A stretch of 53,435 bases of DNA from Lysobacterales bacterium (GTDB lineage: Bacteria > Pseudomonadota > Gammaproteobacteria > Xanthomonadales > Xanthomonadaceae), in assembly GCA_017302035.1 (NCBI GenBank), contig JAFLEA010000015.1, forward strand, positions 1-53,435, in the 5' to 3' direction. Position numbers and translations under genes: made by a program. Below, piece by piece: positions 1 to 53,435 of this stretch. Every line of letters begins with the position of its first letter. The stretch's first letter is position 1. The notes beneath the pieces are model-generated. The model ran no database searches. It had not been told where the DNA came from and saw only the letters and a list, made by a program, of their open reading frames with translations.

Positions 1-3000
1 GACCAGGCCAGGTCGGGCGCGTCGCCGTTGCCCTGGTCGAAGACCAGCATTTCATAGCCGTCGCCGGTCTGCGGCGGGTCAGACACGTATGGGATGGCGT
101 TGCCCACGTCGCCGTTGCGGTCGTTCCAGATGCGCACGCCGTTGGTGGACCAGTCTTTGCCCGGCGCGAGGGTGGTGATGAAATAATCGCCGCGGCCGTC
201 CACATCCAGGTCCAGTTCTACACCGTAGTTGCCGTACAATCCGTCACCGCGCGGCCCAGCCAGGCTGATGGTGACGTACATCCACTGGCGGTCCTGCGAG
301 AGCAAGGCGCGGGTGATGTCCACGTCGGGATAGTAGATATTCATCTCGCCGCCGTTGAAGGGGCGCTCGAAGAGGTTGAGGTCATACTGGTCGCCGCCAA
401 CGGCGCGCAACTCGCTGGCTACCACCGACGAGTTGTCGTCCTCGGCAAAACTCTCGGGCGAACTTGGCACATTGGACGGCTGTTTGAGCGGGGTTGTCGC
501 CTGGCTGGACGGGGTTTCGACCGGCACGCCAGAGTCGGTGGGGCAGGCCGCATTCAGGTACTGGCGGCACTCATCCTCGGAAAATTCGCGCGTGGTGCGC
601 TGGTTGGCGAGCTTGATCAATTCCTCCAGGCCGAAGACGTAGGCGCGCACAGAGCCGTCGCGCCCGGCGCTGTACAGGTATTTTCCGTTTGGACTGACAG
701 CCGCTTCGTAGATGCGGTCGGTATGGCCGTAGGTCTGGAGTTCGACGGTGCGGTCTTCGAGGTTCCACAGCACGCCGATGCCGTCGGCGCCGCCGGTGTA
801 GAGGAATTTGCCGTCGGCGCTGAAGGCCAGGCCAAAGAGGGTGTCTCCCCGCCCGCGAATGGGCGCCTGCGACTGGCCCCAGCGCGACGGGTCCATGTCC
901 CACAGGATGACGCTGCCGTCGTCGCCGCCGGAGGCCAGCAATTTTCCGCTCGGGTCGAAGGCCACCACCTGGACGATGTCGGTGTGGCCGGTCAGCGCGG
1001 CGAGTTGGCTGCCGCTCTTTGTGTCCCACAGGATGATGACCTGGTCATAGTAGCCGACGGCCAGGATGGAGCCGTCTGGATTGTAGTCGAGCGAGAAGGC
1101 CGCGCCCCAGGTGGACGGAAGTTCGAACACGGGGTCGCCGTTTTCGGCATCCCAGATCGTGACCGTGCCTGTTTCGCCGCCGCTGGCTACGTTTTTGCCG
1201 TCCGGGCTGTAGGCCACGGTTTGCAGCGGACCGCCGTCCCCGCCGAGTTTGAACAGTTCCTTCGCGCTGGCGGTGTCCCAGATGCGGGTGGTGCCGTCCT
1301 GGCCGGCCGTGGCGATGCGCTGGCCGTCCGGGCGGAAGGAGACGCTGTTGACGATGCCCTGGTGCCCGCCTAGTGTGTTGAGCAGGCGGCCGGAGGTCGT
1401 GTTCCACAGGCGTACGAGCCCGTCGCCGCCCGCGCTGGCCAGTTGCGCGCCGTCCGCGCTGACAGCGATGTCGTACACGCTGGCGCGGTTGTCGAAGGTC
1501 AGCCATTCGCGGCTGCCCTCCGGCGAGACGTTCCAGATGCGCACGGTCTTGTCCTTGCTGGAGGTGGCGATGCGCTTGCCATCGCGGCTGATGGCCAGGC
1601 CGTAGACCTGGTCTTTGTGGCCCACCAACACCATGCCCGGGCGGCCGTAGGTCGTGTCCCAGAAGCGCACGGTGCGGTCGGCGCTGACGGAGATCAGGGT
1701 CGAACCGTCGCGGCTGTAGGCCAGGCTGTAGACCCAGTCGCGGTGGCCGGTGATGGTCAGGGCTTTGGGGGTGCCCGGCTGCGAGATATTCCACAGGATG
1801 ATGGAACGGTCTTCTCCGCCGGCGGTGGCGAGTTGTTTGCCGTCGGGGCTGAAGGCCACGCTGTTGACGTAGCCGCTGTGGCCCTGCAGGCGGTAGAGCG
1901 GGCGGTAGGTGTTGGCGTCCCAGACGATGGCCAGCGAGTCGGCGCCGGCCGTCGCAAGGCGCGTGCCGTCCGGGCTGTAGGTCACCGCCTGGATGTCGCC
2001 CGTGTGGCCGTTGAGCGGCTGCACGAACACATCGTCGGCCAGGGTCCACACCACCAGGGCGCCGCCTTCGCCGCCGCTGACGAGATGGGTGTTATCGGGG
2101 CTGAAGGCCAGCCCCCAGATGACGCCCTCCTGCACGGGCTGCGATTTGACTTCGGTCCAGCCGCTGGTCTCGTAGAGTACGATGCGGCCCTCGCCGGTGG
2201 CGGCGGCCAGCAGTTTGCCGTCTGGGCTGAAGGCCACGGAGGTGACGCCGTAGCCGTCGGCTGGCGGGGTGAGCAGGGCCAGGTTGGCGACCAGCCGCCC
2301 GGTGACGGTGTCCCAGACCTTGAGCACGCCGTCGTTGCCGGCTGTGGCGAGGCGTTGTCCGCTTGGGCTGAAGGCCGAGCCCCAGACCGTGCCATTATGG
2401 GTGAGCGAATCTGCGCCCGAGATGGCCGTATCGCGCAGGACGTGTTCGACGCGCATGGCGGGCAGGGCCTGTCGCAAGGCGTCTTCCACCTGCTGGATGG
2501 CGCTGCGCATTTCGGCCTGTTGCAAGTCCACGTTTTGGGTGGCCTGCAGAGCCAGACGGATGCTGAGTTCGGGGTCGATGCCCAGGTTGCTGACAGATTG
2601 GGCCGCCAGTTCGCGCAGGTGGGCGATCTGTTCCTTTTGGGAGGCCAGCGCGGTCTGCTGTTCGGCCAGGGCCTGCTGCTGGTTGGCGCGCTCGGTCTGC
2701 TGGTTGGCGCGTTCGGCCTCGGCCAGGGCGCGCTGTTCCTGCTCGGTGGCGCGTTTCGTCTCCTGCTGGGCCTGGTAGAAGAAGAACAATGCCGCCAGGG
2801 CCAGTACGGTCATCAGCACCGCCGCCCAGCGGATGAGGCGGTTGGTGCGTTGTTCGCGCATGGCGTTTTGATATTCCTGCTTGCAGGCGTCCAGGAAATC
2901 CTGTTCGGCGGGCAGCAGTTCCTCGGCATGCCCCCTGGCCCATTCGTCGGCCTCAAGGTAGGCCTTGCCGCGCAGCAGCAGAGAATCGGGGCGGCTCTGA

Positions 3001-3105
3001 TTGTTCCACAGGTCGGCCTGGCGCTGGAAGACGCTCAGGTTTTCGAGGAACCAGGCGGCGTTGTTGCGGCGGATGGGGCGGGTCAGGCGGTCGTGGGCCA
3101 GTTCG
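1..3105 (-). other. WD40-repeat beta-propeller portion with membrane helix and coiled coil (probably from another organism)
   Basis: The part of the frame downstream of the ProB homology reads, in order: a STAND-NTPase-type linker, a transmembrane helix (IRWAAVLMTVLALAALFFFY), a Glu/Gln-rich coiled coil made of AEAERANQQ-like units, and then more than a dozen WD40 repeats of the pattern VAFSPDGKxLAxAGxDGxVxLWD. A non-repeat C-terminal region contains ELDLDVDGRGDYF and DRNGDVGN. No stop occurs before base 1. Large proteins of this shape (NTPase, membrane helix, WD40) are common in Chloroflexota and cyanobacteria. Third codon positions look less GC-biased than in the genes to the right. The N-terminal NTPase expected of such proteins is absent here, replaced by ProB. 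Function is not predictable beyond a protein-interaction scaffold. Confidence 0.8.
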
Positions 3106-3866
3106 CGCAGCACCTCGGCGCGGCGGCCGTTGAACAGCACGGTGTCGATGCCGGCCGCGCCGGCCTTGGCCGCGGCTTCGAGCTTGGTGCGCATGCCGCC
3201 GGTGCCGGCGGCGCTGCCGCTGCCGCCGGCCATGGCGAATATCGCCGGGGTCAGCTCCGGCACTTCGGCCAGCAGCCGCGCGTCCGGGTTGCTGCGCGGG
3301 TCGGCGTCGTACAGGCCGTCGACGTCGCTGGCGATGAACAGCACGTCGGCATCGATCAGCGCAGCGACGATCGCGGCGAGGTTGTCGTTGTCGCCGAGCT
3401 TGAGCTCGTCCACCGAGACGGTGTCGTTCTCGTTGACCACCGGCAGTGCGCCCAGGGCCAGCAGTTCGTCCAGGGTGGCGCGCGCGTTGAGGTAGCGGCG
3501 GCGGTTGCGCAGGTCGTCGTGGGTCAGCAGCACCTGTGCGACCGGGCGCTCGAAGAAGCGTTGCCACAGCCCGATCAGTTGCGCCTGGCCGAGCGCGGCC
3601 AGGGCCTGGCGCGCGGCCATCGCCGCCCCGGCCTGTCCGGCCCGGGGCAGGATCGCGCGCCCGGCGGCGACCGCGCCGGACGACACGATGACGACCTCGC
3701 GCCCGGCCGCCAGGCTGGCCGAAACGAACTGGGCCAGGCCGAGGGCGAAGCGCGGCGACAGGCCGCCGCCGTCGGCGGCGAGCAGGTTGCTGCCGACCTT
3801 GAGTACCGCGCGCCGCCATGGCGGCAGGGCGTGCAGGTGGGCGGCGCTGGCCGATTCGCTGCTCAT
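1..3866 (-). CDS. proB: Glutamate 5-kinase N-terminal domain fused in frame to a WD40-repeat protein (probable chimera; open at left edge)
   Basis: One uninterrupted frame runs from ATG at 3866 off the left edge. Residues 1 to about 262 are the amino-acid-kinase domain of glutamate 5-kinase, the first step of proline synthesis: KVGSNLLA near residue 23, VIVSSGAVAAGR, the VNENDTVS substrate loop, LGDNDNLAAIVA, ASDVDGLYDADPR and GTGGMRTKLEAAAKAG. After ELAHDRLT (3081-3104) the homology changes abruptly. The PUA domain and normal C-terminus of ProB are missing, and a linker typical of STAND/WD40 proteins begins (RPIRRNNAAWF, then LLLRGKAYLEADEWA). The start lies 16 nt after argH, as expected for proB at the end of this cluster; proA would normally follow. 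The kinase half is surely proB. That the whole frame is one real gene is doubtful. Confidence 0.75.
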   Translation of the reverse strand, partial: MSSESASAAHLHALPPWRRAVLKVGSNLLAADGGGLSPRFALGLAQFVSASLAAGREVVIVSSGAVAAGRAILPRAGQAGAAMAARQALAALGQAQLIGLWQRFFERPVAQVLLTHDDLRNRRRYLNARATLDELLALGALPVVNENDTVSVDELKLGDNDNLAAIVAALIDADVLFIASDVDGLYDADPRSNPDARLLAEVPELTPAIFAMAGGSGSAAGTGGMRTKLEAAAKAGAAGIDTVLFNGRRAEVLRELAHDRLTRPIRRNNAAWFLENLSVFQRQADLWNNQSRPDSLLLRGKAYLEADEWARGHAEELLPAEQDFLDACKQEYQNAMREQRTNRLIRWAAVLMTVLALAALFFFYQAQQETKRATEQEQRALAEAERANQQTERANQQQALAEQQTALASQKEQIAHLRELAAQSVSNLGIDPELSIRLALQATQNVDLQQAEMRSAIQQVEDALRQALPAMRVEHVLRDTAISGADSLTHNGTVWGSAFSPSGQRLATAGNDGVLKVWDTVTGRLVANLALLTPPADGYGVTSVAFSPDGKLLAAATGEGRIVLYETSGWTEVKSQPVQEGVIWGLAFSPDNTHLVSGGEGGALVVWTLADDVFVQPLNGHTGDIQAVTYSPDGTRLATAGADSLAIVWDANTYRPLYRLQGHSGYVNSVAFSPDGKQLATAGGEDRSIILWNISQPGTPKALTITGHRDWVYSLAYSRDGSTLISVSADRTVRFWDTTYGRPGMVLVGHKDQVYGLAISRDGKRIATSSKDKTVRIWNVSPEGSREWLTFDNRASVYDIAVSADGAQLASAGGDGLVRLWNTTSGRLLNTLGGHQGIVNSVSFRPDGQRIATAGQDGTTRIWDTASAKELFKLGGDGGPLQTVAYSPDGKNVASGGETGTVTIWDAENGDPVFELPSTWGAAFSLDYNPDGSILAVGYYDQVIILWDTKSGSQLAALTGHTDIVQVVAFDPSGKLLASGGDDGSVILWDMDPSRWGQSQAPIRGRGDTLFGLAFSADGKFLYTGGADGIGVLWNLEDRTVELQTYGHTDRIYEAAVSPNGKYLYSAGRDGSVRAYVFGLEELIKLANQRTTREFSEDECRQYLNAACPTDSGVPVETPSSQATTPLKQPSNVPSSPESFAEDDNSSVVASELRAVGGDQYDLNLFERPFNGGEMNIYYPDVDITRALLSQDRQWMYVTISLAGPRGDGLYGNYGVELDLDVDGRGDYFITTLAPGKDWSTNGVRIWNDRNGDVGNAIPYVSDPPQTGDGYEMLVFDQGNGDAPDLAW
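3081..3105 (-). other. Junction between ProB and WD40 homology (short shared sequence)
   Basis: The bases encode ELAHDRLT. The phrase fits the last helix of the ProB kinase domain (VLRELAxDRL) and also the conserved AHDRL-RPIR-NNAAWF motif of WD40-bearing STAND proteins. Homology is purely ProB on the right and purely WD40-type on the left. A shared stretch of about 24 bases at the switch point is what a k-mer assembler leaves when it joins two genomes. Confidence 0.65.
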
Positions 3867-3882
3867 GCGCGGGAATGGCCGC

Positions 3883-5178
3883 TCATGCCAGCCGGTCCCA
3901 GCGCGCCTGCAGCTCGTCCAGGCGCAGGTCGGCGGCCGCGCCCGGCGAGGTGCGCGCGGCCAGGCTGCCTTCCGGGGTGCGGCCCTGCCCGGCCGAGTCG
4001 GCCGCAGCCGCGGCAGCCTTGTAGGCCTCGCGGAACGGCACCCCGGCCAACGCGGCCTCCACCGCCACGTCGGTGGCGTACATGCCCGAGTCGATCGCCG
4101 CGCGCAGGCGGTCCTGGCGCCATTCCAGGTTGGCCAGCAGCGCCGGCAGCAGCTCCAGCGCCGCCAGCCCGCGGCCGAAGCCATGGAAGATCGCGCCCTT
4201 GGACGCCTGCAGGTCGCGGTGGTAGCCGGAAGGCAGCGACAGCAGGTGTTCGATCTCGGTGCGCGCGGCGGCAACGCTGGCGTGGGTGGCGCGCATCAGC
4301 TCGATCACGTCCGGATTGCGCTTGTTGGGCATGATCGAACTGCCGGTGGTGTACTGCGCCGGCAGGGCGACGAAGCCGAACTCGGCACTGGTGAACAGCG
4401 ACAGGTCCCAGGCGATCCGGCGCAGGTCCAGGGTCGCGCTGCCGAGCGCCTCCAGCGCGGCCAGTTCGAACTTGCCACGCGAGAGCTGTGCGTAGACCGG
4501 CGAGACCTGCATGCGCCCGAAGCCGAGCGCCGCGGTGGTGTGCCCGCGGTCCAGCTGCAGGTTGACGCCGTAGCCGGCGGCGGTGCCGAGCGGATTGGCG
4601 TCGACCAGGGCCAGGGTATCGGCGGCGCGGGTCGCGTCGTCGATGAAGGCTTCGGCCCAGCCGGCCCACCACATGCCCGCCGAGGACACCACGGCACGCT
4701 GGATATGGGTATATCCGGGCAGCGGCAGCGCGGCTTCGGCGCGGGCGCGGTCCAGCGCCACCCCGGCGATCGCGCGCGCGAGCTGCGCGGTGCGCGCCAG
4801 CTTTTCCTTCAGCCACAGTCGGGTGGCGACCAGGACCTGGTCGTTGCGGCTGCGGCCGGTGTGGATCTTGCGGCCGGCGTCGCCCAGGCGCTCGGTCAGG
4901 CGCGCCTCGATCGCCGAATGGCCGTCCTCGTAGCGCTCGTCCAGGACGAAGGTGCCGGAATGGAAGTCGTCGGCCAGGATCGCCAGTTCGCGCCGCAGCC
5001 CGTCCAACTCGCCCTGCGAAAGGATGCCGATGCGCTGCAGGCCCTCGGCGTGCGCGCCGCTGGCGGCGATGTCGTGCAGGAAGAACTCGCGGTCCAGGAC
5101 CACGTCGTCGCCGGCGAGGAAGCGCTGGATCTGCGCGTCCACCGCCACGCCGGGCTTTTGCCACAGGAGGTCAACCAT
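3883..5178 (-). CDS. argH: Argininosuccinate lyase
   Basis: Cytosolic lyase of the fumarase/aspartase superfamily that splits argininosuccinate into arginine and fumarate, the last step of arginine synthesis. The 431-residue length is close to the family norm. Visible motifs are [19 protein letters not shown] and the superfamily signature [12 protein letters not shown] at about residues 279-290, which carries the catalytic Ser loop. The start ATG at 5178 overlaps the end of argC by 8 nt, implying translational coupling. The stop is followed 16 nt later by proB. Nothing looks broken. Confidence 0.97.
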
Positions 5179-6145
5179 TGCCTTGTCCCCTTTCCACCGG
5201 GATCGACGCCAGTTCGTCGAAACCCAGGGCGATGTTGATGTTCTGCATGGCCTGGGTCGCCGCGCCCTTGAGCAGGTTGTCCTCGGTGGCCACCACCACC
5301 AGGCGCTTGCCGCCCGGGGCCACGGCGAAGCCGCCGATCTCCACCCCGTGGCGACCGGCGATGCGGCTCACCCACGGTGCTTCCTCGACCACCTCCACCA
5401 GCGGCTCGCCGGCATAGCGCTGCCGGTAGCGCGCCCGCACCCAATCCGCGGTCACCGGCTCGCGCAGCCACAGGTTGGCGGTCAGGGTGATGCCGCGGAA
5501 ATGCGGGGCCACGTGCGGCATGAACTCCACCGGCACCTGCAGCCGGGTGGACACCTCGCGCTCGTGCAGGTGGCCGACCAGCGAATATGGCATCAGGTTG
5601 TCGCGCAGCAGCTCGACGTTGTTCTTGTCCGAGGGCGCGGTGCCGGCGCCGGAGTAGCCGGACACGCCGAAGCACTGCGGCGGCCCGGCGAGGTACTCGA
5701 GCATCGGCCAGATCGCCAGTTGCATCGCGGTGGCGTAGCAGCCCGGGTTGCTGATCCGCTTCTGCCCGGCGTAGCGGCCGCGGGTGATCTCCGGCAGGCC
5801 GTAGTACCAGCCCGGATCGAAGCGGTAGTCGGCCGACAGGTCCACCAACAGGGTGTCGGGCCTGGCCGCGTCGATCGCCTCGACGTAGGGCGCGGCCTTG
5901 CCGTTGGGCAGGGCCAGCACCACAACCTCGGCGCCGCGCGCGGCCACCGCCGCCGGATCCAGGTTCTCGTAGCGCAGTTCGCCACGGTAGGCATCGCTGT
6001 GTTCGGCCACGCGCTGGCCGGCCAGCTCGCGCGAGGACACGAACGCCAGTTCCAGGTGCGGATGCGCGGCGACCAGCCGGATCAATTCCGCGCCGGTATG
6101 CCCGCGCGCGCCGACGATGCCGATGCTGCGTCTTGCGGTGTTCAT
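5171..6145 (-). CDS. argC: N-acetyl-gamma-glutamyl-phosphate reductase
   Basis: NADPH-dependent reductase converting N-acetylglutamyl phosphate to N-acetylglutamate semialdehyde, the third step of arginine synthesis. The N-terminal Rossmann motif is [13 protein letters not shown] (about residues 9-21). The catalytic Cys is in SNPGCYATA (Cys136), and a GHLHEREVS segment follows. I place the start at ATG 6145, giving 324 residues. A longer frame upstream only adds a non-conserved tail that lies inside the preceding acetyltransferase gene. The ATG shares an ATGA with the stop of that gene, and the end overlaps argH, so the three are tightly coupled. Confidence 0.96.
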
Positions 6146-6744
6146 GGATGCGAGTCCAGCTTGAACTGCAGGTGGCGCCTGGCCGCGGGCCATTCGCCGT
6201 CGATCAGGGAAAACACCACGGTGTCGCGCAGCGAGCCGTCGGCGTGGCGCTTGTGGTTGCGCAGCACGCCATCCTGCTTCGCCCCCAGGCGGGCGATCGC
6301 GGTGCGCGAGGCATGGTTGAACCAGCTGGTCTCGAAGAACACCGAGGCGCAGCCCAGGGCCTCGAACGCGTGCTCCAGCAGCAGCAGCTTGGTCTCGGTG
6401 TTCAGGCCCGTGCGCTGGACCCGCGGCGCGTACCAGGTGTAGCCGATCTTGAGCGTCGGCACGGCCGGGTCCAGGTCGTAGAAGCGCGTGCTGCCCACCA
6501 CCTGCCCGTCCGGATCGAGCACGGCGAACGGCAGGGCCCGTCCCATCGCCTGCTCCCTGAGCGCCTTGTCGATGTAGCGATCGACCGCGTCGGGCGCCGG
6601 CACGTTGGTGTACCAGGCCTCGTGCAGGCCGCTGCTGCGCGCCAGCTCGGCCAGTGCCGGCCCGTGCGCGGCCTCCAGCGGCACCAGCACGACCCGGTGC
6701 CCACCCAGCGTCGGCACCACGTTCCAGGGAGAAGTCACACCCAT
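6142..6744 (-). CDS. GNAT-family N-acetyltransferase inside the arginine cluster
   Basis: A 200-residue protein of the RimJ/RimL-like GNAT type. It has an N-terminal [12 protein letters not shown] strand, a central region with [11 protein letters not shown] and [29 protein letters not shown] (acetyl-CoA site), and a C-terminal [20 protein letters not shown] segment. The ATG at 6744 is preferred over an upstream frame that runs into argA/B. It sits 10 nt behind argA/B and overlaps argC by ATGA, so it is an integral operon member. The substrate is unknown. A role in acetyl-group transfer for arginine synthesis is possible, but acetylglutamate synthesis is already covered by the fused argA/B gene. 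Confidence 0.85.
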
Positions 6745-6754
6745 GCCTTGGTCC

Positions 6755-8086
6755 TCAGCCGACCAGGGTCGGCTGGCGGGTGGCGCAGTGCGCCACGCAG
6801 CGGCCGATCCGGTCCAGGCCCTCGATGCCGTACCAGAACACTTTCCACTTCTCCTGCTTGATGCAGCCATCGGATTCGGCGTAATAGAAGATGTTGACCG
6901 GGTTGTTGTGGCGCGAGCGCCAGTACAGCGCCGGCGTCTCCTCGCGCATCACGTTCCACACCGCTCGGCCCAGGCCCTCGCCCTGGGCGTCGTCGAGCAC
7001 CGCGAACTTGTCCAGGTACACGCCCTCGGGCGTATCCACCAGGATCACCGCGGCGCGGTAGTTCTCGCTGACGTAGGCGCGCAGCAGCGGGGTGCGTTCG
7101 AAGTAGTCCGGGACCAGGTCGCGGCCGAAGCTGGATTCGATCAGGGACTTGAGCGCGGCCAGGTCCAGCTCGCCCCAGGCAGTGGCGCGCTGCACCTTCT
7201 CGCCGCGCCGCACCAGGGTGCCCGAGCCCTTGTGGGTGAACAGTTCCTTGGCCAGGTCCGCCGGCCGGGTGATCGACACCGAAGAAGTCAGCGGCAGCCG
7301 GTCGAGCAGTTCCTTGATCTGCTGGATCTTCACCCGCATCCCGCCGTTGATCCACGGCTGCTGCATCAGGTGCTCGAACTCGGTGGACAGGTTGATCGAA
7401 TCGATCACCCGGCCCTGCTCGTCGAGCAGGCCGCCGGTGCCGGTGAGGAAGATGATCTTGTACGGCTGCAGCACCTGCACCAGTTCGTTGGCGGCGAAGT
7501 CGGCGTTGACGTTGAGGATCTGCCCGCCGGCGGTCTCGCCCAGGCTGGCGATCACCGGGATCGAACCGGCCTGCAGGCTGGCCTCGATCGGTGCCAGGTT
7601 CACCGATTTCACCTCGCCGACCAGGCCATAGGTGTCGCGGTCCAGGTACTCGGCCTCGAGCACGCCGCCGGTGATCGAGGTGGCGCGCGCACCGCCGGCC
7701 TGCAGCGCCTCGACCAGGCGCAGGTTGGAGGCCTGGAACACCTTGCGCACGATCGCCAGCGCCTGCGGCGTGGTCACCCGCAGGCCATTGACGGTCTGCT
7801 TCTCGATCCCGGCCGCGGCCAGTTCCTGGTCCAGCTGCGGGCCGGCGCCGTGGATCACGATCGGGGTCAGGCCCACTTCCTGCAGGAAGGCCAGCGAGGA
7901 GGTCAGCGCTTCCAGGTCGTCGCGCAACACCGCGCCGCCGACCTTGACCACGGCGAAACGCTTGGCGTCCAGCTGCGAGAAGCGCTTGAGGTACTGGCTG
8001 ATCTCCTTCGCGCTGGCCATGCTCGAAAGCAGGCGCACGATGGTCTGGCGGGTTTGGGTCTGGGTCTGGGTGGCGGGAACGTTCAC
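6755..8086 (-). CDS. argB: Bifunctional N-acetylglutamate synthase/N-acetylglutamate kinase
   Basis: A 443-residue fused enzyme doing the first two steps of arginine synthesis: acetylation of glutamate from acetyl-CoA, then phosphorylation. The amino-acid-kinase domain spans about residues 25-290 ([57 protein letters not shown]). A C-terminal vertebrate-type NAT domain follows to the end ([49 protein letters not shown]). This architecture is known from Xanthomonas and Xylella and resembles mitochondrial NAGS. The start is GTG at 8086. A short tandem repeat near the start codes QTQTQT, just after a non-conserved leader. argE ends 48 nt upstream. Confidence 0.95.
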
Positions 8087-8134
8087 TTGGCTCGGGTCTG
8101 CAGAATACGGTCGTGGAAGGAAGGCGCGATCCGG

Positions 8135-9250
8135 TCAGGACGCGCCATTGATGATCCGGTTCACCGACTCGGCGTAACCGCGCAGCTGCGCCAGGGTCAC
8201 GAACTCGTCGGCGGTATGCGCCTGGGCGATGTCGCCCGGGCCATAGACCAGCGCGGTGTAGCCTCCGGCCGAGAACAGCGAAGCCTCGGTCCAGAAATCC
8301 ACCGCGTTGCCGACCGGCAGCCCCAGCGCGTCGGCGACGTCGCGCGCGGCCAGGCGGCGCTCCTCCGCGCGCGCGCCGCCCTGGTCAAAAGCAGCCCCGG
8401 AAGGCAGGCCGGGCCCGCGGAAAGTCTCCTCGAAGCGCGCGGCCGCCGGTTCGGCGCAGTCGGCGAACTGGGTCAGCAGCGCATCCACGTCCATCGACGG
8501 CAGCGGCCGGAAGCCGAAGCGCAGCTCGGCCTCGGGCGCGATCATGTTGGCCTTGATCCCGCCCTCGATCCGGCCGATGTTGAAGCGCAGCCCGGTCAGG
8601 CCGCCGAAGCGCGCGTGCGCCAGCGACTGCACGTGGTCCAGCGCGCGGCCGCCCCAGCGTACCGCCTGGTGCAGCGCGCTGGCCGCGGCGTCCTGGTGGC
8701 CGGAGGCGTGCCCGGCCCGGCCCTGGAAGCGCACCAGCACCGAGGAGATGCCGCGGTGCGCCAGCACCGCCTCGCCCATCGTCGGCTCGGCCACCAGCAC
8801 CGCCGCGTAGGGAATGCCGCGGGCCAGGAACGCAGCCACGCCGCGTGGATCGTTGGCTTCCTCGTCGCTGGTGAACAGGAAGGCGGCATCGCCGTCGCCG
8901 GCATTGGCCGCGGCCAGCAACGCCGCCGCCGCGCCCTTGATGTCGCACACGCCCAGGCCGACCACCCGGTCGTCGAGGCGGCGCATCGCGTGCGGGTCGG
9001 CGCTCCAGTGCGGCGAATCCGGGACCGTGTCCAGGTGCACGTTGAACAGGTACTTCGGCGCGCCGCGCACCGCATACAGGCTGACCGCGCCTGCGCCGTG
9101 GTCGACCACTTCCACTTCGAACCCGGGCAGGTTCGCGGCCAGGTAGCCGAAGATCCCGCCTTCGGCGGCGATCGCGCGCGGCGGATTGCGGGTGTCGAAC
9201 GACACCAGCTTCTCCAGGTACGCCAGGGTGGATTCGAGCAGGGCGGTCAT
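8135..9250 (-). CDS. argE: N-acetyl-L-citrulline/N-acetylornithine deacetylase (M20 family)
   Basis: Zinc-dependent M20/ArgE-family deacetylase of 371 residues. Metal and catalytic residues appear in FNVHLDTVP (His72, Asp74), GLGVCDIKG (Asp103) and FTSDEEAND (Glu130, Glu131). A dimerisation domain follows with GRAGHASGHQDAA, and the C-terminal metal His is in AQAHTADEFV. In Xanthomonas the homologue acts on N-acetylcitrulline, and that specificity is inferred here from the adjacent acetylornithine carbamoyltransferase. It starts 10 nt after argG and belongs to the same operon. Confidence 0.94.
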   Translation of the reverse strand: MTALLESTLAYLEKLVSFDTRNPPRAIAAEGGIFGYLAANLPGFEVEVVDHGAGAVSLYAVRGAPKYLFNVHLDTVPDSPHWSADPHAMRRLDDRVVGLGVCDIKGAAAALLAAANAGDGDAAFLFTSDEEANDPRGVAAFLARGIPYAAVLVAEPTMGEAVLAHRGISSVLVRFQGRAGHASGHQDAAASALHQAVRWGGRALDHVQSLAHARFGGLTGLRFNIGRIEGGIKANMIAPEAELRFGFRPLPSMDVDALLTQFADCAEPAAARFEETFRGPGLPSGAAFDQGGARAEERRLAARDVADALGLPVGNAVDFWTEASLFSAGGYTALVYGPGDIAQAHTADEFVTLAQLRGYAESVNRIINGAS

Positions 9251-9260
9251 CGGTGCGGAC

Positions 9261-10466
9261 TCAGCGGTTCACTTCGGCCCACAGGGTGCTGCTCATGCCG
9301 AACAGCTTGATGAAGCCCTCGGCCTCCTCCACGCCCCAGTCGGCCGACTGCGCGTAGGTGGCGCCCTTGGCGTTGAGGATGTGCGGCGAACGGACCGCCA
9401 CCGCGTCGACGCGGCCGCCGCGGGTTTCCAGCACCACCTCGCCGTTGACCTGCGCCTGCGAGGAGGCCAGGAACGCCTCCAGGTCGGTCTTCAGAGGGTC
9501 GTGGTAGAAGCCCTCGTACACCAGCTCCACCCACTTGCGCGCCACTTCGGGCTTGAAGCGGTTCTGCTGCTTGCTCAGCACCGCCTCCTCCAGCGCCCGG
9601 TGCGCGGCCAGCAGCGCGGTGATGCCCGGCGCCTCGAACACGATCCGGCCCTTCAGCCCGATCACGGTGTCGCCGGTGTACATGCCGCGGCCCACGCCGT
9701 ACTGGGCGAACATGGTGTTGAGCCTGGCCAGGATCTTCGCCCCGTCCAGCGGCTTGCCGTCCAGTTCCACCGCCTCGCCCTGCACGAACCTCAGGGTCAC
9801 CATCAGCGGCTCGGTCGGCCAGGCGCCGCGCGGCGCGCACCAGCCGCGCGCGCCCTCGCCCGGTGCCTCCCACGCATCGATCTCGCCGCCGGACATGGTC
9901 ACGCCCAGCAGGTTCTCGTTGATGGTGTAGTTCTTCTGCTTGGCCCGGACCTCGAAGCCGCGCTCCTCCAGGTACTTCTGCTCGTAGGCGCGGGTCTGGG
10001 TGTGCTGCTTCTGGATCTCGCGGATCGGGGCGACGATGCGGTAGTCGCCCTGCGACTTCACCGCCAGGTCGAAGCGCACCTGGTCGTTGCCCATGCCGGT
10101 GCAACCGTGCGCGATCGCGTTGGTGCCCAGGTCGGCCGCGCGCGCCAGCGCCGCGTCCACGATCAGGTAGCGGTCGGAGACCAGCAGCGGGTACTGGCCC
10201 TGGTAGCCCTCGCCAGCCCACACGAACGGCTTGACGAAGCCGTCCCAGATCGCGCCGCCGCCATCGACGGTGACGTGGCTGGCCACGCCCAGCTCGGCGG
10301 CGCGCTGCTCGATCCAGGCGCGCTCCTCGGCGTCCACGCCGCCGGTGTCGGCGAACACTGTGTGCACGTTCCAGCCCTGCGCCTGCAGGTAGGGCACGCA
10401 GAAACTGGTATCCAGCCCGCCGGAGAAGGCCAGGACGATGTCGCGGGACGTATGGGGACTGCTCAT
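9261..10466 (-). CDS. argG: Argininosuccinate synthase
   Basis: ATP-dependent ligase joining citrulline and aspartate into argininosuccinate. The N-type ATP pyrophosphatase P-loop is at residues 13-21 (AFSGGLDTS), followed by [15 protein letters not shown] and [19 protein letters not shown] at 10466 gives 401 residues. The frame could be read 18 codons further upstream, but the extra residues are not family-like. The ribosome site is weak. It lies 84 nt behind argF', the largest gap inside the operon. I see no clear terminator or promoter in that gap. Confidence 0.95.
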
Positions 10467-10550
10467 CGGGGGGAGGTTCCGTGGAAATCGGGTTCGTGGG
10501 TGCAGCCGACCGTCAGTCAACTGCGCTTTCTGGGTATTCGTGCCGCGGCC

Positions 10551-11558
10551 TCAGGACACCAGCGCGGCCATCACCGCCTTCTGCACGTGCAGGCGGTTCT
10601 CGGCCTCCTCGATCGCGATGCAGCCGGGCGAATCCATCACCGCATCGCTGGCCTTGACGTTGCGGCGCAGCGGCAGGCAATGCGAGAACACGCCATGGTT
10701 GGTCAGGGCCATCTTCGCCTCGTCCACCATGAAATGCTTGTACTGGTCGCGGATGGGCTTTTCCGGCTCCCAGTTGCCGAAGTAAGGCAACGCGCCCCAG
10801 CTCTTGGCGTAGACCACGTCGGCGCCCGCATAGGCGCTTTCGATATCGTGGCTGACGGCCAGCGAGCCGCCGCTCTCGGCCACGTTCTGCGCCGCCCAGC
10901 CCATGTAGCGTTCGTCGAGCAGGTATTCCGGGGTCGGGCACAGCAGGGTCACGTCCATGCCCAGGCGGGTGGCAATCGTCAGCGCGGAGTTGGCCACGGC
11001 CGTGTTCAGCGGCTTCGGATGGTAGGTCCAGGTCAGCACGTACTTCTTGCCGCGCAGGTCGGAGCTGCCGAAGTGCTCCTGCAGCGCCAATGCATGGGCC
11101 AGCTCCTGGCACGGATGGGTGATCGTCTCCATGTTGATCACCGGCACCGTCGAGTACCTGGCGAAGGCCTTGAGCACGCGATCCTCGCGATCGTAGGCCC
11201 AGTCCTTGAACTTGGGGAACGCACGCACGCCGATCAGGTCCACGTAGCGGGCCAGTACCCGTGCCACCTCGGCGATGTGCTCTTCGGTGTCGCCGTCCAT
11301 CACGGTGCCCAGGTCGAATTCGATCGGCCACGCGTCCTTGCCCGGCTGCAGCACGATGGCGTGGCCGCCGAGCTGGAACGCACCCAGCTCGAAGCTGGTG
11401 CGGGTGCGCATGGACGGGTTGAAGAACACCAGCGCGATCGACTTGCCCTTGAGTTCGCCGCCCAGCTTGTTGCGCTTGAACAGCGCCGCCTGGGTCAGCA
11501 GCGCGTCCAGTTCCGGACGGCTCCAGTCCTGGGTGTTGAGGAAGTGCTTGATCGACAT
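10551..11558 (-). CDS. argF': N-acetyl-L-ornithine carbamoyltransferase
   Basis: Carbamoylates N-acetylornithine to N-acetylcitrulline, replacing ordinary OTCase in Xanthomonadaceae. The carbamoyl-phosphate loop is SMRTRTSFELG (residues 49-59), with HPCQELAHA at 148-156 and HCLPLRRNVKASDA near the end. Residue 92 is Glu, the residue reported to distinguish acetyl- from succinylornithine enzymes, which have Pro there. Lys302 (NVKASD) matches the carboxylated lysine described for the X. campestris enzyme. The SD-like AGGA lies 8 nt before ATG 11558. It is the first enzyme gene of the operon and sits 33 nt behind a hairpin plus U-tract (see attenuator entries). Confidence 0.97.
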   Translation of the reverse strand: MSIKHFLNTQDWSRPELDALLTQAALFKRNKLGGELKGKSIALVFFNPSMRTRTSFELGAFQLGGHAIVLQPGKDAWPIEFDLGTVMDGDTEEHIAEVARVLARYVDLIGVRAFPKFKDWAYDREDRVLKAFARYSTVPVINMETITHPCQELAHALALQEHFGSSDLRGKKYVLTWTYHPKPLNTAVANSALTIATRLGMDVTLLCPTPEYLLDERYMGWAAQNVAESGGSLAVSHDIESAYAGADVVYAKSWGALPYFGNWEPEKPIRDQYKHFMVDEAKMALTNHGVFSHCLPLRRNVKASDAVMDSPGCIAIEEAENRLHVQKAVMAALVS

Positions 11559-11591
11559 CGGCGGTTCCTGGCGGTAATGGTGCGCGAAAAC

Positions 11592-11620
11592 AAAAAAACC
11601 CAGCCGGGGCTGGGTTTTCA
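11592..11620 (-). terminator. Intrinsic terminator between the Arg leader frame and argF' (attenuator hairpin 3:4)
   Basis: On the minus strand the arms ACCCAGC (11615-11609) and GCTGGGT (11604-11598) enclose a CCCG loop. A-T pairs extend the stem, and seven consecutive U residues (11598-11592) start at its last base. This is a strong rho-independent terminator placed only 33 nt before the argF' start codon. A plain terminator for the upstream gene (stop 11793) could sit there too, but the unusual distance of about 175 nt from that stop and the competing upstream copy of GCTGGGT favour attenuation. Confidence 0.8.
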
Positions 11621-11639
11621 GAACGGACGGCAGGACGCC

Positions 11640-11670
11640 CCGGTCACCCAGCGGAATGGCGGGGTTCCGG
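11640..11670 (-). promoter_or_regulatory. Candidate pause/anti-antiterminator hairpin and antiterminator segment in the argF' leader
   Basis: On the minus-strand RNA, CCGG (11670-11667) can pair with CCGG (11643-11640), and ACCC (11665-11662) with GGGT (11649-11646). This makes an eight-base-pair stem with a small internal loop. The 3' side contains GCTGGGT (11652-11646), identical to the downstream arm of the terminator, so it can instead pair with ACCCAGC of the terminator's upstream arm. The structures exclude one another in the 1:2 / 2:3 / 3:4 manner of classical amino-acid attenuators. Energies were not computed. Confidence 0.55.
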
Positions 11671-11745
11671 TCGGCGCGCGCGCGAGGTCATCCCGGAGGC
11701 CATCCGGGCGGCGCTGGCGGCGTGTGGCTGCAGGTCGGCGTTCAT
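11644..11745 (-). CDS. Possible 33-residue arginine-containing leader peptide of the arg operon
   Basis: Short frame from ATG 11745 to TGA at 11646-11644. Arg codons stand at positions 14, 22, 24, 25 and 29; the segment SRARRPEPRH holds four of them directly before and inside the pause hairpin. The stop codon overlaps the antiterminator segment GCTGGGT. A ribosome finishing the peptide would mask that segment and allow termination, while one stalled at codons 22-25 would leave it free. There is no convincing ribosome site. A weak -10-like GACCAT (11760-11755) would put transcription almost at the ATG, so the message could be leaderless. In DNA this GC-rich Arg codons are common by chance, hence the moderate confidence. 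Confidence 0.45.
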   Translation of the reverse strand: MNADLQPHAASAARMASGMTSRARRPEPRHSAG

Positions 11746-11792
11746 GAGCTGGGAATGGTCGCATGCGCGCGCAGGTGGCGCAAGCAGGCCCG

Positions 11793-12314
11793 TCAGGGCG
11801 ATGCCGTGGTTGGCGCCAGGTCTTCCCAGGGGGTGACCGTCACCCGCACGCGCAGACGGTTGCCGGGATCCTCGGCCAGGCGCGAGCGGTACTTGGTGCC
11901 CTTGTAGACGTAATCCACGTCGTAGGCGATCGGCCGCTGGAACTGGCGACCGACCTGGACCAGGCGGCAGTTCCGCTTCAGCACCGGCGGTGGCGGCGGC
12001 GGGGCCGGCTCGTCGCGGGTGAACACGTCCTTGACCGAATCGACCATCCGCGAGAACAGGCCCGGTTTCCCGGAATCCTCCCGCGGGCGCTCGGGTTCTG
12101 CCGGGACCAGATCGCAGCGCTCCTCGGTGCGGGTGGCGTGCAGGGTCTGGTAGACCGGCTCGGCCCGCAGTACCTGGGCGTAGTCGAACCTCACGTTCTC
12201 CATCGGTGCCGCCCGGACCTGGCCGTCGGCCTGCCCCCCCTCCTGGGCGAACGCCGGCTGCAGCACGCAGCAGGCCGCCATGCCCAGCAATGAGAGTTCC
12301 AGCGGACGTCGCAT
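11793..12314 (-). CDS. Exported protein of unknown function
   Basis: A 173-residue protein whose N-terminus reads as a signal peptide (MRRPLELSLLGMAACCVLQPAFA, cut after AFA near residue 23). The mature part has a conserved-looking VRFDYAQVLRAEPVYQTL segment, a proline run (PAPPPPPPV) and a C-terminal block with CRLVQVGRQFQRPIAYDV, YKGTKYRSRLAEDPG and RVRVTVTP. Two Cys residues, in EERCD and RNCRL, could pair in the periplasm. The C-terminal block recalls surface-antigen-like envelope proteins lacking the glycine-zipper, but I do not recognise a named family. The ATG at 12314 is preferred because it starts the signal peptide. It lies directly upstream of the arg leader on the same strand. Confidence 0.75.
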   Translation of the reverse strand: MRRPLELSLLGMAACCVLQPAFAQEGGQADGQVRAAPMENVRFDYAQVLRAEPVYQTLHATRTEERCDLVPAEPERPREDSGKPGLFSRMVDSVKDVFTRDEPAPPPPPPVLKRNCRLVQVGRQFQRPIAYDVDYVYKGTKYRSRLAEDPGNRLRVRVTVTPWEDLAPTTASP

Positions 12315-12452
12315 CAGCGCAGGGGACCCAGGAGATGCGTCCAGTTTAGGCGGCCCGTGCCACGGACTGCTGAACCGCAACCCAGCGACCGCTTCCACCG
12401 CCGCCACGCCATCGCCCGGCGCGGCGCGGGCCGACGCAGCATCCCGCCACGC

Positions 12453-12458
12453 TAGAAT
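12453..12458 (+). promoter_or_regulatory. Possible -10 element of the cysS operon
   Basis: TAGAAT, one mismatch from consensus, stands 35 nt before the cysS ATG in the divergent gap with the exported-protein gene. No good -35 box is visible at 16-18 nt spacing. Confidence 0.3.
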
Positions 12459-12493
12459 GATGGATTCGTCCCCCGCCCCTGCGCCCCGAACCG

Positions 12494-13861
12494 ATGCCCC
12501 TGCGCCTGTACAACAGCCTCACGCGCCGGGTCGAGCCGTTCGCCCCGCTCGATCCCGCCTGCCCGACGATGTACGTGTGCGGGCCGACCGTCTACAACTA
12601 CGTGCACATCGGCAACGCGCGCGGGCCGGTGGTGTTCGGGGTGCTGGCGGCGCTGCTGCGACGCCGCCATGGCGCGTTGAGGTATGCGCGCAACATCACC
12701 GACGTGGACGACAAGATCAACGCCGCGGCGGCCGAACAGGGCGTGCCGATCTCGGCGATCACCGATCGCTTCGCCGCCGCCTACCGGCAGGACATGGCCG
12801 CGCTGGGGGTGGCCGCGCCGGACATCGAACCGGAGGCCACCGCGCACATCCCGCAGATCGTGGCCATGATCGAGCGCCTGATCGAGTCCGGCCATGCCTA
12901 TGCGGCGCAGGGCCACGTGCTGTTCGCGGTCGCCACCTTCGCCGACTACGGCAAGCTCTCGCGGCGCGACCCGGAGGAGATGCTGGCGGGCGCCCGGGTG
13001 GAAGTGGCTCCGTACAAGCGCGATCCGGGCGATTTCGTGCTGTGGAAGCCGTCCACGCCGGGGTTGCCGGGCTGGGACTCGCCGTGGGGCCGCGGCCGGC
13101 CGGGCTGGCACATCGAGTGTTCGGCCATGGCCGGCGCCCACCTGGGCCGCACCATCGACATCCACGCCGGTGGCATCGACCTGCAGTTCCCGCACCACGA
13201 GAACGAGATCGCGCAAAGCGAGTGCGCCCACGGCGGCGCGCCCTTCGCCCGCTACTGGCTGCACAACGGCATGCTCAACTTCGGCGGCGCCAAGATGAGC
13301 AAGTCGCTGGGCAACATCGAGAAGGTCCACGACCTGGTGCGGCAGCACCCGCCCGAGGCACTGCGCTACGCCCTGCTCTCGGCCCACTACCGGCAGCCGC
13401 TGGACTGGTCAGAGGCGCTGGTCGAGCAATCCGTGCGCACCCTGGACCGGCTGTACGGCACCCTGCGCGACCTGGGCGACGTCGATGCCGCCGCGGCGAT
13501 CCCGCAGGCGGTGGAGGACGCCCTGGAAGACGACCTCAACACGCCGCTGGCGCTGGCCGAACTGGCGCGGATCGCCGGCGAGGCGCGCAAGGCCACCGGC
13601 ACCGGCGAGCGGACGCGGCTGAAGGGCGAACTGCTCGGCGCCGGCCTGGCCCTGGGCCTGCTGCAGCAGGCGCCCGAAGCCTGGTTCAACCGCGGCGGTT
13701 CCGGCGAGGACGATGCGCGCATCCAGGCCCTGGTCGACGAACGCAGCACGGCCAAGCAGGCCCGCGACTTCGCCCGCGCCGATGCGATCCGCGACCGGCT
13801 GGCCGCCGAGGGCGTCCTGCTCGAAGACACGCCACAGGGCGTCAGATGGAAACGCAGTTAA
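12494..13861 (+). CDS. cysS: Cysteinyl-tRNA synthetase
   Basis: Class I aminoacyl-tRNA synthetase charging tRNA-Cys in the cytosol. It has 455 residues, the usual length. The zinc Cys is in YVCGPTVYN (Cys29) and the ATP signature HIGN is at 38-41. Further zinc ligands are in GWHIECSAM and in the HHENE motif ([12 protein letters not shown]). The KMSKS loop is at about 267-271 (AKMSKSLGN). The anticodon-binding helical domain occupies the C-terminus. It is the first gene of a + strand run with the sufE-like and MFS genes. Confidence 0.97.
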
Positions 13862-13866
13862 CCTTC

Positions 13867-13887
13867 CCCGCTCCCGCGGGGAGCGGG
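13867..13887 (+). repeat. Perfect inverted repeat between cysS and sufE
   Basis: CCCGCTCCC and GGGAGCGGG flank a GCG loop directly after the cysS stop codon. There is no U-tract. It resembles the short GC-rich palindromes scattered through Xanthomonadaceae genomes and may act as an RNA-processing or stabilising hairpin. Confidence 0.6.
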
Positions 13888-13910
13888 ACCGCAGCGGACA
13901 GGAAGCACGA

Positions 13911-14348
13911 ATGACCGAAACGATCTTCCCGCTCGAATCCACCGCCGCCGAGGCCCAGGCCGCGATCCGGGAGGAATTCGCCTTCTTCGGCGACTGGTCC
14001 GAGCGCTACCAGTACCTGATCGACCTCGGCCGCAAGCTGCCTCCATTCCCGGAGGCATGGAAGACCGAGGACCATCGCCTCCACGGCTGTCAGTCGCTGG
14101 TCTGGATCGTGGCGCAGGGCGAACGCGGGCGGCTGGATTTCCACGCCATCAGCGACTCGGCGATCGTCTCCGGATTGATCTTCCTGGCCCTGCGCGTGTA
14201 TTCGGGCCGGCCGGCCGCCGAGATCCTGGCCACCGCGCCTGACTACATCGCCGACATCGGCCTGGCCCGGCACCTCTCGCCCACCCGCAGCAACGGCCTG
14301 GCGTCGTTGCTGGCCTTCATCCGCGACACCGCGCGCAGCCAGGCCTGA
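13911..14348 (+). CDS. sufE: SufE-family sulfur acceptor protein
   Basis: A 145-residue SufE/CsdE-like protein that accepts persulfide sulfur from a cysteine desulfurase (SufS or CsdA) for Fe-S cluster or thio-cofactor synthesis. The acceptor Cys is Cys60 in HRLHGCQSLVW. The family pattern continues with DSAIVSGLIFLALRVYSGR and ends with LSPTRSNGLASLL. ATG at 13911 is chosen because the upstream in-frame codons overlap cysS and are not SufE-like. No sufBCDS genes are nearby, so it may serve a desulfurase encoded elsewhere. The MFS gene follows after one base. Confidence 0.92.
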   Translation: MTETIFPLESTAAEAQAAIREEFAFFGDWSERYQYLIDLGRKLPPFPEAWKTEDHRLHGCQSLVWIVAQGERGRLDFHAISDSAIVSGLIFLALRVYSGRPAAEILATAPDYIADIGLARHLSPTRSNGLASLLAFIRDTARSQA

Positions 14349-14349
14349 A

Positions 14350-15594
14350 GTGGACCCGGGCGCAGCCGCGTCATCGCCCCCCTCGCCGCTGCGCGAACCC
14401 GGCTACCGGGTCCTGCTCGGCTACCGCCTGTGCGCGATCCTGTCCTACCAGGTGGTCGCGGTCACCGTCGGCTGGCACGTCTACGAACTGACCCGCGACC
14501 CCTTCGCCCTGGGCCTGGTCGGCCTGGCCGAAGTCCTGCCTTACATCGGCATGGCCCTGTTCGCCGGCTATCTGGTGGATCACCTGCCGAAGCGGCGCCT
14601 GGGCGCGATGGCCTGCGCCGGGCTGGCCACGACCGCGCTGCTGCTGGCGTTCATCGCCTCCGGCCACCTGATGCCCGGCGCGACCTGGCCGATCTATGCG
14701 GCGATCGTGCTCACCGGCCTGGTGCGTTCGTTCCTGACCCCGGTCTACACCGCGCTGTTCGCGCAAGTGCTGCGCCGCGAGCAGTTCGCGCGCGGCGCCG
14801 GGGTCGGCAGCGTCGCCTTCCAGTCCGCGCTGGTATGCGGGCCGGCGCTGGGCGGGATCCTGGCCGGCTTCGCCGGCAAGACCGCCGCCTATGCGAGCGC
14901 CGCGGTGCTGGCGCTGGTGGCCGGCGGCGTGCTGCTGGGCCTGCGGGTGGCCGAGCCGCGCAGCCAGGGGCCGCGCGTGCCGGTGCTGTCCAGCATCGGC
15001 GATGGGCTGCGCTTCGTCTGGAACACCCAGGTGATGCTGGCCGCGCAGGCGCTGGACCTGTTCGCGGTGCTGTTCGGCGGCGCGATTTCGCTGGCGCCGG
15101 CGTTCATCGCCGAGATCCTCCACCGCGGCCCGGAAGCGCTGGGCATCCTGCGCGCGGCGCCCGCACTGGGTGCGGTGGCGGTCGGGATCGCGCTCGCCCG
15201 GCGTCCGCCGGGGCGCCACGCCGGGCGCCTGCTGCTATGGGCGGTGGCCGGCTTCGGCCTGTGCATCATCGGCTTCGGCCTGTCGCGGCACTTCTGGCTG
15301 TCGGCGCTGTTCCTGTTGCTGTCGGGCGTGTGCGACGGGGTGTCGGTGGTGCTGCGCACGACCATCATGCAACTGGTCACGCCCGACGGCATGCGCGGGC
15401 GGGTGGCGTCGATCAACGGCATCTTCATCGGCTCGTCCAACGAGCTGGGCGCGTTCTACGCCGGGTCGATGGCGCGGCTGCTGGGGCTGGTGCCGGCGGT
15501 GGTGCTGGGGGGCTTCGTCACCCTGGGCGTGGTCGCCACCACTGCGGCGAAGGCACCGCGGCTGCGGCGGCTGGACCTGAAAGACCTGCACTGA
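14350..15594 (+). CDS. MFS transporter, probable exporter
   Basis: A 414-residue inner-membrane protein with about 12 hydrophobic segments, of the EntS/multidrug-exporter-like MFS group. A conserved MFS loop motif is seen as GYLVDHLPKRRLGAM between the early helices, and a related GMRGRVASING occurs in the C-terminal half. The start is GTG at 14350, one base after the sufE stop, so translation is probably coupled. The substrate cannot be read from the sequence. A strong hairpin follows its stop. Confidence 0.88.
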   Translation: MDPGAAASSPPSPLREPGYRVLLGYRLCAILSYQVVAVTVGWHVYELTRDPFALGLVGLAEVLPYIGMALFAGYLVDHLPKRRLGAMACAGLATTALLLAFIASGHLMPGATWPIYAAIVLTGLVRSFLTPVYTALFAQVLRREQFARGAGVGSVAFQSALVCGPALGGILAGFAGKTAAYASAAVLALVAGGVLLGLRVAEPRSQGPRVPVLSSIGDGLRFVWNTQVMLAAQALDLFAVLFGGAISLAPAFIAEILHRGPEALGILRAAPALGAVAVGIALARRPPGRHAGRLLLWAVAGFGLCIIGFGLSRHFWLSALFLLLSGVCDGVSVVLRTTIMQLVTPDGMRGRVASINGIFIGSSNELGAFYAGSMARLLGLVPAVVLGGFVTLGVVATTAAKAPRLRRLDLKDLH

Positions 15595-15614
15595 TCCGCC
15601 GCCGGTCCGCAACG

Positions 15615-15642
15615 ACGAAGCCCGCCGGGAGGCGGGCTTCGT
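15615..15642. terminator. Bidirectional hairpin between convergent MFS and DksA-like genes
   Basis: Twelve-base perfect stem (ACGAAGCCCGCC / GGCGGGCTTCGT) with a GGGA loop, 21 nt past the MFS stop and 22 nt past the end of the opposing gene. It lacks a long U-tract on either strand. Confidence 0.7.
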
Positions 15643-15664
15643 GCGGGTTGCCTGGCACCGGGGC

Positions 15665-16675
15665 CTATTCGCCCTGCTGCTTCTGCAGGTGTTCCCAGCG
15701 CTCCTGCGCGTCGAGGGTGCGCTCGGCGGTCAGGCGCGCCTCCAGGCGCTCCAGGCCGATCTCCTCGCCGGTGTCCACGCAGTAGCCGTAGTCGCCGCCG
15801 TCCAGGCGCTTGAGGGTGCTGTCGATCTTGCCGATCAGCTTGCGGTAGCGGTCGCGGGTGCGCAGTTCCAGCGAGTTCTCGGTCTCGCGGGTGGCGCGCT
15901 CGGCCTCGTCGCCGATGTCGCGCACTTCGTCCTTGAGGTTCTCGATGGTCTGCTTGGACTCCTCCACCAGGTCGGCGCGCCATTGCAGCAGCCGCTGGCG
16001 GAAGTACTCCAGCTGCAGCGGGTTCATGTACTCCTCGCCCGCGGACGGCCGGTATCCCTTCGGCAGCAGCGGACGCCCGGTGGCCTCGTCGACCTTGTAG
16101 TCGACCGGACGGCTGGACGTGCGCGGCGCCGGGGCATCGACCTTCTTCGAAACCACCGCCACGGCGACCTTGCCCTTGGGCCGGGCCGGCGGCGGGGCCG
16201 CGACCACGGCAGGCTTCAGCGGGGCCTTCTGCGCCATGGCCTTGGCGGCGGGCGCCGGCTTGGCCGGGGCAGGCTTGGCCGCGACCGCCGGCTTGGCCGG
16301 GGCGGACTTGGCCGGAACGGCCTTCTTCGCCGGGACCTGCTTCACCGCCACGGCCTTGGCGACAACCGGCTTGGTCACCGACGGCTTGGCCTGGGGCGCG
16401 GGTTTGGCTGCAACCTTCTTGGCGGGCGCCTTGCTGGCGGCTGCCTTGGCCGGAGCGGCCTTCTTCGGCGCCGGCTTGGCGGCGGGCTTGGCCGCCTTCT
16501 TCACGACCTTGGCCGGCTTGGCGGGCGCCTTCACGGCCTTCTTCGCCACCGGCTTGGCGGCCTTGGCCGGGGCGGGCTTCTTGGCGACGGGCTTCTTGGC
16601 CGCGGCCTTCTTGGCCGGTGCGGCCTTCTTCGGCGCCGGCTTGGCGGTCTTCTTCACGGGTTTCTTGGCAGCCAC
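15665..16675 (-). CDS. DksA/TraR-like protein with a long histone-H1-like Lys/Ala/Pro tail
   Basis: A 336-residue protein in two parts. Residues 1 to about 185 are a low-complexity basic tail of PAKKA/KPA repeats like histone H1 or AlgP/AlgR3. The C-terminal ~130 residues are a DksA domain, which in its family binds the RNA polymerase secondary channel with ppGpp: MNPLQLEYFRQRLLQW, a coiled coil, then DGGDYGYCVDTGEEIGLERL. The zinc finger is degenerate: only one of four Cys remains (YCVDTG), the partners being Thr or Ala (AERTLDAQ). The coiled-coil tip contains RDIGDEAERAT, keeping acidic residues. The start is GTG 16675, with AGGAA about 10 nt before it. This tailed form seems usual in Xanthomonadaceae. 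Confidence 0.9.
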   Translation of the reverse strand: MAAKKPVKKTAKPAPKKAAPAKKAAAKKPVAKKPAPAKAAKPVAKKAVKAPAKPAKVVKKAAKPAAKPAPKKAAPAKAAASKAPAKKVAAKPAPQAKPSVTKPVVAKAVAVKQVPAKKAVPAKSAPAKPAVAAKPAPAKPAPAAKAMAQKAPLKPAVVAAPPPARPKGKVAVAVVSKKVDAPAPRTSSRPVDYKVDEATGRPLLPKGYRPSAGEEYMNPLQLEYFRQRLLQWRADLVEESKQTIENLKDEVRDIGDEAERATRETENSLELRTRDRYRKLIGKIDSTLKRLDGGDYGYCVDTGEEIGLERLEARLTAERTLDAQERWEHLQKQQGE

Positions 16676-16783
16676 GAACGCAGGTTCCTCATCACTGGAA
16701 TTCCCCGTTTCCGGGAAAGCGGGCCTTTATAGCCCACCCCACCCCGGGGGGCAACCTCGCGGGACCACGGGTATCATGGCCGG

Positions 16784-17044
16784 GTGATCGATCGCCTGCT
16801 CATCGCATTGCTGCGCGGCTACAAGCGCTTCATCAGCCCGCTGCTCGGTCCGCGCTGCCGTTTCGTGCCCAGCTGCTCGGAATACGCGATGCAGGCGATC
16901 GAACGGTACGGGGTGCTGCGCGGCGGCTGGCTGGCGGCCAAACGCCTGGCCCGCTGCCATCCGCTGCATCCCGGCGGCCTGGACCCGGTGCCGGAAAAGC
17001 CCGGGCGCACCCCACCCTGCTCCTGCACCGGAAACCACCGATGA
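16784..17044 (+). CDS. yidD: Membrane protein insertion efficiency factor YidD
   Basis: An 86-residue protein of the YidD (UPF0161) family that assists YidC-dependent inner-membrane protein insertion. It shows the family core [14 protein letters not shown], then [20 protein letters not shown] with its conserved Cys, and [13 protein letters not shown]. The start is GTG 16784. A TATCAT box ends 6 nt before it, so the message could be leaderless. Its stop overlaps the pyrC ATG (ATGA at 17041-17044). In many proteobacteria yidD sits with rpmH-rnpA-yidC, so this pyrC-linked position is different. Confidence 0.93.
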
Positions 17045-18393
17045 GCACCCTGATCGTCAATGCCCGCCTGGTCAACGAAGGCCGCGAACGCGAGGGCGAC
17101 CTGCGCATCGACCCGCAGGGGCGCATCTCGGAGATCGGCAGCGGCTTGCAGGCGGCCGCAGGCGAGCGCGTGGTCGACGCGGCCGGGCGCTGGCTGCTGC
17201 CGGGCATGATCGACGACCAGGTCCACTTCCGCGAACCCGGGCTGACCCACAAGGGCGACATCGCCACCGAATCGGCCGCAGCGGTGGCCGGCGGGCTGAC
17301 CAGCTTCATGGACATGCCCAACACCAACCCGCCCACCCTCGACGCGGCGGCGCTGGAAGCCAAGTACGCGGCCGCCCGCGGCCGCGCCTGGGGCAACCAC
17401 GGCTTCTACCTCGGCGCCAGCAACGACAACCTCGAGGCAGTACGCACCCTGGACCCGAAATCCGCGCCGGGGATCAAGGTGTTCATGGGCGCCTCCACCG
17501 GCAACATGCTGGTCGACGATCCGGTGACCCTGGACGGCATCTTCCGCGAGGCGCCGACGCCGATCATCACCCACTGCGAGGACACCCCGACCATCGACCG
17601 CACCCTCGCCGAATTCAAGGCGAAGTACGGCGAAGACGGGCTGACCCCGGAGATGCACCCGGACATCCGCTCGCGCGAGGCCTGCATCAAGTCCACCCGG
17701 CTGGCGATGGAACTGGCGCGCCGCCACGGCACCCGCCTGCACGTGCTGCACATCTCCACCGCCGACGAACTGGCACTGTTCGAGCGCGGCCCGCTGGTGG
17801 ATGCGTCCGGCAACGTGCGCAAGAAGATCACCGCCGAGACCTGCATCCACTTCCTGCGCTTCGATCGCGGCGACTATGCGCGGCTGGGCAACCTGATCAA
17901 GTGCAACCCGGCGATCAAGGACGCCGCCGACCGTGAGGCGCTGATCGCCGCGCTGGTGGACGACGTGGTCGACGTGCTGGCCACCGACCACGCGCCGCAC
18001 ACGCTGGAAGAGAAGCAAAAGCCGTTCCTGCAGGCGCCTTCCGGTCTGCCGCTGGTGCAGTACGCGCTGCTGGCGGCGATCGAACTGGTCCACGAGGGCC
18101 GGATGGACATCGCCCGGGTGGTGCAGAAGACCGCGCACGCGCCGGCTCGGTTGTTCGACGTGGCGCAGCGCGGGTTCCTGCGCGAAGGCTACTGGGCCGA
18201 TCTGGTGCTGGTGGACGACGCGCCACTGACCGTGCAACGCGCGGACGTGCTGTCCAAATGCGGCTGGTCGCCGTTCGAGGGCACGACCTTCCGCTCGCGG
18301 ATCGGTGCGACCTGGGTCAACGGGCGCCTGGCCTGGGACGGCCGCGGGCTGGTCGGTACGCCGGGCGGGCAACGCCTGGCCTTCGCGCGGTGA
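17041..18393 (+). CDS. pyrC: Dihydroorotase
   Basis: Zinc amidohydrolase of 450 residues that closes carbamoyl-aspartate to dihydroorotate in pyrimidine synthesis. The metal region reads [19 protein letters not shown]: the first His of the usual HxH is Gln here and His62 is kept, as in the DDQVHF-type dihydroorotases I know from Bacteroidetes and Xanthomonadaceae. Further motifs are [37 protein letters not shown] and [14 protein letters not shown]. The ATG at 17041 overlaps the yidD stop, and the next gene starts over its own stop. The Gln substitution would need biochemical confirmation for activity. The overall family call is firm. Confidence 0.93.
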
Positions 18394-19247
18394 TCCACCC
18401 GCCATTCGCCGCGGCGGCGGCGGCGTTGCTCATCCCGCTGGCGCTCTGGTTTCCCGGCCCCGCGGGGGCCCAGAAACCGGACGCGCCTGCCGACCAGCGC
18501 GTGGCATTTCCCGCCGGCGTGCAGCAGGGGGCGATGGTGATCGGCAAGGTGGCCCCGGGCAGCGTGGTCGAATACGACGGGCGCAGGCTGCGCACGACCG
18601 GCTACGGCACGGTGGTGTTCGGGGTCGGTCGCGACCAGTCCGGGCCCGTGCACGTACGGGTGTCGCGCCCGGACGGCAGCCGCCAGTTGTTCGAGATCGC
18701 GGTGACACCACGCGACTGGCCGGTGCAGCGAGTGGACGGCGTGCCACCGAAGACCGTCGATCCGCCGCCCGAGATCGCCGAACGGATCCGCCGCGAGCAG
18801 GCGCGGGTCACCGCCGCACGGGACCGCGACGACGACCGCGCCGATTTCGCCAAGCCCTTCGTCTGGCCGGTGCAGGGCCGGATCAGCGGCCGCTTCGGCA
18901 ACCAGCGCGTGTACAACGGCAAGCCCGGCTCGGCGCATTCGGGCATGGACATCGCCGCGCCCGCCGGCACGCCGGTGAAAGCACCGGCCGCCGGAGTGGT
19001 CACCTTCGCCGACCCGGACCTGTACCTGACCGGCGGCACCATCCTGCTCGACCACGGCTTCGGCATCAGCTCCAACTTCCTGCACCTGTCGCGGATCGAC
19101 GTGAAGGTGGGCGACCGGATCGAGCAGGGCCAGACGATCGGCGCGGTGGGCGCGACCGGAAGGGCGACCGGGCCGCATCTGCATTGGGGGATGAACTGGT
19201 TCGACGTGCGAATCGACCCGCTGCTGGTACTCGAGCGAAAACCATAA
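18390..19247 (+). CDS. Secreted M23-family (LytM-type) metallopeptidase
   Basis: A 285-residue exported peptidoglycan hydrolase or regulator. A signal peptide (LLIPLALWFPGPAGA, cut near residue 27) is followed by a beta-rich N-terminal domain (AMVIGKVAPGSVVEYDG) and the M23 domain from about residue 155. Zinc and catalytic residues are His183 and Asp187 (HSGMDIAAP), His232 (NFLHLS), and His263 and His265 (GPHLHWGMNW). All positions are present, so it should be an active endopeptidase. The GTG start at 18390 overlaps the pyrC stop. Longer upstream frames lie inside pyrC. A copy of its 3' end lies 70 nt downstream. Confidence 0.92.
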   Translation: MIHPPFAAAAAALLIPLALWFPGPAGAQKPDAPADQRVAFPAGVQQGAMVIGKVAPGSVVEYDGRRLRTTGYGTVVFGVGRDQSGPVHVRVSRPDGSRQLFEIAVTPRDWPVQRVDGVPPKTVDPPPEIAERIRREQARVTAARDRDDDRADFAKPFVWPVQGRISGRFGNQRVYNGKPGSAHSGMDIAAPAGTPVKAPAAGVVTFADPDLYLTGGTILLDHGFGISSNFLHLSRIDVKVGDRIEQGQTIGAVGATGRATGPHLHWGMNWFDVRIDPLLVLERKP

Positions 19248-19318
19248 GGCCCGTGGTTCACCATGGCGACGCGCTGCGGCGCGTTCCAGTCAGCGACGAC
19301 TGCCGGGCGGTCGCGGCG

Positions 19319-19369
19319 CAGTTCGAAGTCCGTATCGATCCGTTGCCGGTGCTTGAGCGCCGGCCCTGA
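19319..19369 (+). pseudogene. Duplicated 3' tail of the M23 peptidase gene
   Basis: Codons here read QFEVRIDPLPVLERRP then stop. The end of the M23 gene (19197-19247) reads WFDVRIDPLLVLERKP then stop. The match covers about 17 codons with mostly synonymous or conservative differences, so it is a diverged tandem duplicate or the last piece of a second M23 gene. No start codon or upstream homology is visible. Confidence 0.55.
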
Positions 19370-19453
19370 GTCCAAGCGCCTGGCATCGACGTCCTCTGCG
19401 CGCGTCGAGGGCGCCTCCCCTGTTGGATTCCGACTTGATCCCTGGCTGCGACG

Positions 19454-20377
19454 CTACTGGGAGCCGCGGCCGCTCACCCGCGCCACGGCGTCGTGGGGGT
19501 GCAGACTCTCGAAGTGCGACACGGTGGCCTCGTAGCGCTCGATGCGCGGATCGCCGGCCAGCGCCGAGGCGACCCGGCGCGCGGCGTCCTCGCAGAACAT
19601 CAGGTTGCGTGCGTTGAGGCGGGCGAAAGCCTGCTCGTCCTCGCGCTTGACCGCGGTCTGCACCGGGGTGCCGAGCGCGGTTTCGATGGCATCCACCAGC
19701 GCGACCAGCGGCAGCTCGTCGAACTGCGGGCGCAGGTGCGCGCGCACATCGGCGCGGCTGCGCTGGGCATGCGGAGTGGCGGCCATGCCGCGCTCCGATT
19801 GCAGCCAGTCGCGGACCGCGCCGGCCGACAGCGGCTGGGCGGCAGCGAAATCGCGGGCGAAGCGTTCGGCGTTGGCCTGGCGCGACAGCGCCGCCGAGGC
19901 CGGGCAGGTGCTGGAGTACTCGACGGAAAACGCCAGCGCCAATTGCAGGTGGCCCTCTGCCAGGATCGCCTCGATCTCCACCGGATAGCGCTTCCAGCCG
20001 GCGTGGCCGCTCTCCAGCGCACGCCGCTGCAGCAGGGCGTCGTAGCGGATGCGCAGGCGCGCCCGGGTCGCCAGCCCGGCCTGCGCGGCGATGCCGTCCC
20101 GGAGCAGGTGACGCAGCCCGGCCGGGGTGACGGTTTCGCGCGCCAGGCCGTCCTGCAACTGCAGGTACAGGCGCGACATGTGGATGCCGCGCGCGTCGGC
20201 GCGGGCCAGGTCCACCGCCAGGTCGATGCTGGCGGCCACCTGCACGAAACCGCCCTGCCCGTCGGCCACGCGCACCGGCAAGGCGATGTTGTCCATGCCC
20301 ACCCAGTCCAGCGGCCGCGCCAGGGCGGCGGGTTGGTGGGCGACATCGGGCAGGACGGGAACGTGGGTGACGGTCAC
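19454..20377 (-). CDS. folE2: GTP cyclohydrolase FolE2 (type IB)
   Basis: Converts GTP to dihydroneopterin triphosphate for folate synthesis; this is the zinc-independent alternative to FolE. The 307 residues fit the family. Motifs are WVGMDNIALPVRV, RGIHMSRLYLQL, VEYSSTCPASAALS with the metal Cys158, TPHAQRSRADV, and EDEQAFARLNARNLMFCEDAARR with the conserved Glu. The final HFESLHPHDAVA is also typical. In several proteobacteria folE2 is induced by zinc shortage through Zur, but I see no obvious Zur palindrome in the 200 nt upstream. Whether an ordinary folE exists elsewhere cannot be seen here. Confidence 0.95.
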   Translation of the reverse strand: MTVTHVPVLPDVAHQPAALARPLDWVGMDNIALPVRVADGQGGFVQVAASIDLAVDLARADARGIHMSRLYLQLQDGLARETVTPAGLRHLLRDGIAAQAGLATRARLRIRYDALLQRRALESGHAGWKRYPVEIEAILAEGHLQLALAFSVEYSSTCPASAALSRQANAERFARDFAAAQPLSAGAVRDWLQSERGMAATPHAQRSRADVRAHLRPQFDELPLVALVDAIETALGTPVQTAVKREDEQAFARLNARNLMFCEDAARRVASALAGDPRIERYEATVSHFESLHPHDAVARVSGRGSQ

Positions 20378-20579
20378 GGGCGGAAGGAAGACCGGGCAGG
20401 ACGGGGAACCGGGCGTCGGCCCTGGGCCGGGTCGCGCAACGGGAGGACACCGGGATCGATCACGGACCGATTCGGCAGGTCATTGTAGCCGGTGGTGCCG
20501 GACCCAGCCGGACCGCGCGCTGCAACACCTTGTTGCGCGCCCGACCCGGCCTTGGCGGCCGCGGGCGGGCCGCCGGTGG

Positions 20580-21311
20580 TTACGGCGCGCCTGACGCCGC
20601 GCGCCAGGCGCGCCAGAGATCGCCCACCGGCCAACGGCCGGGCTGCGGCTTGCGGCCGGCGGCGAACCGCGCCAGGCGATGGCGTGCGCAGCGGGCGTAC
20701 ATCCGCCTCGCACGCGCTGCGCCGGCCCGGGCGGGCCAGCGGTCGAGCAATCCGCGGGCCCAGTCGCGCTGCGCGCGCTCGCCTGTGCCGGCGTCCTTCG
20801 CATTCGCCGGATCCGGCATGCCCGGCACCGCCGCCAGGCCGGTTTCGGCCAGGCGCATCGCCAGCACCTGCGCGGCCAGCGCGGCGGGCACCGGGCGCGT
20901 GCCGCCCAGCACCGCCGCTTCCACCTCGCACAACGCCTCGGCATAGGTGGACAGCACCGCGAACGCGGCATCGGCGTCATCCTGCGGGACGCGCGCGATG
21001 ACCAGTGCGGGCAGCGCGTCGGCCAATTGCGTCCACGGCGCCGGCACCGGTTCGAGCAGGCGGCCGAGCGGATGGCGCGACCGCTGGCCGGCCCAGTCGC
21101 GCAATTCGGTCGCCCACCAGCCGAGCTTGGCGTCGGCCGGCAACGGATCGCCGGCGACATTGAGGATGTCGTCGAATTCCTGCAACAGCGCGAACCAGGC
21201 CTGCGTGCGCCCGCGATCGGCCGGCGCCACGAACACTTCGGCCAGCGCCCACTCCGGCCAGCGGCTGCGCCACTTGTCGAGGAAGCTGTCCAGGGCGGTC
21301 GGCGCGGTCAT
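20580..21311 (-). CDS. Squalene/phytoene synthase-like protein
   Basis: A 243-residue all-alpha protein of the SQS/PSY superfamily. The first Asp-rich motif is preserved as LLQEFDDILNVAGD, followed by GWWATELRDWAGQRSRHPLG. The region where true synthases carry the second DxxxD motif reads YAEALCEVEAAVLGG and is poor in Asp. A basic C-terminus follows. The nearest parallels are the stand-alone bacterial members and the mitochondrial complex I assembly factor NDUFAF6, which have lost synthase chemistry. The ATG at 21311 is set by where homology starts; a much longer upstream frame overlaps gph. It follows gph after a 35-nt gap. Confidence 0.75.
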   Translation of the reverse strand: MTAPTALDSFLDKWRSRWPEWALAEVFVAPADRGRTQAWFALLQEFDDILNVAGDPLPADAKLGWWATELRDWAGQRSRHPLGRLLEPVPAPWTQLADALPALVIARVPQDDADAAFAVLSTYAEALCEVEAAVLGGTRPVPAALAAQVLAMRLAETGLAAVPGMPDPANAKDAGTGERAQRDWARGLLDRWPARAGAARARRMYARCARHRLARFAAGRKPQPGRWPVGDLWRAWRAASGAP

Positions 21312-21346
21312 GGGGAGGTGCGGGTGACGGGCGGAGACGACGCTGC

Positions 21347-22042
21347 TCAAGCGGTTTGCGTCGCCGGCCAGGCGGCCGGATCGAGCAGTTCGCGCGGATG
21401 GTCGACGATGGCGTCGGCCTGCCAGGTCCGCGGATCCTCGCCTTCGAGGCGGTAACCCCAGGTCACCGCGATCGAGGGCATGCCGGCGGCGCGCGCAGCG
21501 AGCACGTCGCGCTCGTCGTCGCCGACATAGACGCAAGCGCCCGGATCCACGCCCAGTTGCTTCGCCGCCTCCAGCAACGGCAGCGGATGCGGCTTCTTCT
21601 CGGCGAAGGTGTCGCCGCCGATCAGCACCGCGCAACGCTGCCGCCAGTCCAGGCCGGCGAGCACGTCGCGGGCCAGGTATTCGGCCTTGTTGGTGACGAT
21701 GCCCCAGCGCGCGCCGCCGGCCTCCAGCGCGGCCAGCAGGGCGGCGATGGCTTCGAACGGCATGCTGTGCCGGCCCAGCTCCTCGCGGTAGACCTGCAGG
21801 AATTCGGGCACCAGCGCATCGCGCCCGGCCTCGTCCAGCTCCGGGAAGGACGCGGCGACCATCGCCCGCGCGCCCTTGGATACGTGCCGGCGCAGCATCG
21901 CCGCATCCACCGGCGGCCGCGCGCGCGCAGCGCGCATGCGGTCGGCGGTGGCGACCATGTCCGGCGCGCTGTCCAGCAGGGTGCCGTCGAGGTCGAACAG
22001 GGCCACGCGCGGGAAGCGCGGCGCCGCGGAAGCGCCGGTCAT
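21347..22042 (-). CDS. gph: Phosphoglycolate phosphatase (HAD family)
   Basis: A 231-residue HAD-superfamily phosphatase that removes phosphoglycolate formed in DNA repair and oxidative damage. Motif I is [15 protein letters not shown] (Asp nucleophile), motif II the Thr in WGIVTNKAE, motif III Lys in [14 protein letters not shown], and motif [17 protein letters not shown]. The ATG at 22042 overlaps the ubiG stop by ATGA. The gph-ubiG pairing is common in gammaproteobacteria. An alternative is a related pyrimidine nucleotidase-like HAD, but context favours Gph. Confidence 0.9.
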
Positions 22043-22770
22043 GTCCCCGCGCCCGGCTTGACCGCGCAGGCCAGGTAGTTCACCGCGGTCCGCTTCGACA
22101 GGCCGGCGCGCTGGCGCAGCGGGTCGTAGGCCAGGCCGCTGACATCCTCCAGCTGCAGGCCGGCCGCGCGCAGCCAGGCCCCCAGCTCGGAGGGGCGGAT
22201 GAAGCCGGCGTAGCTGTGCGTGCCCCTGGGCAGCAGGCCGGCCACGTACTCGGCCCCCACGATCGCCAGCGCGAACGCGGCCGGGGTGCGGTTGAGGGTG
22301 GACAGGAACAGGCGCCCACCGGGACGCAGCAGGGTGGCGCAGGCGGCGACGATGGCGGCAGGATCCGGGACGTGCTCCAGCATCTCCATGCAGGTGACCG
22401 CATCGAAGCTGCCCGGGCGCTCGGCCGCCAGCACTTCGACCGGCTTGACCTGGTAATCGACCTGCACCCCGGACTCGAGCGTGTGCAGGCGCGCGACCTT
22501 CACCAGTTCCGGGGCCAGGTCGATGGCGGTGACCCGGGCACCCGCACGGGCCAGCGCCTCGCTGAGCAGGCCGCCCCCGCAGCCGACGTCGAGCACGTCC
22601 CTGCCCGGCAGGCCCGGCGCGGGCATGCGCTGCCTGACGTATTCCAGACGCACCGGGTTGAGCGCGTGCAGCGCGCGCTGCGGGCCGTCGGGGTCCCACC
22701 AGCGGTTGGCCAGCGCAGCGAACTTGTCCAGTTCGGCCTGGCGGTAGTTGTCGTGGACGGCGGCGGTCAT
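22039..22770 (-). CDS. ubiG: Ubiquinone biosynthesis O-methyltransferase UbiG
   Basis: SAM-dependent enzyme carrying out both O-methylations of ubiquinone synthesis. Its 243 residues open with the family signature [31 protein letters not shown] motif I is [20 protein letters not shown], then [16 protein letters not shown] and [22 protein letters not shown]. The C-terminal [10 protein letters not shown] is also typical. It couples to gph by ATGA overlap and lies 58 nt behind the amidohydrolase gene. Confidence 0.95.
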
Positions 22771-22828
22771 GGCGGTGCTCTCCGGATACCGTCGGCCCCT
22801 GCCTGCGCGGGAACGACGGGCAAGAACC

Positions 22829-24169
22829 TCACTGGGTACGGATCGTGGCGATGCGTCCGCGCCACTGGCACGCGTTGGCGATCAGCGCGGCGGTGTCGAT
22901 GTCCACCAGCTCGCGCCGGTCCAGCTTGCGACGGCCGGCGATCCACACGTCGCTCACCTGCTGGCGGCCGGTGGCATAGACCAGTTGCGAGAGCACGTGG
23001 TGCAACGGCTGGGTTTCCAGTTCGGACAGGTCCACGCACACCAGGTCGGCCTCCTTGCCCGGCTCGATCGAGCCGATGCGCTCGCCGAAGCCCAGCGCGC
23101 GCGCGCCCCCCAGGGTGGCCGCGCGCAGCGCGCTGGCCGCGTCCAGGGCGGTGGCGTCGTTGGCCACCGCCTTGGCCAGCAAGGCGGCGGTGCGCAGTTC
23201 GCCGAGCATGTCCAGGTCGTTGTTGCTGGCGCAGCCGTCGGTGCCGATGGCCAGGTTCACCCCGGCCCGCTGCAGGGCACAGGCCGGGCAGAAACCCGAG
23301 GCCAGCTTGAGGTTGGACTCGGCGCAATGGGCCACGTGCACGCCACGCTCGGCGCACAGGTGGATCTCGGCCTCGGTCAACTGGGTCATGTGCACCGCGA
23401 TCAGGCGCTCGCTGACCAGGCCCAGCCGGTCCAGCCGCGCCAGCGGGCGCTGGCCGAACTCCTTCAGCGAGTCGGCGATCTCCTGCGCGGTCTCGTGGGT
23501 ATGCAGGTGGACCTGGGTGTCGAGCTGGTCGGACAGCATCCGCACCCGCTCGAAGTTGGCATCGCTGACCGTGTAGGGCGCGTGCGGGGCGAAGGCGGTG
23601 CCGATCAGCGGATCGCCGCGCCAGGCGTCGTGGACCTCGCCGGCCTTGTCGAAGTATTCGTCGTCCGAGCGCGCCCAGGCGGTGGGGAAATTGATCACCG
23701 GCAGGCCGACCAGGGCGCGGAAGCCGTGGCGCTTGTACACCGCCGCCTGCACGTCCGGGAAGAAATAGTTCTCGTTGGCGCAGGTGGTGCCGCCGCGCAG
23801 CATCTCGGCGATGGCCAGGGCCACGCCGTCGGCGACGAACTCCGGCCCGATCACCGCCGCCTCCACCGGCCAGATGTGCTGCTGCAGCCAGGTCATCAGC
23901 GGCAGGTCGTCGGCGATCCCGCGCAGCAGGGTCATCGGGTTGTGGGTGTGGGCGTTGACCAGGCCCGGGACCAGCACCGCGTCCGGGCGCTGCACCACCT
24001 CGCTCGCCGCGTAGCGGGCACGCGCCTGCGCGGTGGGCAGCAGGGCCACGATGCGGCCGCCGGAAACGGCGACGGCGTGGTCCTCCAGGACCACGCCGTG
24101 CGGTTCGACCGGAACCACCCAGCCGGCTTCGATGAGCAGGTCGCAGGCTTCGGTTGCGGGTTCGGTCAT
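22829..24169 (-). CDS. TRZ/ATZ-family amidohydrolase, probable MTA/S-adenosylhomocysteine deaminase
   Basis: A 446-residue cytosolic metal-dependent deaminase. It shows the amidohydrolase HxH in [20 protein letters not shown], metal His in [12 protein letters not shown] and VHMTQL, and the metal Asp in [23 protein letters not shown]. This is the subgroup of 5-methylthioadenosine/S-adenosylhomocysteine deaminases. A homologue next to ubiG in Pseudomonas deaminates methylthioadenosine. UbiG makes S-adenosylhomocysteine, so the linkage makes metabolic sense. The exact substrate is inferred. The start at 24169 (MTEPATEA) is preferred to a slightly longer frame. Confidence 0.88.
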
Positions 24170-24202
24170 GCGCGGCGACTCATCCATTCCAGGCCCGGAG
24201 GC

Positions 24203-24769
24203 TCATTTCACCCGGCTGACGTACTCGCCGCTGCGGGTGTCGACCTTGATCACTTCGTCCTGGCCGACGAACAGCGGCACGCGCACCACCGCGCCGGTCT
24301 CCAGGGTGGCCGGCTTGCCGCCGGTGCCGGCGGTGTCGCCCTTCACGCCCGGGTCGGTCTCCACGATCTTCAGCTCGACGAAGTTCGGCGGGGTGACCTG
24401 GATCGGGTTGCCGTTGAACAGGGTCACCACGCACGCCTCCTCGCCCTTGAGCCACTTGGCGGCGTCGCCCATGCCGGCCTTGTCGGCCTGGACCTGCTCG
24501 AAGGTCTCCTGCTGCATGAAATGCCAGTACTCGCCGTCCGAGTACAGGTACTGCATGTCGGTGTCGACCACGTCGGCGGCCTCGACCGAGTCGGTGGACT
24601 TCATGGTGATTTCCTGCACCCGGCCGGTGCGGATCTGGCGGTACTTCACCCGGGTGAAGGCCTGGCCCTTGCCCGGCTTGACGTACTCGGTGTCGGAGAT
24701 GATCGAGGGCTCGTTGTTGACCAGGATCTTCATCCCGTTCTTGACGTCGTTCATGCCGTAAGAGGCCAT
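24203..24769 (-). CDS. efp: Translation elongation factor P
   Basis: A 188-residue, three-domain ribosomal factor that relieves stalling at proline runs. The modified loop is [11 protein letters not shown] with Lys34 at the tip, the site beta-lysylated by EpmA after EpmB has made beta-lysine. The C-terminal signature [13 protein letters not shown] is present. A strong SD (AAGGAG) lies 6 nt before ATG 24769. epmB is the divergent neighbour, supporting the lysine-type modification pathway. No epmA is in the window. Confidence 0.97.
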
Positions 24770-24841
24770 GGGAACTCCTTTGGGGTATGGCGGGGCCGCC
24801 GCCGCGTTCGGCGGCGATCGGGCAGTGGGAATGCTGGCGGT

Positions 24842-24847
24842 TAGAAT
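24842..24847 (+). promoter_or_regulatory. Possible -10 element for epmB
   Basis: TAGAAT, one mismatch from consensus, is 47 nt before the epmB ATG in the efp/epmB divergent gap. The same hexamer precedes cysS. No clear -35 box is visible. Confidence 0.3.
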
Positions 24848-24894
24848 GTGCGCCGCCCACCCGAATCCGGGGGGAGCGTCTTCCAGACCCGCAC

Positions 24895-25941
24895 ATGATA
24901 CCCGCAGCCCCCCTGCCCCTGCAGCCGGACGCGCCCCTGGCGCCCGTCCCGGCGACCCCGACCACCGTCCCGCGCTGGCAGCGGCTATGGCGCGAGGCCG
25001 TGCGCGACCCGCACGAACTGCTGGGCCTGCTGGGGCTGGAGGCCGCCGCCGCCGGGATTTCCGCGGCCGCCGCCGCACAGTTCCCGCTGCGGGTGCCGGC
25101 CGGCTTCGTCGCCCGGATGCGCCCCGGCGACCTGGCCGACCCGCTGCTGCGCCAAGTCCTGCCGGTGGACGACGAGCAGCGGATCGTGCCCGGTTTCGGC
25201 CTGGATGCGGTCGGCGACGGCGCGGCGAAGAAGGCCGACGGGGTGATCCACAAGTACCGCGGCCGCGCCCTGCTGGTGGCCACCGGCAGCTGCGCGGTGA
25301 ACTGCCGCTACTGCTTCCGCCGCCACTTCCCCTACGCGGAGGAGACCGCCGCGCGCGATGGCTGGTCTGCGGCGGTGGCAGCCATCGCGGCCGATCCCTC
25401 CATCGAGGAAGTCATCCTCTCCGGCGGCGACCCGCTGTCGCTGGCCACGCCCAAGCTGGCCGAACTGACCGCGCAACTGGCGCGGGTACCGCACATCAAG
25501 CGCCTGCGCATCCACAGCCGCCTGCCGATCGTGCTGCCCGAACGGGTCGACGCGGCGCTGCTGCAGTGGCTCTCGGCCCTGCCGTGGCCGCGGGCGTTCG
25601 TGGTCCACGCCAACCACGCCAACGAGTTCGATGCCTCGGTCGATGCGGCGATGGCGGCGCTGCGCGGGACCGGGGCGCAGTTGCTCAACCAGGCGGTGCT
25701 CCTGCGCGGGGTCAACGACAGCGTCGAGGCGCTGGCCGCGCTGTGCGAACGGAGCTTCGCCGCCGGCGTGCTGCCCTACTACCTGCATCAGCTCGACCGG
25801 GTGGCCGGCACGGCCCATTTCGAAGTGCCCGACGAGCAGGCCCGGGGCCTGCATGCAGCCCTGGCCGCGCGCCTGTCCGGTTACCTGGTACCCAAGCTGG
25901 TCCGCGAGATCCCCGGCGACACCGGCAAGCGCCCCGTGTAG
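24895..25941 (+). CDS. epmB: EF-P beta-lysylation protein EpmB (lysine 2,3-aminomutase-like)
   Basis: Radical-SAM, PLP-dependent enzyme that converts lysine to (R)-beta-lysine for EF-P modification. The Fe-S cluster motif is CAVNCRYC (Cys133, Cys137, Cys140) in the [26 protein letters not shown] context. [15 protein letters not shown] and the late [19 protein letters not shown] are typical. ATG 24895 gives 348 residues, the EpmB size rather than the longer catabolic aminomutases. It is divergent from efp. The C-terminus ends [10 protein letters not shown], as in EpmB proteins. Confidence 0.94.
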
Positions 25942-26067
25942 CCCCTGCCCCGCAGATCCGGCCGCCATGGTCCCGACGGCCGGTCGGCGGCCCCTGGCGC
26001 GGACCTCGAGGTGCGGCCGCCCGACAGCCGGCTCCGCGATGCCGCGGGAAAAGGCGTGCCGGGACGG

Positions 26068-27417
26068 TCAGGCCCGCTCGAACAGGGCGATGCTCTCGAC
26101 GTGCGCGGTGTGCGGGAACATGTCCATCACCCCGGCCGCGGCCAGGCGATAGCCGCGCTCGTGGACCAGGAAGCCGGCGTCGCGCGCCAGCGAACCGGGA
26201 TGGCAGCTGACATAGACGATCCGGTCGATGCCCTGCAGCGGCAACTGCTTGAGCACCTCGTCGGCGCCCGAGCGCGGCGGGTCCAGCAGCAGCTTGTCGA
26301 AGCCCGCGCGCATCCACGGCGTGCCGCGCTGGTCCTGGGTCAGGTCGGCGGCGAAGAACTGCGCGTTGTCCAGGCCATTGCGTGTCGCATTGGCGCGCGC
26401 CCGCGCCACCAATCCGGCATCGCCTTCCACGCCCACCACCTGCGCCACCGCGCGTGCCAGCGGCAGGGTGAAATTGCCCAGCCCGCAGAACAGGTCGAGC
26501 ACGCGCTCGCCGGGCTGTGCGTCCAGCAGTTGCAGGGCATGGGCGATCATCGCCTGGTTGAGCTTCGCATTGACCTGGATGAAGTCCAGCGGCTCGAACG
26601 CCAGTTCCACGTCCCACTGCGGCAGCCGGAACGACAGCGCCGGCGCCTCGTCTTGCAGCGGATGCACGCTGTCGGGGCCCTTGGGCTGGAGGAAGATGGC
26701 GAAGCCGTGCTCGCGCCCGAACCGCGCCAGGGCGTCGCGATCGGCCTCGCCCAGCGGCTGCAGGTGGCGCACGGTGAGGGCGATGGCGGCGTCGCCGGCG
26801 ATGAACTCGATCTGCGGGATCTGCTCGCGCGCCTGCAGGCCGTCGACCAGGGCGGCCAACGCCACGATCTTCGTCCCGATCTGCGGGATCACCGTATGGC
26901 ACTGCTGCAGGTCGGCGACGAAGCGCGGATCCTGCTCGCGGAAGCCGACCAGGGTCTTGTCCTTCTTGTTCACCCGGCGCACCGAGAAGCGGCCCTTGCG
27001 CCGGTAGCCCCAGTTGTCGGCCACCAGCGGCGCCAGCACCCGGCCCGGCGCGACCTTGCCGATCCGCTCCAGGTTCTCCAGCAGCACCCGCTGCTTGGCC
27101 ACGATCTGCCGGTCCTCGGCCAGGTGCTGCAGCACGCAGCCGCCGCAGGTGCCGAAGTGCGGGCAGCGCGGCGGCACCCGCTCCGGCGAGGCGACGAGCA
27201 CGTCCAGCGTGCGCGCCTCGTCGAAGCGGCGGCTGCGCGCGGTCGGTTCGGCCAGCACGGTTTCGCCGGGCAAGGCGCCGGCCACGAACACGGCCTTGCC
27301 GTCCTCGCGGCGGGCCACACCGCGGCCGTCGTGGCTGAGGTCGAGGATCTCGGTCTGGAACGGGGTACGGTCGAATCGGGCCACGTGGCGGAGGCTGCGG
27401 GGCAAAGGGTCGGCCAT
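26068..27417 (-). CDS. rlmD: 23S rRNA (uracil-1939-C5)-methyltransferase RlmD
   Basis: Fe-S, SAM-dependent rRNA methyltransferase of 449 residues. An N-terminal TRAM domain (DLSHDGRGVAR) precedes the cluster ligands CPHFGTCGGC (Cys85, Cys91, Cys94) and a fourth Cys in LQQCHTV. The SAM site is VLDLFCGLGNFTLPLA, the catalytic segment LLLDPPRSGADEVL, and the nucleophile region YVSCHPGSLARD. The C-terminal DMFPHTAHVESIALF is diagnostic of the RumA group. The ATG at 27417 starts the TRAM-leading sequence. It is divergent from the receiver-Hpt gene. Confidence 0.95.
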   Translation of the reverse strand: MADPLPRSLRHVARFDRTPFQTEILDLSHDGRGVARREDGKAVFVAGALPGETVLAEPTARSRRFDEARTLDVLVASPERVPPRCPHFGTCGGCVLQHLAEDRQIVAKQRVLLENLERIGKVAPGRVLAPLVADNWGYRRKGRFSVRRVNKKDKTLVGFREQDPRFVADLQQCHTVIPQIGTKIVALAALVDGLQAREQIPQIEFIAGDAAIALTVRHLQPLGEADRDALARFGREHGFAIFLQPKGPDSVHPLQDEAPALSFRLPQWDVELAFEPLDFIQVNAKLNQAMIAHALQLLDAQPGERVLDLFCGLGNFTLPLARAVAQVVGVEGDAGLVARARANATRNGLDNAQFFAADLTQDQRGTPWMRAGFDKLLLDPPRSGADEVLKQLPLQGIDRIVYVSCHPGSLARDAGFLVHERGYRLAAAGVMDMFPHTAHVESIALFERA

Positions 27418-27535
27418 TGTGCCGGATCGGCCCGGTCCGGCCCATGCCACCGTCCCGGAAGTCAGGGTGATCTCCGGTGATTGCCCCGCCGGCGATGGGG
27501 GCTAAGATGGGCCCAGCCGACAGGGAGTCCGGCAC

Positions 27536-28273
27536 ATGCAAGCTCGAGTTCCGCCCAAGCTGCCCCGCATCCTGCTGGTCGAGGACGACACGATCAGCCA
27601 GGCCTACTTCCGGGCCGTGCTGGAAGCCTTGCCCACCGACGTGGACGCCGTCACCACCCACGCCTGCGCCGTGGCCCGCGCGGGCGCCGAGCGCCACGAC
27701 CTGTGGCTGGTCGACCTGACCCTGCCCGACGGTTCCGGCATCGAACTGCTGCGCGAGCTGCGCAAGCGCTGGCCGCAACCGCCACCGGCCCTGGCGCACA
27801 CCGCCGACGCCGATCCGGCCCTGCGCGCACCGGCATTGCAGGCCGGGTTCCTCGACGTGCTGGTCAAGCCACTGACGACGGCCGACCTGGCCACTGCGGT
27901 CCGCGGCGCGCTGGCCGGGCCGGGCACCCCGGCCCGGCCCGGTGCATCGGCCGGCCATGGCACCCCGGCCGGCCGGCTGCCGGACTGGGACCACGCCGCC
28001 GCCGCCGCCGCGCTCAACCACGACCCGGCCAACGTGCAGGCGCTGCGCAAGCTGTTCCTGGCCGAACTGGCCGACGCGCGCCAGCAGGTCCTGGACCACG
28101 TCCGCGACGGCGACCAGGCCGCGCTGCGTTTCCGCCTGCACCGGCTGCAGGCCAGCTGCGGACTGGTCGGCGCCTGCCGCCTGGGCGCGGCGGTGGACCA
28201 GTTGCAGCACGCGCCCGGATCACGCACGGCACTGGAAGACTTCATCCACGCCGCCCACGACCTGCTGCACTGA
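27536..28273 (+). CDS. Receiver-Hpt phosphorelay protein
   Basis: A 245-residue cytosolic two-component protein without output domain. The N-terminal receiver has acidic pair EDD at about 16-18, phosphoacceptor Asp60 (WLVDLTLPDGSG) and Lys111 (VLVKPLT). A Pro/Gly/Ala-rich linker (about 126-150) leads to a histidine phosphotransfer domain with His202 in RLHRLQASCGLVGA. It may pass phosphate between a hybrid sensor kinase and another regulator; no kinase gene is near. The SD-like GGGAG lies before ATG 27536, and a TAAGAT box is about 27 nt upstream. It is followed by rlmJ after 37 nt. Confidence 0.87.
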   Translation: MQARVPPKLPRILLVEDDTISQAYFRAVLEALPTDVDAVTTHACAVARAGAERHDLWLVDLTLPDGSGIELLRELRKRWPQPPPALAHTADADPALRAPALQAGFLDVLVKPLTTADLATAVRGALAGPGTPARPGASAGHGTPAGRLPDWDHAAAAAALNHDPANVQALRKLFLAELADARQQVLDHVRDGDQAALRFRLHRLQASCGLVGACRLGAAVDQLQHAPGSRTALEDFIHAAHDLLH

Positions 28274-28310
28274 CCGGCCGCCGGCACGGCGACGCCCTTA
28301 CACTGGCGGC

Positions 28311-29156
28311 ATGAACTACCGCCATGCGTTCCATGCCGGCAACCACGCCGACGTGCTCAAGCACGTCGTCCTGCTGGCGCTGCTCGACGCGCTGCTGCGC
28401 AAGGACACGCCGTGCTTCGTCCTCGACACCCACGCCGGCCGCGGCCGCTACCTGCTGCAGGACGGGGACGCGAGCCGCACCGGGGAGGCGGCCGCCGGCA
28501 TCCTGCGCCTGACGGGACTCGCGGATCCCCCGCCGGCGCTGGCGCGCTACCTCGCGGCCGCGGCTGCCGAACTGCCGCACTACCCCGGCTCGCCGCTGCT
28601 CGCCGCCCGCGCGCTGCGCGGACACGACCGGCTGGCCGCCTGTGAACTGCAGGCGGAGGAAGCGGCGGCGCTCAGGTCGCTGTTCGCCGGCGACCCGCGC
28701 GTGGCGGTGCATGCGCGCGACGGCTACGGCGCAGTCCGCGCCCTGCTGCCGCCGCGGGTGGACGGGACGCGCTACGCACGCGGCCTGGTCCTGGTCGACC
28801 CGCCCTACGAGGCGCAGGAGGCCGAATACCCGCTGGTGGTCGAGGCCATGCGCGAGGCGTTGCAGCGCTGGCCGCAGGCCACCTGCGCGATCTGGTATCC
28901 GATCAAGCGCCGGCGCAGCCTGCAGCCGTTCCTGCGCGGCCTGGAACAACTGCCGGTGCGCACGCTGCTGCTGGCCGAACTGCTGATCCGCGCGGACGAC
29001 TCGCCGCTGCGTCTCAATGGCAGCGGCATGGCCGTGCTCAACCCACCGTGGAAGCTGGAGGAGGCGCTGGCGCCGGTGCTGCCGGTGCTGCAGGCACGGC
29101 TCGGCGAGGCGGGTGCCTCGACCCGGCTGGAATGGCTGAAGCGCGACCCGGGCTGA
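28311..29156 (+). CDS. rlmJ: 23S rRNA (adenine-2030-N6)-methyltransferase RlmJ
   Basis: A 281-residue SAM-dependent methyltransferase for A2030 of 23S rRNA. The family start MNYRHAFHAGNHADVLKH, the SAM-site DTHAGRGRY, the catalytic LVDPPYE (DPPY) and the C-terminal NPPWKLEEAL are present. Length and motif order match RlmJ (YhiR) fully. A TACACT box ends six bases before the ATG, so the message may begin very near the start codon. Confidence 0.96.
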   Translation: MNYRHAFHAGNHADVLKHVVLLALLDALLRKDTPCFVLDTHAGRGRYLLQDGDASRTGEAAAGILRLTGLADPPPALARYLAAAAAELPHYPGSPLLAARALRGHDRLAACELQAEEAAALRSLFAGDPRVAVHARDGYGAVRALLPPRVDGTRYARGLVLVDPPYEAQEAEYPLVVEAMREALQRWPQATCAIWYPIKRRRSLQPFLRGLEQLPVRTLLLAELLIRADDSPLRLNGSGMAVLNPPWKLEEALAPVLPVLQARLGEAGASTRLEWLKRDPG

Positions 29157-29171
29157 GCCGTCGCTGCGCGC

Positions 29172-29190
29172 GGGCCGGCCAGGCCGGCCC
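29172..29190. terminator. Hairpin between convergent rlmJ and cation-efflux genes
   Basis: Perfect palindrome GGGCCGGCC-A-GGCCGGCCC. With one loop base drawn it must open to a larger loop in RNA. It ends on the first base of the opposing stop codon and has no U-tract, so a terminator role is only plausible. Confidence 0.4.
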
Positions 29191-30104
29191 TATCCCGCCT
29201 CGGCATCCTCCGGCTCGAAGAAGCTCCAGCGCACCACCGGGAACTGCCGCTTCAGCGCCTGCTCGACCTGGTCGATGTCCCGCAGCATCCCTTCGCCGTC
29301 GTGCGACCTGCGCATCCGCGCATGGATCGACACCAGCACGTCGTTGCCCTGCTGCAGGGTGATCAGGTGCAGCACCTCGGCGATCTCCGGGCGTTGCGCC
29401 AGGAACTCGCCGATAAGGGCCTGCAGGAACGGATCCACGCTTTGCCCGATCAGCATCGCCTTGACCTCGATCGCCACCAGCACCGCGACCACGATCAACA
29501 ACAGGCCGATGCCGATGGTGCCGATCGCGTCCCAGACGGGATTGCCGGTGGCCACTGCCAGGCCGATCGCGGCCAGCGCGAACATCAGGCCCAGCAACGC
29601 CGCCAGGTCCTCGCCGAAGATCACCACCAGTTCGGCCTGGCGGCTCTCGCGGAACCATTGCCAGACCGTGCGCGAACCGCGTGCCTTGCGCACTTCCTGC
29701 AGGCAGGCGCGCATCGATACCGACTCGGCGGCGATGGCGAACAGCAGCACGCCCACCGCCCACCACCATTGTCGCAGCGGCTCGGGGTTGCGCAGCTTGT
29801 GCACGCCCTCGTACACCGAGAACATGCCGCCGACGCTGAACAGCATCACCGCCACCAGGAACGACCAGAAATAGATCTCCCGGCCGTAGCCCAGCGGGTG
29901 TTCCGGGGTCGGCGCACGCCTGGCCTGGCGCAGTCCGAGCAGCAGCAGGAGTTGGTTGCCGCAGTCGGCCAGCGAATGCACGGTCTCGGCAAGCATCGCG
30001 CTCGAGCCGGTGACGAAGGCCGCCACGCCCTTGGCCACGGCAATGGCGAAATTGGCCCCGAGGGCGAAGAAGATGGCGCGTACCGAATCGCCTTGGCCTG
30101 CCAT
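29190..30104 (-). CDS. Cation diffusion facilitator (zinc/divalent metal efflux)
   Basis: A 304-residue inner-membrane CDF transporter of the SLC30A9/ZnT9-like subgroup. About six hydrophobic segments are visible: FALGANFAIAVAKGVAAFV, the helix-2 metal motif AMLAETVHSLADCGNQLLLLLG, FLVAVMLFSVGG, WWWAVGVLLFAIAAESVSM, VIFGEDLAALLGLMFALAAI, and a final VAVLVAIEVK. The cytoplasmic C-terminal domain (ISIHAR-type VSIHARM) ends the protein. The metal is not certain. ATG 30104 is the family start; the frame stays open upstream through mfd only as antisense shadow. Confidence 0.9.
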   Translation of the reverse strand: MAGQGDSVRAIFFALGANFAIAVAKGVAAFVTGSSAMLAETVHSLADCGNQLLLLLGLRQARRAPTPEHPLGYGREIYFWSFLVAVMLFSVGGMFSVYEGVHKLRNPEPLRQWWWAVGVLLFAIAAESVSMRACLQEVRKARGSRTVWQWFRESRQAELVVIFGEDLAALLGLMFALAAIGLAVATGNPVWDAIGTIGIGLLLIVVAVLVAIEVKAMLIGQSVDPFLQALIGEFLAQRPEIAEVLHLITLQQGNDVLVSIHARMRRSHDGEGMLRDIDQVEQALKRQFPVVRWSFFEPEDAEAG

Positions 30105-30197
30105 CCCCGACTCCTGGTCGCATGGGCGGAACGAAGTGCCCCGGAGTCTAGCAAGCCGGCGCCACGCGCCGCGGCCGTAATGTGGGAAACTGCCCGC

Positions 30198-30734
30198 ATG
30201 CCGCGCAACCGCCTGCCCCCCTGGCACGAGGAGTTCGTCCTGCCCAACCGGCGGGCGATCCTGATCCGCCCCGTGCGCCCGGAGGACGCCGCGCCCCTGC
30301 ATGCGGTGTTCGGACTGCTCGGCCCGGCGGAGGTCCGTACCGGTTTCTGCGCCGGCCAGGACACGCTCGACGAAGTCGCGGCGATGAACCTGACCCGCCC
30401 CAATCCCAAGGTCGAGCTGGTGCTCGTCGGCGCCGAACCGCTGCCGCCGGGCGAGGCGATGATCGAAGGCCTGGCCCGCGCGCGGATCGTGCCGGGCACC
30501 CGCCAGGCCGAGTACGCGATCCTGCTCGGTGCCCACGTCGCCGGCCTGGGCCTGGGTCGGCACCTGATGCAGAAGCTGGTGAAGTGGTCGCGCGGCCGCT
30601 ACCTGGACCGCCTCTACGGCGATACCCCCAGTCACAACGCGCCGATGCTGGAACTGGCCGCCTCGATGGGTTTCAAGCCCAGCGACGAACCGCGCGTACC
30701 GCCCGGCCTGACCCGGCTGGTGCTGGAGTTGTAG
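30198..30734 (+). CDS. GNAT-family N-acetyltransferase
   Basis: A 178-residue GNAT protein: N-terminal ILIRPVRPEDAAPLHAVF, then EYAILLGAHVAGLGLGRHLMQKLVKWSRGRYLDRLYGDT, which holds the acetyl-CoA loop (GLGLGRHL), and NAPMLELAASMGFKPS near the end. It resembles the acetyltransferase module appended to acyl-CoA synthetase-like lysine acetyltransferases (Pat), but stands alone here. The substrate is unknown. It is followed by mfd after 81 nt containing GC-rich palindromes. Confidence 0.85.
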   Translation: MPRNRLPPWHEEFVLPNRRAILIRPVRPEDAAPLHAVFGLLGPAEVRTGFCAGQDTLDEVAAMNLTRPNPKVELVLVGAEPLPPGEAMIEGLARARIVPGTRQAEYAILLGAHVAGLGLGRHLMQKLVKWSRGRYLDRLYGDTPSHNAPMLELAASMGFKPSDEPRVPPGLTRLVLEL

Positions 30735-30815
30735 CGCCGGCCGCCGGCCGGCCGCTCCCGGCGCACGTGGCGCCAGCCGCCGCCGCACGACGGTCGGCCC
30801 TACAATAGGCGGTTC

Positions 30816-33800
30816 ATGCCGTCCGCCGTCGCTTCCGCATCCCCCACCCCACCCCTGCCCAGGCGCGGCCAGGCGCGCGCCTGGTGGCGGGCGCCGGCTT
30901 CGCCCTCGGCGCTGGCCTGGCACCTGGTCCGCGCGGCGCGCGTGCACCCGGGACCGCTGCTGTTCGTGGCCCGCGACAACCAGTCCGCGCACCAGGTCGA
31001 ATCGGACCTGCATACCCTGCTGGGCGACGACCCGGCGTTGCCGGTGGTGCCGTTCCCGGATTGGGAAACCCTGCCCTACGACCGCTTCAGCCCGCATCCG
31101 GACATCGTCAGCCAGCGCCTGGCCGCACTGCAGCGCCTGCCGCAGCTCGAGCGCGGGATCGTGGTGGTGCCGGTGCAGACCCTGCTGCAACGGCTGCCGC
31201 CGCTGCGCTACATCGCCGGCGGCAGCTTCGACCTGGCCACCGGCCAGCGCCTGGACCTGGACGCCGAGAAACGGCGACTGGAAAGCGCTGGCTACCGCAA
31301 CGTGCCGCAGGTCCTCGATCCGGGCGACTTCGCCGTGCGCGGCGGCCTGCTCGATGTGTTCCCCATGGGCACCGACGCACCGCTGCGGGTCGAGTTGCTG
31401 GACGACGAAATCGATTCGATCCGTCGCTTCGACCCGGAAAGCCAGCGCTCGCTGGACCGGATCCAATCGGTGCGGATGCTGCCCGGGCGCGAATTGCCCC
31501 TGGACGAAGCCAGCATCGCCCGGGTGCTGGAAGTCCTGCGCGAGCGCTTCGACGTGGACACCCGGCGCAGCGCGCTGTACCAGGACTTGAAGGCCGGGCT
31601 GGCGCCGGCCGGCATCGAGTACTACCTGCCGCTGTTCTTCCCCCCCGCGCGCGGCGGTCCCGACGGCACCGCCACCCTGTTCGACTACCTGCCGGTGAGC
31701 GCGCTGCCGGTGCTGGCCGATGGCAGCCATGCCGCCGCCGACACATTCTGGAAGCAGACCCGCGAGCGCCACGAGCAGCGCCGCCACGACGTCGAGCATC
31801 CGGTGCTCGCGCCGGAGGAGCTGTACCTGCCGCCGGATGCGCTGCGCGAGCGGTTGAACCTGGGGATCCGGATCGAGGTCTGCGCCGCCGAGCACGCCCA
31901 TGCCGCCGAAGCCGCAGCGCTGGGCGACCAGCCCGCACCCTCGCTGCCGGTGGCCGGGCGCGACCACCATGTCGCCGGCGAGGCGCTGCGTTCGTTCCTG
32001 GGCAGCTACCCGGGCCGGGTGCTGGTCGCCGCCGACTCCCCCGGTCGCCGCGAAGCGCTGCTGGAAGTGCTGCAGGCCGCCGACCTGCGGCCGCAGGTCG
32101 TGCCCGGCCTGCCGTCCTTCCTCGCCGGCTCCGGCGACGCGGCGTTCGCGATCGCCGTCGCTCCGCTCGAGGATGGCTTCGCGATCGACGAGCCGCGGTT
32201 CGTCGTCCTCACCGAGCGCCAGCTGTTCCCCGAGCGCGCCACCCAGCCGCGCCGCTCGCGCCGCGCCGGACGCGAGCCCGAGGCGATCATCCGCGACCTG
32301 GGCGAACTGACCGAAGGTGCACCCATCGTCCACGAGGACCATGGTGTGGGCCGCTACCGCGGGCTGGTGGCGATGGACATCGGCGGCATGCCCGGCGAGT
32401 TCCTCGACATCGAATACGCCAAGGGCGACCGCCTGTACGTGCCGGTGGCGCAGCTGCACCTGGTCAGCCGCTACTCCGGCGCCTCGCCGGAGACCGCGCC
32501 GCTGCATTCGCTCGGCGGCGAGCAGTGGGCCAAGGCCAAGCGCAAGGCGCAGGAAAAGGTCCGCGACGTGGCCGCCGAGCTGCTCGAAATCCAGGCCCGG
32601 CGCCAGGCCCGCGCCGGCCTGGCCCTGGACGTGGACCGGCCGATGTACGAGAGCTTCGCCGCCGGCTTCCCGTTCGAGGAAACCCCGGACCAGCACGCCG
32701 CCATCGAGGCGGTGCTGCGCGACCTGCAATCGAGCCAGCCGATGGACCGGGTGGTGTGCGGCGACGTGGGCTTCGGCAAGACCGAGGTCGCCGTGCGCGC
32801 GGCCTTCGCCGCGGCCAGCGGCGGCCGCCAGGTGGCGGTGCTGGTGCCCACCACCCTGCTGGCCGAGCAGCACTACCGCAACTTCCGCGACCGCTTCGCC
32901 GACTGGCCGCTGAAGGTCGAGGTGCTCTCGCGCTTCAAGACCAAGAAGGAAATCGAGGCGGAACTCGCGCGCGTGGCAGAGGGTGGCATCGACGTGATCG
33001 TCGGCACCCACCGCCTGCTCCAGGCCGACGTCAAGTTCAAGGACCTGGGCCTGGTGATCGTCGACGAGGAGCAGCGCTTCGGCGTGCGCCAGAAGGAGGC
33101 GCTGAAGGCACTGCGCGCCAACGTGCACCTGCTCACCCTCACCGCCACGCCGATCCCGCGCACCCTGAACATGGCCATGGCCGGGCTGCGCGACCTGTCG
33201 ATCATCGCCACTCCCCCACCGAACCGGCTGGCGGTACAGACCTTCATCGCGCCCTGGGACGACGCCCAGCTGCGCGAGGCCTTCCAGCGCGAGCTGGCCC
33301 GCGGCGGCCAGTTGTACTTCCTGCACAACGACGTGGAAAGCATCGGCCGCATGCAGAAGCAGCTGTCGGAACTGGTTCCGGAGGCGCGCATCGGCATCGC
33401 CCACGGGCAGATGCCCGAGCGGGAGCTGGAACGGGTGATGCTCGACTTCCAGAAGCAGCGCTTCAACGTCCTGCTGTCGACCACGATCATCGAATCGGGC
33501 ATCGACATCCCCAACGCCAACACCATCGTCATCAACCGCGCCGACCGCTTCGGCCTGGCCCAGTTGCACCAGTTGCGCGGTCGCGTCGGCCGCTCGCACC
33601 ACCGCGCCTACGCCTACCTGCTGGTGCCGCCCGACCGGCGTTCGATGACCCCGGATGCGGAGAAGCGCCTGGAAGCCATCGCCTCGATGGACGAACTGGG
33701 CGCCGGCTTCACCCTGGCCACCCACGACCTGGAGATCCGCGGCGCCGGCGAACTGCTGGGCGAGGACCAGAGCGGGCAGATGGCCGAGGTCGGCTTCAGT

Positions 33801-34322
33801 CTCTATACCGAGCTGCTGGAACGCGCCGTGCGCAGCATCCGCCAGGGCCAGCTGCCCGACCTGGATGCCGGCCAGGAGGCGCGCGGCGCCGAGGTCGAGC
33901 TGCATGTGCCGGCGCTGATCCCCGAGGACTACCTGCCCGACGTGCACACCCGCCTGACGCTCTACAAGCGCATCTCCAGCGCCCGCGACAGCGAAGCACT
34001 GCGCGAACTGCAGGTGGAGATGATCGACCGCTTCGGCCTGCTGCCCGACCCGGTGAAATACATGTTCGCCATCGCCGAACTGAAGCTGCAGGCCAATGCG
34101 CTGGGCATCCGCAAGCTGGACCTGGGCGAGGCCGGCGGCCGCATCGTGTTCGAGGCCAGGCCCAAGGTGGACCCGATGTCGGTGATCCGGATGATCCAGC
34201 AGCAGCCGAAGCTCTACGCGATGGAAGGCCCGGACAAGCTGCGCATACGGGTGCCGCTGCCGGAGGCGGCCGACCGCTTCAACGCCGCGCGCGCGCTGCT
34301 CACGACGCTGGCGCCGGGTTGA
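30816..34322 (+). CDS. mfd: Transcription-repair coupling factor Mfd
   Basis: A 1168-residue DNA translocase that removes stalled RNA polymerase and recruits UvrA. The UvrB-like N-terminal modules (PDWETLPYDRFSPHPDI, then FDVFPMG-like LLDVFPMGTD) are followed by the RNA-polymerase-interaction domain (VHEDHGVGRYRGLV, DIEYAKGDRLYVPV). Next comes the RecG-like motor with Walker A GDVGFGKTE (about 649-657), DEEQ (about 750-753), TATPIPRTLNMAM and QLRGRVGRS. The TRCF C-terminal domain closes the protein. Everything is intact. A TACAAT box ends 9 nt before the ATG. Confidence 0.98.
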   Translation: MPSAVASASPTPPLPRRGQARAWWRAPASPSALAWHLVRAARVHPGPLLFVARDNQSAHQVESDLHTLLGDDPALPVVPFPDWETLPYDRFSPHPDIVSQRLAALQRLPQLERGIVVVPVQTLLQRLPPLRYIAGGSFDLATGQRLDLDAEKRRLESAGYRNVPQVLDPGDFAVRGGLLDVFPMGTDAPLRVELLDDEIDSIRRFDPESQRSLDRIQSVRMLPGRELPLDEASIARVLEVLRERFDVDTRRSALYQDLKAGLAPAGIEYYLPLFFPPARGGPDGTATLFDYLPVSALPVLADGSHAAADTFWKQTRERHEQRRHDVEHPVLAPEELYLPPDALRERLNLGIRIEVCAAEHAHAAEAAALGDQPAPSLPVAGRDHHVAGEALRSFLGSYPGRVLVAADSPGRREALLEVLQAADLRPQVVPGLPSFLAGSGDAAFAIAVAPLEDGFAIDEPRFVVLTERQLFPERATQPRRSRRAGREPEAIIRDLGELTEGAPIVHEDHGVGRYRGLVAMDIGGMPGEFLDIEYAKGDRLYVPVAQLHLVSRYSGASPETAPLHSLGGEQWAKAKRKAQEKVRDVAAELLEIQARRQARAGLALDVDRPMYESFAAGFPFEETPDQHAAIEAVLRDLQSSQPMDRVVCGDVGFGKTEVAVRAAFAAASGGRQVAVLVPTTLLAEQHYRNFRDRFADWPLKVEVLSRFKTKKEIEAELARVAEGGIDVIVGTHRLLQADVKFKDLGLVIVDEEQRFGVRQKEALKALRANVHLLTLTATPIPRTLNMAMAGLRDLSIIATPPPNRLAVQTFIAPWDDAQLREAFQRELARGGQLYFLHNDVESIGRMQKQLSELVPEARIGIAHGQMPERELERVMLDFQKQRFNVLLSTTIIESGIDIPNANTIVINRADRFGLAQLHQLRGRVGRSHHRAYAYLLVPPDRRSMTPDAEKRLEAIASMDELGAGFTLATHDLEIRGAGELLGEDQSGQMAEVGFSLYTELLERAVRSIRQGQLPDLDAGQEARGAEVELHVPALIPEDYLPDVHTRLTLYKRISSARDSEALRELQVEMIDRFGLLPDPVKYMFAIAELKLQANALGIRKLDLGEAGGRIVFEARPKVDPMSVIRMIQQQPKLYAMEGPDKLRIRVPLPEAADRFNAARALLTTLAPG

Positions 34323-34382
34323 TCCGGGGCGCGCGGGCGATCCCTGTCGCCCGCCGCCCACCCGCACCCGGCCCCGACACGC

Positions 34383-35018
34383 TCAGGGGCGCCTGAAAGT
34401 CGCCCTCGCGTGTTCGATGCGCGGGCGGCAGACGCAGCCTTCGACATGGTCGTTGACCATGCCCATCGCCTGCATGAAGGCGTAGACGGTGGTCGGCCCG
34501 ACGAAGGTCCAGCCGCGCTGCTTCAGATCCTTCGAGATGCGCGTCGAGGCCGGGGTCTTGCCCATCGCGCGCAGCGACGCCCAGTCCATCACCGCCGGCC
34601 TTTCGGCCATGTCCGGCTCGAACGCCCAGAAGAAGCGCGCCAGCGAACCATGCTCGCCGGCCAGCTCGACCGCGCGGCGGGCGTTGTTGTAGACCGAGGC
34701 GATCTTGCCGCGATGGCGCACGATGCCGGCATCGGCCAGGTGCCGCTCCATCGCCGCCGCCTCGTCCTCGGCGGCGAGCGCGCGGAAGTCGAATCCCCTG
34801 AAGGCGGCCCTGAAATTGTCGCGCTTGCGCAGGATGGTCAGCCACGACAGGCCCGACTGGAATCCTTCCAGGCACAGCTTCTCGAACAGCCGCGTGTCGT
34901 CGGCGACCGGCCACCCCCACTCCTCGTCGTGATAGCGGAGATAGTCGGGAAGGTTGCCGTGCCACGCGCAGCGCAGTGCGCCGTCCCCACCCCTCACCAA
35001 ACCGTCAGTCGCGTCCAT
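34383..35018 (-). CDS. tag: DNA-3-methyladenine glycosylase I
   Basis: A 211-residue constitutive glycosylase excising 3-methyladenine. The zinc ligands are recognisable: Cys17 in RCAWHG, His in RYHDEEWG, and the C-terminal pair in DHVEGCVCR. The helix-hairpin-helix region with FQSGLSWLTILRKRDNFRAAF and the substrate pocket FVGPTTVYAFMQAMGMVNDH fit Tag precisely. ATG 35018 is chosen; an upstream frame extension is Arg-rich noise. It is convergent with mfd, 60 nt apart, an arrangement that keeps two DNA-repair genes together. Confidence 0.96.
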   Translation of the reverse strand: MDATDGLVRGGDGALRCAWHGNLPDYLRYHDEEWGWPVADDTRLFEKLCLEGFQSGLSWLTILRKRDNFRAAFRGFDFRALAAEDEAAAMERHLADAGIVRHRGKIASVYNNARRAVELAGEHGSLARFFWAFEPDMAERPAVMDWASLRAMGKTPASTRISKDLKQRGWTFVGPTTVYAFMQAMGMVNDHVEGCVCRPRIEHARATFRRP

Positions 35019-35139
35019 CCGCCCTCGCCTCCTCCTCTGCCATGCCGTGCAACCGGCCCGCCCTCGCACCGCAAGCCCTGCGCCGGAACGCGCAGTCCCG
35101 GCGAAACCTCCGGGCGCCGCGCCGCTGCGGCAACAAGCA

Positions 35140-36966
35140 CTAGATCCCGAACACCCACGGCACCAGCAGCACCGTCGCCAGCAGGGCCATCAGCGTCAAA
35201 GGCGTGCCGATCTTCATGAAGTCGCCGAAGCTGTAGCCACCCGGCCCGACCACCAGCGTGTTGACCGGCGAGGACACCGGGGTCATGAACGCCGCCGAGG
35301 CGGCCAGGGCCACGGTCATCGCGAACGGGTACGGCGACATCCCCAGGTGTGCGGCGATCGCCAGCGCCACCGGCGCCATCAGTACCGCGATGGCGGTGTT
35401 GGAAATGAACATCCCGAGCAACGCGGTGACCGCGAAGATCGCCGCCAGCACCACCCGCGGGCCGGCGTCGCCGACCGCATCCAGCAGCAGGTCGGCCGCC
35501 AGGTCCACCCCGCCGGTGCGCTGCAGCGCCAGCGAGAACGGCAGCATGCCCACGATCAGCACCAGGCTCGGCCAGTGGATCGAGCGATAGGCGCTGCGCA
35601 GGTCCACGCAGCCGGTCAGGCCCATCAGCAGGCAACCGATCAGCGCCGCCTGCACGTTGGGCACGATCCCGGACACCATCAGGCCGATGGTCAGCAGCAG
35701 GCATCCCAGCGCGAACGGCCAGCGCGCGGCGGCCGGCGACACTTCATCCGCCTCCGAGGCCAGGTTGAGCAGGATCAACCCGTCCGGGCCGGAACCCAGC
35801 GCACGGATCGCCGTCCACGGGCCGGCCACCAGCAAGGTGTCGCCCACTTCCAGCGGCTGGTCGGCCAGGTCGCGCACCTCGGCGCTGCGCCCGTGCTTGA
35901 GCCCGATCACCGCCAGGTCGTGGCGGTCCTGCAGGCGCGCACGGTTGGCGCTCACCCCGGCCAGCGGCGAGTTGACCGCCACCATCATCTCGGCCATGCC
36001 GATGTCGTTGGCGTAGCCGGAGAAGTACGCGCCCTCCAGCGGCAGCGGCTCCAGGCCCAGTTGCCGGAACCGCTCCGGCGCGTCGATCGCCGGGGCGTGC
36101 AGGTCCAGCAGCAGCGCGTCGCCGGGCTGCAGCCGCCGGCCTTGCGGCGAATCGAGCACGTGCTGGCCGAAACTGCCCGGGTGCTCCACGGCCAGGACGT
36201 TCATGCCGGCCAGTGCATCGGCCTCCAGGCCGGCCGCGATACGGCCGGCCAGCGGCGAACCCTTGCCCACCCGCACCCGGAACGCGCGCCCGTCCAGCCG
36301 GTACTGGCCGATCCAGTCCCGCAGCCGCGGCGCGCGCGAGGAGAGTGCCGCCGGCGTCCCGCCCGACAGCCAGCGCCGCGCATACAGCATCCAGCCGATC
36401 GCCAGCGCCAGCACCGGCAGGCCGAACGGCAGGAAATCGAAGAACGCGAACCCCTCGTACCCCTTGCGCAGCAGTTCGCCGTGCACCACCAGGTTCGGCG
36501 CGGTGGCCACCAGGGTCATCATCCCACTGCACAGCGCCGCCACGCTCAGCGGCATCATCAACCGCGCCGGCGCGATCCGGCTGCCGCGGGCGATGCGCAG
36601 CACGATCGGGATGAAGATCGCGACCACGCCGGTGGAACTCATCACCGAGCCCAGTGCCGCGACCGACAGCATCAACGCCACCAACAGCGCGGCCTCGTCG
36701 CCGCGGGCCACCCGCAGGATGAAGGTTCCGATCCGCTGTGCCAGGCCGGTGCGCACCAGGCCCTCGCCGATCACGAACAGCAGCGCGATCAGGACCACGC
36801 TCGGGTCGGCGAAGCCGGCGATGGCCTCGGACACATCAATCACGCCGGTGAACGGCAGCGCCGCCACCATCAGCAGTGCCACCACGTCCGCGCGCGGCCG
36901 TCCCAGCGAGAACAGGACGATGGCCACGCCCAGCAGGCCCAGCACCAGCAGCAACTCGCCGCTCAT
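35140..36966 (-). CDS. SLC13/DASS-family transporter with two TrkA-C domains
   Basis: A 608-residue inner-membrane transporter, probably sodium-coupled uptake of a divalent anion such as sulfate or a dicarboxylate. Two membrane halves flank a soluble middle. The first half has ADPSVVLIALLFVIGEGLVRTG and MSSTGVVAIFIPIV, and the second FISNTAIAVLMAPVALAIA and TPVSSPVNTLVVGPGGYSFGDF. The soluble region (about 220-395) carries two RCK/TrkA-C modules (VRVGKGSPLAGRIA; LEVGDTLLVAGP), which in related proteins sense ligands. The repeated S-T-G and S-N-T signatures are the DASS substrate/sodium loops. The substrate cannot be settled from sequence. Confidence 0.9.
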   Translation of the reverse strand: MSGELLLVLGLLGVAIVLFSLGRPRADVVALLMVAALPFTGVIDVSEAIAGFADPSVVLIALLFVIGEGLVRTGLAQRIGTFILRVARGDEAALLVALMLSVAALGSVMSSTGVVAIFIPIVLRIARGSRIAPARLMMPLSVAALCSGMMTLVATAPNLVVHGELLRKGYEGFAFFDFLPFGLPVLALAIGWMLYARRWLSGGTPAALSSRAPRLRDWIGQYRLDGRAFRVRVGKGSPLAGRIAAGLEADALAGMNVLAVEHPGSFGQHVLDSPQGRRLQPGDALLLDLHAPAIDAPERFRQLGLEPLPLEGAYFSGYANDIGMAEMMVAVNSPLAGVSANRARLQDRHDLAVIGLKHGRSAEVRDLADQPLEVGDTLLVAGPWTAIRALGSGPDGLILLNLASEADEVSPAAARWPFALGCLLLTIGLMVSGIVPNVQAALIGCLLMGLTGCVDLRSAYRSIHWPSLVLIVGMLPFSLALQRTGGVDLAADLLLDAVGDAGPRVVLAAIFAVTALLGMFISNTAIAVLMAPVALAIAAHLGMSPYPFAMTVALAASAAFMTPVSSPVNTLVVGPGGYSFGDFMKIGTPLTLMALLATVLLVPWVFGI

Positions 36967-37014
36967 GTCAGCGTCCGCCCGCGTTCCCGGCCGCGCATGC
37001 CCCGGCCATCCTGC

Positions 37015-38577
37015 TCAGAGTTGCGACTCGACCGGCAGCCAGCCCACCACCCGGGCCAGGGCACGCCGCGACCAGCTCGCATGGGGCTCGTCGCGCCATA
37101 TCCGCGGCGGCTTGCCGTCCGGATCGTGCCAACGCAGGCTCCCGTCCGCCAGTTCCAGCCGGTAGCTGGTCTGCGGCGAGGTCTTCTTCGCGTACAGGTC
37201 GTCCAGTTCGGCCGCCGCATCGGCGCAATCGAACAGCAGGCCCATCTCGGTGTTGAGGTTGATCGAACGCGGGTCCAGGTTGAACGAGCCGATGAAGCCG
37301 TGTGCGCGATCGGCGACGAAGGCCTTGGTATGCAGGCTGGCGCCACTGGAGCCGAACAGGCTGGCGCGGTTCTTCGGTCCATAGTGCTTGAGCTCGAACA
37401 GCGACACGCCCTGCTCCAGCAGCGGCACCCGGTAGCGGGCGTAGCCGCCGTGCACGGCGACCACGTCGTTGGCTGCCAGCGAGTTGGTCAGGATGCCGAC
37501 CTCGACGCCGTGCCCGCGCAGCCCGGCAATCCACTCCACGCCGGCCTCGCCAGGGACGAAGTACGGGGAAATGATCTTCAGTTCCCCGCTCGCGCGCCCG
37601 GCATGCGCCGCCAGCAGCGGTCCCATCCAGTCGCCGGCCGGCTCGGCGCCTTCGGCCTTCTCCGGCGGATCGGAAACGATCGTGGCATCGGCGGTCCAGT
37701 GCAGCCCGCGCCGTCCCCCCATCAGGTCCTGCACGCTCGGCGCGGCCTCCAGGCGCTGCCGGTAGGGTTCGGCACGCTTGGCCAGCGCCCCGGCTTCCAC
37801 GCCGTGGCGCAGCCGCCCCAGCGAGCCGGGCTTGGCCACCACCAGCTCATCCAGCGGGATCGCCGAGGCACTGTTCCAATAGGCGTCGAAGATCGCCTCG
37901 GCCTGCGCCACCGGCGGCCCGACCACGGCCACGTCGGTGTCCATGAAGTTCACCTCGGCGGCGGCATCGAAGTACTCGTCGCCGATGTTGCGCCCGCCCA
38001 CCACCGCCAGCCGCCCGTCGGCGATCCAGGCCTTGTTGTGCATGCGCCGGTTCACGCTGAAGAACCGCAGCAGCAGCTCCATGCCGCGTCCCAGCGTGCC
38101 TTCGCGGGCGCGGGTGGGATTGAACAGGCGCACCTCGATGCCGGGATGGGTATCCAGCGCCGCCAGCACCGAGTCGCTGCCGTGGACGTTCATGTCGTCC
38201 AGCAGCAGGCGCACGCGCACGCCGCGGTCGGCCGCGTTCAGCAGCTCGGCGTGCAACAGGTTGCCGGTGAGGTCCGGATGCCAGATGTAGTACTGCAGGT
38301 CCAGGCTGCGGCCGGCGGCGCGGGCGCTCACCGCACGTACCGCGAAGGCATCCAGGTTGTCGGCCAGGATCGCCAGCCCGGCCTGGTCCGGATGCGCCTC
38401 GGTCAGCGGCGCCAGCACCCGGTCGATCTCGGTGGGTTCCCCGGCGATGGGCAGCGCGTGGCCCTGCGGCCCGCGCGCGCGCTCGGCGAACCGCCCGTAC
38501 GCGTACAGCGACAGCAGCGACGCCACTGCAAACGCGACCAGGACGATGACTATCCACATCAGGGGCTTCCTCTTCAT
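37015..38577 (-). CDS. Phospholipase D/cardiolipin synthase-like protein
   Basis: A 520-residue membrane-anchored member of the PLD superfamily. An N-terminal anchor (LMWIVIVLVAFAVASLLSLY) precedes two HKD motifs: His180-Lys182-Asp187 (HNKAWIADGRLAVVGGRN) and His416-Lys418-Asp423 (HTKAFVADRAHGFIGSFN). Both are complete, so it should be catalytically competent, with phosphatidyl transfer to make cardiolipin the likeliest reaction. It is of the ClsC/YmdC-like type rather than ClsA, judging by the single anchor. ATG 38577 starts just before the anchor. It precedes the SLC13 gene by 48 nt. Confidence 0.9.
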   Translation of the reverse strand: MKRKPLMWIVIVLVAFAVASLLSLYAYGRFAERARGPQGHALPIAGEPTEIDRVLAPLTEAHPDQAGLAILADNLDAFAVRAVSARAAGRSLDLQYYIWHPDLTGNLLHAELLNAADRGVRVRLLLDDMNVHGSDSVLAALDTHPGIEVRLFNPTRAREGTLGRGMELLLRFFSVNRRMHNKAWIADGRLAVVGGRNIGDEYFDAAAEVNFMDTDVAVVGPPVAQAEAIFDAYWNSASAIPLDELVVAKPGSLGRLRHGVEAGALAKRAEPYRQRLEAAPSVQDLMGGRRGLHWTADATIVSDPPEKAEGAEPAGDWMGPLLAAHAGRASGELKIISPYFVPGEAGVEWIAGLRGHGVEVGILTNSLAANDVVAVHGGYARYRVPLLEQGVSLFELKHYGPKNRASLFGSSGASLHTKAFVADRAHGFIGSFNLDPRSINLNTEMGLLFDCADAAAELDDLYAKKTSPQTSYRLELADGSLRWHDPDGKPPRIWRDEPHASWSRRALARVVGWLPVESQL

Positions 38578-38662
38578 CGCCGTTCCTGCGAGGCATTCCG
38601 CGCGGGCGGCCGGAACCGCCAGAACCATCGATCCGGCGATGGTCGGGCATGGCCGCGCAAAA

Positions 38663-38692
38663 GGAAAGGCCCGGCACGGGCCGGGCCTTTCC
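38663..38692 (-). terminator. Intrinsic terminator of the M13 peptidase gene
   Basis: Stem GGAAAGGCCCGG (38663-38674) with CCGGGCCTTTCC (38681-38692) and a 6-base loop. On the minus strand the stem is followed by TTTTG, about 20 nt after the peptidase stop. Confidence 0.8.
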
Positions 38693-38712
38693 CGCGGTTC
38701 ACGCGGCGGCGA

Positions 38713-40809
38713 TCACCAGATCACGACGCGGTCTCCGTCCGCGCGGACCATGCGCTCGCCGGCCTTGCACGCGAACGCCCTGGCGAACGCAGGCATGTTC
38801 GACGGCGTGGCGTTGGCGCGGAAATTCGCCGGCGCGTGCGGGTCGGTCTCCAGGCGCACCCGCAGCTCGCCGTCGGTGAAGTTGCGGCGCCACACCGTGG
38901 CCCAGTTGGCGAAGAAGCGCTGGTCCTGGGTCATGCCGTCGATGACCCGGCCGGCCGCTTCCGGGTTCTCCTGCAGCGCCCGCTGCAGCGCGTCGTAGGC
39001 CACGGTCAGGCCGCCCAGGTCGCCGATGTTCTCGCCCAGGGTCAGCCGGCCCTTGACGTGCTTGCCGGGGATGGCCTCGTAACCGTCGAACTGCGCCACC
39101 AGTTGGTCGGCGCGCGCCTCGAAGGCCTTGCGGTCCTCCGGCGTCCACCAGCTGTCGAAGTTGCCCTTGGCGTCGAACTGGCTGCCGGAATCGTCGTAGC
39201 CGTGCATCATCTCGTGGCCGATCACCGCGCCGATGCCGCCGTAGTTGAGCGCCGGATCGGCGTCCGGGTCGAAGAACGGCGGCTGCAGGATCGCGGCCGG
39301 GAACACGATCTCGTTCTTGGTCGAATTGTAGTAGGCGTTGACCGTCTGCGGGGTCATGCCCCACTCGGTGCGGTCCACCGGCTTGCCGATCTTGTCCAGC
39401 ATGTAGCGGTAGTTGAACGCGCGCGCGGCCTGCATGTTGGCCAGGTAGCCGTCGCCGCCGGTCCGCAGGCCGTCCCACTCGCGCCACTTGTCCGGGTAGC
39501 CGATCTTCGGGGTGAAGCTGGCCCACTTCTCCAGTGCGCGCTTTTGGGTGTCCTCGCCCATCCAGTCCAGGTTTTCCAGGCGCGTCTTCAGCGCCGCCGA
39601 CAGGTTGTCGACCAGGTGCTGCATCTGCGCCTTGGACTGTGCCGGGAACGCGGCCTGCACGTATAGCTGGCCCAGCGCCTCGCCCAGCGCGTTGTTGACC
39701 GAACCGAGCACGCGCTTCCAGCGCGGCAGCATCTCCTGCTGCCCGCGCAGGGTCTGGCTGTAGAAACCGAAGTTGGCCTGCTCGAACGGCGCGGCCAGGT
39801 ACGGGGCGGCATCGTCGAGGGCGTGGAAGCGCAGGTAGGCCTTCCAGTCCTCGATCGGGGTGTCGGCCAGCATGGCGTCGAGTTCGGCGAAGAACTGCGG
39901 CTGGGCCAGCGAGAACTTGCCGGCCGCCGGCACCTTGAGGGTGTCGAAGAATGCGTTCCAGTCGAAGTTCGGGGTGATCCGGTTGGCCTCGGCGGCGCTG
40001 ACCGGGTTGTAGCGCGTGGCCGGGTCGCGCAGCTCGATCCGCGACAGCGAGGCCTTGGCCAGGCGAGTCTCGAAGTCCAGCACCGCCCTTGCCTGCTTGG
40101 CCGCAGCGGCCGCGTCCGTGCCCGCCAGCTCCAGCAACTGGGCGATGTACTTGACGTAGGCCTCGCGGATCGGCGCCTTGTCCTCGTCGAAGTAGTAGCC
40201 CTTCTCCGGCAGGCCCAGGCCGCCCTGGCCGGCGTAGGCGATCACGTTCTCCGAGTCCTTGTAGTCGGCGTTGGCGAAGAACGAGAACAGGCTGCCCTGC
40301 CCGACCGCGTATTGCGAACGCAGCCACTGCGCCACGCCGGCACCGTCGGCCAGCGCAGCGATGCCGTCCAGCGTGGGCTGCAACGGCACCAGGCCGGCGG
40401 CGTCGATCGCGGCCTGGTCCATGCCGGTGCGCCACACGTCGGCGATCTTGGCCTCGATCGAACCGGCGGCCGGCTGCGTGGCGGCCAGTTGCTCGACGAT
40501 GGCCCGCTGGATCTGCTGCGAACGCTCGCCCAGGACCTCGAAGCTGCCCCAGCTGGTGCGGTCGCCCGGCACCGGGTTGGCTGCCAGCCACTTGCTGTTG
40601 ACGTAGGCGTTGAGGTCGTCGCAGGCCGATGCCGAAGGATCGAGGTCGGCGACCTTGAAGGCGGCCGAGGGCACATCGACCTTCGACAGGTCGAACTTCG
40701 GCGCGGTGTCGGCCGCAGTGGCCGGGCTTTCGGTCTTGCCGCAGGCGGACAGCGCGGCGGCCACGGCCACCGCCAGGGTCAGGTGAGCGAGAGAGGAACG
40801 CAGGGACAT
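38713..40809 (-). CDS. M13-family zinc metallopeptidase lipoprotein (PepO/neprilysin type)
   Basis: A 698-residue exported oligopeptidase. A signal peptide ends with the lipobox LSAC (Cys22-23), so it is probably a lipoprotein. The zinc site HExxH is at about 532-536 (IGHEMMHGYDDSG), with the third ligand Glu near 593 in GENIGDLGG. The substrate-binding NAYYNSTKNEIVFPAAILQ and the C-terminal end ERMVRADGDRVVIW agree with bacterial M13 enzymes, which carry a conserved C-terminal Trp. No damage is seen. Confidence 0.95.
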   Translation of the reverse strand: MSLRSSLAHLTLAVAVAAALSACGKTESPATAADTAPKFDLSKVDVPSAAFKVADLDPSASACDDLNAYVNSKWLAANPVPGDRTSWGSFEVLGERSQQIQRAIVEQLAATQPAAGSIEAKIADVWRTGMDQAAIDAAGLVPLQPTLDGIAALADGAGVAQWLRSQYAVGQGSLFSFFANADYKDSENVIAYAGQGGLGLPEKGYYFDEDKAPIREAYVKYIAQLLELAGTDAAAAAKQARAVLDFETRLAKASLSRIELRDPATRYNPVSAAEANRITPNFDWNAFFDTLKVPAAGKFSLAQPQFFAELDAMLADTPIEDWKAYLRFHALDDAAPYLAAPFEQANFGFYSQTLRGQQEMLPRWKRVLGSVNNALGEALGQLYVQAAFPAQSKAQMQHLVDNLSAALKTRLENLDWMGEDTQKRALEKWASFTPKIGYPDKWREWDGLRTGGDGYLANMQAARAFNYRYMLDKIGKPVDRTEWGMTPQTVNAYYNSTKNEIVFPAAILQPPFFDPDADPALNYGGIGAVIGHEMMHGYDDSGSQFDAKGNFDSWWTPEDRKAFEARADQLVAQFDGYEAIPGKHVKGRLTLGENIGDLGGLTVAYDALQRALQENPEAAGRVIDGMTQDQRFFANWATVWRRNFTDGELRVRLETDPHAPANFRANATPSNMPAFARAFACKAGERMVRADGDRVVIW

Positions 40810-41036
40810 CGGCAGCTCCGGAATGAGGCGACAGGGCCAGACTGGAAGAGTGCTCCGCAGCCTAGGCTACTTGGCGGGATCCGGGATAGGCCGGAAGTCA
40901 CGGATGCAGGCCGTGCGGGGCACCGGGGACATCCCGGGGAACGCGGCAACATCCCGCTTCCCGGAAGCCTCCACGGGCCAGGTGATGCCGGGAGAAAGTT
41001 GGCATAACCTTTCCCCACCCGCATACGGTCCCGGCA

Positions 41037-42203
41037 ATGGCCATACCGCACACGAATCGCCGCAATGCCATCCGGTATCTGGCCTTGGCGGCCGTGTCGG
41101 CGGCCGTCCTGCTCGTGCTGGTGTTCGCCGCGACGAAGGCATGGCGATACTACGAATACCGCGCGGTGGGCGCCGCCGGCATCGCCAGGACCGATGCCGT
41201 GACCCTTCGGGGTACCACGCAGCATCTGTTCATCCGCGGCTACGACCGGGAAAAGCCGTTGCTCCTGTTCCTGCCCGGCGGCCCCGGCGAGAGTTTCGTG
41301 CCGCTGGCCCGTGAATTCAGCGACGACCTGGAGCGGGACTTCGTGGTGGTGCACGTCGAGACCGGCGGCGTCGGCAAATCCGAAAAGTACATACAGGCGC
41401 CAACGCTGGAGCAGATGGTCCAGGACACCAGCGCGTTGGTCGACCACCTGCTCGCGGAATTCGACCGGGAATCGCTCTACCTGGTCGGCCATTCCTTCGG
41501 TTCGATCCTGGCCCTGGAGCTCGCCGCGGAATCCCCGCAGAAGGTGCTGGGCGTGGCGACGGTGGGCCAGGCTGTCGACTGGAGGGCCGGCAACCGGCTC
41601 GCGCACGGGCACCTCATGGCCCTGGCGCGCCGCGCGGGCGACCAACAGGCGGTCGCGGCCCTGTCCGGCCTCGCTCGCGATCTCGCCACCACCACCGCCG
41701 ACGGCAGGCCGATGATCGACTTTGCCGCGGTCAAGGCGCAGCGGGCGTGGCTGGAGCATTACGGGATCGGCAACGTCCTCCGCAAGCACACTGCCAAGGC
41801 GCGCTGGTTCGCCTACCTGACCTCGCCCAACCATACCCTCGCCGAATCCTGCGGACTCGCCTATGTGGGCCCCTGCAAGTGGATCGCCAACCCGCGATGG
41901 TGGAGCCAGTGGCAGAACGTCATCCCCGGCGTCCTCGAATTCGACGCGGTCCGCGACGTCCCCAAGCTGGAAGTGCCCTACGTGGCAATCGTGGGATCCG
42001 ACGACTGGATCACGCCGAAGGCGTTGATCGGCCAGTACTACGAGACCCTGTCCGCGCCGGACAAGCGCTACATCGAGATCCCGGGCGCCCAGCACTATGC
42101 CTTTCTGGACAAGCCGCACGAATTCCAGCAGGCGGTGCGTACCCTGCTGCCGCCCGAGGGCATACCGGCACCCAAGCCAGTCGTGCCCATCCGCGGAAAG
42201 TGA
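41037..42203 (+). CDS. Membrane-anchored alpha/beta hydrolase (proline iminopeptidase-like)
   Basis: A 388-residue alpha/beta-hydrolase with an N-terminal anchor (YLALAAVSAAVLLVLVFAA). The oxyanion motif FLPGGPGESF and nucleophile elbow VGHSFGS (Ser153) are clear. The acid is probably Asp in VGSDDWITP and the base His in GAQHYAFLD. The GGPG-x-S arrangement suggests the S33 aminopeptidase/epoxide-hydrolase branch. Codon use is somewhat less GC-extreme than the neighbours. It stands alone between two secreted peptidase genes on the opposite strand. The substrate is unknown. Confidence 0.85.
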   Translation: MAIPHTNRRNAIRYLALAAVSAAVLLVLVFAATKAWRYYEYRAVGAAGIARTDAVTLRGTTQHLFIRGYDREKPLLLFLPGGPGESFVPLAREFSDDLERDFVVVHVETGGVGKSEKYIQAPTLEQMVQDTSALVDHLLAEFDRESLYLVGHSFGSILALELAAESPQKVLGVATVGQAVDWRAGNRLAHGHLMALARRAGDQQAVAALSGLARDLATTTADGRPMIDFAAVKAQRAWLEHYGIGNVLRKHTAKARWFAYLTSPNHTLAESCGLAYVGPCKWIANPRWWSQWQNVIPGVLEFDAVRDVPKLEVPYVAIVGSDDWITPKALIGQYYETLSAPDKRYIEIPGAQHYAFLDKPHEFQQAVRTLLPPEGIPAPKPVVPIRGK

Positions 42204-42242
42204 GCCCGGCGCCCCTGCGGCCGCTACCGTCCCCGCCGCCCG

Positions 42243-43877
42243 CTACTCGTCGCGCTCGGTGAACGGCTTGCGCGGCAGGCGCTGCTCGCGCATCGCCGCG
42301 TGGTAGGCGAACGAGGCGACGATCGCCGCGGCCTGCTTCAGGTCTTCCGGCACGACGTGGTCGTAGGTATCCAGTTCGGTGTGGTGGACGTGGCTGAAAT
42401 AGTCGGCCGGATCCTGCACGAACTGGAAGCCTGGCAGGCCGACGCGGTCGAACGAGGCGTGGTCGGTGCTGCCGGTGTTGCGGGTGGTCACGATGCTCGC
42501 GCCGAGGTCGTTGAACGGCTCCAGCCAGGCCTTGAAGATCGGCACCGCGGCGTGGTTCTCCTGAGCGTAGATGCCGCGGATGCGGCCGGTGCCGTTGTCG
42601 AAGTTGAAGTAGCTGGAGAACCTGTCGTAGGCGGGCTTGCGCTGCAGCGGGCCGGTACCGCGCTGGTAGGCGCGCGGAAGGTCCTTCTGCTCCGGATCGG
42701 TCGGCTCCGGGTACGCGGCCAGGTGCCGGGACACGTACTCGGCCGAACCGTGCAGGCCCTGCTCCTCGCCGCCCCACAGCGCCAGGCGGATGGTGCGCCT
42801 GGGCTTGACCCCGATCGCCTTGAGGATGCGCATGGCCTCCATCATCACCACCACGCCGGCGCCGTTGTCGGACGCGCCGGTGCCGGTGTGCCAGGAATCC
42901 AGGTGCGCGCCGATCATCACCACCTCGTCCGCCTTCGGCCCGCTGCCGGGGATCTCGGCGATCACGTTGGCCGCCGGCAGGTCGGCCGCGCTGGTGAAGC
43001 GCGCGTCCACGTCGATGCGCATGCGCACGTCCTGCTTCGCCTGCACCGCACGCACCAGCGGGTTGTAGTGCTCGGCCGAGACCACCAGTTCGGTCACCCC
43101 GACCGGTTCACCGGCCTTGCGCGAGCCGCCGCCCATCGCCCGGACCACGCCGTTGTCCCGGGAACTGATCGACAGCGTGGCCAGCACGCCTTCCTCGGCC
43201 AGGAACGCGTTGAGCCTGTTCACCAGCGCCTGGCGCTTGCGGAACTCTTGCAGCCGCTTGTCGCGGGCATCGGGGGCCGGATCCTCCGGTACCGGGAAGG
43301 TCTGCAACTCGCCCAGGTCCTCCTCGGTATAGCGGCGGAAATCCGGCTTGTCCGCCGGCTTGTACGCGCGTTCGTCGTCCAGCAGCAGGATCTTGCCGCG
43401 CAGCTTGCCCTTCTGCTTGTCGATGTCCTCGAGGGTCTTGAACGACACCTTGACCACTTCACCCTCGACCGGGCCGCCGGTGCCCGGGGTCCAGGCCTTG
43501 GGCAGCGCGTGGATCGGCAGTTCGCGCGGCGAGACCAGCTCGACCCGCGCCGAGCGGAATTCCCAGCCGCGGCCCCAGGCCGGGTCGTAGATCTCCTGGC
43601 GGACGCTGGACAGCCCCCAACCCGACAGCGTGTCCTGGGCCCACTGCGCCGAACGCGCGTAGGACGGCGAGTTGGTCAGGCGCGGGCCGATGGTCTCGGT
43701 CAGTTCCTTGAGCGTGGCTGCGGCCTGGGAGCGGGTGAACGCCTCGTGCCTGATCTTCGACACCACGTCCAGGTCGACCGGTTCGTGCTGCTGCGCGAGC
43801 ACGCCGCCGGATGCGAATGCGCAAGCCAGCCACAGGATCTTGGACACGCGTGCATGGACATGGGACCGTTTGGCCAC
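42243..43877 (-). CDS. Secreted M28-family zinc aminopeptidase/carboxypeptidase with PA domain
   Basis: A 544-residue exported peptidase. The start is GTG 43877, or GTG 43847, which would begin at the signal peptide (SKILWLACAFASGGVLAQ). A protease-associated insert lies between about residues 130 and 290. Two-zinc residues appear in MIGAHLDSWHTGTGASDNGAG, WGGEEQGLHGS (catalytic and ligand Glu), the central Asp in YFNFDNGTGRI, and the late His in VHHTELDTYDHV. The set is complete. Related Xanthomonadaceae enzymes digest peptides in the periplasm or outside the cell. Confidence 0.93.
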   Translation of the reverse strand: MAKRSHVHARVSKILWLACAFASGGVLAQQHEPVDLDVVSKIRHEAFTRSQAAATLKELTETIGPRLTNSPSYARSAQWAQDTLSGWGLSSVRQEIYDPAWGRGWEFRSARVELVSPRELPIHALPKAWTPGTGGPVEGEVVKVSFKTLEDIDKQKGKLRGKILLLDDERAYKPADKPDFRRYTEEDLGELQTFPVPEDPAPDARDKRLQEFRKRQALVNRLNAFLAEEGVLATLSISSRDNGVVRAMGGGSRKAGEPVGVTELVVSAEHYNPLVRAVQAKQDVRMRIDVDARFTSAADLPAANVIAEIPGSGPKADEVVMIGAHLDSWHTGTGASDNGAGVVVMMEAMRILKAIGVKPRRTIRLALWGGEEQGLHGSAEYVSRHLAAYPEPTDPEQKDLPRAYQRGTGPLQRKPAYDRFSSYFNFDNGTGRIRGIYAQENHAAVPIFKAWLEPFNDLGASIVTTRNTGSTDHASFDRVGLPGFQFVQDPADYFSHVHHTELDTYDHVVPEDLKQAAAIVASFAYHAAMREQRLPRKPFTERDE

Positions 43878-43945
43878 GATTTTCCCTTGGTCGAGGATTG
43901 GGAGATACGAACGGCGCGGCCGTGCAAGACCTTGGCCCTGACCTT

Positions 43946-44671
43946 CTACCTGCCGTCGCGCTTGGCCTGGTTGCGGCGCACGCGAGAACTGACGCTACCC
44001 TGGATCGGCTTCATCCGGCTCTGGCCCGCATGCAAACGCTTGGCCTTGCTGGCGGCACTGGCAGACTGGAAACCCGCATCGGCGGCTCGGGGCGTATCCG
44101 TGCCATCGAGTGCCTCCCATGGTTTGGCGGCATTGTCGCGGACGGTTTTCTCCTCCAGCAACCTGCGCTTGGCAACCACCGCCGTGTTGCGCTTTTTCGC
44201 TGCCGCTGCCTTCTTGGCCGCCTTCTGCGCAGGGGTGACTACCGCCGGAACCACCGCCTCTGCCTTGCGTCGCACGGCCACGCGCGATTCTCCGCGCGGC
44301 GCCGCCTTGGCCGGAACCGCCGTGCTGCGCACGCGCTTGGCCGCGGTCGGCTTGCCCACCGCCTTCAAAGCGGCTTCGAAACGCTTGAGGATGTCGGCCA
44401 GCAGTTCCGCCTTGTCCTTGCTGCGCTGGTTGGCATCGCCAGCACGTCCGCGCTTGCTGCCGGTGGCGTCGCGCAGGGCCAGCTTGTTCCGCTTGACCAG
44501 GTCGCGCGCACGATCACGGGAGCGTCGCGCACGCTCGACGCGCTTCTGCAGCGCCGGGCCATCCAGCTTGCGCAGTCCGTTGACCCGACTGTCGTCGTAC
44601 AACTGCATTTCAGCAACGCTCAGCAACGCCTGCGCCTGACTACGAGTGATGTTCACGTTGACTCCCGACAT
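43946..44671 (-). CDS. Basic Lys/Arg/Ala-rich protein of unknown function
   Basis: A 241-residue protein I cannot assign. The first ~100 residues look folded and helical (ITRSQAQALLSVAEMQLYDD, then a K/R-rich LVKRNKLALRD segment and SKDKAELLADILKRFEAAL). The rest is a disordered, very basic tail (AQKAAKKAAAAKKRNTAVV; SSRVRRNQAKRDGR). It could bind nucleic acid. The start ATG 44671 (MSGVNVN) is preferred; a longer frame adds 19 poorly supported residues. It lies between the M28 gene and gpmA on the same strand, with gaps that do not suggest an operon. Confidence 0.7.
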   Translation of the reverse strand: MSGVNVNITRSQAQALLSVAEMQLYDDSRVNGLRKLDGPALQKRVERARRSRDRARDLVKRNKLALRDATGSKRGRAGDANQRSKDKAELLADILKRFEAALKAVGKPTAAKRVRSTAVPAKAAPRGESRVAVRRKAEAVVPAVVTPAQKAAKKAAAAKKRNTAVVAKRRLLEEKTVRDNAAKPWEALDGTDTPRAADAGFQSASAASKAKRLHAGQSRMKPIQGSVSSRVRRNQAKRDGR

Positions 44672-44748
44672 CTTGATTGGGTTGGAGTGGCTCGGAGCAA
44701 GAATAGCCTCCCCACGCCTTGCCCGCATGCGCGGTCCGCAGCAGATTC

Positions 44749-45498
44749 CTACCGTGCCTTGCCCTGGTTGGCCACGGCCTCGGCCGCACGCTTCGCGGCC
44801 TCCGGGTCGCCGAGGTAGCGGTACGAGAGCACCTGCAATTCGTCGTCCAGCTCGAACAGCAACGGAATGCCGGTGGGGATGTTGAGTTCGAGGATGTCTT
44901 CCTTCGACACGCCGTTGAGGTACTTGTACAGCGCGCGCAGCGAATTGCCGTGCGCGGCAACCAGCACGTCCTTGCCGGACTTCAGCGCCGGGGCGATGGC
45001 GTCGTGCCAGTACGGCAGCACCCGCTCCAGGGTGGTGGCCAGCGATTCGGTCGAGGGCAGCGCGTTGCGGTCCAGGCCGGCGTAGCGCGGGTCGTTGGCC
45101 GGATGGCCGGGGTCATCCAGCGGCATCGGCGGCGGCGGGATGTCGTAGGAGCGGCGCCAGATCTTGACCTGCTCCTCGCCATGCCTGGCCGCGGTCTCGG
45201 CCTTGTCCAGACCCTGCAAGGCGCCGTAGTGGCGCTCGTTGAGGCGCCAGCTCTTGTGCACCGGGATCCAGTCCTGGTCCAGCTCGCCCAGGGCCAGGTT
45301 GAGAGTGCGGATGGCGCGCTTGAGGGTGGAGGTGAAGGCGACGTCGAAGTGCAGGCCTTCCTCGCGCATCAGCCGGCCGCCGGCCGCGGCCTCGGCGCGG
45401 CCCTGCTCGGTGAGGTCGACGTCGACCCAGCCGGTGAAGCGGTTCTCGAGGTTCCACTGGCTCTGGCCATGGCGCAGCAGGACAAGCTTGCGGGTCAC
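44749..45498 (-). CDS. gpmA: 2,3-bisphosphoglycerate-dependent phosphoglycerate mutase
   Basis: Glycolytic mutase interconverting 3- and 2-phosphoglycerate. The phosphohistidine is His10 in [38 protein letters not shown] and the second catalytic His in [15 protein letters not shown] are diagnostic, and 249 residues is the exact family size. The start is GTG 45498 with GGAG 6 nt upstream. An in-frame ATG ten codons earlier lacks a ribosome site. It is divergent from nfi. Confidence 0.96.
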
Positions 45499-45615
45499 AG
45501 GAGTCTCCGGTGCGGATGCGGAAGGCATCCCCGGATTGTACCGGCCCGGCGCACAACGCTGCGGCAGGTGGTGCCCCGGCCACGCCTTCACCGACCATGG
45601 GTCCATAATCGACCC

Positions 45616-46308
45616 ATGGCCCTGCCCGCTTCCGCGACCGACCCCTTCCCCGGCTGGGACGGCAGCATCGCCGGCGCACGCGCGTTGCAGGCGGAACTGG
45701 CGGCCCAGGTGTCGCTGCGGGACGACTTCGTGGTTCCGCTGCGCAGCATCGCCGGTTTCGACGTCGGCTTCGAGGACCAGGGCCGGACCACCCGCGCGGC
45801 GGTGGTGCTGGTGGACGCGGATACGCTGCGGCCGCTGGAGTCGCACGTGGCGCGCATCCCGACCTCGATGCCCTACGTGCCAGGGCTGCTCAGCTTCCGC
45901 GAATTGCCGGCGCTGCTGCGGGCGCTGGCGATGCTGTCGCGGCCGCCGGACCTGGCGATGGTCGATGGCCAGGGCATCGCCCACCCGCGCCGGCTCGGCA
46001 TCGCCGCGCACTTCGGCGTGGCCGCCGGATTGCCGGCGCTGGGCGTGGCCAAGACCCTGCTGGTGGGACGCTTCGATCCGCCCGGGCCGGAACCGGGCGC
46101 GCACACGCCCATCGTCCATCGCGGCGAGGTGCTCGGCTATGCCCTGCGCAGCAAGCCGCGTTGCAATCCGTTGCTGGTCTCGCCCGGGCATCGGGTGTCG
46201 CTGCGGACGGCGTTGGCGCTGACGATGCGCTGCCTGGCCGGCTACCGGCTGCCCGAACCCACCCGCCTGGCGGACCGGCTGGCTTCGCGCCGCGACGGGC
46301 AGGACTGA
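45616..46308 (+). CDS. nfi: Endonuclease V (deoxyinosine 3' endonuclease)
   Basis: A 230-residue repair nuclease cutting near deoxyinosine. Family motifs are present: [10 protein letters not shown] (metal Asp), [18 protein letters not shown] with the catalytic Glu, [23 protein letters not shown] (metal Asp and the substrate loop), [16 protein letters not shown] and SPGHRVSL. Length and order are standard. A CATAAT box ends 6 nt before ATG 45616, giving a nearly leaderless arrangement. Confidence 0.95.
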
Positions 46309-46445
46309 GCCTGCGGGCCACACCCGGCCCATCACACAAGCACGCCGCAGCGCGGCTGCACTGCAACACTCCGTCCCCGCGGCGCGACCGCCCCGCCCGG
46401 CATCGCATGCGATGCTGTCCGCCCCTTGCAGCCACCGGAAAGGCC

Positions 46446-47309
46446 ATGAGCACGATCATCGAGCCGCGGGTACACGACCTCGGCGACGGCTTCGTCGTCC
46501 GCCGCGCCGTGCCTACGCTGCAGATGCGCAGCGTCGGCCCGTTCGTGTTCGTCGACCACATGGGCCCGGCACTGTTCGAGCCCGGCCGCGGCCTGGACGT
46601 GCGCCCGCACCCGCACATCGGCCTGGCCACCGTCACCTTCCTGTGGGCCGGCGCGATCGAACACCGCGATACCCTCGGCTCGGAGCAGGTGATCCGCCCG
46701 GGCGACGTGAACTGGATGACTGCCGGCCGTGGCATTGCCCACTCCGAACGCACGCCCGCAGCCGAGCGTGCCGCCGGCAGCCCGGCGCACGGCATGCAGA
46801 CCTGGGTGGCGCTGCCGAGGGCGCACGAGGAAACCGCACCGGCCTTCCATCACCATCCCGCCGCCACTCTGCCTTCGCAGCGCCGCGACGGCGCCTGGCT
46901 GCGGGTGATCGCCGGCCGCGCCTATGGCGAGGAATCGCCGGTGCAGGTGTTCTCCGGCACCCTCAACGTCGCCGTCGACCTGGAACCGGACGCCGAACTG
47001 GCGCTGGACGACGGCCATCCCGAACGCGCGCTCTACCTCCTCGAAGGCCAGGCCCAGCTCGATGGCGCGGACATTCCGGCCCGCCACCTGATCGTCCCCG
47101 AGCGCGGCACCCGGCCCCGGCTGCGTGCCACGACCCCGCTCAAGGCCATGCTGCTGGGCGGCGAGCCGCTGGACGGCCACCGCCACCTGTGGTGGAACTT
47201 CGTTTCCAGTTCGCAGGAGCGGATCGAGCAGGCCAAGCAGGACTGGTTGCAGGGCCGCTTCGGCAGGATCGAGGGCGACGACGAGTTCATCCCGCTGCCG
47301 CCGCGCTGA
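46446..47309 (+). CDS. Pirin-family bicupin protein
   Basis: A 287-residue cytosolic protein of the pirin family, two cupin domains. The N-terminal metal cupin carries [31 protein letters not shown] (His-x-His pair), then [18 protein letters not shown] (His and Glu ligands). The C-terminal half has [13 protein letters not shown] and [21 protein letters not shown], the usual ending. Some pirins are quercetin dioxygenases, others regulate enzymes. The role here is open. ATG 46446 follows an AAAGG-type ribosome site. Confidence 0.93.
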
Positions 47310-47512
47310 ACGCGGCCGTCCCGCGCTCCGGCACGCCCCGGCGGCCACGCCGTCCCCGTGCGGTCGACCGGATCGCAACGTCGACGCCCGCGCCGAGGCG
47401 CGGCCCGCTTGCGCCCGATCCGGACATCGGTGAACCCGGCCCGTCTTCGTATTCATGATCCTGCCGGCCGCGGCCACTGCCGCCGGATGGCAAATGCGGT
47501 TAGGATGGTGCG

Positions 47513-48790
47513 ATGCAACAACCGATCCAGAGGCGTGGGTACTCCATGCTCTACCAGCTCCACGAGCTCAACCGCGCGATGATGGCCCCCTGGGTCCATC
47601 TGGCCGAAGCCAACTCGCGCATCTTCTCCCACCCCTCCAGCTGGGCGTCCTCGCTGCCCGGCGCCGAGCGCGTCGCCGCCGGCAACGAGCTGGTCCACCG
47701 GCTGGGCAAGGACTACGAGAAGCCGCCGTGGAACATCCACGAGGTGGAGATCGGCGGGCGCAAGGTGCCGATCCTGGAGCAGGAGGAAGTGCGCAGGCCG
47801 TTCTGCCGCCTGGTCCGGTTCAAGCGCTACAGCGACGACGCGGCCACCATCGCCCGGCTCAAGGACAACCCGGTGGTGCTGGTGGTGGCGCCGCTGTCCG
47901 GCCACCATGCCACCCTGCTGCGCGACACCGTGCGTACCCTGCTGCGCGACCACAAGGTCTACGTCACCGACTGGATCGACGCACGCATGGTCCCGGCGGT
48001 AGACGGCAGCTTCGGCCTGGACGACTACGTGGCCTACATCGAGGGCTTCATCCGCCACATCGGCGCGCAGAACCTGCACGTGATGAGCGTATGCCAGCCG
48101 ACCGTGCCGGTGATGGCCGCGGTCTCGCTGATGGCCGCGCGCGGCGAGAAGCTGCCGCGCTCGATGGTGATGATGGGCGGACCGATCGACGCGCGCCGCA
48201 GCCCGACGTCGGTCAACAACCTGGCCACGCGCAAGCCGATGTCGTGGTTCGAGAACAACGTGATCCATACCGTGCCCCAGCCCTACCCGGGCCAGGGCCG
48301 CCACGTCTATCCCGGTTTCCTGCAGCACGCCGGCTTCATCGCGATGAACCCCAGCCGCCACTTCATGTCGCACTGGGATTTCTATTCGGACCTGGTCAAG
48401 GGCGACATGCAGGACGCAGACGGCCACCGCAAGTTCTACGACGAGTACAACGCGGTGCTGGACATGCCGGCGGAGTACTACCTGGACACGATCCACACCG
48501 TGTTCCAGGAGTTCCTGCTGCCGCGCGGCAAGTGGAAGGTGAACGGCGAACTGGTGAAGCCCTCGGCGATCAAGGGCCCGGCGCTGATGACCATCGAGGG
48601 CGAGCTGGACGACATCTCCGGCGTCGGCCAGACCGCCGCCGCGCACGACCTGTGCACCGGCATCCCCCGGTCCAGGCAGAAGCGCCTGACCGTGGAAGGC
48701 GCCGGCCACTACGGCATCTTCAGCGGCCGGCGCTGGCGCGAGAGCGTGTACCCACAGGTGCGCGATTTCTTCGCCCGGTATTCGGCCTGA
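47513..48790 (+). CDS. phaZ: Intracellular polyhydroxyalkanoate (PHB) depolymerase
   Basis: A 425-residue alpha/beta-hydrolase of the intracellular PHB depolymerase family, releasing 3-hydroxybutyrate from storage granules. The Cys nucleophile lies in MSVCQPTVP (Cys194 from this start). DPV-type VVLVVAPLSGHHATLLR, IEGFIRHIGAQNLH, FLQHAGFIAMNPSRH, the Asp in EGELDDISGVGQT and His in GAGHYGIFSGRRWRE complete the triad. Start choice is open: ATG 47513 has an AGGA site, while ATG 47546 (MLYQLHELN) is the usual family start. No PHB synthase gene is near. Confidence 0.93.
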   Translation: MQQPIQRRGYSMLYQLHELNRAMMAPWVHLAEANSRIFSHPSSWASSLPGAERVAAGNELVHRLGKDYEKPPWNIHEVEIGGRKVPILEQEEVRRPFCRLVRFKRYSDDAATIARLKDNPVVLVVAPLSGHHATLLRDTVRTLLRDHKVYVTDWIDARMVPAVDGSFGLDDYVAYIEGFIRHIGAQNLHVMSVCQPTVPVMAAVSLMAARGEKLPRSMVMMGGPIDARRSPTSVNNLATRKPMSWFENNVIHTVPQPYPGQGRHVYPGFLQHAGFIAMNPSRHFMSHWDFYSDLVKGDMQDADGHRKFYDEYNAVLDMPAEYYLDTIHTVFQEFLLPRGKWKVNGELVKPSAIKGPALMTIEGELDDISGVGQTAAAHDLCTGIPRSRQKRLTVEGAGHYGIFSGRRWRESVYPQVRDFFARYSA

Positions 48791-48810
48791 CCGGCCCTGC
48801 CCGGAAATGA

Positions 48811-48844
48811 CGGAAGGCCCCGCCATGCGCGGGGCCTTCCGTTT
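48811..48844. terminator. Strong terminator after phaZ, between convergent genes
   Basis: Thirteen-base perfect stem (CGGAAGGCCCCGC / GCGGGGCCTTCCG) with a CATGC loop and TTT on the + strand, 21 nt after the phaZ stop. It could also serve the opposing sensor-protein gene. Confidence 0.85.
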
Positions 48845-48887
48845 GTGGCGCGCGGATCATCGACGCCCGGGGCGCGGCACTCCCGCC

Positions 48888-49865
48888 TCACACAATCGGG
48901 TCGCGGACCAGCAGGTGCTTGGCCAGCCAGCCGTGGAAGCGGCCGACCAGACGCGCCAGGTGCAGGGTGGCGAACAGCAGCAGCACGCCGCACACGAACA
49001 ACGCCGGCAGGCCCCACGCCGGCAGCGAGGTATGGACCACGCCTTCGCCGTAATTCAGCAACTGCCAGCCGTCGATGCTCATGTTGGCGTTGGCCACCCC
49101 CGTCCATACCAGCACCGGCGTGACCGCCAGCGAGATCGACAACGCCAGCAGGGTGACCACGGCGCTGAAGTAGGCAGTGCCCAGCGGCAGCATCAGCAGC
49201 AGGTAGGCCATCGCCGTCCAGGTGCGCGGATCGGTGAACAGTTCCTTGATCCGGGTCATCCACGGCTTGTCGCGCTGGGTATACAGCGGCCGCCGCGGCA
49301 TGCGCACGCCCAGCAGGGTCTCGACGATGCGGCCCTCCACCAGCGACAGCAACCGCACCGACATCAGGAACAGCAGCAGCAGCGGGATGCCGACGATCAG
49401 CACCAGCAGGCCCAGCGACAGGCTGGCGCCGGTGACCACCCAGGTGAAGTAGAAGATGCCGGTGGCCATGGCCAGCAGCATGTAGAACAGCGAGCCGTAG
49501 GTGTACGGATCGGCGACCACGCCGAAGAAGCGCCCGGCCAGCGAACGCCGCTTCGGCGGCTGCGGCGGGCGCAGCGCGCGGTTCACCGTGACCTCGGTCT
49601 CGCGGTAGATGTCGGCCACTTCTTCCGGGGCGCCGTAGCTGCCGGCGACGGCGGCGATCACTTCGGCCTCGTTGCGGCCGCCCCCCGCCTTCGCCTGGTT
49701 GGCGGCCAGTTCCGAGCGCAGGTATTCCTCGGCGTCGTAGAGCGCGTCCTGGACCATGGCCGGGTCGGCGCCGGCGAGCGCCTCGCGCAGCTGCGCCAGG
49801 TATTCGGGGATGGTGGTGGGCAGCGGCCGCGGGGCGGACGACTGCGCGGATGCGGTGGCGGTCAT
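48888..49865 (-). CDS. HAAS-domain/putative sensor membrane protein
   Basis: A 325-residue protein. The N-terminal helical domain (IPEYLAQLREALAGADPAMVQDALYDAEEYLRSELA) resembles the HAAS domain that accompanies PadR regulators. After a short linker come two pairs of membrane helices (YGSLFYMLLAMATGIFYF, LLVLIVGIPLLLLFLM, MAYLLLMLPLGTAYF, LLALSISLAVTPVLVW) and a final LPALFVCGVLLLFATLHLA. The middle fits the putative-sensor fold seen in actinobacterial and xanthomonad proteins. The ATG at 49865 overlaps the PadR stop by ATGA, so the two are co-translated. No known ligand. Confidence 0.82.
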   Translation of the reverse strand: MTATASAQSSAPRPLPTTIPEYLAQLREALAGADPAMVQDALYDAEEYLRSELAANQAKAGGGRNEAEVIAAVAGSYGAPEEVADIYRETEVTVNRALRPPQPPKRRSLAGRFFGVVADPYTYGSLFYMLLAMATGIFYFTWVVTGASLSLGLLVLIVGIPLLLLFLMSVRLLSLVEGRIVETLLGVRMPRRPLYTQRDKPWMTRIKELFTDPRTWTAMAYLLLMLPLGTAYFSAVVTLLALSISLAVTPVLVWTGVANANMSIDGWQLLNYGEGVVHTSLPAWGLPALFVCGVLLLFATLHLARLVGRFHGWLAKHLLVRDPIV

Positions 49866-50227
49866 GCGGATGCTCCTTCCAGCACGGAATCGACGGAATC
49901 TCGGGTGGCGCGCCAGGCGGCGGCCCATTGGTCGAGGACCTGGCGGCCCTCGGCGGTGATGCGGTAGTAGCGGCGCGGCGGGCCGGACACCGAGGGCTCG
50001 ACGTGGCTGTCCAGCAATCCGCCCCCTTCCAGGTTGCGCAGCACCGGATACAGCGCGCTCTGCTTGCCGGCCAGCACGCCCTCGCCGAGTTGCTCCAGGC
50101 GCTTGGCGATCAGGTAGCCGTACAACGGTTCCGGCGCCTGGGCCAGGACCGCCAGCAGCACCAGGGACACGGTGCCGGCACTGAGCTCCTTCTGGAATTT
50201 CTTCAGTTGCGCTTCGATTTCGCCCAT
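49862..50227 (-). CDS. PadR-family transcriptional regulator
   Basis: A 121-residue winged-helix repressor. It opens with [40 protein letters not shown] and continues [25 protein letters not shown] (recognition helix) and [16 protein letters not shown] (wing). The C-terminal helix would mediate dimerisation. The GGGAG site lies 8 nt before ATG 50227. It is the first gene of a two-gene unit with the membrane sensor protein, and probably represses its own promoter, as PadR proteins in such pairs usually do. Confidence 0.92.
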
Positions 50228-50270
50228 CTCGGCAGCTCCCGCTAGCGTGGGGTCAGCTAGTCTGGAGGCA

Positions 50271-50298
50271 ATACTATTCTCAACTTCGGTATAGCGAA
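50271..50298 (-). promoter_or_regulatory. Candidate PadR promoter and operator
   Basis: An AT-rich island in GC-rich sequence. The -10-like TAGTAT (50276-50271) is 16 nt from a weak -35 TTCGCT (50298-50293), reading toward padR. Overlapping it are inverted repeats ATAC(N14)GTAT (50271-50292) and CTAT(N13)ATAG (50274-50294), a shape suited to a dimeric PadR repressor. Confidence 0.45.
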
Positions 50299-50439
50299 TG
50301 TGCCGTTAGTCACCCCGACCCTGGAGGGGCAGGGTCCGTCTGCGGTGTGCCGCTACCGGGTTCCTGCCATGGCGCTTGGCGGGCCCCGGGCGGCACAGCG
50401 AGAATCGACCCATCTCCGCCACGCACCACGCCCGACGCC

Positions 50440-51345
50440 ATGACCATTCCGCGCCTCCTCCTGCTCGCCTGCCTGCTCGCCCCGTTGCCGCCGGCCACCG
50501 CCGCCGCGCCCTACCGCAGTGCGCAGCAGATCCTCGATGCCTCCCCGGCTGCGGACTGGCGCACGCCCGATCCGGACAACCTGCTGTACATGGAACTGGA
50601 CGCCGGTCGGGTGGTGATCGAACTGGCGCCGGGCTTCGCCCCGGAGCACGTGGCCAACATCCGCACCCTGGCCCGGGAGGGTTTCTGGGATGGCACCGGC
50701 ATCTATCGAGTGCAGGACAATTTCGTGGCCCAGTTCGGCGATGCCGATGCCGACGATCCGACCAAGGCGAAGCGCCTGGGCGCGGCCAGGACCCGGCTGC
50801 CGGCCGAATTCGAGCGCGACGCCGCCGGCCTGGCCTTCGACCTGCTGCCGGATCCGGACGGCTGGTCGCCGCAGGTCGGCTTCGCCGACGGTTTCGCCGC
50901 CGGACGCGACGCTGGCGCCGGCAAGGCCTGGATGGCGCACTGCTACGGCGTGGTCGGCGCCGGCCGCAACCTCGAAGCCGACAGCAGCATCGGCGCCGAG
51001 CTGTACGTGGTGATCGGCCAGTCGCCGCGCCAATTGGACCGCAACATCACCCAGGTCGGGCGCGTGCTGCAGGGCATGGAACTGCTGAGCGCCTTGCCGC
51101 GCGGTCCCGAGCCGATGGGCTTCTACGAGGATCCCGCCCGGCGCACGCCGATCCGCGCCGTGCGCCTGGTCAGCGAGGTGCCCGCGGCCGAGCGCACGCC
51201 GTTGCAGGTGTTGCGCACCGACACGGCGACCTTCCGCGACATGGTCGAGGCGCGGCGCAACCGCCGCGACGACTTCTACAAGCGCCCGGCCGGGCACATC
51301 GACCTGTGCAACGTGCCGCTGCCGGTACGCGCGGCGAAGGATTGA
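50440..51345 (+). CDS. Periplasmic cyclophilin-type peptidyl-prolyl isomerase
   Basis: A 301-residue exported protein. A signal peptide ([18 protein letters not shown], cut near 23) is followed by a cyclophilin fold: [29 protein letters not shown], the [20 protein letters not shown] segment, [14 protein letters not shown] and the late [25 protein letters not shown]. The usual catalytic Arg region reads [10 protein letters not shown], so the Arg is in place. A long insertion between about residues 105 and 165 and a C-terminal extension ([12 protein letters not shown]) are larger than in minimal cyclophilins. ATG 50440 starts the signal peptide. Confidence 0.9.
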
Positions 51346-51407
51346 CCGTCCTCACCCGGGCTTTATCCCCGTCCGCTACGCTGGTCCCACTCCACGGAGA
51401 TTCCGCC

Positions 51408-51701
51408 ATGCCCCTGCTTCGGATCCGCATCACCGGCAGCGACGACGACCTGCGCACCATCGCCGACCTGTTGCAGGGCGTGGAAGGCATCGAGCACGTC
51501 GAGGAGATCTCCGATCTGATGCCGCACATGGACGACGAGGACTCCAGCTCGGCCGGCCTGTCCGACGGCCTCGGCGGCGGCGTGCACGAACTGGAGGTGG
51601 ACGCGCCCAACGACTACACCGCCGGCCGCGTGCGCGAGGCGGTGGAGGAACTGGCGTACCGGCTGGGCCTGCTGGTGGAATTCGTCGACGACGAGGACTA
51701 G
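51408..51701 (+). CDS. Small acidic protein of unknown function
   Basis: A 97-residue acidic protein with a GGAG site before ATG 51408. Its first ~35 residues form a ferredoxin-like beta-alpha-beta pattern (LLRIRITGSDDDLRTIADLLQGVEGIEHVEEI). An acidic, Ser/Gly-rich middle (MDDEDSSSAGLSDG) and an amphipathic helix (GRVREAVEELAYRLGLLVEFV) follow. I do not recognise a named family. It sits 62 nt behind the cyclophilin gene and may be co-transcribed. Confidence 0.75.
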   Translation: MPLLRIRITGSDDDLRTIADLLQGVEGIEHVEEISDLMPHMDDEDSSSAGLSDGLGGGVHELEVDAPNDYTAGRVREAVEELAYRLGLLVEFVDDED

Positions 51702-51717
51702 CTTCGGCACCGCCGTC

Positions 51718-52656
51718 TCAAGGCAAGGCATCCAATGCGGCGTGCGCCAACGGTTTCAGCGCGCGCACCCGCTCGTCGTCGGAGCGGTCCGCCGCCAGGT
51801 ATATCTCCGAGAGGAACGCGGCCAGGTCGTGGCGCCGCGCCAGCCAGCCTTCGTCGGCGTAGGCCAGGGCCGGATCGCCCACGCGCCCGGGCAGGCCGCC
51901 GAACCAGGCCCGCCAGGCCTCCGCGTCGACCAGCCCGCGACGCGCGATGAGCAGCACCGGCCGGGCCAGGCGCGCCGGTTCGCCATGGATGTAGGCATGC
52001 CCGTCCGCGGGCGCGACCTGGCTGGCGACGGCGTCGAGCAGTCGCTGCAACTGCACGCGATCGACCTGCCCGTTGAGCGCCAGCTGCATGACCCAGTCCG
52101 CACCGTGGGCCACGCCATGGCGCCAGCCCTGTCCATCGACGTAGCCGCGATGGTCGCTCACCGAGGCCAGCCAGGCGGCGGCGCGGGCCACCATGTCCGC
52201 GCGCTCGGCCGGCGTCATCCACGGTTCGATGCGGTCCGTGCGTGCGATCTCCGCCAGGGTCAACGCGGCGAACGGCGCGGCGAATCCTCCGGCATCCGGC
52301 GCCTCCAGCGATGCCTGGAGCCGGTCGCGCAGGCTGCGCCGCAGCGGCGGCGGCAACTTCCCGCCGCGCAGCCATGCGGACAGCGCCTCGTAGGCGATGC
52401 CGTCGCGCAGTTCGGGATCGGGATCGGCCAGGCAATCCGGCAGCGCCAGCGCCAGTCCGGGGCGATCCGCGTCGGCGACCTCGAAGCCGTCCGCCTTCAA
52501 CGCCCGCAGCCCGGCCAGATCCAGGCCCGGTGGCGGACACGCCGCCTGCGCGGCCGTCGTGCCCAGCCACAGGCCGACGATCGCCAGCACGCGGATCGGC
52601 AGCGGCCCCTCAAGCGGTCGGCGACGCCCGGAAAGCCGCGAAGTCCGCCAGAACAT
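51718..52656 (-). CDS. DUF2785-like exported protein
   Basis: A 312-residue protein. A signal peptide lies slightly inside the N-terminus (PIRVLAIVGLWLGTTAAQA). The body matches the DUF2785 pattern: ELRDGIAYEALSAWL, LRDRLQASLEA with AFAALTLAEIARTDRIEPWMT, and then YVDGQGWRHGVAHGADWVMQLALN, rich in invariant-looking His, Trp and Asp. Repeated helices suggest an alpha-solenoid. The function is unknown. The ATG at 52656 shares its A with the stop of the SGNH hydrolase, so translation is coupled. Confidence 0.82.
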   Translation of the reverse strand: MFWRTSRLSGRRRPLEGPLPIRVLAIVGLWLGTTAAQAACPPPGLDLAGLRALKADGFEVADADRPGLALALPDCLADPDPELRDGIAYEALSAWLRGGKLPPPLRRSLRDRLQASLEAPDAGGFAAPFAALTLAEIARTDRIEPWMTPAERADMVARAAAWLASVSDHRGYVDGQGWRHGVAHGADWVMQLALNGQVDRVQLQRLLDAVASQVAPADGHAYIHGEPARLARPVLLIARRGLVDAEAWRAWFGGLPGRVGDPALAYADEGWLARRHDLAAFLSEIYLAADRSDDERVRALKPLAHAALDALP

Positions 52657-53435
52657 CACTGCGCCAGCGCGCGATCGATGGCCTGCCGTGCCAGCGGCGC
52701 CATGACCGCATAGCCGGCCGGCGACGGGTGCACGCCGTCGGGCGCCAGGTCCGCATCCAGCCCGCCCTGCGCATTGGCCAGCGCCGACCAGTAATCCAGG
52801 TACACCGCCCCGCTGCGCTGCGCATAGTCGGCGATCCACTCGTTCAGGCGCTGCACCTTGGCGGCGGGCCGCAGGCCGGGCCGCCACGGGTAGTCGCTCA
52901 CCGGCAGCACCGAGGCCAGCACCACGCGGATGCCGTGCGCCTGCGCCAGTTCGGTCATCGACCGCAGGTTGTCCTCGATCATCGCCTGCGTGGCCACGCC
53001 CGTGTTGCCGGCGATATCGTTGGTGCCGGCCAGGATCACCACCGCGTCCGGTTCCAGGTCGATCACGTCCTGGCGGAAACGGACCAGCATCTGCGCGGTG
53101 GTCTGCCCGGAGATGCCGCGATTGACGTAGGGCTGGCCGGGGAAGAACGTCGTGCCCGGTACGCGACCCCAACCGTCGGTGATCGAATCGCCGTAGAACA
53201 CCACCCGCCGCTCGCCTTCCACGGGTGACGGCAGCACGGCGTTGTCCGCGCGATAGCGCTCCAGTTGCGGCCAGTCGGCGAGGCGCGCCTGCAACGCACG
53301 GACCTGCTCCGGGCGCAGCGATTCCACCGGGGCGCTTAGCACGGGGTCGGCGGCGACCGGTGCGTCCTGCATGGCGCCGGCGGACGCCGCCGCGAGCAGC
53401 GCCAGCAGGCCGCAGCCGGCCGCCACCTGCCGCAT
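52656..53435 (-). CDS. Secreted SGNH/GDSL-family hydrolase
   Basis: A 259-residue exported esterase or acetylhydrolase of the platelet-activating-factor acetylhydrolase-like SGNH branch. A signal peptide (LLALLAAASAGAMQ) precedes block I VVFYGDSITDGWG (Ser84), block II Gly in NRGISGQTTAQML, block III GTNDIAGN (Asn) and block V DGVHPSPAGY (Asp and His). All catalytic residues are present. The ATG is the last three bases of the window, so a longer start outside cannot be ruled out. It is coupled to the downstream DUF2785-like gene. Confidence 0.93.
   Translation of the reverse strand: MRQVAAGCGLLALLAAASAGAMQDAPVAADPVLSAPVESLRPEQVRALQARLADWPQLERYRADNAVLPSPVEGERRVVFYGDSITDGWGRVPGTTFFPGQPYVNRGISGQTTAQMLVRFRQDVIDLEPDAVVILAGTNDIAGNTGVATQAMIEDNLRSMTELAQAHGIRVVLASVLPVSDYPWRPGLRPAAKVQRLNEWIADYAQRSGAVYLDYWSALANAQGGLDADLAPDGVHPSPAGYAVMAPLARQAIDRALAQ

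Follow-up and report, generated by a model that had tools for sequence, protein, structure and literature searches.

The window analysed here, meaning the whole stretch of 53,435 nucleotides, comes from a Lysobacterales bacterium (contig JAFLEA010000015.1 of assembly GCA_017302035.1). On its minus strand lies argF', named from the X. oryzae homologue beside Xoo5 and from its translation. Behind it, at 3883..10520 on the same strand, stand genes that form the presumed remainder of an arginine operon, their names likewise read from the translations. The features of the locus are as follows.

11755..11783, minus strand: probable sigma-70-type promoter (TTGCGC at 11783-11778, 17 nt, GACCAT at 11760-11755)
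11624..11747, minus strand: match to Rfam RF02242 (Xoo5) by cmscan, 117.2 bits, model positions 1-124 of 124
11644..11745, minus strand: leader ORF of 33 codons, MNADLQPHAASAARMASGMTSRARRPEPRHSAG followed by the stop, apparently leaderless, recognised from its reading frame and conservation
11671..11691, minus strand: invariant core ATG-ACC-TCG-CGC-GCG-CGC-CGA (MTSRARR), with the control Arg codons 22, 24 and 25
11640..11670, minus strand: putative protector stem, with a 5' arm CCGG behind Arg25 and a 3' arm CCGG behind the stop, enclosing GCTGGGT
11646..11652, minus strand: putative antiterminator GCTGGGT, overlapping the leader stop TGA (11646-11644)
11592..11618, minus strand: intrinsic terminator AAAACCCAGC-CCCG-GCTGGGTTTT-TTT, with arms ACCCAGC and GCTGGGT and seven T
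10551..11558, minus strand: argF', N-acetylornithine carbamoyltransferase, first gene of the operon
9261-10520, minus strand: argG
8135-9250, minus strand: argE'
6755-8086, minus strand: argB with an extra part
6142-6870, minus strand: GNAT-like ORF, overlapping
5171-6193, minus strand: argC
3883-5178, minus strand: argH

A preliminary description had proposed an arginine attenuator at this place, and the parts it named are all present. The 33-codon frame runs from 11745 to 11644 with Arg codons at 22, 24, 25 and 29, to which a fifth, CGG at codon 14, has to be added. The outer arms of the stem 11670-11640 are CCGG at 11670-11667 and CCGG at 11643-11640, GCTGGGT at 11652-11646 lies over the leader stop, and the terminator at 11618-11592 ends 33 nt before the argF' start at 11558.

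The argB-like ORF at 6755-8086 (443 aa) exceeds a plain N-acetylglutamate kinase in length, and from its translation the extra part is apparently an acetyltransferase. Very long frames are also found on the plus strand of the window, at 9186-11747 (853 aa), antisense to argG and argF', and at 1443-4334 (963 aa); both are probably the usual artefact in GC-rich coding DNA.

Conservation of the leader frame

Among 149 genomes of the window's family, 144 have a strong argF' match, and upstream DNA was taken from 142 of them. The remaining two were left out because of contig ends; in one (G135) the core lies 133 nt before argF', and in the other (G110) it lies on another contig. All 142 upstream regions carry the core ATG-ACN-TCN-CGN-GCN-CGN-CGN in frame. 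In the 994 codons of these cores, letters that depart from the majority number 0 at the first, 0 at the second and 125 at the third codon position, and from this codon-wise conservation we infer that the leader frame is translated. This count, like the others in this analysis, is one of related genomes and not of independent events. Genome-wide, the core pattern was found in 144 of the 149 genomes, and it is missing from exactly those five in which no strong argF' match was found; the reversed pattern, used as a control, matched in just one of 149. Four genomes have one additional core match each, presumably by chance. Two of the five genomes that lack both the leader and a strong argF' match, G007 and G114, are only 72 and 85% complete; in the other three, G049, G056 and G132 (92, 99 and 99%), the ability to make arginine may have been lost.

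In 160 genomes of the order, model R1 gave strong matches (>60 bits) in the window's family (f1) and in families f2, f3 and f12. MTSRARR is intact in all 20 regions from these three further families, and the argF' match starts shortly 3' of the core in each of the 20 fetched; G150 (f3) is a twenty-first. At least 12 R1 matches of only 31-40 bits also sit directly before argF', and we rejected the view of these weaker matches as noise because of these coordinates and of the other leaders found there. A scan with the core pattern yielded at least 119 stretches. In 73 of the 80 that were read, argF' lies behind the leader (in L227 by eye); among the other seven, three end with the fetched DNA and four are chance matches in unrelated bacteria.

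From families f4 to f11 and one f3 genome we read 40 upstream regions, a subset of those located. The scan found a terminator in 32 and none in eight (one in f5, four in f9 and three in f11); G193, one of the eight, has by eye a terminator-like hairpin beyond the loop limit of the scan. In f4 to f10 the MTSRARR core is missing, and 31 of the 36 regions read have a terminator. Every one of these 31 contains a frame with at least three Arg in seven codons, compared with 15% of shuffles, and 26 contain one with at least four, compared with 3.3% (dinucleotides preserved; shuffle figures computed with G150 included). The frames are the most Arg-rich ones near the terminator, picked alike in real and shuffled DNA, and their start codons are provisional. 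Examples are LRRRRRLSQRRAG, NPRRRRVLQSTAG and VVRRRRPLRQMELFG, each followed by a stop. The final codons of seven of the 31 frames are Ala-Gly-stop, which contain the antiterminator sequence; these peptides are otherwise unrelated. The preliminary description had worried that Arg codons are common at this GC content, a concern that the codon-wise invariance of the core and the shuffle controls in the other families answer. The Arg-run leader is likely ancestral and MTSRARR derived and frozen, a polarity taken from the distribution among families and not from a tree.

Terminator, antiterminator and ribosome position

A scan, run without shuffle control, found a hairpin resembling a terminator, followed by a run of T, in all 142 family regions, and one of its six inner pairs shows 11 double changes with zero broken cells across 52 genera. 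In 126 of the 142 relatives, all six positions of a segment at the leader stop are complementary to the 5' arm of the terminator. The best six-base complement between core and terminator is complete in 127 of 142, compared with about 6 in shuffled leaders, and the 6-mer of the terminator 3' arm is duplicated exactly upstream in 100 of 142, compared with 3.7 after shuffling; the shuffles for the antiterminator complement and for the helix scores preserve single-base content. Both the frame and the GCTGGGT duplicate of the preliminary description are therefore kept in relatives. The antiterminator:terminator pairing contains a C-A mismatch in 7 of 142. A recognisable GCTGGGT was not found in genus g46 (G046, G079, G106, G130) and in G034. 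These genomes retain the leader core and the terminator; other short complements may serve there, or control may have changed.

Covariation, for which the preliminary description proposed a test in the three stems, was found in the terminator. For the antiterminator:terminator pairing inside the family it is not significant, being equalled in 51 of 500 shuffles. Given this weak signal, we turned to a comparison between families. In f12, which probably includes Rhodanobacter and Dyella, GCCGGGT goes with ACCCGGC in 10 of 11 regions and GCTGGGT with ACCCAGC in the eleventh. In f8, where the pairs differ from GCTGGGT (for example, TCTTTGGCT with GGCCAAAGA), the helix score is 8.5 on the family's own terminators but 4.7 on those of other families. 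Antiterminator and terminator thus appear to have changed together in these two families. Own and swapped scores are nearly the same in f1 (6.54 and 6.51) and f7 (7.07 and 7.24) because the sequences are alike, and in f9 three of seven regions have a helix no better than shuffles. Two of the 20 regions from f2, f3 and f12 (L190 and L202) are absent from the helix scoring, as the scan found no terminator in them. Four Arg-run leaders of f8 (L341, L342, L343 and L345) end in ELFG or RIFG before the stop, with an antiterminator that complements the terminator loop and 5' arm and is unrelated to GCTGGGT.

The third stem is less constant. The fold of the window shows the protector stem, and helices of 3 to 10 pairs occur at the same places in relatives; they are variable and were counted without shuffle control. 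Among RNAalifold consensus pairs outside the terminator, none has a double change. Those placed inside the coding core we read as a result of codon conservation. Before the terminator 3' arm is made, the predicted probability of the antiterminator is 0.51 when no ribosome is present and 0.95 when one is placed at Arg25; it rises with the ribosome in 137 of 142 relatives and goes from 0.00 to 0.999 in the window. In the bare leader it already exceeds 0.5 in 74 of 142. When the upstream part was shuffled with dinucleotides preserved, the mean was 0.66, compared with 0.53 for the real sequences, which were lower in 70 of 131. These predictions suggest that the protector stem, with its modest effect relative to shuffles, is not a strong general feature, and masking by the moving ribosome may matter more. 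If the complete RNA is allowed to equilibrate, even with a ribosome placed at Arg25, the predicted terminator probability averages 0.84 and is 0.49 in the window. Since the terminator wins at equilibrium in most relatives, the antiterminator would have to win by forming first.

The spacing between the control codons and the antiterminator is nearly fixed. In the 131 regions with a clear GCTGGGT match (the other 11 of 142 were left out here and in the shuffling of the upstream part), the antiterminator starts 18-24 nt behind the first base of CGA, and in 110 of them exactly 21 nt behind it. If the ribosome edges are taken to be about 15 nt away from the P-site codon, the antiterminator stays free when CGA occupies the A site and is covered when the ribosome is at the stop codon, in 131 of 131 cases for both positions. 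Folding and geometry thus both predict the earlier proposal that stalling frees the antiterminator and finishing the peptide masks it.

We next consider where the leader RNA begins. The RF02242 match, well above the gathering threshold of 50 bits, starts at 11747, 2 nt 5' of the leader ATG, and the -10-like GACCAT ends 9 nt 5' of that ATG. Of 140 relatives whose leader start was assigned, 97 have a promoter pattern (TTG[CA]-N14-22-[GA][GC][CGA]AT, then 5-14 nt and the leader ATG), compared with a mean of 0.18 after shuffling that preserved single-base content. In assigning the starts, an ATG at 13-26 codons before the core was missing from two of the 142 regions, and in a third the DNA ahead of the core was too short. 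The distance from -10 to ATG is 8-10 nt in 81 of the 97 matching relatives. In X. oryzae PXO99, sRNA-Xoo5 was cloned as an RNA of 124 nt with a RACE-mapped 5' end, between PXO_00354 and PXO_00353 (PMC3039613). PXO_00353 encodes N-acetylornithine carbamoyltransferase (argF') and PXO_00352 argininosuccinate synthase, or argG (PMC3039613). Position 1 of the RF02242 model presumably corresponds to the RACE end of Xoo5, as the matching length of 124 indicates. With its 5' end only 2 nt from the AUG and the promoter spaced as described, the leader RNA is probably leaderless, which accounts for the lack of a visible ribosome site that the preliminary description counted as a weak point; the leader is probably translated from this leaderless RNA. 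The description had also raised a transcription start downstream of 11650 as fatal to its proposal; for the Xanthomonas homologue, the 5' end on record is upstream of the leader instead (PMC3039613).

Taken together, we consider it very probable that minus-strand positions 11747-11592, ahead of argF', form an arginine-sensing transcription attenuator of the Yanofsky type, read by the ribosome. Because relatives keep the arrangement of leader and terminator, the cell probably gauges its arginine by way of the ribosome and not with the customary repressor protein, and the signal sensed would most simply be charged tRNA-Arg. Transcription would start about 2 nt upstream of the leader AUG, and ribosomes would load onto the leaderless RNA and trail the polymerase. 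When Arg-tRNA is scarce, a ribosome would stall at CGC-GCG-CGC-CGA (codons 22-25) and cover the 5' arm of the protector, leaving GCUGGGU free to pair with ACCCAGC; the antiterminator so formed would block the terminator and allow transcription of the arg genes. When arginine is ample, the ribosome would reach the stop codon and cover GCUGGGU, and the terminator would end transcription. As far as sequences can tell, comparison establishes the translated frame, the terminator, the antiterminator complementarity, the geometry and the co-change between families; that stalling depends on arginine and changes read-through is what we infer from them.

Alternative readings of the leader

The attenuator interpretation of the preliminary description is supported, with the correction that conservation of the peptide reaches well past the Arg codons. 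A plain starvation attenuator would have no need of fixed Met, Thr, Ser and Ala residues in the core, and the residues flanking the core are as fixed as the Arg codons or nearly so (Ala-6 and Ala-3 in 142 of 142 upstream regions, Gly-1 in 140). In 140 of 142 leaders CGA encodes the third core Arg, although CGA accounts for just 5 of the 231 Arg codons in eight window genes, and Pro often comes next. CGG, by contrast, makes up 1 of 426 Arg codons in leader cores and 48 of 231 in the eight genes. CGC, CGT and CGA are read by one tRNA (ICG), and CGA may be decoded slowly. MTSRARR may also resemble +X+ arrest motifs, and TnaC and the fungal arginine attenuator peptide are examples of a peptide-induced ribosome pause tuned by a small molecule. 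The MTSRARR chain itself could pause the ribosome, tuned by arginine or another small molecule, a variant of the attenuator that we hold to be possible but doubtful; the two may hold together. Its conservation in 20 of 20 regions of three other families fits such a role. In sister families, however, the architecture is retained although the Arg-run peptides are quite different, which fits sensing of charged tRNA. We would only tentatively suggest that in the window's family and three related families an ancestral Arg-run attenuator became a sensor based on one specific nascent sequence, with MTSRARR, translated from a leaderless RNA in which CGA is almost obligatory, as an arrest peptide tuned by arginine or Arg-tRNA. 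If true, transcription in these genomes, which have no ArgR, would be governed by a bacterial arrest peptide for arginine.

Rfam types RF02242 as an sRNA, and in X. oryzae a short RNA was not only cloned and mapped but also seen on Northern blots, with bands of about 130 and about 100 nt and the short form alone late in growth (PMC3039613). The leader predicted here is 156 nt long (11747 to 11592), and the cloned 3' end of Xoo5 precedes the terminator. Judged by sequence match and position, the Xoo5 of Rfam and the leader of the window are the same RNA. In the available part of PMC3039613 it is described as a small RNA with no leader peptide or arginine link and no function is given, the words leader and arginine being absent from its main text; the paper notes in general, and not for Xoo5 specifically, that cloned 5'-UTR RNAs may attenuate transcription. 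At E 0.001 the RF02242 model has matches in only 108 of the 149 genomes of the family, and four weak matches (29-32 bits) lie away from argF' (G005 C73, G018 C7, G147 C15 and G026 C2). A stand-alone RNA acting in trans, upstream of argF' by chance, is very improbable and was rejected in its pure form: the leader precedes argF' in 142 of 142 regions and is missing from the five genomes that have no strong argF' match, its frame is conserved codon by codon, and an Arg-rich leader with a terminator precedes argF' across much of the order. The terminated leader could additionally act in trans.

A constitutive partial terminator behind a chance frame would suit the abundance of Arg codons and open frames at this GC content and the unremarkable folding energy of the leader (z-score -1.0, with 31 of 200 shuffles folding as well), but it is barely credible in view of the Arg-run leaders far above shuffles and the near absence of the reversed core, and we rejected it on the 0/0/125 codon-position pattern. 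A metabolite-binding riboswitch or a protein-binding leader for arginine, as a terminator-bearing 5' leader ahead of a biosynthetic operon in genomes without ArgR might suggest, is just as hard to credit and was rejected, since the five Rfam matches up to E 5 include no riboswitch family and conservation tracks codons and not an aptamer, with no double change in consensus pairs outside the terminator.

Arginine control across the order

The repressor ArgR is the usual explanation for the control of arginine synthesis in gammaproteobacteria. We found no ArgR (PF01316) in any of the 149 family genomes, that of the window included, while 9 of 14 control genomes were positive, and ArgR control of the window's arg operon was rejected on this ground. 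With ArgR absent, the attenuation proposed here is probably the main transcriptional control of arginine synthesis in the window's family. In the order sample of 160 genomes, ArgR occurs only in eight, all of f11, a family with a distant argF (40-45% identity) and no terminator before argF in the three regions read. Repressor and attenuator thus look like alternatives. In G158, G175 and G212 of f11 (L357-L359) the ArgR gene lies about 1-2 kb from the distant argF (for example, G158 C17 19701 and 21061).

The attenuators hisL and trpL of enterobacteria have a leader peptide with codons for the end product, and the position of the ribosome decides the outcome. The arrangement proposed here shares with them these codons, a putative protector stem, the antiterminator, the terminator and the switch by ribosome position, and differs in the amino acid (arginine), the apparently leaderless RNA, the peptide core fixed beyond the control codons and the genomes without ArgR. 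In the fungal arginine attenuator peptide (CPA1/arg-2), a short upstream frame in an arginine gene uses the ribosome as sensor, as it does here; that system is eukaryotic and translational and works by arginine-induced arrest, and no sequence likeness is claimed. The peTrpL frame of Sinorhizobium starts leaderless, as apparently the leader here does. It is likewise an attenuator leader peptide, but for tryptophan and with another peptide and other structures (PMC7298713). The frame uORFC-8-2 before cysS in Rhodobacterales is, like ours, a conserved small frame with control codons from which ribosome-mediated attenuation was proposed by comparison, but it concerns cysteine, a tRNA synthetase gene and other bacteria (PMC8632094).

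As to novelty, which the preliminary description had suggested, no arginine attenuator was found described for these bacteria in the titles and abstract openings of the openly licensed literature; the RNA itself, however, was already known as sRNA Xoo5. The available part of PMC8632094 mentions a carA motif in betaproteobacteria and contains no arginine attenuator like that of the window, arginine and argF are absent from the main text of an attenuator survey (PMC2965389), and two papers on Xanthomonas sRNAs (PMC7694677, PMC3771888) make no mention of Xoo5 or arginine. In its available part, a study of regulons treats arginine control through ArgR (PMC5343134), which in gammaproteobacteria acts on the same pathway as a DNA-binding repressor. 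The type of mechanism is classical; the novelty lies in arginine as the amino acid, in the absence of ArgR and in a peptide that is frozen.

Our findings thus suggest that a large group of bacteria, including Xanthomonas, Stenotrophomonas and Lysobacter, has no ArgR gene and seemingly controls its arginine operon through the ribosome. They recast the Rfam sRNA Xoo5 as a cis-regulator with a testable signal, and they offer an order-wide natural series in which Arg-run leaders stand against one frozen peptide, raising the question of why MTSRARR is unchangeable while sister families manage with RRRR.
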